From assembly GCA_025934495.1 (NCBI GenBank), contig JAICXY010000010.1:1-59177 (forward strand): a stretch of 59,177 nt of DNA, written 5' to 3'. A program made the position numbers and the translations under genes. The DNA is from Candidatus Nitrosocosmicus sp. Its GTDB lineage: Archaea > Thermoproteota > Nitrososphaeria > Nitrososphaerales > Nitrososphaeraceae. Below, one piece after another: positions 1 through 59,177 of the stretch (position 1 is the first letter of the stretch; each line of letters starts with the position of its first letter). Under the pieces are notes generated by a model, which worked only from the letters and a program-made list of their open reading frames with translations, was not told the DNA's origin and searched no databases.

Positions 1-202
1 CCATTTCCAAATGGAAACAAGATGACTTATCTTTATTATTTTTAAAAATGATAATGCTTTAGCAGTGCTTCTGAATGATAAACCTAAAAAGTACAAGTAT
101 AAACCATAACCAATTATTTTTGAGGATATTCTGTTTTTAGTAGACATATAATAATTTATGGTTGTTTTAAAGCTAAAGGTTTTTCCTTAAGTTAACAGAG
201 CC
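1..202 (-). mobile_element. IS6-like element, end fragment (cut by window edge)
   Basis: This is the transposase N-terminal part and outer end of an IS6-like element. It matches the better copy at 29641-30316 closely, including the stretch encoding the conserved GYGLYLYFLG-like N-terminus. It finishes with the terminal repeat (reads CCTTAAGTTAACAGAGCC at 185-202). The rest of the element lies outside the window, so completeness is unknown. Confidence 0.75.
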
Positions 203-600
203 AAACTTTCCATTCTATTTTACATATATTGCATTGTCCTTTAGATAGTGCTATGCTCATAGAGGGGATGGATATGATGTTTTAGTTCCAGAAACCTGCA
301 TATACTTGCAATATATGCCAGTTCCACCATCTTATGATATCGGATTTCTACCAAGGTTTCTAGTTAAACTATAAATAAATTTTTCTGCAAAAAACCTGTT
401 TCCTTTTTTTAGATTTTTCTTTTTCTTGATATCTTTTTTGTTTTATGATTTTGTATCCACTTCCAGCAGATAGAAACCTGATTTATATTAACAAATTTTT
501 AATTGTTTCAAAGCTTTTACAGCGTTTCCAAATTATGAACTTATAAATTACAAATACAATCTATAATCCCGTATACTCTAGAGGTATTTTGCGGTTTCTG
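203..600 (-). pseudogene. Decayed IS6-like transposase fragment
   Basis: This block starts directly at the terminal repeat of the preceding IS6 fragment. It follows the middle and N-terminal part of an IS6-like transposase read on the minus strand: the region around 240-360 matches 29770-29900 and the TTTTGTATCCA stretch near 460 matches 30110-30125. No open frame survives and no terminal repeat of its own is visible. The abrupt start in mid-gene suggests either that the element at 1-202 inserted into it or that a deletion joined the two. From 600 to about 983 nothing recognisable is seen. Confidence 0.55.
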
Positions 601-983
601 GCGTTCATATGCGAAATAGGCTATCTCCGGGCTATATGCTTTTTTCTCAAGTCAAAAGTTATGTAAATATAGTGAGTTTTAGTGCAAAATCTATATAGTT
701 ATTTTAATTCTATTATTTTAAATATTGTAAATATGGATAATCCATTACTATAACTAACTTTGATTATTAAAACAACTCTATTACCTGTTTACAAATTCAA
801 ATATTTCATAATTTACAACTGTCAGCAGAGACGTTGCTGCTAATAGATATCCATTTACACATTTACATTTTATATATTCTATTGTGGTTTTTCTTAATTA
901 TTTTATTTTTAAAAACTTAATTATTATATGCTATAGTATTAAATATTTCATATTTTAATTATCTTTTAGATTAAAATTGATCT

Positions 984-1689
984 GGAATTGAGGCTCTGTT
1001 CACTTAACGATAAATCAAGCTTGAAGATGTTCTATTTCTTTTACGAATACCAGAACTAGGACACCTTCAGAATACATATGTTATGCTTTGTATTTTTATT
1101 TTTCAGGTCTTTCTTTAAGAAAGGTATCAGAAAGATTGCCATCTTGCTTTATTAAACGGAATCACGTATATTTGAAACTGGATTCAAAAATACAATCCTC
1201 ACATGGTATCGTCAAAGAAAAGGAAAGTTTTAGAGTATGTAATAGATGAAAACAGTCATAAAAGTTGGCTCTGAATTAATATGGCTTTGAGGGCTTTCTA
1301 TTGAGATTGAAAGTAAGAAAATCATTGGAATAAGCATATCAAAAGAACGAAAAAATATGTTTGTTGCTATTGAACGATTCATGCCGAACATAATTGATGA
1401 ATATGGAGAACATCCCGTTTCAATCGCAGATGATGGTGGTACATGGTATCCACCACAGCAAGCCTGTCAATTTTTGAAAATAAAACATCACATTCACTCC
1501 CCATATGAAAGTATCATTATTGAAATGACGATGCAATATCAAAGATAGAACACTGAATGTTTTGACGATGACTACTTTCAATGCAGAAAAAAGAAGAAAT
1601 GTAAATTAAAACATGTATTAATTGGTTGAATTTGTTTGTAGATTTTCAGAACAAGGAATTATGTCTTAATTGAACAGAGCCGGAATTGA
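984..1689 (+). mobile_element. IS6-like insertion sequence, decayed, with 8-bp target duplication
   Basis: The element itself is 992-1681. The left end reads GGCTCTGTTCACTTA and the right end is its inverted match (CTTAATTGAACAGAGCC). The flanks 984-991 and 1682-1689 are both GGAATTGA, a perfect 8-bp target duplication as IS6-family elements make. Inside, a plus-strand transposase can be followed through several frameshifts and stops: the YVIDE catalytic segment near 1228, a KERKNMFVAIERF-like segment near 1343, DDGGTWYP near 1430 and a CKLK-containing C-terminus. It inserted immediately downstream of the stop codon of the glycosyltransferase at 1690-2784. Inactive. Confidence 0.85.
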
Positions 1690-2784
1690 TCAGTTAAAGT
1701 TTATTAAATCGTCATAAATCCTATACAATTTTTTTTCCATTATATGCCAGTTGTATTTTTGTAAAAAGGCTTTACGACCATTATTTCCTAATTTATCTCG
1801 TAATTCCTTATCATCGCGTAATCTTATTATTGCATTTTTGATTTGATCAATGCTATCATAGTCCACTACAATGCCACATTTAGCTTCTTCAATAATATCA
1901 GTTGCTATATTGGTAATTGTTGGGGTGCCAAACATCATAGCTATAAAAATTTTATTAGGCATAGCAAAGTTGTTTATGGGGATTCTAAGGTCATATAACA
2001 CAGCGATTGCGTCACCATGACCTTCTAATTTTAGTGCATCATCCGCAGATAAAATGCCATTATAATGCACATTATTGACATTTAAATTATCATCAAGAAA
2101 TGCTTTCTCATTAATTCTTCCTGCAAAAATAAATTCTACACCTGTTAAATCTTTTGTAGCTTCAATTATATTTTTTATTCCACGAGATCTAACAATATTT
2201 CCAGTATAAATTATCTTAAACAGGTTGTCGTTTGACTTTGTATTGATTGTGGTGTCTTCAGGACAATTCATTATTATCGAGTAAATTCTTGGTTTATGTT
2301 TAAATGTCTCCAATAATTTTGTTCCTACTGTAACCAATACATCAGATTTACCGGCATAAAATTCTTCGAGATATTGTATAAATGAATATAGCAGATAAAA
2401 ATTTGGATCGATATAAGACATTGCATATCTATCAAATACATCAAAAATGACTTTCCTTCTGAATATCAATTTATATAGAAAAGCTGGAGGAATTGTATCC
2501 AGATCACAAGCATGTACAATTTTTGGAGAATATGAAACAAGTTGTAAAAAAATCCATATCCAAAAAAAAGGATAATATCCAATTATGGATGGTTTTCCAA
2601 ATGGGGCTTTGATGTTAAGAAGGCGAAGATTATTTTTATACTTGGAACTAGTGGCCTTGGATCGTCCTTCACGATTCCATCCTAACAATAGTACTGAATA
2701 CTTTTTACTTAATGATTCAAATATTTTTTTAACTCTTGTATCTGATATTATAGAATTGGATCTTAATATTGCAACTTTAGTCAA
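1690..2784 (-). CDS. Glycosyltransferase family 4-like protein
   Basis: A 364-residue GT-B fold glycosyltransferase, expected to move a sugar from an activated nucleotide donor onto a lipid-linked or surface glycan at the cytoplasmic face of the membrane. The N-terminal half begins KVAILRSNSIISDTRVKK and carries an IVHACDLDTIP segment typical of the acceptor domain. The C-terminal half has the IYTGNIVRSRGIKNII phosphate-binding start of the donor domain and a late segment (FAMPNKIFIAMMFGTPTI) that occupies the place of the usual acidic EAMA motif. Length is normal. The gene stands alone, with an IS6-like insertion right behind its stop codon. Donor and acceptor cannot be told from sequence. 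Confidence 0.85.
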   Translation of the reverse strand: MTKVAILRSNSIISDTRVKKIFESLSKKYSVLLLGWNREGRSKATSSKYKNNLRLLNIKAPFGKPSIIGYYPFFWIWIFLQLVSYSPKIVHACDLDTIPPAFLYKLIFRRKVIFDVFDRYAMSYIDPNFYLLYSFIQYLEEFYAGKSDVLVTVGTKLLETFKHKPRIYSIIMNCPEDTTINTKSNDNLFKIIYTGNIVRSRGIKNIIEATKDLTGVEFIFAGRINEKAFLDDNLNVNNVHYNGILSADDALKLEGHGDAIAVLYDLRIPINNFAMPNKIFIAMMFGTPTITNIATDIIEEAKCGIVVDYDSIDQIKNAIIRLRDDKELRDKLGNNGRKAFLQKYNWHIMEKKLYRIYDDLINFN

Positions 2785-3427
2785 CTAATATTATTCTCAC
2801 TTTATTATAATATTGTCAAATTTTAAGTGATCCCAGTAGCATGTTAATCCAAAAAAAACCTTCTATAGATATAAATAGAAATTAAATATTGTGATTCTTT
2901 TATTTTGATGTACATATGATAATGCATAGTAATGATAATCAATAAAAATATGATACTCTTAAATATAATATTATTGGAAAAAATGTTAAATAATAACTAA
3001 AAAACCAAATAGTAGAACGAGCATAATGTAGAAATAATATTAACATTGAAAATGAAATTAAATATTTATTTAAACATGGCGGTAAATTTATCATTCAAAA
3101 AATTGCTTTGACAATAAATTAAAAGGACATATTTTTTATAATAACGTTTATTTGCTAATATGATACAACTATTTTTTATTATCTATAAAATTTTAATACT
3201 TATTACTTTAATATTAGGAGTAACAAATAAGGTTTAAAATAAAAGATATGTTATCTTATACAATATCTCTTTTTTATATGGGATTCAAAGAAATAGATTT
3301 ATAACAAATAGATGTTTCATTAACTTCATTCATATATTTTAAAGGATAAGTATTATTATATAGGCAAATTAATTTGATTTAATATTTTAATAATAGATAT
3401 AGTTATCCTATATTAATTTATAATGTA
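2785..3427. other. Intergenic region without recognisable gene
   Basis: A very AT-rich stretch of about 640 bases between the glycosyltransferase start and the epimerase pseudogene. I see no supported coding frame, RNA or element end here. Confidence 0.6.
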
Positions 3428-4520
3428 TTGGATATTTGTGTAATTGTAGGCGCAAGACTTGAAATAATAAAAATGCAACCGTACTTGTCGAAAAAAAAGA
3501 AATCATAAACCCATACTTGTACATCTAGGACAATATATGACTTTATGATGTCCGATGTATTTATAAATGAATTAGAAATTTCTAAACCTGATTATTTCCT
3601 TAAAGTTAAAACATTATCACAAGGCATGCAAGTAGGTGAGATTATTACCTCTTATGATCTAATATTAAAATCTGAAAACCCTGATATTGTATTCGTTCAG
3701 GGGGATACAAATTCTGAATTAGGAGGCTCTATTGCGTCTGCTAAATTGGATATACTCATCGGGCGTGTTGAAGCTGGTTGCAGATCTTTTGACAAGCATA
3801 TGCAAGAGGAGATAAATCGAGTTTTGATATCTGATATCGCCAACTTTAAATTTTGCACCAACAGAAAATTGTTTGGTTAATCTTCAAAGGGAAGGAATAA
3901 AATCAGAGCAAATTTTTTTAACAGGACATCCAATAGTTGATTTTTGAAATACTGTAAGCGGTACTAAAATAACAACTACTGTTTTAGATGACCTTGGCAT
4001 TAAACAAAGAAATTACTATCTTGTAACTATACACAGAAGGGAAAATATTGAAAATAAAGATAAAATAAGTGATATTCTAAAAGCATTATCTTTGATATCT
4101 AAGGAGATACTGATCATTTTTCCTTGTCGTCCTCCTACAGAATTACAAATAAATAAATTTGGACTTACAAATTATATAAAAAAAATAAGAACTATTAAGA
4201 CAGTATGATATTTTGAATCATTAAGCCTGATTCAGAATGCACGAATTGTTTTAACAGATTCTGGAGGGATCCAATAAGAATCGGCAATTTTAGGCACACC
4301 ATGTATAACTATAAGGAGTATAACCGAATGGAGTGAAACAATAGAGAAAGGGCTCAATTTTTTGACTGGACATAAATTAGAAAATATTACTAAAACAATA
4401 GAATTTGTGGAAAGAGATTATTCATTAATAATGAAAAGGTTTAGATTAGTAAAAGGATTATTTGGTAAACCTCGTACATCTACCAAGATAATAGAGACAA
4501 TAGCGAAAGAACTAGAGTAA
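3428..4520 (+). pseudogene. Decayed UDP-N-acetylglucosamine 2-epimerase (WecB family)
   Basis: Throughout its length this region matches the intact epimerase gene at 28241-29341 at the protein level, on the opposite strand. Recognisable blocks, in order, are CVIVGARLEIIKMQP, YDFMMSDVFINELEISKPD, QGDTNSELGGSIASAKLD, VEAGCRSFDKHMQEEINR, REGIKSEQIFLTGHPIVD, VTIHRRENIENKDK, LTDSGGIQ and ITEWSETIEKGLNFLTGH. It is broken by a frameshift near 3490, one near 3860, and in-frame stops near 3946, 4208 and 4277. The intact copy is the likely functional paralogue. This looks like a diverged duplicate that lost function, not a recent copy. Confidence 0.9.
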
Positions 4521-4622
4521 TATTAAAATAAATATAGAAATATCTTAAAAAAAAACTAAATTAAAAGAATAATTACTACAATTTTTTTATTTATATATTT
4601 TTCGGGTTAGATGATTTAAAGA

Positions 4623-6125
4623 TTACCTCAATTTATTTGAAATTTTTATTATTATATTTACCATAGGATCTGCAATCATTTTAGGCAAGATTTTCAAAAT
4701 ATCTTGTATATCTTCTGTATCAATAATACGTAATTTTAGCAATAAAATATATGATATCACGATTGCTATGGATATACCAAAAATATAGTTTAAACCCAAA
4801 TATTTCAAAAAGATTGTTAATAGTATTGGAATGATTGATATTGATATTATTTGTTTCCAGAATAGTTTAAACCCTATTTTATTCGCAATAATTACTGAAA
4901 CAATAAGTCCTATAATGGAGCCCATCAAATAAGTTATTGCTGCACCATTTCCTCCAAAAATTGGAACAAATATAAAATAAAGTAAAACTCGAGGAATACT
5001 TGTAAAAAGTCCTATTATCAAAAGTTGTCGATTATTACCATATGCATACACCAATACACCAATACCTGATGTAATCGCAGTGGGAAGAATAGATAAGAGT
5101 AATATTTCCAAGTTTAAGGATCCATTTGCATAACTACTTCCAAATATTCGCAATATTTCGGCAGAGTAAATAATAATGGCATGAGATAATGGCAGTGTAA
5201 TAACCAATGATATCTTTATCAATCTCCATACTGCTCTTTTTCTACCATCAGTCAATGAACTTATTGTAGGATATGCAATTGTTGACAATACCGACATAAT
5301 TACTGCTATTCCTGAAACAAGTGAAAAAGAGATAAAATAAATACCTGCATAATTCGCTCCACTAGATATCATTACAAGTATAGTTCCTAATTGAGATCCT
5401 ATTGTAGTAATGGTTGGTGGAATCCAAAATCCTAAACTTGAGATAAATATATTTTTGGTAGAATATAATAAACTAATTGTATGATTTTTATTTATTTTAT
5501 CATGATGATTATAAAAAGTATTCTTGACTGTGATAATTAAAATAATTGATGAAATTAGTGGGTATAATAAAAATCCTACTAGAATACCCATTACGCCAGA
5601 ACCGAATAAAACCAAGATAGTGGTTACTGTTAATTTTATTACAACTGAGAAAATTGATGAGGTTGTTATAATTTTTGTATTTAAAGATGGAACTATTATG
5701 GCACGTAATAGGGAATATATGGATGTTAATGCCATTATTATAATAGAAATAATAACTAATCCAAAGTCTATTTTAAAGGAATAGTATATCCAATTCCTGA
5801 GTATTAATATAATAACACTTGATCCTACTATACCTATACTCATTATTATTATGGATGAATTTATAAAACCTTTAATGTCTTCTATTTTTTTATCTGCAAG
5901 ACTTTTTGCTAGAAACCTTTGAATTCCTCCTCCAACGCCTACAGAAGAAACTCCAATGAAAATTGAAATGAAAGAAATTATTGCCGAAGATGTTCCTATT
6001 ACTGAAGGAGAAGTAATTTTCGATAGTATTAACCAGAAAATGTATCCAGAGAACATCGTAGCGATTGCTTCAATATATAGATATGCCACTCCTTTTCCAA
6101 TCGCATTTTTGTTTATCATGTCCAA
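4623..6125 (-). CDS. Polysaccharide flippase, Wzx/MurJ-like (MOP superfamily)
   Basis: A 500-residue, very hydrophobic protein with about 12-14 predicted membrane spans. It fits the oligosaccharide-flippase branch of the MOP exporters, which flip lipid-linked glycan units outward across the membrane. The N-terminus (KNAIGKGVAYLYIEAIATMFSGYIFWLILSKI) and the repeated polar and Gly-containing segments between spans, such as SSVGVGGGIQRFLAKSLAD, are typical of this family. Length is normal. The start ATG at 6123-6125 begins MDMINKN. It lies among glycosyltransferase and epimerase genes, which supports a role in surface glycan export. The substrate is unknown. Confidence 0.85.
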   Translation of the reverse strand: MDMINKNAIGKGVAYLYIEAIATMFSGYIFWLILSKITSPSVIGTSSAIISFISIFIGVSSVGVGGGIQRFLAKSLADKKIEDIKGFINSSIIIMSIGIVGSSVIILILRNWIYYSFKIDFGLVIISIIIMALTSIYSLLRAIIVPSLNTKIITTSSIFSVVIKLTVTTILVLFGSGVMGILVGFLLYPLISSIILIITVKNTFYNHHDKINKNHTISLLYSTKNIFISSLGFWIPPTITTIGSQLGTILVMISSGANYAGIYFISFSLVSGIAVIMSVLSTIAYPTISSLTDGRKRAVWRLIKISLVITLPLSHAIIIYSAEILRIFGSSYANGSLNLEILLLSILPTAITSGIGVLVYAYGNNRQLLIIGLFTSIPRVLLYFIFVPIFGGNGAAITYLMGSIIGLIVSVIIANKIGFKLFWKQIISISIIPILLTIFLKYLGLNYIFGISIAIVISYILLLKLRIIDTEDIQDILKILPKMIADPMVNIIIKISNKLR

Positions 6126-7073
6126 ATAGTCCTCTTATTTAAACTTACTCCAAGTAAATTTCTCGAATAGTACAGAGATATTATTTTCTCCAAAAATTAT
6201 TTTATGATTATTATTTAATGTCATTGGACCTTTAACATACTTTACAATTGTTTTAGTATTTATATACATAATTACGCATTATAAATTCCGAGGAGTCTCT
6301 ATCCTTTTGACATTTTTTATAGGTATAATATAGGTCATTGAAAGTAAATATGATTTTTTTGATTTGCATAGATCTATAATTATAGCATTGTAATTTATAT
6401 TGATATAACCAATATATTCTACCAGTTTAATTACCATTACCTTATGATATTTCCTAATTTTATTCAACAACTTTAGATTTTATGATTATTTTTTTAATTC
6501 TGGATGCATCGAAGATACTATTTCTATCTACTGGTAATGTCTCAATTATAAATATTATCGAAACAAAACTATTGGAAAATTCTGTATCTTTAGGTATATA
6601 TAAGGTAAAATGTACATATAATTTAGAATTAAGTTGGAATTTGTTGAAACTTAAGGTTTTGACTATAATTTTTTTATTTTCATTAACTATCTAATCAAAA
6701 AGATTTCCAGCATAATATACATTTTCAAATGTGATTCCCTTCTAATTGAGCTTTCTATCAAATTGGATATAAATATATTTTTTTTATTATTTGTTATAAT
6801 TCTGATCTAATGCTTTTTGTATTCCTATGAAATACGACACTATAAAATTATTCAACTTTCATTTATGTGATACGCATTGTATGATTTCAAATACTTTTTT
6901 TCTTTTTTTCTTTTTATTTTTTTTGTAAATACATATATCATATGTGCCATTCTTTTAACAATAATTTGTTTGCTTTCTTGCATAATATTTTACTCATTTT
7001 TTGTAACGCTTTGTTGATAAAATTATAAAGTAAACAGTGAAAATTATATTATCATTGTCCTGATTGGAGCATT
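6126..7073. other. Intergenic region without supported gene
   Basis: About 950 AT-rich bases between the flippase start and an IS5-type fossil. Weak minus-strand frames (6279-6470 and the reverse complement around 6480-6700) give short protein-like stretches that might be remains of a lost gene. They are interrupted, lack a recognised domain and are not annotated as genes. Confidence 0.5.
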
Positions 7074-8120
7074 AGATCTCCTATAATTAGAAACAACCTA
7101 ATACTATCCCCATGATTTTGTATCTGTTAATAATGATAATGGTTCGTTATTCATAGTTTAGAAGGCCTGTAACTGTATCCGAAATTCTATTGTACTTTCT
7201 TAACCTATTTCTGAATATATCATTCATTATCCTGCTATACTTCTTCAATCTGTAGATGGTATGTTCCACTACTTTTCTCTTTTTTTAGAATGAATTTTGT
7301 TATATTCTAGTTCTTATTGTGATAACTAACTGTTTCTCTTCTTTTATATGATAGTGCTGATAGTTTTTGTGGGAAATCCTTTTCTATACCAAATGTATCC
7401 TAGATCAACGACATTTACAACCCCTTTGGAGTAAGAGTGATTCTTTTTATAAACGCATAATCATGTCTTTTTCCTTTCTTATTACATGCTTTGTGAATGA
7501 TATAACCACTATTGTCAACCATAATATGGTTCTTTACCATATTCTTTTCTTCTTGTCTGAATAGAAAATCGTTCTTCTATTCTTATCCACCAATCTTGAT
7601 ATCTGTTGTTCAGTGCAAACTATGAAAGATATAAAACCTAAAAAGTATTGTTCAACTTCCTCTTGAGTTTAAAGTCTTTGCAATGTTGTACATCTTCTTC
7701 GGAATTAGTACACATTGCCTTACAGATCGCTTAATCTTTTGGATACCTCAGACGTTGCTCTGATCTAAATCCAATAGAAATCCAGATAATGCGTAAGTTA
7801 TGTATAAACGATAGTAAATAAGTAACACTAGAAATCGATTTTTTACATCTAGTTTGAAAGGTCTTCCTATTGTGCCTTGCTTTTCGTTCTCCATTTTTGC
7901 CACCGTTTCTTTTAGATATCGCTGTATCTCTTTTTTCGTATTTTTTTGCTGTTTCTTTATCATAAATATCCTTAAATTCTTGAACTGTAAGATTGGTAAA
8001 TGACTTGGAGAGCAATGGCTTTTTTTTGAATAGCCTTTCTCTCGTATGATAGCAAAGAGAGAACAGGTTGATGAGGACCTAATGGTTATAAAGCTGTTTG
8101 TAATTAATTATACGAAAGAT
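7074..8120 (-). mobile_element. ISL2-type IS5-family element, decayed
   Basis: The ends resemble the terminal repeat of this family (AGATCTC-TATAATTAG at 7074-7090, inverted counterpart AATTATACGAAAGAT near 8106-8120). Between them runs a broken minus-strand transposase: an N-terminal helix-turn-helix region around 7750-7960 (GRPFKLDVKNRFLVLLIYYR, then FLLDLDQSNV) and a C-terminal stretch around 7140-7250 matching the RLRKYRI..FRNKLRKYNRMSDIVTGLINYRI block of the copy at 24042-26134. Frameshifts and stops throughout make it inactive. Its right end lies about 50 bases upstream of the methyltransferase start and may contribute promoter sequence. Confidence 0.7.
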
Positions 8121-8173
8121 ATGCTATAAAAAAATACATATTGATCGCTATTATTTATCATGGTGATTGAGTC

Positions 8174-10141
8174 ATGAATGCAATTTTCGTATGCCCAAAT
8201 TGTAAAAATATGCTTAATGAAAGAAATGACTCTTATCTTTGTAGAAATTGTAACAATTCCTACGATATAAAGAATGGTTATGTAGATTTTATATCTGATG
8301 TAGACTTCTATGCAGGAGAAGTTTCTCAAATAGATATGAAAGAATTAATAACCGAGATTGATTCGATTGGTTTTGATACTGCTTTAAAAAATTTTTTTAT
8401 TAAATTTCCATTTTTACATTCATATATCACAGATAAAAGAAGATCGGATTGGGTGTTTCATGGTCTTGGAAAAAATAATAAATGTTGCCTTGACCTTGGA
8501 AGTGGTTTAGGAAATATTTCTGAAAGGTTATCTTTTTTGTATGATGAGGTTTATTCTGTTGAAGCTGTAAAAGAAAGAATCGAATTTCAGAAAAGACGAT
8601 ACAAAAATTCCAATAGATCAAATATTTTCTTGTCTCGAAGTAATATAATAAAACTTCCATTTCAAGACAACTCTTTTGATTTAGTTGTCTGCAATGGGGT
8701 TTTAGAATGGGTAGGCATGATGAACATAGATCAACCTCCACGTAAAGCTCAATTATTATTTCTCAAAGAATTAAAAAGAGTCCTAAATGAGAAGGGCCGT
8801 ATCTATATCGGAATTGAAAATAGAATGGGTATGCAATTTATTTTAGGTGCAAAAGATCATAGCGGTATGCCATATACAAGCCTCCTACCGAGACAGTTAG
8901 CAAACATTATAGTAAAAAAATTTGGTAACTCCGGAGGAATTTATGGGGATAGATCTATTAAAAAAAAGGAGGAAAGAGGTTATTTTACCTATACTTATAC
9001 CATATTTGGATATCGATCTCTTTTAAAAACAGCTGGGCTCAAAATCAAATCTTATTGGGTATTTCCGTCCTATAACGAGCCTTATTATATAGGTGATCTT
9101 AATGACAAACAAAGCCTAAAAGGTTTTATTCATTTTATAAAGAATACATATCCTAGATACAATGCAGTAAATATAGGATATAAGATTTCTTTATCTCTAA
9201 TTGATAGAATGCATAAATCTATAATAGGATTAGTTGCCAGTTTATTAACTCCTTCTTTTATATTTTATTGCCATAAAAATGGAACTGAAATGTCATTAGA
9301 CGATTTTGTAATTCATGAAACATCTTTGACAAATTTTACTACTATAAGTGAGGGAACATATGTAAAATATTTATTCTATGATGATAAAAGAGTTCCATTA
9401 AAGGTAGTGTACTTAAAAAGAGATATAAAATATATTCCCAAAGAGATCTTTTTTCACGATAAAACAAATCCCCGTGATTTACCAAATCCTTCTGAAAAAA
9501 TTTGGATTGGAGATTGGCTACCTGGTAAAACAATTGATCCAAATAACTTTGACGAAATAAAATTAGCAGTTAATTGGCTAATTAATTTTCAAAATCAATC
9601 AAATAAGTCAAATATGACAAGAGAATTTATTTTAGATGAAATGGATAATGCAAGGGCTGAATTAAAAAAAGTGCCCGAACTAGATATTACAAAATGCTTA
9701 AAATTAATTGATAACTATGAATCATATTTACTAAATCATAGTATGAATATCTCACCTGAACACGGTGATTTTTGGCATGGAAATATTTTATTTGATAATG
9801 CTAATAATGAAAATAAGATATCTGTAATTGATTGGGAATACTATCGGGAATTAGGGGATCCATTATTTGATTTTATGTTCCTTATAATAAATTCTATACT
9901 TTTTTCTGAAATTTCTAGATATGAAAACATAAAAAATGAATTTGAGAGAGATCGTATTAAAGAAATAAAATCTATGATTGGAAAACACTTTAATTTTGAG
10001 ATCGATTTACAAATATTGATACCTTTTACTTTATTACGATATACAATTAGGAGGAGATTGGAAAAAGGTCCTCTTGACAATGATTGTATGAGGTACTGTG
10101 ATATATTAAATAAAATAGAAATAGAATTAGGAACATTATGA
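8174..10141 (+). CDS. Zinc-ribbon / SAM methyltransferase / APH-like phosphotransferase fusion
   Basis: A 655-residue cytoplasmic protein with three parts. Residues 1-35 form a Trm112-like zinc ribbon (CPNC at about 7-10, CRNC at about 23-26). Residues about 95-250 are a class I SAM methyltransferase with motif I LDLGSGLGNISE and a later LVVCNGVLEW segment. The C-terminal third resembles aminoglycoside/choline kinases: EHGDFWHGNILF near residue 529 is the Brenner-type HxDxxxxN catalytic loop, and IDWEYYRELGDPLFDF near 551 is the metal-binding segment. Most relatives carry only one of these activities. Such fusions fit methyl- and phospho-decoration of surface glycans, an inference helped by the flippase and glycosyltransferase neighbours. 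The ATG at 8174 follows a TATA-like CTATAAAAAAATA about 45 bases upstream. Confidence 0.8.
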   Translation: MNAIFVCPNCKNMLNERNDSYLCRNCNNSYDIKNGYVDFISDVDFYAGEVSQIDMKELITEIDSIGFDTALKNFFIKFPFLHSYITDKRRSDWVFHGLGKNNKCCLDLGSGLGNISERLSFLYDEVYSVEAVKERIEFQKRRYKNSNRSNIFLSRSNIIKLPFQDNSFDLVVCNGVLEWVGMMNIDQPPRKAQLLFLKELKRVLNEKGRIYIGIENRMGMQFILGAKDHSGMPYTSLLPRQLANIIVKKFGNSGGIYGDRSIKKKEERGYFTYTYTIFGYRSLLKTAGLKIKSYWVFPSYNEPYYIGDLNDKQSLKGFIHFIKNTYPRYNAVNIGYKISLSLIDRMHKSIIGLVASLLTPSFIFYCHKNGTEMSLDDFVIHETSLTNFTTISEGTYVKYLFYDDKRVPLKVVYLKRDIKYIPKEIFFHDKTNPRDLPNPSEKIWIGDWLPGKTIDPNNFDEIKLAVNWLINFQNQSNKSNMTREFILDEMDNARAELKKVPELDITKCLKLIDNYESYLLNHSMNISPEHGDFWHGNILFDNANNENKISVIDWEYYRELGDPLFDFMFLIINSILFSEISRYENIKNEFERDRIKEIKSMIGKHFNFEIDLQILIPFTLLRYTIRRRLEKGPLDNDCMRYCDILNKIEIELGTL

Positions 10142-10265
10142 AGATATAAAATAATCGTTAATTTTATTATGGAAGTTATAAAGCTTACTTTAATAATAAA
10201 AAAATATTAGATAATAGTTAAAAACAACCACATATATTATATTTAATAGTTAAATTGAGATACAT

Positions 10266-13200
10266 TTATCGTTTATTCGAGACAACCTGTTTTCTATTAG
10301 TAATGTAAATGTTATATATTATAAATATTAATACCAATACCATTATATATGTAATATCTGATAACTTAAAAATACTAATACTTTCAACATTTTGATAATA
10401 TGTTGATTGTGGTGAAATGATTTTACCGTTCAAAGATGTACCATTACTTATCATAAATTTATCAGAATAGATAATGTTTAAATTTACTTTTCCATCTGTT
10501 ACTAGATTTTTTCCTAATACTTTTATTTTGCTATTTAAATCACCATATGCATAAAATTGGCTAAAATTTGTAATACCATTTAAAACAATTTTAGGCTGTC
10601 TAGACAAAATATTTATTTTGTTTAGATTTATTTGAATATTTTTTCCTTTAACATAAATTTTATGATTGTTATCTAAAAGTAATGAAATAATTGCTGGTTT
10701 TCCAATAAAATTTATAGTGGAAGGTTCTTGTATTGTCAAATTGGTATAAAATCCTGATCCCCCATTAAATATAGCATTGTTACTCTTTATTTGTACATCA
10801 TTTACATCAATAGGGGTGATATTTTTCAAGTTATTTATAATATACTTTGAATTATTGATGTTAATTGAAGTGGGAGATTTATCGGAAAATATTAATGATG
10901 ATGGCGAATTTATGGAAATATTTCCTTTTAGTACTGCTTTGCTAAAGGCTGAAATGCCTCCAGAAACAAGTTGAGATGAAGGCTTATCAATAAATTTGTA
11001 AGATGGAAAAGTCATATTTACCATATTTAATAATTTACCGAGGACCGGATACATAGATTCAGAATTACTGTAATCTGAATTTATATTTTTTATAATCGGA
11101 AAAACATTTACATAATAAATATTATAAGCATCATTGGACTTTTCTAAAACAAATGGAATCCCGTTATTGTAATGGGCTCTAACAATATATGCTGGATCAT
11201 GAATAATTGGGTTTATATTTAAAATAGAAGGAAGTCTTATAGTATTATTATTTAAATTTGATTGTATACTATTTTTAGATATTATTGAATTAAATTTATT
11301 AAATTCTTTGTTTCCGTTGTCAGATGCTATTGAATATGAAGGATTACTGCTATTCTTTAAATATGTGCCATACACATTGGCGATCTTCCCATAACCATCA
11401 AGATTAAATATTATCATGCTTCTAAATTGAAGATTATAAATATTTTTATAATTTGTTATAATAGATGCAATTTCTTCATTAGGCACAACAATTATTTTTG
11501 CTTTTTTAATTGTGGAAATATCAGATAATTTAGCTGTTGTATAATTATATTTTCCTTGAGATAATATATCATATGCATAATAATAATGGGCTTTTACAGT
11601 ATTATCTGGTAAGACTAAAACCATTTCGCTCTTTGATGTTGGTGGAGATAATTTCGGAATTTGTATTATTTTATTCTGATCATTATCAATTGAAATTTTG
11701 GGTGCAACCTGCATAAGGTGTGTTGAAATATATCCATCCTCATACCCACTTTTTTTTATCTGATTTATATCTCCTTTACTTATATAGATATTTGCAGAAT
11801 TATTTAATCCATTTAAAATATTTAATGGTAATTCAGGACTTTTAGATGGCCAAATTTGAAATTTGTAATACCCTATTATATAATTCAGGTTTGCATATTC
11901 AGCGACGGAACTTGAACGGGATGAAACTGTTAACAATGTCGAATTAGGGTTTGTAAACAAATTATTGTTCTGTAGTTGTTTTTCGTTATTAGTAAAAATA
12001 TTTTGTGAAGTTTGAAGTGTTTGATATTCTAAACTCAAATATGTGGATAAGGTTCCCACTAAAACTAAAAATGAAACCATAGTTACGATTGTTAAATTTT
12101 TGAAAAAATTTAACTTTTTAGGAGGTGTTATTTTTATAGTAATATAGTTTATAATTTTATATATTGTAATAGTAGCTATGATTGAGGTAGACATACCAAG
12201 ATAAGGAATTAGTCGTCTTTCCCAATATCCTAAATTATCAAAATTAATATTAATAAAACTAATTATTTTTCCTATAATTATTATGGATAATAAAATAATC
12301 GGAAATATGATAATCGGATTAGATCTATAATCCTTTAATATAATTATAATGGCAGGTACGGCAAAAATTCCAGTTATTCCAAGTAAAATTGGATAAATCG
12401 TAATAGGAACGGCCAAAATATCCATAGGACTCGATATAATATCATTAATAGCACTTGCTACAGTATTGCTATTTGCTATCCAATAAGCAATAATGATTCC
12501 ATATATAAGTAACATAAATGAAATGATTCTTTTATCATTTATTTTGAATGAGAATTTTAATCTCCTTGAGTATTTCAGAAATAAAAGTGTAAGAGATGAT
12601 AGAATAACTAAAAGTATTACATACTCTTTATGGAAAGAAATACTATTAGGCCCCAAAATATTTAGATAAACAATAGATATTAAAGAATAAAATATTAAAG
12701 ATATTATTATTGATAGTACTGTCTCTTTAAAACGAATTCTAAGTTTAGGTAAAAATATTGATATAATAAAAAGCATTATTACAAAAATTGAAAATTCAGA
12801 AAAATGAGTTAAGCTGAGAATTAGCATCAACATCGAAGATATTATTATATAGGTAATTCTACCAATTTTCTCAATACGCATAATATACAATAGTAAAAAA
12901 AAGATGGTAAACCCAACAGTTATTGGCCTGAACCATAACCATAACCAAGTACTTTGACCTATGCCTATATCATAATAAGTTCCAAAAAAAGATAACGAGA
13001 GTAGATGGAATTGATCATTGTGAGAAAAAGAGGACAAATTTTGAATAAAATATATCCACCCCAATCCAGAAAATGTTGTAAAAATTGATGTAGCTAATAA
13101 ATGCGCATTCCTGTTGATACTAGAAATATAAGCTTTTGACATTATATAAAATGAAAATATCATCATTATACTCAAAAATGATATCCCTGATTGAAATAAC

Positions 13201-13988
13201 CATATTTCGGATTTTGATATCTCGTTTAATGATGCTAGACTAAAATGGAACCATGGATATTCGCTATGAAATGATTCCGATAAATCCTTTAATTTTAAAA
13301 TTGTTGAATAATGTCTTATTATATCGTTTCCTGGGACATAAGCAAATTGAGGATATAAAATTAAGATGGTGAATATAAAAAAAAATGATATCCAAGTAAT
13401 CGTAATAATTTCAACTAGGTTAAAGCTTTTACTTTGATTTTTTAAATGAATCTTATTTTTATCCAATTTTTTATTATGATGTTTTAGTAAAGGAAATAAA
13501 GATATTGACAAATAAATTAACAATAAAATTAGAGTAGATATTTCATTATTTCTTAATAATTTAAAAGTATAGATAAGTGAAGATAATCCTATGCTAATTG
13601 AGAAGCAAAGTACAAGAACAGGTAATTTATTTATTTTATCATAAATATCTAATAAGCGAATAAATACCCAACCGGGTAAAAAAAAAGAAACCATTACAGA
13701 AAAACAAAATCTTACGATTTCTATAGTTATAGATGATATGTTTATGATATTTAAAAAAAGGACAAGGAGAGCAGATAGTATAAAAAAATAATCAACAGTA
13801 TTGACAGATATCCTTATAGGTAATCTTATTTCAATATTGCCCTTAAAAATAACTAATAATAGAATACCTATTAAAGATATTTCAAAAAAATATAGTAATT
13901 CCCTTAGTGGTGAGATTAAAGTTATAAGTATTAAAGATGATATAAGAGAAATTACAATTAAGGAACTTATGATAAAAATTTTAGACAA
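10266..13988 (-). CDS. Large GT-C-like multi-spanning membrane protein with extracytoplasmic domain
   Basis: A 1240-residue protein. Roughly residues 1-620 hold many membrane spans. An early segment SFFLPGWVFIRLLD and an external-loop motif PGNDIIRHYSTILKLKDL look like the acidic loop of GT-C enzymes (oligosaccharyltransferase/PMT/ArnT type), which use lipid-linked sugars outside the membrane. The remaining ~600 residues are mostly extracytoplasmic, Asn/Ser/Ile-rich and beta-like, with many NxS/T sites and a segment (KAHYYYAYDILSQGKY..IIVVPNEEIASII) reminiscent of Rossmann-like trimerisation domains. One final span lies at about 1212-1232. A polymerase or glycan-transferase role for the flanking surface-glycan genes is inference. 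I know no named family of this full architecture. Confidence 0.65.
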   Translation of the reverse strand: MSKIFIISSLIVISLISSLILITLISPLRELLYFFEISLIGILLLVIFKGNIEIRLPIRISVNTVDYFFILSALLVLFLNIINISSITIEIVRFCFSVMVSFFLPGWVFIRLLDIYDKINKLPVLVLCFSISIGLSSLIYTFKLLRNNEISTLILLLIYLSISLFPLLKHHNKKLDKNKIHLKNQSKSFNLVEIITITWISFFFIFTILILYPQFAYVPGNDIIRHYSTILKLKDLSESFHSEYPWFHFSLASLNEISKSEIWLFQSGISFLSIMMIFSFYIMSKAYISSINRNAHLLATSIFTTFSGLGWIYFIQNLSSFSHNDQFHLLSLSFFGTYYDIGIGQSTWLWLWFRPITVGFTIFFLLLYIMRIEKIGRITYIIISSMLMLILSLTHFSEFSIFVIMLFIISIFLPKLRIRFKETVLSIIISLIFYSLISIVYLNILGPNSISFHKEYVILLVILSSLTLLFLKYSRRLKFSFKINDKRIISFMLLIYGIIIAYWIANSNTVASAINDIISSPMDILAVPITIYPILLGITGIFAVPAIIIILKDYRSNPIIIFPIILLSIIIIGKIISFININFDNLGYWERRLIPYLGMSTSIIATITIYKIINYITIKITPPKKLNFFKNLTIVTMVSFLVLVGTLSTYLSLEYQTLQTSQNIFTNNEKQLQNNNLFTNPNSTLLTVSSRSSSVAEYANLNYIIGYYKFQIWPSKSPELPLNILNGLNNSANIYISKGDINQIKKSGYEDGYISTHLMQVAPKISIDNDQNKIIQIPKLSPPTSKSEMVLVLPDNTVKAHYYYAYDILSQGKYNYTTAKLSDISTIKKAKIIVVPNEEIASIITNYKNIYNLQFRSMIIFNLDGYGKIANVYGTYLKNSSNPSYSIASDNGNKEFNKFNSIISKNSIQSNLNNNTIRLPSILNINPIIHDPAYIVRAHYNNGIPFVLEKSNDAYNIYYVNVFPIIKNINSDYSNSESMYPVLGKLLNMVNMTFPSYKFIDKPSSQLVSGGISAFSKAVLKGNISINSPSSLIFSDKSPTSININNSKYIINNLKNITPIDVNDVQIKSNNAIFNGGSGFYTNLTIQEPSTINFIGKPAIISLLLDNNHKIYVKGKNIQINLNKINILSRQPKIVLNGITNFSQFYAYGDLNSKIKVLGKNLVTDGKVNLNIIYSDKFMISNGTSLNGKIISPQSTYYQNVESISIFKLSDITYIMVLVLIFIIYNIYITNRKQVVSNKR

Positions 13989-14016
13989 TATATATCATTT
14001 AATAATTATTTTGTAA

Positions 14017-14642
14017 ATATTATAAAATATAAAACATATGGTTCTAAATGAAGAATTCTCCAATGGATTTGTGTTTGTATTAATTCGATAACCATTGAAA
14101 GGGAGTCCTGTTTCATTATTTGCACTTTTACCATATTTAAATTATCTATAATATATATAATTATGTATTTAAATCGCTAAAATTTATAAATAAGTCCCTG
14201 TTATCTAAACCTATAAGCAGCTTTTTCCAATTATTTATATTTCTTTATTATATATGAAAAATGATATCAAAACTTTAAGTATTGTGTTTGATATATTACA
14301 TTTTGTTCTCTCATAATGCTTTTCTCAAAAGGAGAATGTAATCAATCCGTATATTCAAAAAATGTACCTCAAATATATCCACCTTTCATATATGGATTCT
14401 GAATTTTTACCATAGTTTATGATAAATCCAGAAATGAAATTTTCCATTATAAATATATTCTTTCATTTGGTATCTTTTATAGAATATTTCTTCTTTGCAT
14501 ATAGGATAGCAACTTAAATCTAAATATATTCAAATACAACTTTGATTTAAGTTTCATAAAATATTTGTGATCAATTGGTTTTCTTTAGATGTGCTTTTTT
14601 GTAATCATTTAAATTATTTATAAAGGTCACCTAATGTGTTAG
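14017..14642. other. Intergenic region without recognisable gene
   Basis: About 620 AT-rich bases between the start of the large membrane protein and the next IS6-like element. The promoter of the membrane protein must lie near 13989-14050. Nothing else is recognisable. Confidence 0.55.
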
Positions 14643-15336
14643 GGCTCTGTTCACTTAAGGTTTAATTCCTTATTATGATAATCTACAAATAGATTCAACC
14701 AATTGATCACATACTTTAATTTACATTTCTTTTTTCTACTGCATGGAAAGTAGTCATCAAAACATTCTTTGGTTCTATCCTTTATGTACTGCATTTTGTT
14801 CTTTCCACCTGCTTTTTTCGTAAGCAGGTGGAGATGATGTTTTAGTTTCAAGAATCTGCATGCTTGAGGAGGATACCAAGTACCATCCTAGTCTGTTGAA
14901 ACTGAATGTTTGCCGTGTTCATCCACAACTTCCGAAATAAATCGCTCTGCCACCACAAACATATTTTACTCTTTTGATGTGCTCATTCCGAGGATTCCTT
15001 TACTTTCAAGGCTCGATAATAGCAACCCATACCCAGATATATTCTGACCCGACTTTTACAGTTTCATCTTTTTGTATATAAGAATATTCTGAAACTTTTT
15101 CTTATTGATGATATTTTCAGGTTTGTATTTTTGAATCCAATTCCAAATGGAAATGTGATTTCTTTTGACAAAGTGGAATGATGGTCTTTCAGATGATCTT
15201 CTTAAAGAAAGACCTGAGAAATAAATATATAAACCACTTTGTATGTATTCTGAAGGTATTCTATTTCTGGAGTCCTTAAAGGCGATGGAACACTATTAAG
15301 CTATAGATTTATCGCTAAGTGAAGAACCTGTGTTAG
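14635..15336 (-). mobile_element. IS6-like insertion sequence, decayed, with 8-bp target duplication
   Basis: The element is 14643-15328. The left end reads GGCTCTGTTCACTTAAG and the right end is a more worn inverted match (CTAAGTGAAGAACC). TGTGTTAG flanks it on both sides (14635-14642 and 15329-15336), a perfect 8-bp duplication. The minus-strand transposase is broken; its best surviving piece is the C-terminal 66 residues (14651-14851, with YIKDRTKECFDDYFPC and KKKCKLKYVINWLNLFVDYHNKE). It belongs to the same subgroup as 992-1681, sharing the TTCACTTA end variant. Confidence 0.85.
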
Positions 15337-15376
15337 ATAGATAATTTATAAATTATAAAAGTATAATATCTCGATC

Positions 15377-16891
15377 ATGAATTATTTAACAATGTTACAT
15401 TTAATTTTACTTTTTATATTTTTATATTTCTTATTTTTATATGTAGGTATTTCAAAATATGTATTCTCTGAAAATAATCATCCTATTAAACATATAATTA
15501 TCATAATACAAGAAAATACATCATTTGATCATTATTTTGGAACATATCCTCATCCTATAAAATTAAATGAATCAAAATTTAAACCCTCAGAAAATACTCC
15601 TTCAGTTAATGGGTTTCCTAATGTTATTATGAATAATAATCCAAATTTAGTTAATCCGTTTCTTTTAAACGTATCTACTCCTACTTGTGATATGAATCAT
15701 ACCTATTCGGGATTACAACAAGCATATAATGGGGGTTTATTAAACAAATTTGTTGGAAATATCGAATCAAAATCTTCTGATTGTAATCCCAATCAATCTT
15801 TAGGTTTTTATGATGGTGATACAGTAACTGCATTGTGGAATTATGCCCAAAAGTTTTCCATGAGTGATAATTTTTATAGTACTATATTTGGACCTTCAAC
15901 TCCGGGTTATATCAACATTATTTCCGGCCAAACACATGGTGCAACACCCTATAATCTTGATAATGAAATTGTAAATGGAACAATAATTTCGGATGCAGAA
16001 CCATTTTTTGATGATTGTTCACATGGAAAAGCATTTCTAAAAGGAAAAAACATTGGAGATCTTTTAAATTTAAAAAACATTACTTGGGGATGGTTTCAAG
16101 GTGGATTTAAACCATCAAATATGACCGTTGATGGTAGAGCTATCTGTCATACTCAACACGTAAATTATTATGGGGTAAATATACGCGATTACATGGCCAT
16201 AGTAAACCCCTTCCAATATTACAAATCTACTGCCAATCCTCATCATCTTCCTCCAATTTCAATTTCCAACATTGGTCATACTGATCAATCAAACCATCAA
16301 TATGATATGAATTATTTTTGGGAATCAATCAATGCAAATAATTTACCTTCGGTTAGCTTTTTGAGATCTTCAGCTTATCAGGATGGCCATCCAAATTACT
16401 CCGATCCTTTGGATGAACAAACATTTCTCGTAAATACTATAAATAAAATACAAAATTCTGGTTTTTGGAACGATTCTGCTATTATAATTACATATGATGA
16501 TTCGGGTGGATGGTATGATCACGTTATGCCACCCATTGTTAATCAATCTAATGATCCAAATAATGATTTATTATTAGAAAATGGATTTTGTGGTCATAAT
16601 AACGACAAGGAGAATCAAAATCGATGCGGGTATGGTCCGCGATTACCATTTATACTTATTTCCCCATGGTCAAAATCAAATTATATCGATCATACACTTT
16701 TAGATCAAACATCTATACTTAAATTTATTGAAGATAATTGGAATTTAGGTGAAATTGGTAATAAATCATTTGATCTATATTCTGGCACATTATTGAACAT
16801 GTTTGACTTCAATCAAAATCCAAATAAAAAATTAATACTTGATCCAAAAGTTGGGTCTATTATATTAAATAATACTTTAGATACCAAGTAA
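15377..16891 (+). CDS. Exported phosphoesterase, phospholipase C / acid phosphatase AcpA family
   Basis: A 504-residue protein that hydrolyses phosphoester bonds, probably of phospholipids or other external phosphodiesters. An N-terminal hydrophobic segment (residues about 5-28) is a signal peptide or membrane anchor, so it acts outside the cell. The catalytic domain begins IKHIIIIIQENTSFDHYFGTYP, the family's metal/nucleophile motif. It continues with PSTPGYINIISGQTHGATP, IIITYDDSGGWYDHVMPP (second metal-site block) and GYGPRLPFILISPWSK. Length is normal and all blocks are present, so it should be active. It starts just after an IS6-like element and ends immediately before an IS630-type fossil. 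The exact substrate is unknown. Confidence 0.88.
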   Translation: MNYLTMLHLILLFIFLYFLFLYVGISKYVFSENNHPIKHIIIIIQENTSFDHYFGTYPHPIKLNESKFKPSENTPSVNGFPNVIMNNNPNLVNPFLLNVSTPTCDMNHTYSGLQQAYNGGLLNKFVGNIESKSSDCNPNQSLGFYDGDTVTALWNYAQKFSMSDNFYSTIFGPSTPGYINIISGQTHGATPYNLDNEIVNGTIISDAEPFFDDCSHGKAFLKGKNIGDLLNLKNITWGWFQGGFKPSNMTVDGRAICHTQHVNYYGVNIRDYMAIVNPFQYYKSTANPHHLPPISISNIGHTDQSNHQYDMNYFWESINANNLPSVSFLRSSAYQDGHPNYSDPLDEQTFLVNTINKIQNSGFWNDSAIIITYDDSGGWYDHVMPPIVNQSNDPNNDLLLENGFCGHNNDKENQNRCGYGPRLPFILISPWSKSNYIDHTLLDQTSILKFIEDNWNLGEIGNKSFDLYSGTLLNMFDFNQNPNKKLILDPKVGSIILNNTLDTK

Positions 16892-16904
16892 ACTAATTTA
16901 TGGA

Positions 16905-17960
16905 AACTATTTTTATACTGCTTAACATAAATTCGATAATTCGCTGCTCTTGACAGATGCTTTACGTCTAGATGGAACCATCTTGTCTTATAATATTTAG
17001 CATTGATGATTCTAAATCGATAAACTTGGAATAATATTTTGATACTGACAGATGATATTTTCCCTTCTGTCTTCATCAACATTCTTTAACAATCGCATTA
17101 AATTCAGGTGAGCCTTTTGGAAAATAGATTATTCTCCCCGAATCCTTATTCCTCTAAATGTTCCTTTACCTTATTTGATTGATACTGTCTTGCTCATCTA
17201 TAAACATGACAACCTTTCTTAGGTATTTCTTTACTAATTTTATGTAGTCAAGGAAAGTATCGGGGTTAAACACATAATACTGACGAAATACTGCTTATCT
17301 TCCACAGTTAGTGTACCAAACTCACATGTTCTCTGATACGAGCCTGTGGCTGTAACTAATGGGCCTAATTCCTTTTGAAAGCCATAATTTTCTTCTAATG
17401 GGTATTTCATGGACAAATATTGATTTATCTTCTACTATTGCTATTGTGAATTCTAGTGATTTATGAGAGTATTTTTGTACCTCTTTTGAAAGCTTCTTGC
17501 TCTTCTTTTGAGGATATTAACAAATCTCTTCTGAGGAACTTTACAGGAAGCCCTATTTATGAAGGAGCCTATAAACATGTACTTCGTGGTATCTTTTCCT
17601 GTATCTTTATCAATTATATCCATTATTTGCTTGGTCTGTTATCCAGACTTATCCTCAGATATTTCCTGTCTTTTCTTTAACCTCTTTTTCTTGGCTTAGT
17701 GAGGTAGGGGGTCTACCGCTCCTTGGTTGGTCATTAAATCCCTCTATACCTTTTTATAGAGTCTATCTAGCCACTTATAGACCCACCACCACCTTGACCT
17801 ATATGATTCTCTTTCTCTGCTACTTTGGATGCTTCTTGGTCATCAATTCTAATTCATCTAATAAGCAGGATTCTTCCTTTTACATCAGCATCTGTTTCTT
17901 TTTTATATTCTCTCTTCAATTGCTCCAGAGAAATCTTCTACAACAATTAATATTGTAAAG
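16905..17960 (-). pseudogene. Decayed IS630-family transposase
   Basis: Read on the minus strand, a Tc1/mariner-type (IS630) transposase can be followed with many frameshifts. Pieces, in order, are an N-terminal helix-turn-helix part (KWLDRLYKKV, then ..GRPP-like residues around 17690-17780), a TKQIMDIIDKDTGKDTTKYMF segment around 17580-17640, a FLDYIKLVKKYLRKVVMFIDEQ segment near 17195-17260, KGSPEFNAIV near 17095-17125 and a C-terminal YYKTRWFHLDVKHLSRAANYRIY near 16920-17010. Clear ends were not found. It begins right behind the phosphoesterase stop codon. Confidence 0.7.
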
Positions 17961-18032
17961 ACAAAAATAACCACGCTAAATATACGAAGGATAAATTATT
18001 TTACAATTGTATGAATTTTTGTTAAGTAGTAT

Positions 18033-18048
18033 AGTTATACAACAAAGC
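18033..18048. repeat. Solo end of an IS903-like IS5 element
   Basis: AGTTATACAACAAAGC matches the right terminal repeat of the IS903-like element at 24648-25657 (AGTTATGCAACAAAGC). No matching internal sequence adjoins it, so it is a stray end or chance similarity. The stretch from here to 18448 holds no other recognisable feature apart from a short TA-repeat near 18225-18245. Confidence 0.4.
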
Positions 18049-18448
18049 ATCTTAAACATAATTTCAGAAATTCCAAGTACATTTTTGATTATACTTTTGG
18101 ATTAGATTTTCCTGTTTTTCTGTTCTACATGCTCTACTAGCTTAATGTAGTCCATCCTATGAGAGATGGTTTCTCCCATCAGGACTAGATTTGTTGTTTT
18201 GAAACATCTCGATCATATTCTTCAAATATATATATATATATAAATAATGATATAGATGAATCCAATACATATTGTATGTTTCTTTGTTTTCATATTCGTT
18301 ACATTACCATTATCGTTATCTCTGGCGATTTAGTTACATGAATTTATATCTTGATATTTGAAGAACATTAATTATGCCAAAGTCAAGTATTTATCTTAGG
18401 GAATATTTTTTGATAAAGTTAATAAACTTTGTTATTTATTGAAGTCAT

Positions 18449-18988
18449 ATGCTTAAAAACACTTCATTTTTAACAAATACGATTAATAAAAAATTAAAAT
18501 ATTCTTTTTTGTCATTGTTTTGTATCACGATGTTAATTGTGGTGGTTATATTGCCTTCGATTACTATTCAAAAATCTTCCTTTGTTTATGCGCAAACGCC
18601 TCTAGCTCTCAAGACTTTTGATATCAAATCAAAATTGAGCAAAAAGGTAATAAAATTGGGAGATAGTGAAAGACTTAAGATAACAGTAAAAGATAAACAG
18701 AATCATCAGCCTGTTTCTGGAACTTTTGTTAAAATCATTGTAACTTATTCTGGACTAAAGACGCTAAAAGAAACATCAGCTATTACCGATATTAATGGAA
18801 ATGTCTTTTTTAAAATTCCAATTAGTAAGAGTTCTCTGAGTGGTTCGTATTCAATAGATGTAGCGATAGGACAAACCGGATATAACGATGCAACTTTTAG
18901 TATTTTATTTGCGGCAATAGGTGCTCATGTTCCTGATACAATAAAATGTTCACACCATCATCATCATCATCATAATTGCTTTGCGTAA
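18449..18988 (+). CDS. Secreted beta-sandwich protein with C-terminal polyhistidine tail (paralogue 1)
   Basis: A 179-residue exported protein of unknown function. Residues about 16-48 are a signal peptide ending FVYAQTPLAL. The mature part looks like one Ig-like/carboxypeptidase-regulatory-like domain: a core of alternating strands, LSKKVIKLGDSERLKITVKD, QPVSGTFVKIIVTY, DINGNVFFKIPI and GSYSIDVAIGQTGY. It ends with CSHHHHHHHNCFA, seven histidines between two cysteines, which could bind a transition metal. The first 167 nt match the paralogue at 19864 except for one base, although the mature parts differ widely. It is separately transcribed, with about 875 bases to the paralogue. Confidence 0.75.
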   Translation: MLKNTSFLTNTINKKLKYSFLSLFCITMLIVVVILPSITIQKSSFVYAQTPLALKTFDIKSKLSKKVIKLGDSERLKITVKDKQNHQPVSGTFVKIIVTYSGLKTLKETSAITDINGNVFFKIPISKSSLSGSYSIDVAIGQTGYNDATFSILFAAIGAHVPDTIKCSHHHHHHHNCFA

Positions 18989-19428
18989 TATGGATTTAAA
19001 TAAAATATACTAATTATTTTGCTACAGAAATATCTTTTTTTATGATTGTGTTATTGCTTTGCTATATGACTACATATCATAATTTATTTTCAATTCATTT
19101 ATGTCCCTTTTTTCAAATAGAATGCGCGTTTAGATTTAAATGATACTTTCAATTTAAATTGGAGTGTTACTTAATACTGATACCTTAAATTCGGATCTTT
19201 TAGATTTATTTTCAAAATCCTTTTTATATGGTTAAACACCTTGCAAAATGTACTTTATTTGCGATTAAATTTATATTAGATATAGGATGTAAGCCTTACC
19301 TTATTATGTAACAATCTGGTAGGAATAAAATATTTATGGAAGTTCTTTAGTCGGTATAACTATTAATTGGTGTAGGTATATTTATTTAATTCGGAATTAA
19401 TGAGAAAAATATTAGAAAGTTATGTAAT
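18989..19428. other. Intergenic region without recognisable gene
   Basis: AT-rich spacer between the first secreted paralogue and a MITE-like element. No supported coding frame or RNA is seen. Confidence 0.5.
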
Positions 19429-19574
19429 AGATTTCTTGCATAATTAGGATCATTAGAAAAATTTCTAATGATCGAATACATCTTGATCGAAATCAGCAGA
19501 TTAAAATGTAATGTTACACAATTTCATCAATAGGCTGCAAAATTTTAATAGGCGTCTAATTATGCAAAAGATCT
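19429..19574. mobile_element. MITE-like element with ISL2-type IS5 ends
   Basis: A 146-bp element bounded by 19-bp inverted repeats (AGATTTCTTGCATAATTAG at 19429-19447 and its inverse at 19556-19574, 17 of 19 matching). These correspond to the ends of the ISL2-type element at 24042-26134. AAT flanks both sides, fitting the 3-bp duplication usual for that group. It has no coding capacity. A strong internal hairpin (12-bp perfect stem, 2-base loop) lies at 19448-19473. It sits between the two secreted paralogues. Confidence 0.75.
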
Positions 19575-19863
19575 AATATGTTGTTCAGCTGTGTTTGATA
19601 ACAAATGATTACAGCAATAGTTCATTTGATACACTTTACTTTACTTAAGACAAATAAAATAACTATAAATATTTTATTAAACATTATAAACATATTCACA
19701 AAATGGGAAAAAATTAATAATAAAAATATACATATTATTTTAAAAGAGATGTGATTGTTACATATTTAGCTTGTAAATCAAATACTATAAAATAATTCTT
19801 AGATTATATTATTATACATATGTATCAAATACAAATAACCATTATTGTTAATTTAGAAACAAT

Positions 19864-20505
19864 ATGCTTAAAAACACTTCATTTTTAACAAATACGATTA
19901 ATAAAAAATTAAAATATTCTTTTTTGTCATTGTTTTGTATCACGATGTTAATTGTGGTGGTTATATTGCCTTCGATTACTATTCATAAATCTTCCTTTGT
20001 TTATGCGCAAACGCCTCTAGCTCTCAAGACATTGGAAGTTGTAGGGAAATTGAGTAGCAAGTTATTAGAACGAGGAGATAGGGAAATCTTGAAGATATCT
20101 GTTTATGATCAACAGAATCATCAGCCTATATCAGGAGCTCTTGTTAAGGCAATTGTGGGATATCCTGGCGGTAAAACAATAAAACAAATGGCTTTTATTG
20201 CCGATAGTGACGGACAGGTTTTTTTCAAAATACCCACAAGTGCAAATGACTTTTTTGGTACCTATACTGTAGATGTACAAGTTTCGCTAACGGGCTATAA
20301 TGATGTGTCTTTTGCTACTTCGTTCTCTACTGCAAATGTTCCAAGTGTTCCTATTAACAATGCCGCAAATAGTGTTATGGGCATCAATGTTCGCAATGTT
20401 ACTGTAGATGGCCAAGGTGTACATATTAGCAGTCTCAAAACAAGCAATCAAGATGTACGTATTAATGAAGTGAAATCTGGTAATTTGGGTGTTCCAATCT
20501 TTTAA
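19864..20505 (+). CDS. Secreted beta-sandwich protein (paralogue 2)
   Basis: A 213-residue exported protein and paralogue of 18449-18988. The signal peptide (residues about 16-48) differs by one residue (Gln41 to His). The single Ig-like domain runs from about 57 to 155 (LSSKLLERGDREILKISVYDQ, QPISGALVKAIVGY, DSDGQVFFKIP, GTYTVDVQVSLTGYNDVSF). Instead of a His tail it ends in a ~55-residue Asn/Val-rich stretch (VMGINVRNVTVDGQGVHIS) that resembles a beta-solenoid rung. Function unknown; a cell-surface or adhesion role is a guess from the architecture. Confidence 0.75.
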   Translation: MLKNTSFLTNTINKKLKYSFLSLFCITMLIVVVILPSITIHKSSFVYAQTPLALKTLEVVGKLSSKLLERGDREILKISVYDQQNHQPISGALVKAIVGYPGGKTIKQMAFIADSDGQVFFKIPTSANDFFGTYTVDVQVSLTGYNDVSFATSFSTANVPSVPINNAANSVMGINVRNVTVDGQGVHISSLKTSNQDVRINEVKSGNLGVPIF

Positions 20506-20637
20506 CATTCATTTGGATTATAAACGGTTATAATGCTGACACAGCAATAAATCTGTTTTTGATGGTTTTTTAAACTCAATGTCATGCAACAAATCAAACG
20601 ACCAACATTTGGTATAAATGATTGTAAAAGGGGCAAT

Positions 20638-21020
20638 AGCTCTGTAAAGTTAAGGAAAAAATCACATACTCTCAATTGTTTATTGTATAAGATACTATAA
20701 ATTGGAAAAAGAACAGAACCTAAAGATATGGCATGTTTTTTACATCTTTACTTTGGTAGTGGTCTTTTATTAGGAAATACATCCAAAGCATATCATTCTG
20801 TTTGGACATTATTACAATAAGTCACACTAAAAGTGTAGATTTGATACAAAATTACAACTTGCAGAAAGATAATTTCATAGTAAAACCGAGATATCTAAAT
20901 TCGTAGTCGATGAATTCATTAAAAATCGTTGATTCCGAATACATCTGACTCTTGGCTGATTTTATCAAATCTGAAACATTTGCTAGCAATAAATACTATG
21001 GAATTCTATCCATAAGCGAA
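20638..21020 (+). pseudogene. IS6-like transposase, 5' half only, decayed
   Basis: Begins with an IS6-type end (AGCTCTGTAAAGTTAAGG at 20638-20655). It continues with a decayed transposase N-terminus (HLYFGSGLLLGNTSKAYHS near 20735-20800, matching YLYFLGLSFRNTAKALSFL of the better copy) and the catalytic VVDEFIK segment near 20905. The 3' half and the other end are missing. It abuts the MITE-like element at 21053. Confidence 0.6.
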
Positions 21021-21052
21021 ATCGCCTATATTTATATTTATATATGATGTCT

Positions 21053-21237
21053 GACTCTGTTAACTTTAGGAAAAAATTTTTATTTTAAATATATTCACAA
21101 TAGTGAGTAGAAAAATTGTTTACTACTTTTATCTAAATTTCAGTTCAAATTAACATAATTATTGAAAATGATGGTGGAGAAAAAATGGCAGTTGATAAAT
21201 TCAAAACAGTTGATAAAATCGTTAAGTTAGTAGAGCC
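21053..21237. mobile_element. MITE-like element with IS6-type ends
   Basis: A 185-bp non-coding element starting GACTCTGTTAACTTTAGG and ending with the inverted-type sequence CGTTAAGTTAGTAGAGCC. Both ends resemble the terminal repeat of the IS6-like elements here. TGATGTCT (21045-21052) and CAATGTCT (21238-21245) flank it, matching at 6 of 8 positions, as expected for a worn 8-bp duplication. The interior has no transposase similarity and matches the element at 39565-39722. It lies just behind the stop codon of the glycosyltransferase at 21254. Confidence 0.65.
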
Positions 21238-21253
21238 CAATGTCTTATCTATC

Positions 21254-22558
21254 TTAATTTTTTTTATTTTTATATTCTTTCTCTAAAACTTTTTTAATAT
21301 CTAAAGATAAGGAATTTAGTGAAAATTGTTGTAATGTATTATCAACATTTTTTTCAATAATGTGAAATAAATCCGAGCAATCTTTCATTTTTTTTATAAA
21401 TGGGATTAGTTTATCGATATTGTCTGAATCAACTGCATAGCCTATATTATTGGAATTTATAATTTTAGAAAGTTCCCCTTTACAAATAGCCAAAACTGGT
21501 TTATTGCTCGCAATATATTCATAAAATTTTGTTGGAAAAGCTATGTCGAAAATTGGCTCTTTGGATAATAGTACCGTTCCTATATCAACGGAAGAATAAA
21601 TAAGCGGCATCACATTTCGAGGCTGATAATTCAATAAGTGAACGTTATCTATAGATTCTATTTTTTTTGCAATTTTTGGTTTATTTTCTCCCTCTCCAAA
21701 TATAACTATTTGAATATCATGAATATCTTTAATCTTTTCTGCTAAAATGATTAAATTTTCGACATCTTGAGCTGGTGATATTAACCCGGCATATAAAATG
21801 ATAAATTTTTCTTGTAGTTCTTTAGGTAATATTTTTTGTTTTATGAGTTTGGCTCTACTCTCTTTTTTTAATAGTTTTGGAAATAAAGATGGGTTCACGC
21901 CTATAGGAATAACGTATATAGGTGGCCTAGGTTTGTAATTATCGTAAATTATTTTGGCAGCTGAATTACTGATAGTAATTATAATGTCAGGTAAAGAATA
22001 TGATATTTTGGCAATAATTTTTCCAATAACCGTAATGAGTGGAGATAATGTGGATTTGAAAACAATCAACTCTTCTGGCCATAAGTCGGGAACATCATAT
22101 ATAAAAAAAGCACTAGCTATCTTGGAATAAATAAATCCATTTAACGATGAAAATATTATTGGTGCTAGCGAATAAACTATATCTATTTTACCTGTTATTT
22201 TCAATATTTTTGGCATAAGTAAAATACTAACAATTACAAAATTTGAATACAAGATAAATCGTTTTATATATCCTTCATGCTTTATTTGAAGGAGTCTTAG
22301 ACGAATTACTGTAATGTTTTGAATAGTTTCAACATATATGAATTTTTTATGGTATTTGGGTTCAATGATTTTTCCGTTCGGATATGTGGGAAAACCGCAC
22401 AATATGAAAACATTATATCCTATCATTTTTAAAATAGTGGCTCTGTTTAAAGCGGCAGCTGCTCCTCCTCCTGGTTCTGGTAAAAAATACATGCTAATAA
22501 GCAATAATGTATGCTTTATTGAATAACTATATTTGTGGTATTTATTAAATGAATCCAA
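21254..22558 (-). CDS. Glycosyltransferase family 4 (WbuB-like)
   Basis: A 434-residue GT-B glycosyltransferase, probably adding a sugar (often an amino sugar in WbuB-type enzymes) to a lipid-linked surface glycan on the cytoplasmic side. The N-terminus has the characteristic LLISMYFLPEPGGGAAAALNRATILKMIGYNVFILCGFPTYPNG block. The middle has FIYDVPDLWPEELI. The donor domain carries IILYAGLISPAQDVENLI, IVIFGEGENKPKI and the acidic donor-binding block FPTKFYEYIASNKPVL. Length is typical. The first ATG (22556-22558) gives a short N-terminal extension before the conserved start near residue 16, so the true start may be internal. A GT2 gene on the same strand begins about 1.2 kb upstream. Confidence 0.87.
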   Translation of the reverse strand: MDSFNKYHKYSYSIKHTLLLISMYFLPEPGGGAAAALNRATILKMIGYNVFILCGFPTYPNGKIIEPKYHKKFIYVETIQNITVIRLRLLQIKHEGYIKRFILYSNFVIVSILLMPKILKITGKIDIVYSLAPIIFSSLNGFIYSKIASAFFIYDVPDLWPEELIVFKSTLSPLITVIGKIIAKISYSLPDIIITISNSAAKIIYDNYKPRPPIYVIPIGVNPSLFPKLLKKESRAKLIKQKILPKELQEKFIILYAGLISPAQDVENLIILAEKIKDIHDIQIVIFGEGENKPKIAKKIESIDNVHLLNYQPRNVMPLIYSSVDIGTVLLSKEPIFDIAFPTKFYEYIASNKPVLAICKGELSKIINSNNIGYAVDSDNIDKLIPFIKKMKDCSDLFHIIEKNVDNTLQQFSLNSLSLDIKKVLEKEYKNKKN

Positions 22559-22791
22559 TTTCCATCCCTCTATTGTAAATTTGAAATTGTTTTTATGCTA
22601 TAACAAATTAACCTTGTATAACAAATCAATAATGTGGAAAAGACATACCTTTTGCTTTTAAATTTTTTATTATTGTAAAACAAATTCATTTAGGATTTTA
22701 AATTTTATTTTATATGTAGGTTTGTTGGATGAAATTGAGATTGATAAACGTTTGTAATTTAAAATTGATATAGGTCTATTTACAAACGCCT

Positions 22792-23751
22792 TCATCTATC
22801 TAGTTTCCGTTTTATTCTATTTAAAGCATAAAGGATAAAGGAAATCATTATTAATAGAATGCCTATAAAAATTAAACCCATTGATATTAAAAATAGAGGT
22901 ATGCTAAAGTAACGGGTTTCATTAAATATGATTAACATCTTTATCATGGGTAGTAAAGAAATTATGATGAGTATAACCCCGCCTAATCCAAAGAAAAGTA
23001 ATGGTCTTTTTTCAATTGCTATCTTTAATATTATTGAAACTAGATGAGTTCCATGGAAAAAGGGATGCTTTTTGGATGTATTTTCCAGCCCACCATATTT
23101 TATATTCACTGGAACTTCTACTATACTAAATCCATGCGTTTCGGCCTCAGCTAATTGTTCGTTTTCTGCGCCATATCCTCTAGAATCTGAGTTTGTGATT
23201 ACTTTGATTACTGATTTACTATATGCTCTAAAACCACTTTGAGTATCTTTTACAGTAGTATTTTCTAGTGAGTGATTTAGCATATTAATAATTGATAATC
23301 CCACTCTCCTCACTAATGGCACTTCATTTATCTTTTTTGTAATATATCGTGATCCAATAACCATGTCTGCAGATCCATTTTGAATTGGTTCGAGAAGATT
23401 TGGGATATCATGAGGATCGTGCTGTCCATCTGCATCAATAGTAACAATTATGTCCGGATCATAGTTGATACTTTCTATTAATCCTTTTTTTAATGCTACC
23501 CCCTTGCCACAGTTGCGTCTATTTCTCAATACTTTTGCATCAGTACTGAGAGCTTTTTGCAGTGTGTTATCCGTGGATCCATCGTCTACTACAATAACTT
23601 CAAATGCATATTTTTTGGTATCTTTAATTATTTGAATTATGTTGTTGGATTCATTAAAAGCAGGAATAACTACTACTACTTTTTGCATTTTATTTGATTC
23701 TTTTGATATATTATTTTGCGGAAGATGATCCATTTGTGGGATGTGATCCAT
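22792..23751 (-). CDS. Glycosyltransferase family 2, dolichol-phosphate-sugar synthase type
   Basis: A 319-residue enzyme expected to transfer a sugar from a nucleotide donor to a polyprenyl or dolichyl phosphate. The GT-A domain shows VVVIPAFNESNNI, VVDDGSTDNT, GKGVALKKGL, TIDADGQHDP (donor/metal site) and GSRY. Two membrane spans follow at about 250-270 and 282-305, placing it at the membrane. The N-terminus carries a hexapeptide repeated in tandem (MDHIPQ MDHLPQ) before the conserved MQKVVVVIPAFNE. Three Met codons are therefore candidate starts; the first is used because its 5' sequence recurs in the relic at 26443. It lies upstream of the GT4 gene in the same direction. Confidence 0.88.
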   Translation of the reverse strand: MDHIPQMDHLPQNNISKESNKMQKVVVVIPAFNESNNIIQIIKDTKKYAFEVIVVDDGSTDNTLQKALSTDAKVLRNRRNCGKGVALKKGLIESINYDPDIIVTIDADGQHDPHDIPNLLEPIQNGSADMVIGSRYITKKINEVPLVRRVGLSIINMLNHSLENTTVKDTQSGFRAYSKSVIKVITNSDSRGYGAENEQLAEAETHGFSIVEVPVNIKYGGLENTSKKHPFFHGTHLVSIILKIAIEKRPLLFFGLGGVILIIISLLPMIKMLIIFNETRYFSIPLFLISMGLIFIGILLIMISFILYALNRIKRKLDR

Positions 23752-24041
23752 TTGTGGGGTTTTCGTATTTTGTTAATGCAGTGCAAAATATAAAAACTTA
23801 TCTATAAATATCCCTGATGACGTTTACAGTAGTCTGGTTTGTATCTATAACAAATTTATTTTTCTTATTTTTTGCATATAGTTTGCAATGTCTCTCTGCT
23901 TTGTTACCTTTTGTCTAATTATTAGTATATCTAGGTTAAGTTTATGGAAAATGTGTGAACTGTAATAAATATAATTAACCTCTAGTTAAAAGTGGGATAA
24001 TACTGCTTGGTTTTGGTTTTATTGAAAAGTGATAATATAAT

Positions 24042-26134
24042 AGATCTATTGAATATTTAGAAACATTTCATATGATCCATTACTTTTGTATTGTCTTTTA
24101 TTTATGTCTGGTTCGCTATTCTATAGTTTATCAGACCTGTAACTATGTCCGACATTCTATTGTATTTTCTCAATTTATTTCTAAATATATCTATTAATAT
24201 CCTATATTTTCTCAATCTACAGATATAGTATGCTTTATCAATATCTTTTTTCTAGAATGATTTTTGTTATACTCTTTTTCTTCTGCAGATAGTTCCAAAT
24301 TTCTCTGCTTTCTATTATAGATGTGGATGATGGCCGTTCTGGGAAGTCCTTTTCTATGTCAAGGAAGGTATCCAAGGTTAAATACATTTAAAACATCTTT
24401 GGGTGTGATGGGACGACTCTTTTTATATACTCAATATATAGTCATGCCTTCGTCCTTTCCTATATCTTAATTTATGAATGATAAAACCTTGTTTGTTAAC
24501 CATAGATATGTCTTTACAGTAGTGTGCCTTTTCTTTTTGCTCGAGTAGTATGCCTTGCGTCTTTTATTATCTATTGGTCTTGATTGCATATGTTGTTATA
24601 TGTACAATCTATGAAAGACAGAAAGCCTGGAAAGTATTGCTCAAATTGCTTTGTTGCATAACTAGTTTTGCTCAAATTATTTTCATCCATTTTATACAAT
24701 TCTTCTAAACAGATTGTAAAGATACTTTCATTGTCATCTCCTTTACCATGTTTTGAAACCTGATAGCGGCTGTATATTCACCAAACAAACGCTTTATAGA
24801 GGAAAATGCAGTTTTGGTTATCCATCTTCATCCATACATTCTTCTCTTCTTCCATTTTAGCAGATTCTTTAATTGAGAATAAACTTCTCTATTTCTCAAA
24901 TTATTGTTTTTGAGTGAGATGATGGAATTCTTTCTAACCTGGATTGCAAGTTTAATCCTTTTTTCTTGAAAATATTTAAAATTCTCATATTATCTTAGTA
25001 ATCATCACCTAAGACTGATTTGATTTTAATATTGTTATTGTTTATTAAAACATATATAATCAACTTTGACATAACCTTTCTTCCATCATCATGCGCCTTC
25101 TCATCAGTAACTTTTAAAGCAAGTATTTCTTTGGTGTTGATATCTACTGCAATGTGAATGAATCTTCAGATGACCTTTCTTCTTTTTAATCAACCATTTC
25201 TCTTGCATCCACTGGCCTCTGTTTGTAACCTTGATACCTGTACTGTCTATTGCAATGATTATGTCATCTTCATCCTCATCCTCATCCTCATCATCTAATC
25301 TATTGCTTGTAATATTCAATTTGTTTATTCTTCTATAGCAAATTTGCGAATAACTTGGATGATAAGGAAGATTCTTTCCTACAATTGATTTTATGATTCC
25401 TTCTGTGTTTGTCTATATGGAAGATGAAAATATACTCTGATATATCCTCTATAACAAGGATGAAAGAATTAGGAAAAGAATATGGTTTGCCTTTCTTATT
25501 TTCATTCAGGCTATCAAGATTGTCATCCCATGTTCCAGAAAATCATATTCAAAAATTATCTCGCCTCTTTTTACAAGAGACTGGTTATAAGAAGGTCAAT
25601 GGATCACAATTATTGAATAAACCAATCCTAGCTAAAAAGAAAGTTATGCAACAAAGCAGTTCAACTTCCTCTGGCGTCGTTTTCAGTCTCTTTGTTATAT
25701 TATATAATTTCTGCTGGTTTGGTGAACATTTTCTTATCATATTCAATATCCAATCTTTTGTATATTTCTACAGACGTTGCAATCCTGATCTAAATCAAAT
25801 AAAAAGCCTGTCAAAGTGTAAGTGATGTATAAAAAAGACGATAATACGCCAAAATCATTAAAAACCTATTTTTTACATCTAGTTTGAAAGGCCTTCCTAC
25901 AGCACCTGTTTCTCTTTCTCGATATTTTTTGGACAACCGTTGAATTCCATGTAACCTATCTTTTTGTTATTTCTTTATTGTAAATATTGCCTAACTGTTG
26001 CACTGTCAAGAAGTCAGTATTAAATGATTTAAAAAGTAACAGCTCTTTGGACAGACGATCAAACGAAAGCAAAAGAATGACAAGAAATTGATCAATTTTT
26101 GATAATATATCTTTATTCTAATTATGCAAGATCT
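24042..26134 (-). mobile_element. ISL2-type IS5-family element, decayed, carrying a nested insertion
   Basis: Outer ends are AGATCTATTGAATATTTAG (24042-24060) and CTAATTATGCAAGATCT (26118-26134), with AAT on both sides as a 3-bp duplication. The minus-strand transposase is split by the IS903-like element at 24648-25657. Its C-terminal part (24070-24640) still reads ICRLRKYRILIDIFRN, then KLRKYNRMSDIVTGLINYRI, a DDE_Tnp_4-type ending. The N-terminal part lies at 25660-26060. Several frameshifts are present, so it is inactive even without the insertion. Confidence 0.8.
24648..25657 (-). mobile_element. IS903-like IS5-family element, nested and decayed
   Basis: A 1010-bp element with 16-bp ends GCTTTGTTGCATAACT / AGTTATGCAACAAAGC (left end at 24648). 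It is flanked by GCTCAAATT and GTTCAACTT, an imperfect 9-bp duplication as IS903-type elements make. The minus-strand transposase has an N-terminal part around 25400-25640, then IIIAIDSTGIKVTNRGQWMQEKW with the first catalytic Asp (25170-25265), LKIH near 25150, a KVTDEKAHDGR segment near 25090 and a C-terminal KRLFGEY-like region near 24790. Frameshifts break it. An acidic DDEDEDEDED run is encoded by a GAT/GAG microsatellite. Confidence 0.8.
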
Positions 26135-26442
26135 AATGAATTAAAACAATAGAACAAAGATAAATTTTCCACCATTTTATATCTTAATTATTTTTATTTT
26201 TTTAATTTGTTATCCCAAATGCAATTGCATATGATATATGCAAACATAATACTTGTTGACTTTTATTGAATGCTATTTTTAAATGAAATTTTGAATATTG
26301 GAGTATTACATATACTTTGCTGTATAGTTGTATAACTATAAAATCATTATGGAATTACCTAATTTCTTACATTATGATGCGAATACAGATAATTTGTATT
26401 TATATTGGACCTTGTTCAACTAAAAATGTGATAACACCATAA

Positions 26443-26514
26443 ATGGATCACATCCCACAAAACAATATAATAAACGAAGCAAATAAAACTATAATTCTTA
26501 AAAATTATATTTAG
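26443..26514 (+). pseudogene. Relic of the 5' end of a GT2 glycosyltransferase gene
   Basis: An ATG-to-TAG stretch of 24 codons whose product starts MDHIPQNNIINEANK. It matches the N-terminus of the GT2 protein at 22792-23751 (MDHIPQ MDHLPQNNISKESNK), including near-identical DNA over the first 25 bases. After that the similarity ends. It has one hexapeptide unit where the intact gene has two. It appears to be the remains of a duplicated or rearranged gene start. Confidence 0.65.
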
Positions 26515-26605
26515 ATTTATGTATTATATTATCAAATAGTCTTAAAAAGATATAAAATTCATAAAAAATAGAAAGGTTATTATACTTTGGGTTCTATTGA
26601 AACAC

Positions 26606-27433
26606 ATGCTAAAACATCTACCTAAAATCATAAATAAATACAAAGCATTCATTGCTGTTTCAATTGTGATTGTAGTATTATTGTCTATACCCCTTATTCC
26701 TCGAAGTCTATATGCACCACAAACATCAGCTGCCGCTTCCTCATTCGGAAGTCATTCAGATCCAAATAGCCTCAATAGTGTGATTGGTCAGTTTAGCAGT
26801 TCAAATTCATTTGGCAGCAATCCCTTCAACAGTCAACCAAGTCCATCTGATACGATAAATCAATTTACAGGCCTCTCTCACCAGCAACCCCAACCCCAGT
26901 CTGATCCAAATAGTATAAGTAATTCTGGTAACAATGGCTTGACTCAGTCGCAATCCAATTCTGGAAGTACTACTGGTTCAGGCGGTATTTCACAATCACA
27001 AGCAGGTACTCAAACTAGTGACGTTTCCTCCACTACTGGTTCACCTTCCACTGGCAGTTCACCTTTCACCTCCACCTCTAGTACCAGTTCACCTTCCTCC
27101 ACTGGCAGCGGTATCAGTAATTCTGGTAACAATGGCTTGACTCAGTCGCAATCCAATTCTGGAAGTACTACTGGTTCAGGCGGTATTTCACAATCACAAG
27201 CAGGTACTCAAACTAGTGACATTTCCTCCAATGGTAACGGCATAAGTAATTCTGGTAACAATGATCTGTCTCAATCGCAAACCAATTCTGGAAGTGCTAC
27301 CGGTCCAAACGGTTTTAACCACTCACAAGGCGGTATACATCAATCACAAACAGGTGCACAACATAGCCACGTATCCACAGGCGGTAAATATTCAAATTCT
27401 GGTTCATTACCTGGAGGTAGCAGTTTCGGTTAA
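26606..27433 (+). CDS. Secreted low-complexity S/N/Q/G-rich repeat protein
   Basis: A 275-residue protein of unknown function. Residues about 13-40 (KAFIAVSIVIVVLLSIPLIPRSLYA) form a signal peptide or anchor. The rest is Ser/Gly/Asn/Gln/Thr-rich without a globular domain. Three copies of a unit SNSGNN(G/D)L(T/S)QSQ occur. The first two belong to a 115-bp DNA repeat (26918-27032 and 27116-27230) that differs at one base, so the repeat expanded recently; the third copy (from about 27244) has diverged. I chose ATG 26606 over an in-frame TTG three codons earlier. Likely a cell-wall or matrix protein, by inference. Confidence 0.65.
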   Translation: MLKHLPKIINKYKAFIAVSIVIVVLLSIPLIPRSLYAPQTSAAASSFGSHSDPNSLNSVIGQFSSSNSFGSNPFNSQPSPSDTINQFTGLSHQQPQPQSDPNSISNSGNNGLTQSQSNSGSTTGSGGISQSQAGTQTSDVSSTTGSPSTGSSPFTSTSSTSSPSSTGSGISNSGNNGLTQSQSNSGSTTGSGGISQSQAGTQTSDISSNGNGISNSGNNDLSQSQTNSGSATGPNGFNHSQGGIHQSQTGAQHSHVSTGGKYSNSGSLPGGSSFG

Positions 27434-28240
27434 ACTTGGGTGTATACAACTAATAAATTTTTTTTAACGCCTTTAATGATAATTCTTGATTACTTTTCTT
27501 TATATTTTCTTTCCTGTCTATAAATCCCAGAAATATATTTTATAAATTTTGAATCGAATTCATGTCCTTAGTTAATAGTAATATAATATCTATCCGAAAT
27601 AATACAATAAAAAGATAAAAGTACTTTTAATTCATTCGTACTGGCTAAAAAAACATTATAAATTTTTTAACAAATCTTTTTCAATCAAAACTATTCATAT
27701 TATATATTTAATCGTTTTATTGCATCATCCAATTTTCTTATTATTTTAGGCAATAATCCTTCACCATCTTTTTTATGGGACTAATGCAATTCCATCAAAT
27801 AATCCGGTGTTAGTAGGTAACATGTTACGAAACCTTTGTATAGAAAGTTTTAATCTTATATTAGAATTTTTTTATTCATTATCTTAAATATGTAGTTTTT
27901 TATCAGTTTTTGATAGGTGCTACAGTTTTTTCGTATGATTTCTATTTAACTATACATAATATTGTATTTGTCTAAAAAGATACAAATTTTTTTATATTGT
28001 AATACTTTTAACATCATCTTGTATTATATTTTTTAACATAACAGGATAAACATATAATCCTCAAACATAGTTCTATATGTCAAATCCAAATATAAAATAC
28101 ATTACATAATATAGACATGGCTTGTTTATAAGATGCAAGTATCTACCGCATGTATCCAAATGTCAATGTTTAAAGATGTTATGGAAAAAGCGGTTAAATA
28201 AAGTTAATGTTGGGCATATATTTTAATTATATTTTATTGT
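27434..28240. other. Intergenic region with a possible gene remnant
   Basis: About 800 AT-rich bases. On the minus strand around 27700-27815 two short frames read GLFDGIALVP and, after a shift, HKKDGEGLLPKIIRKLDDAIKRLNI followed by a stop. This looks like the C-terminus of a lost protein of unknown identity. Nothing else is recognised. Confidence 0.35.
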
Positions 28241-29341
28241 TCATCTACAAAGCAATTCTTGCTCTATAATTTTCAATATTCTACAAGCGGTGCCTTGATG
28301 TCCAAATAATCCTTCCGCTAGTGTAAATTTTTCTTGAATTGTTGAATAATTTTTTTCTACTTCTGTTATTGTTTTAGTAATGTTGTTTGATTCATGTCCT
28401 GTTAAGAAATTAATACCCTTTTCTATAGATTCAACCCACTCTGTTTCATTCCTTAATGTTATGCACGGGGTACCTAAAATTGCAGCTTCTTGCTGGATTC
28501 CTCCTGAATCTGTTAAAACCAACCTTGCATTCTGAATAAGACTCAATGATTCGTGATATCCTACTGTTTTAATAGTTTTTATTTTCTTTAAGTAATTTGA
28601 GAATCCAAATTTATTTATCTGTAATTCTGTGTGCGGATGACACGGAAAAACAAGTAATACTTTGTCAGATATTAAATCCAATGCTTTTAGAATTTCATTT
28701 AATTTTTCTTTATTTTCAATATTTTCTCTTCTATGAATAGTTATTAGGTAGTATTTTTTTTGGTTGATTCCTAATTTATATAAAACCGTTGTATCTATTT
28801 TATTACTAATATTAGATAATACATCGACTATTGGATGTCCGGTTAAAAAAATATTTTCTGATTTTATTCCCTCTCTTTGGAGATTAATCATGCAGTTTTC
28901 TGTGGGGGCGAAATTAAAAGTAGCAATATCGGCTATCAAAACTCGATTAATTTCTTCCGGCATATGTCTATCAAAAGATCTACACCCTGCTTCAACATGT
29001 CCAACTGGTAGATCTAATTTCGCGGATGCAATTGATCCACCCAAGGCAGAATTTGTATCACCTTGGACTAATACTATGTCAGGATTTTCAGCTTTTAATA
29101 TGGGATCACATGAAGCAATAATTTCGGCAATTTGTATACTTTGTGATAATGTTTTAACTTTAAGAAAATAGTCTGGTCTAGAAATTTTTAATTCATTTAT
29201 AAAAATATCGGACATCATAAAATCATAATGTTGTCCGGTATGTACAAATATTAGATTATGATTTCTTTTCTTGATCTCAAAAAGTATTGGCTGCATTTTT
29301 ATTATTTCTGGTCTTGTCCCTACAATTACACAAATTTTCAA
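28241..29341 (-). CDS. wecB: UDP-N-acetylglucosamine 2-epimerase (non-hydrolysing)
   Basis: A 366-residue enzyme that interconverts UDP-GlcNAc and UDP-ManNAc, feeding ManNAc-type sugars into surface glycans. The start KICVIVGTRPEIIKMQP is the family signature. The catalytic region VEAGCRSFDRHMPEEINR keeps the acidic residues, and HRRENIEN, VFPCHPHTEL, LTDSGGIQQEA and RNETEWVE all fit. Length is normal. It is the intact counterpart of the pseudogene at 3428-4520. The gene stands alone; the region between its start and the IS6-like element at 29641 holds a dispersed repeat. Confidence 0.93.
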   Translation of the reverse strand: MKICVIVGTRPEIIKMQPILFEIKKRNHNLIFVHTGQHYDFMMSDIFINELKISRPDYFLKVKTLSQSIQIAEIIASCDPILKAENPDIVLVQGDTNSALGGSIASAKLDLPVGHVEAGCRSFDRHMPEEINRVLIADIATFNFAPTENCMINLQREGIKSENIFLTGHPIVDVLSNISNKIDTTVLYKLGINQKKYYLITIHRRENIENKEKLNEILKALDLISDKVLLVFPCHPHTELQINKFGFSNYLKKIKTIKTVGYHESLSLIQNARLVLTDSGGIQQEAAILGTPCITLRNETEWVESIEKGINFLTGHESNNITKTITEVEKNYSTIQEKFTLAEGLFGHQGTACRILKIIEQELLCR

Positions 29342-29539
29342 TACATTAGAAAATAAATATATGGTTAACTATATCTATTATTGAAATTGTATACTTGATA
29401 TTATAATTTTCATATTTAAGTGTAAATTTTATCGTAAATTTTTATTGTATTATACAGATCAGCTCGCTTAACAAATGCCTAAATATGTTGATAGCAACCA
29501 TTGTAAATAATATGTTGTTTATTTTATCTATCTATTTTA

Positions 29540-29621
29540 TTTAAATAATCTGTATCAAATAAAATACTACTCTTGTGATAATTTGGTTAATAAAACAATC
29601 ATAATTCGTTTACAAATATAA
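29540..29621. repeat. Dispersed repeat, copy A
   Basis: About 82 bases closely matching 39781-39862, with weaker similarity about 60 bases further left. No coding potential. In both places an IS6-type end lies close by (29641 here; 39884-39895 there), so it may be part of a non-autonomous element or a shared piece of ancestral sequence. Confidence 0.55.
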
Positions 29622-29640
29622 CTAGTAGATGTATTTTAAA

Positions 29641-30316
29641 GGCTCTGTTAACTTAAGATATTATTTCTTTATTATGTTGATAAACAAACAATTTGAGCCA
29701 TTGTTTGATATGATTTAATTTACACTTGTTCTTTTTGCAAGGAAAGTAATCGTCAGAATTATCGATTCTATCTTTTATGTATTGTATTGTCCTTTCAATT
29801 AGACTTTTTTCATAAGGTGAATGAAGATGATGATTTAATTTTAAAAACTTGCATGCTTGTGGTAGATACCAAGTACCACCATCGTCTGATGAAACTTGAT
29901 GTAATCCATACTTGTCTAAAACACGAGACAGAAATCGTTCAATAGCAACAAACATGTTTCGTTCTTTTGATATGTGAAAGGAAAGAATTTGTTTATCATT
30001 TGGTTCAACAACGACCCAAAGCCATAGTAGTTCAGAGCCTGCTTTTATTGCAGTTTCATCAATTATGTATTCTTTAATGTTTCTCTTGTGAAAAAATCTC
30101 TTTGGTTTGTAATTTTGTATCCAGTGCCAAATTGATACATGGCTTATTTTTGTTATTTTTAAAAATGATAATGCTTTAGCAGTATTTCTAAATGATAATC
30201 CAAGAAAGTACAAGTACAAACCATAACCAATAATGTTTGAATGTGTTCTATTCCTAATAGACATATAGGATATGGTTGTTTTAAATCTATAGGTTTTTCC
30301 TTAAGTTAACAGGGCC
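29641..30316 (-). mobile_element. IS6-like insertion sequence, best-preserved copy
   Basis: A 676-bp element with 17-bp inverted ends (GGCTCTGTTAACTTAAG at 29641 and its inverse ending ACAGGGCC at 30316, one mismatch). It encodes one uninterrupted transposase. It is the template by which the worn copies in this window were recognised. No clear 8-bp target duplication is visible, and the flank at 30318 is a truncated gene, so the insertion was probably accompanied by a deletion or later rearrangement. Confidence 0.9.
29653..30264 (-). CDS. IS6-like family transposase
   Basis: A 203-residue DDE transposase that would catalyse movement of its element. An N-terminal helical region (NIIGYGLYLYFLGLSFRNTAKALSFL and SHVSIWHWIQNYKP) precedes the catalytic core. 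The first Asp is in YIIDETAIKAG, the second in SSDDGGTWYLP and the Glu in KSLIERTIQYIKDR. The C-terminus is basic (CKKNKCKLNHIKQWLKLFVYQHNKE). The length is near that of compact archaeal IS6-like transposases. All catalytic residues are present, so it could be active. Confidence 0.88.
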   Translation of the reverse strand: MSIRNRTHSNIIGYGLYLYFLGLSFRNTAKALSFLKITKISHVSIWHWIQNYKPKRFFHKRNIKEYIIDETAIKAGSELLWLWVVVEPNDKQILSFHISKERNMFVAIERFLSRVLDKYGLHQVSSDDGGTWYLPQACKFLKLNHHLHSPYEKSLIERTIQYIKDRIDNSDDYFPCKKNKCKLNHIKQWLKLFVYQHNKEIIS

Positions 30317-30317
30317 C

Positions 30318-30500
30318 TTATTACCAGATAAATCATTTAAATTGAATGAAAAATATAATTTACCAAATTTGATGATGATTTCTTGCTTAAATATTTTTAG
30401 AAATATTCCTCTATCTTTGTGGCTTAAAATTAATAATTTATTAGGAAAAATAAAAATTCAAAGGGGATACTGGATTATTTTGAAATACGTTAAAGTATAA
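30318..30500 (+). pseudogene. 3' end of a gene cut by the IS6-like element
   Basis: An open frame begins exactly at the IS boundary without a start codon and runs 60 codons to a TAA. It reads LLPDKSFKLNEKYNLPNLMM, then NIFRNIPLSLWLKINNLL and finally GYWIILKYVKV. It looks like an authentic protein C-terminus, possibly of a SAM-dependent methyltransferase, but the family cannot be fixed. The 5' part is not present left of the IS. Confidence 0.55.
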
Positions 30501-30598
30501 GAAATACCATAAATTAAAGATATAAAATAAATAGTTCATAATTAGGATTATCTTATATAATATGATACCTATTCTAAATAAAAACGTCACAATATATT

Positions 30599-31206
30599 AG
30601 ATCTTCTGTATGATTTGGCTATTTACAATTTTTAATATGTCTTTATCAGTTCCAATAAACACAGATTCATTATTCTATAGTTTACCATATTTGCAACTAT
30701 TCTAGCATTTTATCTTATTTTCTCTATTTGTTCTAGTACATAACTCATTATACATTACTTTTCAGGCCGCAAATGATTATATGTTCCATCGCTATTCTCT
30801 TTATGCAATGATTTTTGAAAATCTTTTTCTCCTTATGGCAAATAATGTTGTTTTTTCTTTTTACATGGTAGATGGATGATAATTATATATGATGATCTTA
30901 TTCTATACTCGGATATCTAGATGTACAATAACATCTCTTTTGGAATACATGAGTGATTTTTTTATATTTTTATTGATGTGATCGTATTTTTTTAGATAAT
31001 CTCATGATGGATATAACCATGGATATTTATCATAAGTTGATTGTTGATACTTTATTTTTTCTTTTAGTCTAAATGGAATATTATTTTTCTTTTCTTGACA
31101 GAATCTCTTATCTATGAAAGCCATATTTGGGAAAATATTTCTTTATCAACTCTATTGCGTTCGCAACCTTTTTCTTAATTGATGTGTCTCTTGTAGTATA
31201 GGTACA
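30599..31206 (-). mobile_element. ISL2-type IS5-family fragment
   Basis: Starts with an end-like AGATCTTCTGTATGATTT (30599) and follows the C-terminal half of the ISL2-type transposase on the minus strand (compare 24060-24640), heavily decayed. At 31211-31227 a further terminal repeat (ATATCTCGCATAATTAG) appears, immediately followed by another element, so the copy is truncated. Confidence 0.55.
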
Positions 31207-31227
31207 CACTATATCTCGCATAATTAG

Positions 31228-31560
31228 ATGCTTTGTTACCCAAATCCTTATCCTTTAGTCATATCCTTTCTTGTTCCTCTATATTCTCCCAAACAGGTAT
31301 ACAGGAATACTTTTATCATTATCTAATTTACCAGATTTTGAAACCGAGCAGCAAACACATATACCCACCAAACATTCTCTTTATCTTTGAAAGGGCTGTC
31401 TCGACATTCCATCTATGACCGTACTTTCTTTTCATCTTCCATTTCCGCAAATCCTTGGTTTCTAGTCATACTTCACTGTTCCTTAACAGTTATGTAAAGA
31501 ATGCTATATCACTTTGTAAACTGCTACTACTTGTTGATATACCATACCACAACACCTTCA
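31228..31560 (-). mobile_element. IS903-like IS5 fragment
   Basis: ATGCTTTGTTACC at 31228 resembles the end of the IS903-like element. The following ~300 bases match the C-terminal third of its transposase (compare 24670-24900), strongly decayed. The remainder is absent. Confidence 0.5.
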
Positions 31561-31589
31561 GCTAATGGAATGATAATACTTTCCTCAGA

Positions 31590-31735
31590 CCAATACTGAT
31601 GATAAAATAAACACTTTGTATAATTTGATTGATGATACTGATAGGGAATCCAATTACCGCGCTAAGATCATCCTTCTCAAAGATGGAGATTATACGGTTT
31701 CAGAACTAAGGAATGCAACCCATCTCATCTAGCTA
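31590..31735 (+). pseudogene. IS630-type transposase N-terminal remnant
   Basis: A short frame reading NLIDDTDRESNYRAKIILLKDG.., followed by ..DYTVSELRNATHLI, resembles the N-terminal helix-turn-helix region of IS630-type transposases. No catalytic domain follows; another family's fossil begins at about 31740. Confidence 0.4.
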
Positions 31736-31739
31736 AATG

Positions 31740-32863
31740 AGATATGGTCATAATTCAAATTATCTTTTGATATTTTTTATAATATCTTAAAGCTAACCCT
31801 TGAGATATAATTTTGATTAAAACTGTCCCAAAGATTAGCTCTTGATAGATTAAAGGACTCCGTACTCTAACATTCTGTATATGAGAGGTTGTATACCATG
31901 GCCTGCTGATATACCAAGGAGAAAACGTGGCAGACCATATGTATATTCTACAACAACAGTAATTGTAAGATGTTTTATTGTAAGATGGGTTTAGAATCGA
32001 TTCAAACAATGGATTGCATACTTTTCTTGATATGAATTGTCAATATAACGGTAAACTTGTACTGGCCTGTGGCCTGATAAAAATACCTAATAGCAGGAGT
32101 ACATTTGACAGGCGATTGAAAACCATTTCTACTACAGATATAAAAAGAGAGACTATCATCGACAGTGGGATATCTATTTGTTGAAATAGATGGATTAGTA
32201 GACCTTTTTATAATGGCAGTAGACATTACTCTTTTAAAAGCAAAAGGTCCTGTATGGCATAACTCATCGATGGAAAAAGGGTATAGTACCTCTTCCAGAC
32301 ATCGATGCAGGTGCAAGGTGGTAGGGTTATAGTCATACCATAGAGGGATGGGTTTTCGGATACAAACTACATATTACAGCATCTACAACAGGCGAGCTTG
32401 TAGTACTCTAACAGCAGAGATGTAACTACTACTGTTAATGTACTAGACAACAAGATGTATGTTCCTTCAACTCTCACTCATCCTCATCCTCATCTTCGGT
32501 ATTCTCTTTATCATCTGCCTTGTATATGGTAGCTGATCCCGGATACGATGATAAGAAAACTGTATGAATATAGTAAAAGTATTGGGAATAGATCTAGTTT
32601 GTCCTCTGTTGAAGGATATAAAATATTCCTAAAAAATACTTGATCTGGTATGCTTTTATCAATCGGTATTAGGTCATACTACTATCTATAACCGAAGGAG
32701 AAGAATATCAATAGAGCCATCGTTGATAGAGCACATCAAATCTGTATTTAGAATACACCCATTGCCAGCACGAGGACTTTCTACGGTATCTGCAATTGTA
32801 CTTTTGTCTGTTTTACTTTATCAAATAATGTGGTATACTATAACTGTAAAACTAGGAAAATAA
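31740..32863 (+). pseudogene. Decayed IS4/IS5-superfamily (DDE_Tnp_1) transposase
   Basis: A plus-strand transposase in several frames. Visible pieces are RTPYSNILYMRGC near 31858, an Asp-containing LVDPFIMAVDITLLKAKGPVWHNSSMEKG block near 32190-32280 (first catalytic Asp), GWVFGYKLHITASTTGELV near 32345-32400, VADPGYDDKKLYEYSK near 32530-32580 (second Asp) and a C-terminal EPSLIEHIKSVFRIHPLPARGLSTVSA near 32710-32800 with the catalytic Glu. Stops and frameshifts break it. It is unlike the IS5 copies nearby and is a separate family. Ends not found. Confidence 0.65.
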
Positions 32864-33689
32864 ATCCAAAATCAATAAAGTATATGGTTGGGACTGGCTG
32901 ATGAAATGGAATTTTGGATAAAGATGAACAGTATCGAATTATGACCAAGCCTCAGTTATATATTGCACTGTTAATGTCCTACTAATAGATCAACAAACCC
33001 CTATTAATATCATAAAGCATGAATAATATCACTGTACATTGTTTCGATAAGGACATGATGAAATCTATATTACGGTAATTCATAATCATTGAACAGTAGT
33101 AATCTTTATGTCCTGATTCATTAAATACCGTAAGTAAATCTATCTTACGTTCTTCCTTATATTCGAAATCCACTATAGATATATTATGGGAAATTAATTC
33201 CAGTTTTGTGTCTTTTGTATATTTTTCCTCTCTATTTATCGATTATTTATATCCATCATCAAGTATACCATGACCTAATTATAGAATTATTTGAATAACA
33301 GAATCTGGGTTTTAAACCTTACTTATGGATATTGTACCGATATGGATATACAATCTATCAAGGTTTTTAAGAATCGATGATTCGATAAATAAAGTATTAT
33401 CAGAATATACTACCTTAACAAAAACTCGTACGTAAAAAAGTATGGAGATAAAAGATAGTCTTGAAGGAGAAGGCAACACCTAAAATAGAGATAACTATGA
33501 TGAAACTTACATTATAATAATCATAGTTTCAGTTTCATGTTAGATTCCTTTTTTTAATTGGTCAAATACCTACACAGAGAGAGATATACTGTGTAAAACT
33601 TTTAATTTTGTGTTACTTCATTGAATAAAGGGATGTACAGTTTCATCTTTTAGACAATTACTTAATTGAAAAACTTGATTTGTCTATAT
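32864..33689. other. Non-coding region, probably old IS debris
   Basis: About 800 bases. A 63-codon minus-strand frame at 32982-33173 has no recognised motif and no neighbours to support it. I see no element ends or RNA gene. Confidence 0.45.
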
Positions 33690-34600
33690 GCTTTGTTGTA
33701 TACTCCATTACCTTTTAATCCCTTATATTCTTGTTCCTCTATATATTCTTCTGAACAAGTTATACAATGATACTGCTATCATCATTTCCTTTACCAATTT
33801 AAAATCGTATAACAGCTACATATGCATACTCACCAAAGATTCTCTTGATAGTTAAAAAGGTTGTTTGTCTTGTAATCCATTCATCTATAGTTGTCCATAC
33901 TTTCTCTTCTTCCTCTCCTCCTCCTCCTCTATTTCTAAATCCTTAGTAGCCTGTAACCTTATTACTTCCATATTCCTTAACCTGTTGTTTTTAGATGAAA
34001 CAATGGAATTCTTCCTTATTACCATTATTCCTGACGTGATTCCATTCTTATCAAGATATCAAATAAAATTTGTGTTTGTATCATGGGCTCGGTCAGCAAG
34101 GACTAGTTTTAGCTTCTTTACAATGTTTTTCTCGTCTGGTGGAACAGCCTTTAAAACATCTTGCTGCTGTCATGTACTATACCTTCTCGTCTGTTACCTA
34201 ATCCTCCTCATCCTCCTTCTAAGCAAGGATCTCCTATTCTTTATGTTTACAGCTATGTAGATCTTGAGATGACCTTTCCTATTTGTGTTCCATTTTTCAA
34301 TCTTCATCATCCACTGGCCTCTATTAGTTACCTTGATATCAATGCTATCTACTGTATGCTATTATGATATACCCATAATCATCATCATTATCTGTATTGT
34401 CTTTTTTGATGTTGACGGTACTTGTTCATTCTCTTGTAGATATGGCCATAATTTGGTGGACTAGCTGGTAGCCGTTTTTTTTCCTGTAGCCTTGATTATT
34501 CCCTCCATTTGTCTATATGGCAGATGAAATGATATACGGATGTAACCTACAATAACGAATATGAAAGAATCTGAAAAGGTCATACTTCCTAAAGGTTCCA
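33690..34600 (-). mobile_element. IS903-like IS5 element, decayed
   Basis: Begins GCTTTGTTGTATACT (33690) like the other IS903-like copies. It follows that transposase on the minus strand: the C-terminal region near 33830-34010, the catalytic Asp region near 34260-34350 (translated remains of STGIKVTNRG) and the N-terminal region near 34450-34600. The right end is missing. Extended CTC/CCT trinucleotide runs occur near 33900-33930. Confidence 0.6.
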
Positions 34601-34826
34601 GCAATTATATCTGCGACTTCAATTCCTGGAACCTTATGACTTTCTTTCTCAATTAATTCATAATTTTGATTTTTTAATACTTTCTTTCTTTCTTGTCTAT
34701 AAAAAAATTTTATCTGTTATTATTATTTTCTCAACGCTGCGATTAATATCGATTATTAGGCAATATATTTTGAATTAACTCGGGTGGATTTCATCTATAC
34801 CTTTCTCTATGTGAATAGATAATTCT

Positions 34827-35039
34827 TTATGATAAGTAATTAAATCTTTTAAAAATATGTTCAGAAGACGTGGATATAAATGAAAATTTTAATTCTTTAA
34901 CATTGTTTAATTTATTTTTATATTTTTTTATAATACCATTAAATTCTTCTAAATAAGACATTCTGCTTTGTATTAATAAAGCTGATATGTAATAGGAAGT
35001 ATTTACAGTCTGCTTATAGGATTCATCTAAAAATATCAA
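34827..35039 (-). pseudogene. Possible DUF3800-like N-terminal fragment
   Basis: A 70-residue frame starting MIFLDESYKQTVNTSYYISALLI and ending in a LKFSF block. This recalls the N-terminal DES motif and the later Lys of DUF3800 proteins (RNase H-like fold, often near mobile DNA). The rest of that family's ~250 residues is missing, so if real it is a truncated remnant. The flanks 34601-34826 and 35040-35483 hold nothing else recognisable. Confidence 0.3.
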
Positions 35040-35483
35040 TTGTTTAACTTTTGATAATCTTTTTCAGCCATACAATTTTAATAATCTGTATAATATTTCT
35101 TTTCTCATTTAAAATTAATTTACCAAACTGAAGCTTACACCTTCAATTTAGGTGTCTACCAAACATGGACTTGACAGAACCTCAATTAAATTGTCCTTTA
35201 ACCTGGTATCAAGCATGAGGTATATATTTGATACTTAAGATTATTAATCGAACAAATCGTATCGGGTTTTATAATTAGATTGGATATTCTCTAGTCCAAG
35301 TAGGTTGTTGATATATTACCCACAATGTCTTGTATCATCTAGTTTTCCAATAATTTTCTTCATAATTATACTTCCCTTTAACATATTACTAAAAATTAAT
35401 ATTTCTTGGATGATACATTAGTAAAAAGGAGTTTAATATAAATAAAAACAAGATCAAATTATTATCTATTTGAGAGCAAACAA

Positions 35484-37814
35484 ATGGGCTTGAATTCGAA
35501 TACCTTTACGTTACAGAAGCCATATGAATTGGTAATCTGTGAAAAACCCACTGCTGCACTAAGGATCGCACAAGCTCTTGGAACTTCCAGTCTAAAAAAA
35601 ATATCTTCATTAGAAATAGTGGAGGATAATACAACAATGCGGATTCCATCGCCTTTTTTTTCTGCAATAGATAAAACAGGTAGGCATTTTGTTATTTGTT
35701 CTGCGCTAGGTCATTTGTATGGTTTAGTTGATGTCGGAGGAAATCGTAGTATATATCCTGTTTTTGATGTCAAATGGAGACCTCTTTTAAAAAGGGGTAA
35801 TGTAAATGGCTCCAGCAATATATTATCTAAAAAAATTGAAAATCATATAAAAACGGTATCTATATTATCTCACAAAGCTGCTCAATTTATCCATGCTTGT
35901 GATTATGACCAGGAAGGCGAAGTAATCGGATATAATATTTTAGAATATGCCTGTAATAGAAAATATGATAAGTCGTTGAGAGCCAAATTTTCTACTCTTA
36001 CTGAAGAAGAAATAAGATCTTCTTTTAATAATTTGTTAAAACCAAGCAAAAGATTGGCTTATGCTGGTTTATCTCGACATATGATTGATTTTATTTACGG
36101 TGTTAACCTCTCGAGAGCACTCGCCCAATCTTTTAAGACAAGTAACGATAGTAAAATGTATTGCAATTTATCAATCGGGAGGGTACAAGGTCCGACACTT
36201 GCTTTTGTGGTAGATAAAGAAATAGAGATAAGAAATCATGTAGCGGTACCTTACTGGACTATAACGGCAAAATTCGAAAAAAACGGGTTTATAATTAAAT
36301 CTTGTTATCAACCACCAAAAGTAGACTCTTTATCTAAAGCTACCTTAATTGTTGATGCATGTAAAAATCGGGATGGAAAAGTTGCTGAAATTAAAACTAA
36401 GAAGATCGTATTAATATCTCCAACGCCATTCGATCTTGGCGATCTTCAGAAGGAAGCATATAGAATATTCAAATTTACTCCAAGTTATACTCTAACTATT
36501 GCTGAGAAATTGTATCTTTCTGCATTAATTTCTTATCCAAGGACCTCTAGTCAAAAACTTCCAGATTCGATTAATTACCGGAAAATTATTTCAAATATTT
36601 CAAAAATTAATTCTCCACTGGGTTCTCATAATAATGGGAGTACTGGTAATAATGGTCTTTACACCGATCTCGCTATGAAATTGCTTTCAAAAGATTTACT
36701 CTCTCCAAATGAAGGAAGTAAAATCGATCCTGCACATCCCGCAATTTATCCAACGGGAAACCAACCAAAAGGTAAACTCGAAGTTGCTGAATTTAAATTA
36801 TTTGATCTAATAGTAAAAAGATTTTTGACTACATTTGGAGAACCTGCTATACTTCAACGTACAACGGTTATAATTTCAGTAAAAGATGAATATAATTTCA
36901 AAGCTGAAGGTAAGAAGGTAATGCAAGAAGGATGGATGCTTTTTTACAAGCCATATGTTAATTCATCTCTGGTTGGATCTCAAATTGATTTGTCTATATT
37001 ACATAAGAATGATATTTTGAAAAATGTCGATATAACTCTGACAAATAATCTTACCGAGCCTCCACCTCGGTTCAATCAATCCAGCCTTTTAGAGAAGATG
37101 GAAAAGGAAAAAATTGGCACCAAAGCCACCCGGTCGGAAATTATCAACACTCTTTTTAAGCGAAATTACCTTACTACTACTCCTCCTCCTCCTCCTCCTC
37201 TTGCTATAACTCAAAAAAAAGAAACAAATAATGTAGTTTCAGGAACAGGTATTGGACCTACAGATATCGGATTTGAAATAATACAATCAATGCGTAAATA
37301 CGTACCAAACATTGTATCTACCGGACTTACTCGATCTATGGAAGAGCAGCTTGAAGATATCCAATCGGGTAAAACCAAAAGTACGTTCGTAATAGATTAT
37401 GCAAAGAATAAGTTAAAAGAGGCAATATTTTTTTTCAAGGAAAACCAAAATGAAATAGGGTTAAAGATATCTAATGCTGTGGTAACCACAAAAAACAAAC
37501 AACAGGTTGTTCTGGGTTCTTGTCCTATCTGTAAGAAAGGATCCCTGATAGTTAAAAGATCGAGCCGAACGAAAAAAAGGTTTGTTGGATGTTCTTCTTA
37601 TTTGTCAGATAGGTGTACTGCTACTGCTCCACTACCACAGAAAGGCCTCATAAAGGTTATGGATAAAACGTGTTCTAAATGTCATTGGCCACTTATTAGG
37701 TCAGCAAATTCTACTTCAGAAAAGCGCCGAGCGGATTTTTGTTTAAATGCGCAGTGTATATCAAAAACTAATAGTAGCGATGATTCTCAAAACAGAATGA
37801 CAAAACGAACTTGA
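35484..37814 (+). CDS. topA: DNA topoisomerase I (type IA)
   Basis: A 776-residue enzyme that relaxes negatively supercoiled DNA through a covalent 5'-phosphotyrosine. The TOPRIM domain begins ELVICEKPTAALRIAQALG and carries the acidic ACDYDQEGEVIG motif near residue 137. The active-site Tyr lies in LISYPRTSSQKLP near residue 350. The gate/cleavage domain ends LLEKMEKEKIGTKATRSEIINTLFKRNYL. Two C-terminal zinc-finger-like motifs follow (CPICKKG..GCSSYLSDRC and CSKCHWPLI..C). A seven-residue proline run (TTTPPPPPPL) is encoded by a CCT microsatellite at 37181-37201, an insertion relative to typical archaeal TopA. The gene stands alone, with an upstream region free of IS ends. Confidence 0.95.
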   Translation: MGLNSNTFTLQKPYELVICEKPTAALRIAQALGTSSLKKISSLEIVEDNTTMRIPSPFFSAIDKTGRHFVICSALGHLYGLVDVGGNRSIYPVFDVKWRPLLKRGNVNGSSNILSKKIENHIKTVSILSHKAAQFIHACDYDQEGEVIGYNILEYACNRKYDKSLRAKFSTLTEEEIRSSFNNLLKPSKRLAYAGLSRHMIDFIYGVNLSRALAQSFKTSNDSKMYCNLSIGRVQGPTLAFVVDKEIEIRNHVAVPYWTITAKFEKNGFIIKSCYQPPKVDSLSKATLIVDACKNRDGKVAEIKTKKIVLISPTPFDLGDLQKEAYRIFKFTPSYTLTIAEKLYLSALISYPRTSSQKLPDSINYRKIISNISKINSPLGSHNNGSTGNNGLYTDLAMKLLSKDLLSPNEGSKIDPAHPAIYPTGNQPKGKLEVAEFKLFDLIVKRFLTTFGEPAILQRTTVIISVKDEYNFKAEGKKVMQEGWMLFYKPYVNSSLVGSQIDLSILHKNDILKNVDITLTNNLTEPPPRFNQSSLLEKMEKEKIGTKATRSEIINTLFKRNYLTTTPPPPPPLAITQKKETNNVVSGTGIGPTDIGFEIIQSMRKYVPNIVSTGLTRSMEEQLEDIQSGKTKSTFVIDYAKNKLKEAIFFFKENQNEIGLKISNAVVTTKNKQQVVLGSCPICKKGSLIVKRSSRTKKRFVGCSSYLSDRCTATAPLPQKGLIKVMDKTCSKCHWPLIRSANSTSEKRRADFCLNAQCISKTNSSDDSQNRMTKRT

Positions 37815-37902
37815 TTAATACTCTTTTTGGTAATTGATGGAATAATTTTAAATCATATAAAAGTAGACGAATCTTACTACTATACCAATTAGCATATGTT
37901 AT

Positions 37903-38285
37903 CTAAATTACATCTCGTAACAAATAGTTTCTCATATTAAGATTGAATCGTTTTGTTCTGAAATACCTAGAAATCGTATTCTTAAAATCTGCTGCAAATG
38001 ATTGATAATATTGTAGAACAAGTAGATCTCGCTTGGCTATATTTCATATCTCTTCCATTACCATAAACTCTGGTGATGCGGTAGTTGGAAGATATAGAGA
38101 AATTAGCGTATTCTTGTTTCCTTCAAAATATTTTAGAACCTTCTTTGGTTTGTAATGAGGAGCGATGCTTTATCTATGAACAAAGCATTTTGAATTAGCA
38201 TAAATAGTTTAGATAATCAAAAATACTGTTCTTTGATATTCAAAAAAGATTTATTTGCGTTGGATTTTGTAATAAATGGGTTTAA
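37903..38285 (-). pseudogene. IS630-family transposase, C-terminal remnant (inverted)
   Basis: The minus strand reads the end of an IS630 transposase (near 38160-38240 a piece matching FDYL..LFMDKAS, then ..RYFRTKRFNLNMRNYLLRDVI and a stop at 37903-37905) with frameshifts. Its last 42 bases (37918-37959) are an inverted copy, with one mismatch, of the end of the plus-strand IS630 copy at 38444-39470. The two copies are therefore placed back to back in inverted orientation. Confidence 0.65.
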
Positions 38286-38443
38286 AATCATTTATTTATT
38301 AATTTTAATATATCTCAAATAGCAATAGTGCCTGTTTCTTTTATTCATGTAATAAAATTCTTGACACTTGGGTATTACAATTAGAATCTATGATATTTAG
38401 CATAAATGCGGTAATACTATATAACTAAATATATACATATATT

Positions 38444-39470
38444 ATGATTCATTTGACCATTACCAAAACATCCTTCGAAAAGATTTATAGAAATGAACCA
38501 GATGCAAAAACAAAGGAAAGAATGTTACTTGTCCTAAATGTAGTATATAATAACATTATTCCATCTCAAGCAGCCAGGGATCTACATCGAAGCAGAGCGT
38601 GGGCTTCTGACTGGTTAAAAAGATATGATGAAGAAGGTATCGAAGGGCTGAAGGATAGAACAAAAAGTGGTAGACCTATAGGCATGTCCGAAGAGATCAT
38701 TTACCAGATAAAGAAAGAACTAAAAGAAAGCAATAGTTACGGTTGGACCACAAAACAGGTTGAAGAGTTAATCATAAAGAAAAGCGGTATCAAATATCAC
38801 TATACTCACATATATCGTATCCTTCGAAAGTGGGGCTTCAAACAGAAGAAGTTATCAAGAAAAGTACGTGTAGATGCTGCAGCAGGATCTCAAGAAGATA
38901 AAGAGATTTTCAAAAAAAGGTTACCCCGATACTTGTGGATAAGTAACAAGAAAAAGAAGGATTTACGTTAGGATTGATAGATCGATGAATCATTTTTCTT
39001 TTATACTTCTTTTGTAAGACGGTAATTTAGATTGAACAGGCCTGTAGTTAGAGTAATGGGCTCACATACACATTCATGCATATTTGGTGCCATCAACATG
39101 GAAGGAAAACAACTATTCAGATAGTATTTTTATTTGGTTGTGTAGATACATTTTTTGATTATTTAAAACTAATTCATTCTAAATTCTCAAGGTCTCATCT
39201 TTTCATGGATAAGGCATCGTTTCTTTATTATGGATCAAAGAATGTGATCAAATATTTTGAAGAACATAAAGATATACCTATCCTGTATGCCCTTCTATCT
39301 GCTTTATCGCTAGAGTTATGGTGATGTAAGAAATAATGAACAATCTGAAAATTCTGTTTGTTCTAAAGTATTGTACATCATTTGCAGATTTAAAGTAGGC
39401 ATAAATCTATTTTAGAACAAAAAGATTCAATCTTAATATGAGAAACTATTTGTTAAGGAAGGTTCGATAA
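38444..39470 (+). pseudogene. IS630-family transposase, frameshifted
   Basis: The first 175 codons (38444-38971) are intact and encode the N-terminal winged-helix/HTH part: AKTKERMLLVLNVVYN, ARDLHRSRAWASDWLKRYDE, EGIEGLKDRTKSGRPIGMSE and the paired YGWTTKQVEELI..YHYTHIYRILRKWGFKQKK. The catalytic part then continues in other frames: VFLFGCVDTFFDYLKLIH.. and HLFMDKASFLYYGSKNVIKYFEEHKD near 39120-39290, and the C-terminus FNLNMRNYLLRKVR ending at 39470. Sequence around 38970-39070 is rearranged or deleted. Inactive; no clear terminal repeats. Confidence 0.75.
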
Positions 39471-39564
39471 CGTATACTAAATTGTATATTTAATCATTTA
39501 TATGATTTTTATGGGCTTTTAATTTTTCTTTCTGAGTTATTTAAATGTAATATAATATGCACTT

Positions 39565-39722
39565 GATCTCTGTTGGTTTGAGGAAAAATATTTTATTTTA
39601 AATGTTGAATATGATGATAAACTAAATTGTTTACCTGATTTTCAGTTCCATTTCAGAATAATAAGTTATTGAAAAATAATTGTAGCGAAAAAATAGGATA
39701 AACTCATTAAGTTAACATCTGT
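39565..39722. mobile_element. MITE-like element with IS6-type ends (second copy)
   Basis: About 158 bases from GATCTCTGTTGGTTTGAGG to CATTAAGTTAACATCTGT. The ends are worn versions of the IS6-type terminal repeat. The interior (AAATATTTTATTTTAAATG, ATTTTCAGTTCCATTTCAG and onward) matches the element at 21053-21237. No coding potential and no transposase similarity. Confidence 0.55.
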
Positions 39723-39780
39723 ATAAACACATTGAAAATGGTTATTGTAAAGCGTATGCAGTTATTTTAACTATTTATCT

Positions 39781-39895
39781 TTTAAATAATTCGATACCAT
39801 TAAAATACTACTGCTGTGTTAATTCGGTTAATAAATCAATCAGAATTCGTTTACAAATATAATGGATAATATATTACATGATTGTTAACGGGGCC
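39781..39895. repeat. Dispersed repeat, copy B, followed by a solo IS6-type end
   Basis: 39781-39862 matches 29540-29621 closely. About 20 bases further, GTTAACGGGGCC at 39884-39895 looks like a lone IS6-type right end. No gene here. Confidence 0.5.
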
Positions 39896-40053
39896 TAGCT
39901 TGTAAAGATAATTATTTTATCATATAAATACTCTTATAATATAATAAAAGAAAATACAATGGCTTACCAATTGTTCTAGGTGGTTGTTAATCGATCATTT
40001 AAAGTTTGTAGTTATGGCATAGAAATTAAATACTTTATCTTATCCTTTTCTAT

Positions 40054-40464
40054 ATGATTGCAATAGGTCAAAAGTTATTTGAAGAAATAGATATACCTAA
40101 AGAAAGTGAAATAGTTTCAAAAGATACCGTAGATGGATTGATTGAAAGAAATAGCAAATGGACGGGAAAAATTATGGGCTTTGATTCTTTTCCAAATGGA
40201 AGAATAACAGGGGCTGGCCGTTCATTGATTTACCGCAATGGTATTTCAATTTCAGATTGGCATGGAGTATTTACTACCGAAAACGGACAGACAATAAAAT
40301 TTAATGGAAAAGATACAAACAAAAATGGAAGATATGTTGTATTAAGGACCTATTTTACAAATAATGCAGAAATCATTTGGTTGGATGGACTGATATGTAT
40401 TTTAGATGGGTATTTTGATACAAAAGATAATTCTTTTAGATGTGATGGTTATAAATTAATGTGA
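40054..40464 (+). CDS. Conserved-looking hypothetical protein, probable beta-barrel
   Basis: A 136-residue protein with no recognised family. The sequence is rich in alternating strand-like segments with Gly turns (WTGKIMGFDSFPNGRITGAG, GISISDWHGVFTTENGQTI, GRYVVLRTYFTNNAEIIWLDG, ILDGYFDTKDNSFRCDGYKL). This suggests a small lipocalin- or cyclase-like beta-barrel. No signal peptide, so cytoplasmic. Codon use resembles the core genes, and the clean ATG and length support a real gene. It stands alone after the last IS debris. Function unknown. Confidence 0.7.
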   Translation: MIAIGQKLFEEIDIPKESEIVSKDTVDGLIERNSKWTGKIMGFDSFPNGRITGAGRSLIYRNGISISDWHGVFTTENGQTIKFNGKDTNKNGRYVVLRTYFTNNAEIIWLDGLICILDGYFDTKDNSFRCDGYKLM

Positions 40465-40713
40465 GATAGATATCGTTATTTAGATTTGGCTTTTTTTCCA
40501 TACTTTCCATTTAATGACATTTTGGGTTTTTAGCAGGACTTGAATGAGAGTTAAAATTTTTATTCTTTGTTATTATAAATCGTATAAATGCTTTGAGAAT
40601 ATTTCATCTGTTAAATTAATCCATCTATATTATAATTTTTTAAACTTATGCCTTTAAATATAAAAATTAGTAATTCTGTATTTTTACGCTTATGGATGGG
40701 TTTATGGCTGAGT

Positions 40714-40725
40714 GGGGGGGGGGGG
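40714..40725. repeat. Run of 12 G
   Basis: Twelve consecutive G (C on the other strand) in an otherwise very AT-rich intergenic region, 64 bases upstream of the 52-residue zinc protein. Such tracts are prone to slippage and could tune promoter spacing. It could also be a sequencing length error. No other run like it exists in the window. Confidence 0.9.
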
Positions 40726-40788
40726 TTTTATCTTTTAAAATCTGACATATAATTAAATAACCTGAAATAATAATAAGCATGAGAGTCT

Positions 40789-40947
40789 TTGGTGAAATGG
40801 AGTTATATTATTATTTGTGATAAATGTGGATATATCTCAACGGAAAAATTATCTGAAGAGAAAGCAAAAGATCTATTACATGCACATGTTGGTGGCCCAC
40901 AGAACTGTACCACTGGACATATTAAATTAATGAAGGTAAGGACTTAG
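40789..40947 (+). CDS. Small zinc-binding protein (52 residues)
   Basis: Starts with TTG (40789) or GTG (40792); an in-frame stop lies just upstream at 40780-40782, which limits the choice. The product reads VKWSYIIICDKCGYIS, then KAKDLLHAHVGGPQNCTTGHIKL. CxxC, a His pair and a Cys/His near the end could hold one zinc. It resembles the tiny zinc proteins common in Nitrososphaerota, but no named family is claimed. Its end overlaps the end of the convergent gene 40944-41147 by 4 bases. Confidence 0.5.
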   Translation: MVKWSYIIICDKCGYISTEKLSEEKAKDLLHAHVGGPQNCTTGHIKLMKVRT

Positions 40948-41147
40948 ACCGCTTTCATATATCCTACGCTTTTATATAATATTCTTATACATTCTGAATA
41001 TGTTCTATATTTGAATTTAACTTCTTGTACCTCCATGTCTTCGCTTAATTTTTCTTTGGAAGTATCGATCGAATACTTTTTACCAATATCATCTAAAATT
41101 CTATTTATAGACGAATTGTTATACGATTCAACGATTAGGCGGTTCAT
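40944..41147 (-). CDS. Hypothetical protein (67 residues)
   Basis: A short frame from an ATG with normal codon use (MNRLIVESYNNSSINRILDD, then SIDTSKEKLSEDMEVQEVKF, ending RILYKSVGYMKAV). It looks mixed helical and soluble, with no known motif. Convergent to the 52-residue zinc protein. It might be a real small protein, but only the tidy spacing supports it. Confidence 0.4.
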   Translation of the reverse strand: MNRLIVESYNNSSINRILDDIGKKYSIDTSKEKLSEDMEVQEVKFKYRTYSECIRILYKSVGYMKAV

Positions 41148-41770
41148 ATTATAATATGAATATGCTAGTATTTATTTAACTATCTCGTTCGGTTAGCACT
41201 ATTTTGAAAATAAATCGATTTGGATATCTTTTCCTGAAAGAACTGTTGATTTAAATTATTTCATCTAGATTGAAAGATTCTTGTATTCTTATCTGTTTTG
41301 TGCTATCAACTAATGGATACGTATTTGTAAGAATAATAATTCAATTCAAAATCAATTACGCATCTGCTTGGAACCTGGTGACGACCTAGCAACAGGATAA
41401 AGAATATAATTTGAAATTATGAACACGTATCATATATAATAAAAAGGTTATTCCATTTTTTATGGTTATATGTTATAATAGAAGAATATAGGAATATTTT
41501 GAAATTTTTGTGGCTTTACATTCTTTATGATGATACTTAATTGTTAAATTATTATTAACTCTTTTTCTCTCGAATATTTCTATATTATTATACCAGGTAT
41601 TTTTTATATTTGATAATTTTGTACAAATTTGATGGCATATTTTGCTGTATTGTTATTTTGTTATTTTGTTATTTTGCATGCCATAAAAAAAGCGAGTCAT
41701 AAAAATCCTAGTCATATGTTACTATTATTAAAGTAATATTTAAAATCGATTTTTGTATCATTATTTTTAT
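41148..41770. other. Intergenic region
   Basis: About 620 bases. It contains a locally GC-richer stretch at about 41358-41400 (CTTGGAACCTGGTGACGACC) that stands out from the AT-rich background and could be part of a small RNA, without a clear fold. It also has a 9-base direct repeat GTTATTTTG three times at about 41652-41678. No supported gene. Confidence 0.4.
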
Positions 41771-43180
41771 CTAGATGAATTCATTTATGTTTATATCTTC
41801 CAGGCCGGGAATTTTTGCTATTTCAAATCTCTCTTTATCTTTTAATATGGAAACGGTGGCATCTATTCCTAATTTAGTAGTTAAAAGGTTGATTTGATCG
41901 CTAGATGGATCCAGACTTGACCCTTTTGTATTGGTTATAATTATAATATCTTTATCTGCTTGAACTCGTGTGGAAACTGCGTATTCTACTTCCACGGGAT
42001 CTTCTGGGTTAATGTCATCATCAACAACTATGGCAATTTTTAACGAAGGATGTGCAGAAAATGCGGTAAGAATTGCATTTTTTGGTTCTCCTTCTAGTCT
42101 TTTTTTAATTTGAATTACTGCATTAAGCCAATTACTTCCACCGTCAGTTAAATATACTGACTTTGTTGTAGGGACTGTATTTTTGACATATCCAAATATT
42201 TTTGATTCGATAGGTAATCCCATCAATAATCTATGTTCTGTATATCCAGGTAAGATGTCATAATATATCGGATTGTCTCTATACCATATTTTGTTAATTT
42301 CAAAAATGGGTTGTTTTCTTTTAAAATCATATGTTCTTAGCATTTCTACCATCCATTCTTCAGCAAACTTATCGTGGAGTATTTTACCTTCAATAACTAT
42401 TTCACTATGTTTTGGTATCATTAGTCCTGCAAATTGATTTTTTGCTAATTCCAATTTTCCGTTCAATAGGTAATTCGCTATTGAAATCTCGTCAATACCA
42501 TGTGCAGCTTGATATGCTGCAGCTAAATTTACTGCAGGGTGAACCCCTATTACCACATTTATTTTTAAATCTTCTTTATGTTCTTTTGACTGAACAAAAC
42601 ATTTATGGAGGTGTCTTCCTTCTACCATCCTAATTGCCATTTCATTACTGTTTAATAATAACATGCGATGGGTAGATGAATTTTGATTTCCTGTTTCTTC
42701 ATCTTTTACATAAATTATGGATGAGGTTATGAATGGTCCTGCATCTTTTTCAAAATGAGTTATTATGGGAAGATCGAATAAATTTTTAGAACTATTTTTA
42801 CAAAAAGGTGCATCAGATGATATTTTTATTGGATAATTTTCTTTATTTATTGATGCAAAATTGGAAAAATCAATTTTACCATGTTCACTATTTGTTTTAA
42901 TCCCGTAGAAAAATCTATTTCTTGTCCCTAAAATATTTGAAACAACCTTGAAATTTGAACCTTCTACATCGGTAAATAGAATTGCTTCTTTTTTATCGAG
43001 CTTGGCTATTATCGATGCCAATTGAAATTTTTTATTTACTTTTTTATCTATAATTAACAATTCATTTTTGTTTTCTAAAATTGATAAAAAGTCTCTGAGA
43101 TTATAATCGTTATTATTTTTATCATCATTATGTGTGAAAAATTTTCTTTTATTTGTTGTTTCTTCTTTATTTTTGCTCAT
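41771..43180 (-). CDS. UbiD-family (prenylated-FMN) decarboxylase
   Basis: A 469-residue enzyme expected to use prenylated FMN for reversible decarboxylation of an unsaturated or aromatic acid. Supporting blocks are FDLPIITHFEKDAGPFITSSIIYVKDEETG, NEMAIRMVEGRHLHKC (cofactor/metal region), VVIGVHPAVNLAAAYQAAHGIDE and VVDDDINPEDPVEVEYAVSTRVQADKDIII, the family's conserved acidic/Arg ending. Length is normal. In archaea one UbiD homologue decarboxylates trans-anhydromevalonate phosphate in isoprenoid synthesis, a possible role here. Its start overlaps the upstream 116-residue gene by 14 bases, so the two are probably co-transcribed. Confidence 0.9.
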   Translation of the reverse strand: MSKNKEETTNKRKFFTHNDDKNNNDYNLRDFLSILENKNELLIIDKKVNKKFQLASIIAKLDKKEAILFTDVEGSNFKVVSNILGTRNRFFYGIKTNSEHGKIDFSNFASINKENYPIKISSDAPFCKNSSKNLFDLPIITHFEKDAGPFITSSIIYVKDEETGNQNSSTHRMLLLNSNEMAIRMVEGRHLHKCFVQSKEHKEDLKINVVIGVHPAVNLAAAYQAAHGIDEISIANYLLNGKLELAKNQFAGLMIPKHSEIVIEGKILHDKFAEEWMVEMLRTYDFKRKQPIFEINKIWYRDNPIYYDILPGYTEHRLLMGLPIESKIFGYVKNTVPTTKSVYLTDGGSNWLNAVIQIKKRLEGEPKNAILTAFSAHPSLKIAIVVDDDINPEDPVEVEYAVSTRVQADKDIIIITNTKGSSLDPSSDQINLLTTKLGIDATVSILKDKERFEIAKIPGLEDININEFI

Positions 43181-43517
43181 CTTTCTTTTCCTCTATTGCA
43201 ATTAATATTCTGTCATTAATTGTCTTCATATCTTCATATTGTAATTTATTTTTTGTAAAAAGTGATAAAATACAAATTCCATTTATCATTAATGAAATTC
43301 TTCTTGATAAAGTATCTATGAATAGTTGGTCATTTTTATCATGTATTACTTTAGCTGTGTTTGTTTGGTTGGTTGTTGCTAAAGATACTGAAATAGATCC
43401 TATTCTTAATTTCTCTTCTGAAATTGAAATAAAGTATCCGTTATCAAATTCTAATACATCAAACAGGAATTTTCTTTTTGAAATGCTTGAAATTATTTCA
43501 ATTTGATCCCTCATCAA
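43167..43517 (-). CDS. Small protein, possibly PAC3/PAC4-like proteasome assembly chaperone
   Basis: A 116-residue soluble protein overlapping the start of the UbiD gene by 14 bases, so translationally coupled. The pattern KFLFDVLEFDNGYFISISEE..RIGSISVSLATT.., a central Leu/Ile-rich helix DTLSRRISLMINGICILSL and a final helix NDRILIAIEEKK recalls the small alpha/beta PAC4-type chaperone fold. This is a pattern-based inference only. A frame on the opposite strand (43153-43506) covers the same bases but lacks coding character. It is transcribed away from the palindrome at 43565. Confidence 0.6.
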   Translation of the reverse strand: MMRDQIEIISSISKRKFLFDVLEFDNGYFISISEEKLRIGSISVSLATTNQTNTAKVIHDKNDQLFIDTLSRRISLMINGICILSLFTKNKLQYEDMKTINDRILIAIEEKKDEQK

Positions 43518-43564
43518 TATATCTGATTTGATTGATTGAAATCTATATTAATATTGTTAGAAAA

Positions 43565-43600
43565 TTTTTTTAAATCTATATATATATAGATTTAAAAAAA
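43565..43600. promoter_or_regulatory. 36-bp perfect palindrome (operator or promoter)
   Basis: A run of 7 T, AAATCTATATATATATAGATTT in two symmetric halves, and a run of 7 A form a perfect 36-base palindrome centred between 43582 and 43583. It ends 6 bases before the ATG of the 57-residue RHH-like gene and 47 bases from the start of the oppositely transcribed 116-residue gene. The TA-rich core could serve as a TATA element for both directions and as a binding site for a dimeric regulator. Confidence 0.7.
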
Positions 43601-43606
43601 CTTGTT

Positions 43607-43780
43607 ATGAAATCATTAAAAATAGATGAAATTACGTACAAAAGATTAAACTCTTTATTAACCGATTTTATAGATTTGAAGAAACAAGATCTAGATATGA
43701 ATGACCTTTTAAATGAATTGATTGATAATTACCAGGAAACAATTTGGGGTACGATTGGTGCAAATGCTGGAGGTGGTTAA
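43607..43780 (+). CDS. 57-residue RHH-like protein with C-terminal Gly-Gly-Gly
   Basis: The product begins MKSLKIDEITYKRLNSLL and continues LDMNDLLNELIDNYQETIWG. A short strand (KSLKID) followed by two helices fits a ribbon-helix-helix (CopG/Arc-like) DNA-binding dimer. The C-terminus, TIGANAGGG, ends in three glycines. The gene lies 6 bases behind a perfect palindrome, so autoregulation is plausible. It precedes mre11 by 78 bases on the same strand and could be co-transcribed with mre11-rad50. Function otherwise unknown. Confidence 0.65.
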   Translation: MKSLKIDEITYKRLNSLLTDFIDLKKQDLDMNDLLNELIDNYQETIWGTIGANAGGG

Positions 43781-43858
43781 TATTTTATTATTCTACACGA
43801 TTATTTTTCTTTTATTTTAGTAAATACATAAAACACTGTTTTTTTATATTAGTATTGG

Positions 43859-45082
43859 TTGCTTGTCTCTCATATTTCTGATATTCATTTAGGTTATGCT
43901 CAATTTAATATACAAGATCGTGAAGAAGATCTTTATGATGTATTTGAAGAATCTATTGATAAATCTATCCATGAACATGTTGAAGCAATAATCTTTGCTG
44001 GGGATATTTTTCACAATCCTAGACCAAATGGTGCTGCAATTATAAAGCTAGCACGTGAATTAAAAAAATTAAAGGAAAGATCTATTCCGGTTTTTTTTAT
44101 CCTGGGTGAGCATGATATAAGTAGAACTAATGATGTACCACTTCTATTCTTATTTCATAATTTGGGGTTAGCTAAAAGACTTACTCCATACTCGCCTGTT
44201 CAACTAAAAGATCTTTTAATATATGGTTTCAATAAGGAACGGCGATCTAATGTTGATAATGGGTTACTCAAGCCATTTAAAAAATTAGAAAAAATTATAA
44301 AAACTGACGAAAATAAAAATAAAAAGAAAATTCTTGTTCTACATCAGGGTTTAAGCGATTTTAATAAATTTGCTGGAGAAATTTTTGCAAGCGAGTTGCC
44401 TTTAGGATTTAATTATTATGCAATGGGTCATTATCATGATCATATCCAAAAAAGTTTTTCTGAACTTGGAGGTAGTTTGGTTGCTTATCCTGGATCACTT
44501 GATCTAGGGCATAATGAATCTATCTCTGAGGTAGAAAAAGGGTTTTTGCTGGTTGATCTATCACCTAGTCCTGAACACGTCACTACTCATTGGATTAAAA
44601 TGGAAAAAAGAAGACTTCAACTAAGTCATTCGCTAAACTATGATGATTTGGATAAATATGTGCAGTATCTTTTAGATCTTTCAAGTAAATATCAAAAAAA
44701 ACCGATTATTGAATTAAAATTGACCGGATCCGAAATAGATCCTAAAATACTGTCTGGCGAACTATCTCGATTAAATGAACACTTTTTGTATTATACTTGG
44801 AGTATATTTGATAAAGAATCTGTATCTGGATATTCTTATGATTATGCAAATGATTTTAATATAGATAAAGAGCTTTCAAAATTGATTTTAAATACACTTA
44901 AATCCGAAAAATTGACGAGTCTATCGTTAGATCTTATCCAGATGATAAATAATGGGGAGAAACACCTTAATGATACAAATGTTAATAAAGATAGAAGCAA
45001 GAAAATTGCTGATTATCTTTGGAAATTTTATGAAAATTCTAAAAAGAATTATCAGAGCAAGGGCGTTGATAACCTGAATTGA
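43859..45082 (+). CDS. mre11: DNA double-strand break repair nuclease Mre11
   Basis: A 407-residue manganese-dependent nuclease that acts with Rad50 in processing broken DNA ends. The phosphoesterase motifs are all present: SHISDIHLG, IIFAGDIFHNPRP, FFILGEHDI (the His of the GNHD-type motif is kept, Asn replaced by Glu), LVLHQGLSD and MGHYHDHI with AYPGSLDLGH. The C-terminal part (about 270-407) would hold the Rad50-contacting helices. The start is TTG 43859, giving MLVSHISDIHLG; no ATG lies closer. Its TGA stop overlaps the TTG start of rad50 by 4 bases, so the two are one translation unit. Confidence 0.93.
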   Translation: MLVSHISDIHLGYAQFNIQDREEDLYDVFEESIDKSIHEHVEAIIFAGDIFHNPRPNGAAIIKLARELKKLKERSIPVFFILGEHDISRTNDVPLLFLFHNLGLAKRLTPYSPVQLKDLLIYGFNKERRSNVDNGLLKPFKKLEKIIKTDENKNKKKILVLHQGLSDFNKFAGEIFASELPLGFNYYAMGHYHDHIQKSFSELGGSLVAYPGSLDLGHNESISEVEKGFLLVDLSPSPEHVTTHWIKMEKRRLQLSHSLNYDDLDKYVQYLLDLSSKYQKKPIIELKLTGSEIDPKILSGELSRLNEHFLYYTWSIFDKESVSGYSYDYANDFNIDKELSKLILNTLKSEKLTSLSLDLIQMINNGEKHLNDTNVNKDRSKKIADYLWKFYENSKKNYQSKGVDNLN

Positions 45083-47226
45083 TAAAAAAATTGATTTTAA
45101 AAAACTTTTTATCTCATAAGAATACTCAACTTAAATTTAACCCTGGTATAACCGTATTTGTAGGACATAATGGATCAGGAAAATCTAGTATTATAGATTC
45201 AATCACATTTGCATTTTTTAATGAACATACACGAAAATCTAATAGAAATTTGGCGACTAAGGGTATAGATCAAACAATATCTGATGAATCTGGATCATTT
45301 GTTGTCATGGATTTTTCTGTTGGATCTATAGATTATAAAATTCATAGGCAAATAAATAACACAGGTCAACTTGTATCTGTTAAATTAGAACAGCTTACAC
45401 AAAATATTCAAGTGGATAAAAATGAAAAAAATGAATTTATTTATCGACCAGTAATTTCTGGCGAACGAAAACAGCTTGGAGAGTCAGTTATAAGTGAAAT
45501 CGAAAAGATACTAGATATAGATTATAAAAAATTACAGATTGCAAGTATAATTCAACAAGGCGAAATCAATAAAATAATTGATTCTCAACCTAGAGAATTT
45601 AAAGAATTGTTAAATAATATGATGGGTTTAGACAGACTGGATACATCTTTTGCTTATATGCATTCTGCTATAGATGATTTTAGAAAGTTATTAAGAGAAA
45701 AGACTGGGGGTTATGATGATAACCATATAAAAATATTGATTACTAAAGTAGAAGAAAATAAAAATAAAATTTTAAAATCAAGAATGTCTCTTGATAGAAC
45801 CTATGATATTCTTTATAAAAGATCAAATGATATCAAAGAAATAGAAAAAGAGATCGAAGATTTGGAGCCAAAAATATCTAAACAGCAGGAAATGAAAACA
45901 TTGGAAACTACACTATTACATTATTTAAAGGAAAAAACAGTTTCTTTAAAAAGTGATATTGAAAAAACAAAAAAGATACTTTTTGAGGTAAAGAATGCTT
46001 TTTCTATATTGAAAAATAAAGAAGAAGTTTATATAACTTTACAGATGGTTCATTCTGAGAAAGAAGAATTAAATAAAAATATGAATGAAATAGAATGGGA
46101 AATTGGAAAACTAAATGGTTTTACAGAATGTGCAAAAAAAATTCAAATAACTGATGGAAAATGTCCTGTGTGTAATTCAAAAATAACTATGATAAATGAT
46201 ATGTTTGATATATCTCATATTAAAAAAGAATTAGATAAAAAACAAAAAGAAAAGACATCGATTGCATCTGAATTGACCAAGTTAAATACAGAAGAACTCG
46301 ATTTAAAGAAAAAAGAAAAAAGTATCATCTCTTCAGAAAAGATATTGTCATCTTATGATATTCCTTTGAATTACAATATGAATGAGCTTGAGGATAAAAT
46401 ATTATCTTTAAATAAAGATTATCAAATTCTTTTTAAATTAAATTTTAATAATTTTGGAAATGCTGATCTGTTACTTTATAAAGTTGATGATTATTCTACA
46501 AATCTAATTGATACTATAATTAATATGAAAAAAGATCTTGTTGATATCGATATAAACGTACTTAAACAAAAGAAAATCATCAAAAACAAATTAACATCCG
46601 AATATATTGATATCCAAAATCAAAAAGCAATTTTGGAAAATACTATCTCTGATTTAGAAATTGAGATAGTCGAATTTGAAAAATTGGTATCCGAGCTTTA
46701 TTCAGCTTCTAATTTTATTTCTGAACTTGAAAAAATTAGATCAATGGTTTTCAATAGGGATGGGGTAGTAAGTTCTAGTTTAAGGACTTGGGCATTAAAT
46801 TTGATATCTAATAAATCGTCTGATTATATTAATACTTTTAATGTTGGTATATCTAAAATATCTTTGATAGAAAAACCCCGTGAAATAAAGGTTTTATGTT
46901 ATGGTAGACGAGGAGAAATTGATATAATTTCTTTAAGCGGAGGTGAAAAAGTAGCTGTATCTTTGGCATTAAGAATGGGCATAGCTTATTTAATGGGCTC
47001 TTCAAAAATTGATTTTATTGTTTTAGATGAACCCACTTCTAATTTGGATGAAGAGCGTAGGCGTTCCTTTGTGAAGATAATTTCGAATGTGTTTAACAAA
47101 GGTGTTGGACCTTTATCTCAAATGATAATCATTACTCATGATGAGGAAATATTTGAAAATTCTGAAATAGAACAAATATATAAGTTTTCTATGAGTGATA
47201 AGGGATCTATAGTATCTTCTGTTTAA
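45079..47226 (+). CDS. rad50: DNA double-strand break repair ATPase Rad50
   Basis: A 715-residue SMC-like ATPase, Mre11's partner. Walker A is VGHNGSGKSSIIDSI near residues 29-43 and the Q-loop region follows (ASIIQQGEINKI). Long coiled-coil arms flank a zinc hook, GKCPVCNSKI near residue 360. The ABC signature LSGGEKVAVSLALRMG, Walker B FIVLDEPTSNLDE and switch His IIITHDEEIF lie in the last 100 residues. The arms are short compared with the ~850-900 residues of many archaeal Rad50 proteins, but every functional motif is present. Start TTG 45079 overlaps mre11. Confidence 0.94.
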   Translation: MIKKLILKNFLSHKNTQLKFNPGITVFVGHNGSGKSSIIDSITFAFFNEHTRKSNRNLATKGIDQTISDESGSFVVMDFSVGSIDYKIHRQINNTGQLVSVKLEQLTQNIQVDKNEKNEFIYRPVISGERKQLGESVISEIEKILDIDYKKLQIASIIQQGEINKIIDSQPREFKELLNNMMGLDRLDTSFAYMHSAIDDFRKLLREKTGGYDDNHIKILITKVEENKNKILKSRMSLDRTYDILYKRSNDIKEIEKEIEDLEPKISKQQEMKTLETTLLHYLKEKTVSLKSDIEKTKKILFEVKNAFSILKNKEEVYITLQMVHSEKEELNKNMNEIEWEIGKLNGFTECAKKIQITDGKCPVCNSKITMINDMFDISHIKKELDKKQKEKTSIASELTKLNTEELDLKKKEKSIISSEKILSSYDIPLNYNMNELEDKILSLNKDYQILFKLNFNNFGNADLLLYKVDDYSTNLIDTIINMKKDLVDIDINVLKQKKIIKNKLTSEYIDIQNQKAILENTISDLEIEIVEFEKLVSELYSASNFISELEKIRSMVFNRDGVVSSSLRTWALNLISNKSSDYINTFNVGISKISLIEKPREIKVLCYGRRGEIDIISLSGGEKVAVSLALRMGIAYLMGSSKIDFIVLDEPTSNLDEERRRSFVKIISNVFNKGVGPLSQMIIITHDEEIFENSEIEQIYKFSMSDKGSIVSSV

Positions 47227-47299
47227 CATCTTTTTATATTTTAGTTTTTTGGAAAAGTTTAATATTGTTTTATATTTAAATATAATTGATAAAACTACT

Positions 47300-47584
47300 A
47301 TGAGGTTATCTCGTTTACCTAGGGAGGCAAGAAGAACTAGAAAGCCAAAACAGCCAAATTGGGTAAAATATCCAAAAAAATCCATTTGGATTCAGTGTAC
47401 TTATCATAAATGCAATCATTGCTGGCAATATTCTGGAGGTAAAAATTGGGCGGAATGTCCTATATGTCATACTAGCAGCAAGGTATCTACCGCAAAGAAA
47501 TCTTATAATTTTAGCAAGGTATCTACCGCAAAGAAATCTTATACTATAAATAACGATTATGATGAAAAATTTATAATGGATTAG
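47300..47584 (+). CDS. Small zinc-ribbon protein with tandem repeat
   Basis: Starting at ATG 47300 gives a 94-residue basic protein: MRLSRLPREARRTRKPKQPN, then a zinc ribbon with CTYHKCNHC and CPIC. Two tandem 12-residue units follow (SKVSTAKKSYNF, SKVSTAKKSYTI), encoded by a 36-base duplication (47477-47512, second copy from 47513). An upstream in-frame ATG at 47249 would add 17 residues that look unlike protein. The basic N-terminus suggests nucleic-acid binding. It follows rad50 by about 75 bases. Its end overlaps the convergent gene 47581-47868 by 4 bases. Confidence 0.65.
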   Translation: MRLSRLPREARRTRKPKQPNWVKYPKKSIWIQCTYHKCNHCWQYSGGKNWAECPICHTSSKVSTAKKSYNFSKVSTAKKSYTINNDYDEKFIMD

Positions 47585-47868
47585 TTATTTGCTACTGAAT
47601 GGGTACCTATAAAATATTCGTTCTCCTCTTCGGCCAATAATAATTCAATAGTAGTATTATTATTAATCTGATTGGTTGGATTTAGTTTTTCTAAATCGTT
47701 AAAAATAATTAATGTTTTATTGATATTGTATTTTTTTGGAATTGTTTGAAGAAAAAAATTTAGCGTGTATATATCCTGAAATTCTTCTTCAATTATCACT
47801 TTTAAATGTTCATCAAATAGTTTTAGGTTTATCTGTCTTTTACTTTTTGTTATTAAAGCAACGTTCAT
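47581..47868 (-). CDS. Hypothetical protein downstream of herA (95 residues)
   Basis: A soluble alpha/beta-looking protein (MNVALITKSKRQINLKLFDE.., TLIIFNDLEKLNPTN.., IELLLAEEENEYFIGTHSV). It follows herA on the same strand with a 49-base gap and is probably co-transcribed. It shares nothing recognisable with NurA, the usual HerA partner, and is far too short for that. The function is unknown; a HerA-linked role is a guess from position. Confidence 0.55.
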   Translation of the reverse strand: MNVALITKSKRQINLKLFDEHLKVIIEEEFQDIYTLNFFLQTIPKKYNINKTLIIFNDLEKLNPTNQINNNTTIELLLAEEENEYFIGTHSVANN

Positions 47869-47917
47869 TAATTGAAAAAATAGGAATATTCAATTTATAT
47901 TTTTAAAAGACTGTTTC

Positions 47918-49504
47918 TCAATCTATGTATTCTTCTCTGATGTATGATTGGGTATCTTCTACTGATAATTCTTTATTTATTGAATTGTTTTTCCACTCTT
48001 TGACTGGTTCTGGGTCCTTTCCCATTGTTCTTTCTTTGATTTCATCTATTTTTATAAATGAAGGCAAGTTTACCCATTGACCTACAAAAAGAGCCTCTCC
48101 TGGATTTAATGAAGGTAGTTGTTCTATAATTTTCTCATTAATAGCTTCGCTAGCCGAACCTATCTGAGATTGATCCTCCTGCTGGACTATTTTCATTATT
48201 GATAAAGAACCCATTTGACTTAAAACGTTAGGATCTAGTGACCTTGGCCTCTGAGAAACTATTATCAGACCTACACCAAATTTTCTACCTTCTCTAGCTA
48301 CTTTTGATGCAATATATTTTGTATCTGTATTTTCATTTTTTGGAATAAAAACATGGGCTTCTTCTATCACTACAATAACTGGACTATGAAATAGAATTTG
48401 ATTTTCTTGATTGTTTTTTAACTTTAATCTCTGACTCTTTGATAGTTTTCTTTGATACAAAATTGACTCTAAATAAAAAGCAATTGCTACATTAGCTTGC
48501 TTTTCTGTGAACTCGATTAAATTAATAATATTTACCTTGCCTTCTCGAATATGTGAAACTGGATCTGAAGAATCAGGGATTAAAATACTGTCAAATCTTC
48601 TTCTGGCTTCTTTTATTTTATCTAATATTCTTTCAGCAGAAGTTGTAAATCTTTTTTCTTTGAAACCTATTTCTTTAATATTATTTTCTAAGAAATCCCA
48701 AAAATTGTCTTCTGTTTTTTTCTTTAAATCATCGTTATCAAATGCTTTTAATAATATTGTATTTTGAATATCTGCATTGTCTCTTACTTCTATCACTTCG
48801 GCAAACTTTTCTGCAGTGAGCAGCCTTGGATTTATTTGTGCTTGAACAAAATTAATGTTTTCACCCTCTAGAAAGCGATATTCATCATGATAGTCAAAAA
48901 TAACCATTGTTCCTGGAATTTCTGATATAGATTTAGCTATTATGCTGACCAGATTACTTTTTCCCATCCCTGTCATAGCTAAAATTCCTAAATGCCTTGT
49001 AGTTAGTTTATTAATGTTTATCTTGGCATTTACCTGATTATTGCGTAATAGTGTTCCTATTTTTAACCATGATTCGTCCTCGGGATTGAATATTTCTTTA
49101 AGATCGTTTTTATCTGCTTTATAAACTTCAGTTCCTGGCAATGGTGGTATTTCTGGTAATATTACTTTGGATTGCTTTAATAAATTCAGTAAACCTAAAA
49201 TCTTAACATTTACCTTGAAACTTTTATCTCTTTTATTTATTTCTGCAACAATTTTACTTTCTAAAGCTTCTTGATAGTTTGAAATATCTTCTAATGCATC
49301 GCTTTTAATAAAACATGATTCTACCACACCTAGAATTTTTTTCTTATCGTTGTTTGTTATTATTATGTATTCTCCGAGGCCTACAGGTTCTTTCCCTTCA
49401 AAAATAACGTAACCAGATTGTGTAACCCCAATGACTACTCCTAAAATATCTTTGTAAACTGCTAACTGTGGTTTGTAAGATGAAGGGTCTGAACTTTCAA
49501 GCAT
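47918..49504 (-). CDS. herA: HerA helicase-translocase
   Basis: A 528-residue hexameric ATPase that pumps DNA during end resection with NurA and Mre11-Rad50. An N-terminal HAS-barrel (about 1-120) precedes the RecA-like core. Walker A is LAMTGMGKSNLVS near 175-186, followed by GTMVIFDYHDEYRFL. Walker B is VIVVIEEAHVFIP. Next come EGRKFGVGLIIVSQRPRSLDP and the arginine-bearing sensor region. A C-terminal extension (ERTMGKDPEPVKEWKNNSIN) is typical. It is convergent with mre11-rad50 instead of in the same operon as in many archaea, and no nurA is in the window. Confidence 0.93.
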   Translation of the reverse strand: MLESSDPSSYKPQLAVYKDILGVVIGVTQSGYVIFEGKEPVGLGEYIIITNNDKKKILGVVESCFIKSDALEDISNYQEALESKIVAEINKRDKSFKVNVKILGLLNLLKQSKVILPEIPPLPGTEVYKADKNDLKEIFNPEDESWLKIGTLLRNNQVNAKININKLTTRHLGILAMTGMGKSNLVSIIAKSISEIPGTMVIFDYHDEYRFLEGENINFVQAQINPRLLTAEKFAEVIEVRDNADIQNTILLKAFDNDDLKKKTEDNFWDFLENNIKEIGFKEKRFTTSAERILDKIKEARRRFDSILIPDSSDPVSHIREGKVNIINLIEFTEKQANVAIAFYLESILYQRKLSKSQRLKLKNNQENQILFHSPVIVVIEEAHVFIPKNENTDTKYIASKVAREGRKFGVGLIIVSQRPRSLDPNVLSQMGSLSIMKIVQQEDQSQIGSASEAINEKIIEQLPSLNPGEALFVGQWVNLPSFIKIDEIKERTMGKDPEPVKEWKNNSINKELSVEDTQSYIREEYID

Positions 49505-49832
49505 ATACTTGATATTGTATTCTAGTTTTATTATATTTACTGTTAGACAAGTTATAAAAAACAGTTATGTACAGACATATCTCTATATCTGTTTATTTGC
49601 GATGAAAGAAAAATTGTTGATGTTATAAATATTCTAAAAAGAATTGGGAATAAATATTTGACCTATCTAATTTATTTTTATTTGATTTGAATATTTTGTG
49701 ATACTGTAGACTTATGATATTAAATAAAATGTGATGAATCCATTCTTATGTTGTATTATTATTTTTCTATTTTATTGTCAAATTTATATAGTTTTTATTC
49801 CTTTGTTTAGTTAGTGTTATTGTGATTAAAAA

Positions 49833-50633
49833 TTGTTGGTTTTAGATATTTTAAAAGAGTGTGCTAATAGTGTATATGAAAATACTAAAGATATTATAGG
49901 TACTTGTGAAGGGCAACAAAAATTTGAAGTTGGTGCAGGAGGGGATATTTCAACCAAAATAGATCTAATTGCAGAAAAATCTGTTTTTGATACTTTAAAG
50001 AGAAATAGATTTATTCCTAATGTTGTTGGAGAAGAATGTGGCCTAGTAAAAGGCAATGATGTTGGTGTAATTGTGATGGATGGTATAGATGGAACAACAA
50101 ATGCTAATTGTGGTCTGCCTTTTTATTGTTGTTCTTTGGCTTACGCTTCTAGTACAAAACTAGAATCCATTACTGATGCTGTAGTTTTTAACCTTTTAAC
50201 GGGTGATCTTTATTATGCATCAAAAGATAAAGGCTCATTTGTTAATGAAAAAAAATTAGATCTGACAAAAAAAACTATAAAGTCTACAAAAGATATGGTA
50301 GTTGGATTGAATATTTCCGGTTTATCTGAAACTCTATTTATTTCAATTTCTAAGTTAGTATCCTCTGTTAACCATGTTAGACATTTAGGTGCCAATGCAC
50401 TCGAGATATGTTATTTTGCACAAGGTTCGATAGATGCATATATTGATATTAGAAACAAAATTAGATCTATCGATATGGCTGCCTGCTATTTAATCGCCAA
50501 AGAAGCAGGTGGATATATTTTTGATATATCTGGAAATGATTTAAACTGTGATCTTTCAGTCGACTCAAGAATGTCTTTTATTGCCGTTTCAAATTCTGAA
50601 AGATATAGTTGGATATCTAATTTAATTAAGTAA
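49833..50633 (+). CDS. Inositol monophosphatase / fructose-1,6-bisphosphatase family protein
   Basis: A 266-residue magnesium-dependent sugar phosphatase. The three metal-site blocks are present: VVGEECGL, VIVMDGIDGTTNANCGLPFY and RSIDMAACYLIAKEAGGYIFD. Archaeal members hydrolyse inositol monophosphate and often fructose-1,6-bisphosphate, so gluconeogenesis or inositol-lipid synthesis are the candidate roles. The start TTG 49833 (LVLDILKECANSVYE) gives the normal N-terminal helix. An antisense frame over its first 200 bases is a shadow. It stands alone. Confidence 0.9.
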   Translation: MLVLDILKECANSVYENTKDIIGTCEGQQKFEVGAGGDISTKIDLIAEKSVFDTLKRNRFIPNVVGEECGLVKGNDVGVIVMDGIDGTTNANCGLPFYCCSLAYASSTKLESITDAVVFNLLTGDLYYASKDKGSFVNEKKLDLTKKTIKSTKDMVVGLNISGLSETLFISISKLVSSVNHVRHLGANALEICYFAQGSIDAYIDIRNKIRSIDMAACYLIAKEAGGYIFDISGNDLNCDLSVDSRMSFIAVSNSERYSWISNLIK

Positions 50634-50810
50634 TGTTTTAATTTTTATTCGTAAATTTATTTCTTGTAAATTTAAGGAAATCTCAAAACATGTCAAAACT
50701 CCTTTTTCATTGTTTTTATAAAAAAAATTATAAAAACTATAATATATTTGGTTTTTTTTGAATTATCCTATAAATAAAAAATTTATTTACTCCTTTTTGA
50801 TAATATATTT

Positions 50811-51113
50811 GTGGTTTTTTTTAATAAAAAACATAAATGCGAAGAAGATGGTAAAAAATTTGATACATATAATGAATTGATTGAACATGCAAGAAAAATC
50901 CATCATTATACAATTTTAAAATGTAATAGATGCGGGAAACAATTCTATCATGAAAAGGATAGATTACACCATGTACGTGAGGAACATGGAAAAGAAATGG
51001 ATGCAAGATCTCACAAGAATGAGCATAAACATAAAAAAGAGGATCGTTCTCAAAAAGGAACTAGTGCTCAAGAACAAGTTAACTCTCACGCAAAAAACTT
51101 AGATAAATTTTAA
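50811..51113 (+). CDS. C2H2 zinc-finger protein
   Basis: A 100-residue protein starting at GTG 50811 (MVFFNKKHKC). Two finger-like units are visible. The first has a single leading Cys (HKCEEDGKKFDTYNELIEHARKIHH). The second is canonical (CNRCGKQFYHEKDRLHHVREEHG). The C-terminal 35 residues are highly charged and His/Lys-rich, probably disordered. Small C2H2 proteins of this type are common in Nitrososphaerota, and DNA or RNA binding is likely. The target is unknown. Confidence 0.75.
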   Translation: MVFFNKKHKCEEDGKKFDTYNELIEHARKIHHYTILKCNRCGKQFYHEKDRLHHVREEHGKEMDARSHKNEHKHKKEDRSQKGTSAQEQVNSHAKNLDKF

Positions 51114-51768
51114 TTTTTATTTGAATTTTTGTTTTTTGTCTTTTATTTATATATATATGGTCAAATTAAATTGTAATATTTATTTGAGTTAAATAATACT
51201 GAGCATGAGTCATATTTCCATTCAGAATATTTCATTAATTTATGATGTAGCATTGACATCTTATCAAATAATTGATAGCATCTTAATCTTCCTTATCAGT
51301 TTACAATTGTAATAAAAGGTATCTAATAAAGCAATGCGGGTAATAGAACAATAGCATAACCTTATCATATCTTCTTAATGGTAATTAAGCTATTCTAAAG
51401 ACTGATTTTTGTATACTCCATTAATGGTTTTATAGTATGTCTCTTTGAGAATACAACCTATCCTAATGCAGATCCATAGAAATCAATCAGGCATATCCTT
51501 TCTCATGTGTGTGTGTTGAACTTTGAACCAAATAAAGATAGTTTGTATCTTAACCTTTTGAACTCAAATGCCAATAATTAAAAACTGTTCTCTAAGATAT
51601 TAATATCGTATTAAATAATTTACTAGTGCCAACTATGCTAACTCTGCTACTTTATTTGTAATTCAATGACATTGGTTCTACCGTTTGTATTTTTTTAATT
51701 TATTTTTAATTCTTTTGCTCTATTTTGTTCTTGTCTTTTATATCTTGCTTTCCAAAGTTTATTATTCT
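51114..51768. other. Intergenic region without recognisable gene
   Basis: About 650 AT-rich bases between convergent genes. No supported frame, element end or RNA is seen. Confidence 0.55.
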
Positions 51769-53148
51769 TCAATTATGGGATCTTGCCTTATTAAATATAT
51801 TATGAGATGAAATTATGGTAAATGCTGCAATTATTATGCCTGTTATATTTCTCCATGTTTCGTTTGCATTTGGATTACTCCCTATCAATGAGTGACCTGA
51901 TATAATATAGTAATTATCCGAAACCCAAAATACCAAGGTTGCCCAGCCAATTATTCCAGCAACTAGAGCTCCTAATCTTGCTCCATATCTTATGAAGTAG
52001 ATCGAAACAATTATTGATAAATACCAAAATATTGCAACAACCAGCCAGAATGGTTTTAGAAATATTTGTCTGCTGTCAAGAAAATAATAGCTAGTACCTA
52101 TAACTAGTAGTATGACAAGAGAAACTAAAAGAATTTTATAATTTAGTGAAAATGAGGTTCTTTCTTTTTTCATTTGCTTTATATTTATTTTTTTGTATTT
52201 GTTCTCTCCTTTTAAACAATATTCTATTGATTCTTTGAATGTTTTTAATTTTAAGGGAATTATTTTCTCGATAGAATGATCTTTTACAACTGATTCATGC
52301 TTTAGGCTTTCTACAAGTGGTCTTGCAAGAGATGCTTCAACTGGGGTTACTAAATCTACCCAATATGATGATAACTTTGTTGTTAATACTGGTATCGTTA
52401 TGATCTTGATGGATTTACCAATCGTTTTAGAATATATTTTCATCATATCTAAATAAGTTAAAATTTCTGGACCACCAATGTCATATTCTTTTCCTTTTGT
52501 TTCATCGATTTCAATTGATTGAGCAAGATAATTTATTACATCATCAATAAAAATTGGTTGACATTTTGTAGTAACCCATTTTGGACAAATCATAATGGGT
52601 AGTCTCTCAACTAAATATCTTAGCATTTCAAAAGAGCTTCCTCCATTTCCTAGAATAACTGCGGCTCGAAAAATGGTTACGTTGGCATTTGATTTTCCAA
52701 GTATTTCTCCTACTTGCTTCCTGCTTTGCATATGTTGGGATACTTTGTCGTCTTTTGAGTGAATTAAGCCTCCCAGATAAATAATTCTTTTAACATTGCA
52801 TTGATCGGCTGCACGCATGAAATTTTCTGCGACTGTTTTTTCTTTTTCAGAAAATTTTTTCCAATTCTTTGTAGATCCTTCCATGGAGTGAACAAGATAG
52901 TATGCTAATTCTACTCCATCTAACGCCTTCAAACAATCATTATAACTTGATAAATCTCCCTCAACAACCTCTAAATCTTTTTCATCGATTTTTAGATTGG
53001 CTATGGATTTTTTATTTCTAGTTATACAACGAATTTGATATGAATAATTTTTTGTGTTCCTTTTAGATGTTAAATTTTTGAGCAAATTACTACCTATAAA
53101 ACCGCTACCTCCGGTTACTAAGATTGTTTTTTCTTTCATGTATTCCAT
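51769..53148 (-). CDS. NAD(P)-binding SDR-family protein with membrane-spanning C-terminus
   Basis: A 459-residue protein. Residues about 1-310 form an atypical short-chain dehydrogenase/epimerase domain with TILVTGGSGFIGSNLLKNL (nucleotide-binding loop), LAYYLVHSMEG, RIIYLGGLIH in place of a canonical YxxxK site, and FRAAVILGNGGSSFEMLRYLVERLP. This is the NmrA/NDUFA9-like branch, whose members may bind quinones or act as chaperones. The last ~120 residues hold about four membrane spans (ILLVSLVILLVIGTSYYFL onward). This fusion of a soluble SDR domain to a small membrane domain occurs in related proteins. The substrate is unknown. The start could also be the ATG three codons later. Confidence 0.82.
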   Translation of the reverse strand: MEYMKEKTILVTGGSGFIGSNLLKNLTSKRNTKNYSYQIRCITRNKKSIANLKIDEKDLEVVEGDLSSYNDCLKALDGVELAYYLVHSMEGSTKNWKKFSEKEKTVAENFMRAADQCNVKRIIYLGGLIHSKDDKVSQHMQSRKQVGEILGKSNANVTIFRAAVILGNGGSSFEMLRYLVERLPIMICPKWVTTKCQPIFIDDVINYLAQSIEIDETKGKEYDIGGPEILTYLDMMKIYSKTIGKSIKIITIPVLTTKLSSYWVDLVTPVEASLARPLVESLKHESVVKDHSIEKIIPLKLKTFKESIEYCLKGENKYKKINIKQMKKERTSFSLNYKILLVSLVILLVIGTSYYFLDSRQIFLKPFWLVVAIFWYLSIIVSIYFIRYGARLGALVAGIIGWATLVFWVSDNYYIISGHSLIGSNPNANETWRNITGIIIAAFTIISSHNIFNKARSHN

Positions 53149-53949
53149 CTATTCATATACCATTAACATATTACAAATGGATTTTGTAAAATTGAGGTAC
53201 CTTCTAATTGTTGTTATGAAGTACCGATATATTCGACTATGCAATAATGCTTTAACTTATCTTTTTCTGATTTGTGGAGAATATTTATCGTCAAAGAATG
53301 CTATCAATTTGAAATATTGTTTAATATATTCTTAATTCTTATCTTGCCACTAAATCCAAAAATTGGATATATGTCAATACTATAAATCTGCAAAGTTGCG
53401 TATAACAATTAGATCATTTGCAGAAAAAAGGTATTTGTCACCCTTTTCTAAACTATTGAACAAATATTCTACTAAAAATGTATTCTGTTCGTCGCTCTTT
53501 TAGAATATTTTTCTTAATAGACTGTGTTGAAATGGATGAAAAATATGGTATATCTTTTGTTTTACTCATTCATAATTATATCTATAATAAATAACTCGAT
53601 ATAGGTCTATTGTTTCCCTTCATTTAGTAAATTTGATTACTATTCTGTATATCATTATTTGAATAAAATTAGATAATTTGGTTTTTGTTCTATGATTACC
53701 TGATTTGCATCTGTGATGGATTTAAAAAGGATAGGAATACTAGTTATTTGATAATGTATTTTGTATTGAGAAAGACGTTATTCGAAGAAATCCTGAATAT
53801 TAAAAGTTAATGGGAAAATGCCTATAATTAAATCTTTTTTTGTTAATTGATTTTTTAGTTTATATCTTTTTTAATGGTATTGATTGTTAGATGTATATTT
53901 AGTTAAATGGTGTTAGGTATTAGAAAATATAGAAAAAATGTGATTGGGA
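53149..53949. other. Intergenic region without recognisable gene
   Basis: About 800 AT-rich bases. Short frames here have no protein-like features. The promoter of the SDR gene must lie near 53149-53220. Confidence 0.5.
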
Positions 53950-54390
53950 TTATTGTCCAAATGGGGGTGGTAAATCTGTTCCTGCATATGTATCGGCAGC
54001 GTTTGGATCTTTATCGTTCTGTGGCTCTTCTGTAAATATGAATTGGCTATATGTATAAGGATTAACCATATTTTCAGAAAATTGCAAATGTCCTTTTTCA
54101 TATTGTCCTAAACTTAATTTATAATTGGAACCTCCTGCATCAACAAGCCATCCTTCAAATACTTTATCTTGTTTAGGTTGCGCAGTAACAGTTGATGATA
54201 TCGTTACTTTATTGCCTGTTGAATCTATGGTTACTGTTCCTACTTTCTCAGAACCAAATCCTGGTCCTGGATTTTTTGCTTTATGTAAATCTAATGTGAT
54301 TGGTGCGGCATAACTCGAATGAAATCCTACTGTTAATAAAAACAGAAATGCAGTAGATATTCCAAATAGTGCTATTTTTTTTGAAATCAT
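53950..54390 (-). CDS. Exported anti-sigma-K-like (RskA-domain) protein
   Basis: Using the ATG at 54390 gives a 146-residue protein starting MISKKIALFGISTAFLFLLTVGFHSSYA, a clear signal peptide; the longer frame up to 54519 adds implausible residues. The mature domain reads LDLHKAKNPGPGFGSEKVGTVTID, then VFEGWLVDAGGSNYKLSLGQYE and FTEEPQNDKDPNAADTYAG. This beta-rich pattern resembles the extracytoplasmic domain of anti-sigma-K factors. Archaea lack sigma factors, so the fold must serve another role, perhaps binding at the cell surface. It stands alone. Confidence 0.7.
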   Translation of the reverse strand: MISKKIALFGISTAFLFLLTVGFHSSYAAPITLDLHKAKNPGPGFGSEKVGTVTIDSTGNKVTISSTVTAQPKQDKVFEGWLVDAGGSNYKLSLGQYEKGHLQFSENMVNPYTYSQFIFTEEPQNDKDPNAADTYAGTDLPPPFGQ

Positions 54391-55525
54391 TGAATAGAAT
54401 TGTAATGCAGCGTATAAATGTCTTTTTAATAAGTGTTCTGAATTTATATTGTCTTGTGAGTCACAAGTATATTCAATTAATACTGGAGTAATCAATAAAT
54501 AATCAATAACATAATGCACCTGACTTTGAAAAATATTCTATGGACTTGATCCTGGCGAATGCAGGAAGTCACTTTTTTTGGTATTTTATGTTTAATAAGT
54601 ATTTTTTGTATTAATGGGGAATAGCAACTTTTAACCTCGTGTATTATCTTCAAAAGTAGTTTCAAGATTTATTTTCAGTTATGGTTTATAATCTGAGTTA
54701 TAATTTTCTCGTATAATTATTTGAGGTATATTTATAAAGTGGGTTTTTAATTATCTCAAACTGATTGCTTTCCCATAGTGGATTATTTATAAATGGTTCT
54801 TTTCGTGTCATTCATAGGGGCTATAATAAAATACTTATTCCTTAAAGATTACAAAAAGATTTGGATAGTATGGAATTGGATGTTTTTAAAAAGAAATGTT
54901 TAGATAGGAAAAGATTTAACCTATAAACAAAAAATCGATTTTAAATTGCCTATCTATTATTCCGTTTACAACCTATATATTATAGATTCCTCAATTTTGA
55001 TTATTATGATGTTTCAGAGATCCAGAAAAAATTGAATCTTTGAAAAGAGTGTTTGTTTTATTCCATTACTTTAGAAAATATACAAAAATTAAAAAAAGAC
55101 TAGGAAGACAAAAGACATGGGAAAGTAATGTCTACTCTTTGCGATCTTTAGGTTATGCATAAAACAATATATCCATGCTAGAAAAGGTATGGGATGAAGA
55201 AAGATGTGCTTTTCCTTCAGGAAAAAAAGAATTATACTATTGTAATAAATTTCCCTTTCATATGACAATCTCTGTCTATCTTTCATAAATAAAACTGATG
55301 GATGCCCAGAAAATATGGCGATATTCTAAAATGAAATTGAAAAAATAGCAGGAGTGGCTGAGTGATGTATTTAGATTCTAAAAATATGATATTGAATATG
55401 ATATCTAGATTGATAAACTATCGAACAATGAGAGTAATTTGTTATTAGCTTATGGTTTTATTTTGCATTGTTCTATCCCGTAAAGTCTAATAATGATGAT
55501 AATTTATTTGTCTATATTTAGATAG
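54391..55525. other. Intergenic region without recognisable gene
   Basis: About 1.1 kb of AT-rich sequence. Weak frames (for example minus strand 55089-55286) show no coding character. No element ends or RNA gene recognised. Confidence 0.5.
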
Positions 55526-55927
55526 ATGAATGATAAGAACAAAATTAAGATTATGATTGTTGAGGATGAGCAAGATCTTTTAAATCTTTATAAAGATTTC
55601 TTAAAAAATAAAGGATATTCTGTATTGGTTACTAATACTACTGCTACCTATATTATGGATGACTATTTGGAGTTTAAACCTGATCTTATTATTATTGATT
55701 ACCGATTGCCTGATGAGAAGAATGGTATTGATGCTGCAAAAGAAATTTTATTGAAATATCCTTCTGCTTCTATATTGTTGACTACTGCTTATGATTCTAT
55801 TAGAAATACCTTCAATAGTGAAGAAATATTTAGGGATAAAAAAATTGCATTAGTAATAAAACCAATAAAATTATTTGTATTAAATAAATTAATCCAAGAA
55901 CTAATTAATAGATCGGTTGGTAATTAA
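55526..55927 (+). CDS. Stand-alone response-regulator receiver protein (CheY-like)
   Basis: A 133-residue single receiver domain: IMIVEDEQDLLNLYKDFLKNKGY (acidic pair), LIIIDYRLPDEKNGIDAAKEIL (phospho-acceptor Asp), ILLTTAYD (Thr) and ALVIKPIKLFVL (Lys). All catalytic residues are present and there is no output domain, so it probably signals by binding a partner. No histidine kinase lies in the window. The gene is alone. Confidence 0.9.
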   Translation: MNDKNKIKIMIVEDEQDLLNLYKDFLKNKGYSVLVTNTTATYIMDDYLEFKPDLIIIDYRLPDEKNGIDAAKEILLKYPSASILLTTAYDSIRNTFNSEEIFRDKKIALVIKPIKLFVLNKLIQELINRSVGN

Positions 55928-56068
55928 TTCAATTAATTCGAGTACGAGAATTATTTTTATGAAAAAATTCTATATTATTTATTAATAAATTGAAATATAT
56001 TTAAAAAATTACTTCTTATCCTTATCCTTTACTCAAACGATTGTTTATATAATTATTTTGCTTTGATA

Positions 56069-57004
56069 TTATTTTTGTTCTTTCGATAGTAGTACTATAT
56101 CATCTATATCTATACAAATATTTTTTAGCTCTAATAGGCGTTTTCTTAGAGTGATAATGTTAATATTTGCAGAGCCTGCAATTTTTGATTGAGATATTTT
56201 TTCTTTATTTTTTCTACAAACTGCATATAAAATTGCTGCCGCTATTGATAGAGGATCTTTTCCGATGAAAATTTCATTTTTCCTTATTGATAATAGTGTA
56301 TCCAAGGCTTTTCTTGTTGTCCTTTCGCTTATTTGAGATTCGGTAGCTATCTTATGCAAGAATAGAATTGGATCCACTTGTCTATATGTAATCTTGAATT
56401 CGCGGGAAAGAAGGCGGTAACATCTTGCAGCAAATATCTCATTTCCATTTACTATTTTGGAAATTTCTGATAATGTCCTAGGCAGATTAATTTTTTTACA
56501 TGTGATATATACACATGCAACTATCATTTCTTTTATTGAACGACCTTTAATCAAACCTATTTCCAATGCCTTTCGATAGTAGGAAAATGCTTCTTCAATA
56601 CAAGCATATGGAAGTTGGATTTTATCCTTTAAACGATTTAACATATCAATTGCTATCTTTAAATTTCTTTTTTCATTAGAATAACTAACAATTTTATTTA
56701 AAAATTCAATTTTGTAATGTACTTTTTTGTTGGTTGACCATTCTGTTGCTTTAAATTTAGGTGAATCAGCTATTGAAGTGGATATCCCTTGATCATACAA
56801 TGATAATGAGTAAGGTAAAACCGTATTTGTATCGTTTTTATTCTTAGGGTATTCATTTTGTAATTCTGAATCAATTATTTTATCTTTTATTACTATGCCG
56901 CATAGATTGCAAATTTTTTCGCCATTTTCATAATCATATATAATTGAATGTCTATGAGCTATATTTTGAGAAATAAGGTTTGCTCGCTGCAGATAGCTTT
57001 TCAT
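56069..57004 (-). CDS. tfb: Transcription initiation factor B (TFB), zinc ribbon incomplete
   Basis: A 311-residue TFIIB homologue that recruits RNA polymerase to TATA/BRE promoters with TBP. The N-terminal ribbon keeps only the second Cys pair (ICNLCGIV, Cys32 and Cys35). Where the first pair should be, the sequence reads ISQNIAHRHSIIYDYENGEK. The B-reader block (YSLSLYDQGISTSIAD) is present. Two cyclin-like repeats follow at about 100-200 and 205-300, with the RSIKEMIVACVYITCKK and DPLSIAAAILYAVCRKNK segments. Nitrososphaerota usually have several TFBs, and this may be a specialised one. It is divergent from the RHH-like gene, with 49 bases between the annotated starts. Confidence 0.9.
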   Translation of the reverse strand: MKSYLQRANLISQNIAHRHSIIYDYENGEKICNLCGIVIKDKIIDSELQNEYPKNKNDTNTVLPYSLSLYDQGISTSIADSPKFKATEWSTNKKVHYKIEFLNKIVSYSNEKRNLKIAIDMLNRLKDKIQLPYACIEEAFSYYRKALEIGLIKGRSIKEMIVACVYITCKKINLPRTLSEISKIVNGNEIFAARCYRLLSREFKITYRQVDPILFLHKIATESQISERTTRKALDTLLSIRKNEIFIGKDPLSIAAAILYAVCRKNKEKISQSKIAGSANINIITLRKRLLELKNICIDIDDIVLLSKEQK

Positions 57005-57053
57005 TATAGTGAGAAATAGTAATAGAGAGTCTTTAAGGTAATGTTTACAATTT

Positions 57054-57683
57054 ATGTTATTTGATCAATTGAGTTACAATAAGTTACAAATAGTTACAGA
57101 TTTAAGCTATTGTGTTGTATGTAATTCATTGACGACATTGTCCTCGGAGGCTTCTATTTCTTCTGTGAGATCTTTTCGAATTGATAAAGGTTTTGCCAAT
57201 ATTCTACAACAGGAAGCCGACCGGATGGGGATATCTGTTAATGCAATGATGAATTCTATCCTCAAACAATACACTGAATTCACTAGATTTCAGTCAAAAC
57301 TGGATATGATAGTAATAAATCGAGCAATATTTAAGAGTGTATTGCAGTGTATAGATGAAAACTACGCTTATGATATGGGAATAGATCTGGGTAAAGAATT
57401 GCCCCATGATACTATTTTATTCTGGAAAAAACATATCTCCCTTGAATCGGTTATCGAGTATGTGGAAAAGATAATATGTATTTATGGAAAAATTGGGACC
57501 TATGATGAAATAACGGAATCCAGTAATAGAATAATTGTAATAAGGCACAGATTAGGTTTAAAGGGCTCAAAATTTTTATTGGGATTTTTAAAGTCATTAT
57601 TTAAAAATATGCTTAATTTAGATTGCGATATCCAAATTACAGATCATTCTATAAAAATTCAATTGCAAATTTTGGGTGAATAA
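57054..57683 (+). CDS. RHH-domain protein with alpha/beta C-terminal domain (putative regulator)
   Basis: Up to 209 residues. A ribbon-helix-helix segment lies at about residues 38-78 (VRSFRIDKGFANILQQEADR and MGISVNAMMNSILKQYTEF). The C-terminal ~130 residues (SVLQCIDENYAYDMGIDLGKE onward, ending IVIRHRLGLKGSKFLLGFLKS and ITDHSIKIQLQI) resemble a V4R/heme-NO-binding-like sensor fold, with low certainty. The ATG at 57054 precedes three AGTTACA repeats, and the 36 residues before the RHH segment look unlike protein. TTG 57129 or GTG 57165 (after GGAGG at about 57146) are better start candidates, which would leave the repeats in the promoter. Divergent from tfb. Confidence 0.65.
   Translation: MLFDQLSYNKLQIVTDLSYCVVCNSLTTLSSEASISSVRSFRIDKGFANILQQEADRMGISVNAMMNSILKQYTEFTRFQSKLDMIVINRAIFKSVLQCIDENYAYDMGIDLGKELPHDTILFWKKHISLESVIEYVEKIICIYGKIGTYDEITESSNRIIVIRHRLGLKGSKFLLGFLKSLFKNMLNLDCDIQITDHSIKIQLQILGE
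57072..57098. promoter_or_regulatory. Three AGTTACA direct repeats at 10-bp phase
   Basis: AGTTACA occurs at 57072-57078, 57082-57088 and 57092-57098, exactly 10 bases apart, i.e. on one face of the helix. They lie between the divergent tfb and RHH genes. Ribbon-helix-helix proteins commonly bind such phased short repeats cooperatively, so this is a candidate operator for the adjacent RHH protein. Confidence 0.6.
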
Positions 57684-57816
57684 TTAATGCTTTTACCGTA
57701 ACCGTGAATCTCTATATTCTTCATATATTTTGGTATTTTACGTAATATTATAAATGATGTATTAAAAAAAATTAATATTGTAGAAAGATAAAAACTTTGT
57801 TAACCTATTCATAATA

Positions 57817-58365
57817 ATGAAATTTAATTTTAGCACTGCAAAATATACGATAGCAATATTTACTATTTTGGGAATTTCTACTCTGCTTTATACATCAAGT
57901 TTTATGCAGTATGGAATAGCACAAAACAAATCTAGTAGTAGTTCTGCTAGTTCACAAAAACCACAAGATATTGGAACTCAACAGCAACTGAAAAGTTTGA
58001 CACAGGGAAACCAACAAATTCTTGCCAACAATTCTAAGATATCCAATAGCTCTTTATCTAAAATAGGCAGCGAAAGTGCAACACCTCCACCAACTCAAGG
58101 CAAACCTGTACCAAAAAGCCAACCTAATCCAACTGCTACTCAATCTTCTGGACAAAATCAATCTTCAAACAAAGCAGCAAGCAATGCTACTCAATCTTCT
58201 GGACAAAATCAATCTTCAAACAAAGCAGCAAGCAATGCTACTCAATCTTCTGGACAATCTGGAAACCAAAGCCAATCTTCTGGACAAAATCAATCTGCAA
58301 AAAGTAGTGGACCATTAGATCAATTGAGTAAAATGGTAGGTAGTTTAGTAGGCGGAAAGAAATAG
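57817..58365 (+). CDS. Secreted S/Q/N-rich repeat protein
   Basis: A 182-residue protein with a signal peptide or anchor at about residues 10-35 (YTIAIFTILGISTLLYTSSF). The remainder is Ser/Gln/Asn-rich and unstructured, with tandem units ATQSSGQNQSSNKAASN encoded by a perfect 51-base repeat (units starting at 58135, 58186 and, partial, 58237). The C-terminus (LDQLSKMVGSLVGGKK) is a short amphipathic tail. Composition resembles the 26606-27433 protein. Possible cell-surface matrix protein; function unknown. Confidence 0.7.
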   Translation: MKFNFSTAKYTIAIFTILGISTLLYTSSFMQYGIAQNKSSSSSASSQKPQDIGTQQQLKSLTQGNQQILANNSKISNSSLSKIGSESATPPPTQGKPVPKSQPNPTATQSSGQNQSSNKAASNATQSSGQNQSSNKAASNATQSSGQSGNQSQSSGQNQSAKSSGPLDQLSKMVGSLVGGKK

Positions 58366-58605
58366 ATACATTTCAATACATGGAAATAATATTCTAAATT
58401 ATTTATCTCTGATCAGGCAATTTTATTATTTTGGTAGATCTTTTTATATTTACTTTTTAACCGTTGACTCTTGCGAAATAATTTGTAATGTGAAATTAAT
58501 GTACAAACTATAATAAATATTTATATTATGATTTACTTTTTCTATACTTTTATTATCTTGTCATTTTAAGAGAATGAGACTGAGATGGATATGCAAATCA
58601 ATAAA

Positions 58606-58873
58606 GGATCTCGCATAATTAGAAACATTTCATTGAATCTATTACTGATATGTTATCTTTTCTTTTAAAAGGTGGACATTTAACTTATACTTGCAATATC
58701 TTTATGTATTTCTTTATCGTAAATGTCATCAAATTATTGCACTAGAGACCAACAGTGAATGATTTGTAAAGCAGTAGCGGTTTTATAGATAACCTATCAT
58801 ATGAAAGCAGGGAGCACAGGGTAATGAAGAACTATTGAGCATGAGCTGTTTGAAAGTAATTATGCAAGAAATC
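58606..58873. mobile_element. Internal-deletion derivative of the ISL2-type IS5 element
   Basis: A 268-bp element with ends GGATCTCGCATAATTAG and GTAATTATGCAAGAAATC. The left part matches the transposase 3' end of the ISL2-type copy (24060-24110). The right part matches its 5' region (25940-26125). The middle is missing, so it is a non-autonomous copy. From 58874 to the window end nothing is recognised. Confidence 0.65.
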
Positions 58874-59177
58874 AAATTATATTTTGATTTATTAAACTTT
58901 TGTGTTGCATGGTATCATCTATAACCGCTTTAACTGAGAGTAGTTTATTAATGTAATACTATAGGTTAAATTATATTCTGTTTATATCTATATATACACA
59001 AAGGTATTTTCTCTCGTTGCATGTTTGTGATCAGTCTGCCATGATTTTTATTATGTGTCCTTTCACTTGCTAACTGTTGCTCGTCCTATCTCCTATTCAT
59101 CTTTGAATGTAGAATTGTTAATTGCCATCTGCCTTTGCAACCATTACCATCTTCTACTTCAATAAAATTAAGCTCAG

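Follow-up and report, generated by a model that had tools for sequence, protein, structure and literature searches.

Organization of the Locus

We analyzed a 59,177-nucleotide stretch of a Candidatus Nitrosocosmicus genome (the window), in which a gene of 57 codons (43607..43780, + strand, ATG at 43607) encodes a small, acidic, diverged RHH-like protein with a conserved C-terminal Gly-Gly. Head-to-head with this small gene, an arrangement found throughout the genus, is a divergent 116-aa gene (43167..43517, − strand) whose product weakly resembles proteasome assembly chaperone 4 (PF16093; E 0.0017, below the Pfam cut-off). A gene for a UbiD-family decarboxylase (41771..43180, − strand) is located downstream of this PAC4-like gene. 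On the other side is the gene for an mre11-like nuclease (43859..45082, + strand; TTG start, with ATG in two relatives), which begins 78 bp after the small gene, and then that for a rad50-like ATPase (45079..47226, + strand).

The interval between the divergent genes contains an exact palindrome of 36 bp (18 + 18) at 43565–43600, with TTTTTTTAAATCTATATA as its first half and TATATAGATTTAAAAAAA as its second. It ends 6 bases before the ATG of the small gene, so that the palindrome is present as the earlier note had described it. The ten bases at its center form a TA repeat and are symmetric in their own right, and folding of the region as single-stranded DNA gave a 16-bp hairpin (z −5.3).

The length of the palindrome was compared with several backgrounds. 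The runner-up spacerless palindrome of the window was 18 bp. Order-1 Markov sequence gave arms of at least 14 bases about 1–4 times per 5 Mb, and no arm of at least 18 in 5 Mb even at the very AT-rich local composition, which bears out the earlier opinion that a chance symmetry of AT-rich DNA was the less likely explanation. In 1.33 Mb sampled from the same genome (3.56 Mb in 200 contigs), only three spacerless palindromes reached at least 32 bp: the one in the window and two others, of 36 and 32 bp. The palindrome at 43565–43600 therefore exceeds chance based on composition, yet is not unique in kind. The second perfect 36-bp palindrome (L084, 5094–5129, contig C17) was located in an intergenic stretch of approximately 600 bp and the perfect 32-bp palindrome at 17244–17275 of L179 (contig C86); both were unrelated in sequence to that of the window. 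Given these two others of 32–36 bp, some of the long palindromes of this genome may be under selection.

Several other identities were considered for the palindrome. An intrinsic terminator was ruled out, as there is no G+C stem and the position is wrong, and membership of a repeat family or regulon was ruled out because the site is single in the genome. A scan for sigma-70 promoters, which is unsuited to archaea, found fewer sites than in the sequence's own shuffles.

Comparison of the Palindrome with Relatives

Searches with a pattern of the 28-bp core, allowing up to 3 mismatches, identified a single occurrence in the source genome and none in the 14 other genomes of the genus. In addition, none of 29 orthologous upstream regions had a comparable inverted repeat; the best ungapped one was far shorter, and these regions included those of three relatives whose small protein is 88–89% identical to that of the window. 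Symmetry is thus not conserved at the orthologous promoters. The earlier note had proposed that the palindrome and the small protein formed an autoregulated switch acting in both directions, mre11-rad50 included, and had itself named lack of conservation of the palindrome in relatives as the result that would speak against this proposal; absence from 14 of 14 congeners is that result.

The two arms of the palindrome compared differently with the three closest relatives (G001, G007, and G010, those with the 88–89% identical small protein). The left half alone (AAATCTATAT; TTTAAATCTATATAT; TTTAAATCTATAT) was common to all three, with TTTAAATCTATATAT at 43569..43583 (+ strand) in the window. The right arm (43584..43600, + strand) differed, being in the relatives an unsymmetric T-run followed by AACAAAAA, and its sequence in the window is derived in this genome. 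The differences from G001, G007, and G010 were few, clustered, and such that they complete the symmetry, although the path of substitution is not traceable base by base because even these closest relatives are only ~88% identical at the small protein. In most of the genus, (A)ATCTATAT or CTATAT was found ~35–45 nt upstream of the start codon of the small gene. Position and composition suggest that the left half is the core promoter, of the archaeal TATA type, from which the small gene is read.

Relationship to mre11-rad50

The small gene was found upstream of mre11 in the whole genus, with a spacing of 58–113 bp across congeners. This adjacency is limited to the one genus, and no copy of the small gene could be detected upstream of mre11-rad50 in other genera. 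The gap between the two genes in the window contains an AT-rich, putatively promoter-like block (43813..43834, + strand; TTTTAGTAAATACATAAAACAC), which has the form AATTAATGAATAAAATATGG and lies ~25–40 nt before the mre11 start in most congeners. These observations suggest that mre11 has its own promoter. The restriction of the adjacency to one genus and this promoter-like block together make a palindrome-based switch for mre11-rad50 unlikely, and with the palindrome itself unconserved, the two-way switch was left unsupported.

At an E value threshold of 1e-10, several genera of the family (in G019, G020, G022 and others) had no match to the Mre11 of the window, and this version of mre11-rad50 may be patchy within the family.

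Conservation and Affinities of the Small Protein

The small ORF, whose conservation was also to be checked according to the earlier note, proved to be a genuine gene. Each of the 15 genomes of the genus carries it in single copy, most genera of the family likewise have one copy per genome, and 31 orthologues were identified in named GTDB genomes. Outside the genus, searches with the proteins of this genome did not detect PAC4-like, ubiD or mre11-rad50 neighbors near it. In several of those genera the small gene was instead near tRNA-Pro(TGG) and a divergent gene for a methionine-aminopeptidase-like M24 metallopeptidase (L139–L144, L146, L148, L149). A test for a VapB-type antitoxin found no toxin gene among the neighbors, in the genus or elsewhere, and a toxin-antitoxin pair was rejected for this reason.

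Of the 30 orthologues searched, 29 matched the DUF7557 profile, at E values down to 3.6e-7; the protein of the window itself scored 19.8 bits, below the 25-bit Pfam cut-off. When compared by hhalign with same-class DUF7557-like sequences, the small protein reached a probability of 94.5%, its helix 1 being 7 residues longer. Judged by their sequence pattern, these DUF7557-like sequences look like VapB-type RHH proteins. In its sequence pattern the small protein would follow the strand-helix-helix order of DUF7557 (PF24434) and VAPB_antitox (PF02697), and it shares with them T-x-x-x-L in helix 1 and D-D-[LI]-[LI]-N-x-L-[IL] in helix 2. It differs from them in the longer helix 1, in a W-G-rich tail that ends in Gly-Gly, and in having no adjacent toxin gene.

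The AlphaFold2 model of the monomer had helices at residues 8–25 and 31–54 and an N-terminal coil (pLDDT 72–75); the strand of an RHH protein would arise between two subunits and so lies outside a monomer model. Foldseek searches with monomer models returned no significant match (best E 0.97), and RHH proteins (MatP, ParD, and the ParB of pCXC100) were prominent among the weak ones. All three of these bind DNA, and their partners or sites are known. A sequence profile search of the PDB produced nothing credible, the best match being a coiled-coil stretch (E 0.01) that we judged to be chance, and a search of NCBIfam returned nothing useful. Literature searches identified no papers on DUF7557 and nothing about the small protein among reports on RHH proteins in Nitrososphaera. 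Together, the profile similarities and the model indicate that the small protein is plausibly RHH-derived, being a diverged member of the DUF7557/VapB type.

The positions at which such a protein would be expected to contact DNA had a different character. Strand positions 3 and 5 were among the most variable columns of the alignment (entropies of 2.3 and 3.1 bits), so that conserved polar or basic residues were not found there, and the net charge was −2 to −6 in all orthologues. Binding of DNA by the small protein is doubtful in view of these variable positions and of the acidity of every orthologue. The RHH-like assignment made in the earlier note gained from the similarity to DUF7557, but the palindrome-binding role attached to it was not supported at the strand.

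The invariant parts of the small protein are helix 2 and the C-terminal Gly-Gly. In the first alignment T10, R13, N36, L38, I39, and D40 were invariant, with D40 replaced by Asn in a few further orthologues. All orthologues examined have Gly-Gly immediately ahead of the stop codon (43772–43780 in the window), despite changes of length just before it. The C-terminus is often Gly-Gly-Gly, and a W-G-x-x-G-A tail lies ahead of it in most orthologues.

Ubiquitin-like modifiers, SAMPs, and Pup are small proteins in which a conserved Gly-Gly forms the C-terminus or lies close to it. The small protein is like them in this ending, which all orthologues examined have, but it is predicted to have helices rather than a beta-grasp fold (the AlphaFold2 model has two helices and no strand) and no sequence similarity to them was found. 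Its tail is at most reminiscent of those of SAMPs or Pup, and literature on archaeal diglycine tails contained nothing about it.

Discussion

The most likely explanation for these findings is an ordinary archaeal core promoter that carries a lineage-specific palindrome and lies beside an uncharacterised small protein. The palindrome itself is probably the product of a recent mutation at this place, and not a control switch that has been conserved. The ancestral promoter element would correspond to its left half, and the origin that we prefer, which is unproven, is that an AT-rich near-palindrome underwent template-switch correction, leaving a right half that mirrors the left. Correction of quasipalindromes by template switching is a described class of mutation (PMC7202029, PMC3820800), and it resembles the present case in that clustered changes perfect an imperfect inverted repeat. 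The origin proposed here is drawn from diverged relatives and not from a mutation experiment. On this explanation the palindrome is neither a conserved operator nor a specific controller of mre11-rad50. The conserved function of the small protein would reside in helix 2 and in the Gly-Gly tail at its C-terminus, for which contact with another protein seems more likely than binding of the palindrome. We are reasonably confident of this explanation as a whole, that is, of a lineage-specific palindrome over a TATA-type promoter with a recently altered right arm, no switch for mre11-rad50, and a role for the small protein that does not involve DNA. Counting against it are the two other long palindromes of this genome, which leave room for selection, and the place of the palindrome's center, at which a bound regulator could obstruct the transcription machinery.

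One such regulator would be the small protein itself, whose RHH dimers, paired on the palindrome, would block TBP/TFB at the TATA element and so repress both its own gene and the PAC4-like and ubiD genes. The RHH-like relation of the protein, a palindrome that overlies a promoter between divergent genes, and a length far above chance are all consistent with an autoregulatory operator of this kind. We nevertheless consider it unlikely, as the 29 orthologous upstream regions have no comparable inverted repeat, even where the small protein is 88–89% identical, and the predicted contact positions are variable in a protein that is acidic. Slightly less probable again is that some other regulator particular to this lineage, such as a winged-helix or Lrp-type protein, binds the palindrome; the perfect symmetry over the promoter and the other long palindromes of this genome would fit this possibility. 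Against this, the core occurs only once in this genome even at up to 3 mismatches, which leaves no visible regulon, and the other two long palindromes are unrelated in sequence. A DNA-repair switch governing expression of mre11-rad50 is very improbable: the small gene is close upstream of mre11 genus-wide, but no further than the genus, the block before mre11 is conserved, and the palindrome is not. Among the genomes compared, the palindrome is private to this one and the reading of it as a conserved operator fails, while RHH ancestry of the protein is plausible.

With respect to the small protein, there is a small chance that it is RHH-derived, has lost DNA binding, and acts in the Nitrososphaeraceae through its Gly-Gly end, as a peptide ligand, a signal for processing or degradation, or a conjugated tag.

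The comparison of 15 congeneric genomes demonstrates that a striking 36-bp palindrome can belong to one genome alone, and it removed a tempting regulatory story. The Gly-Gly end, which was missed in the earlier note, is the most interesting feature of the locus, more so than the palindrome. What is left is a testable target, a small protein that these ammonia-oxidising archaea carry in single copy across the family and that invariably ends in Gly-Gly.
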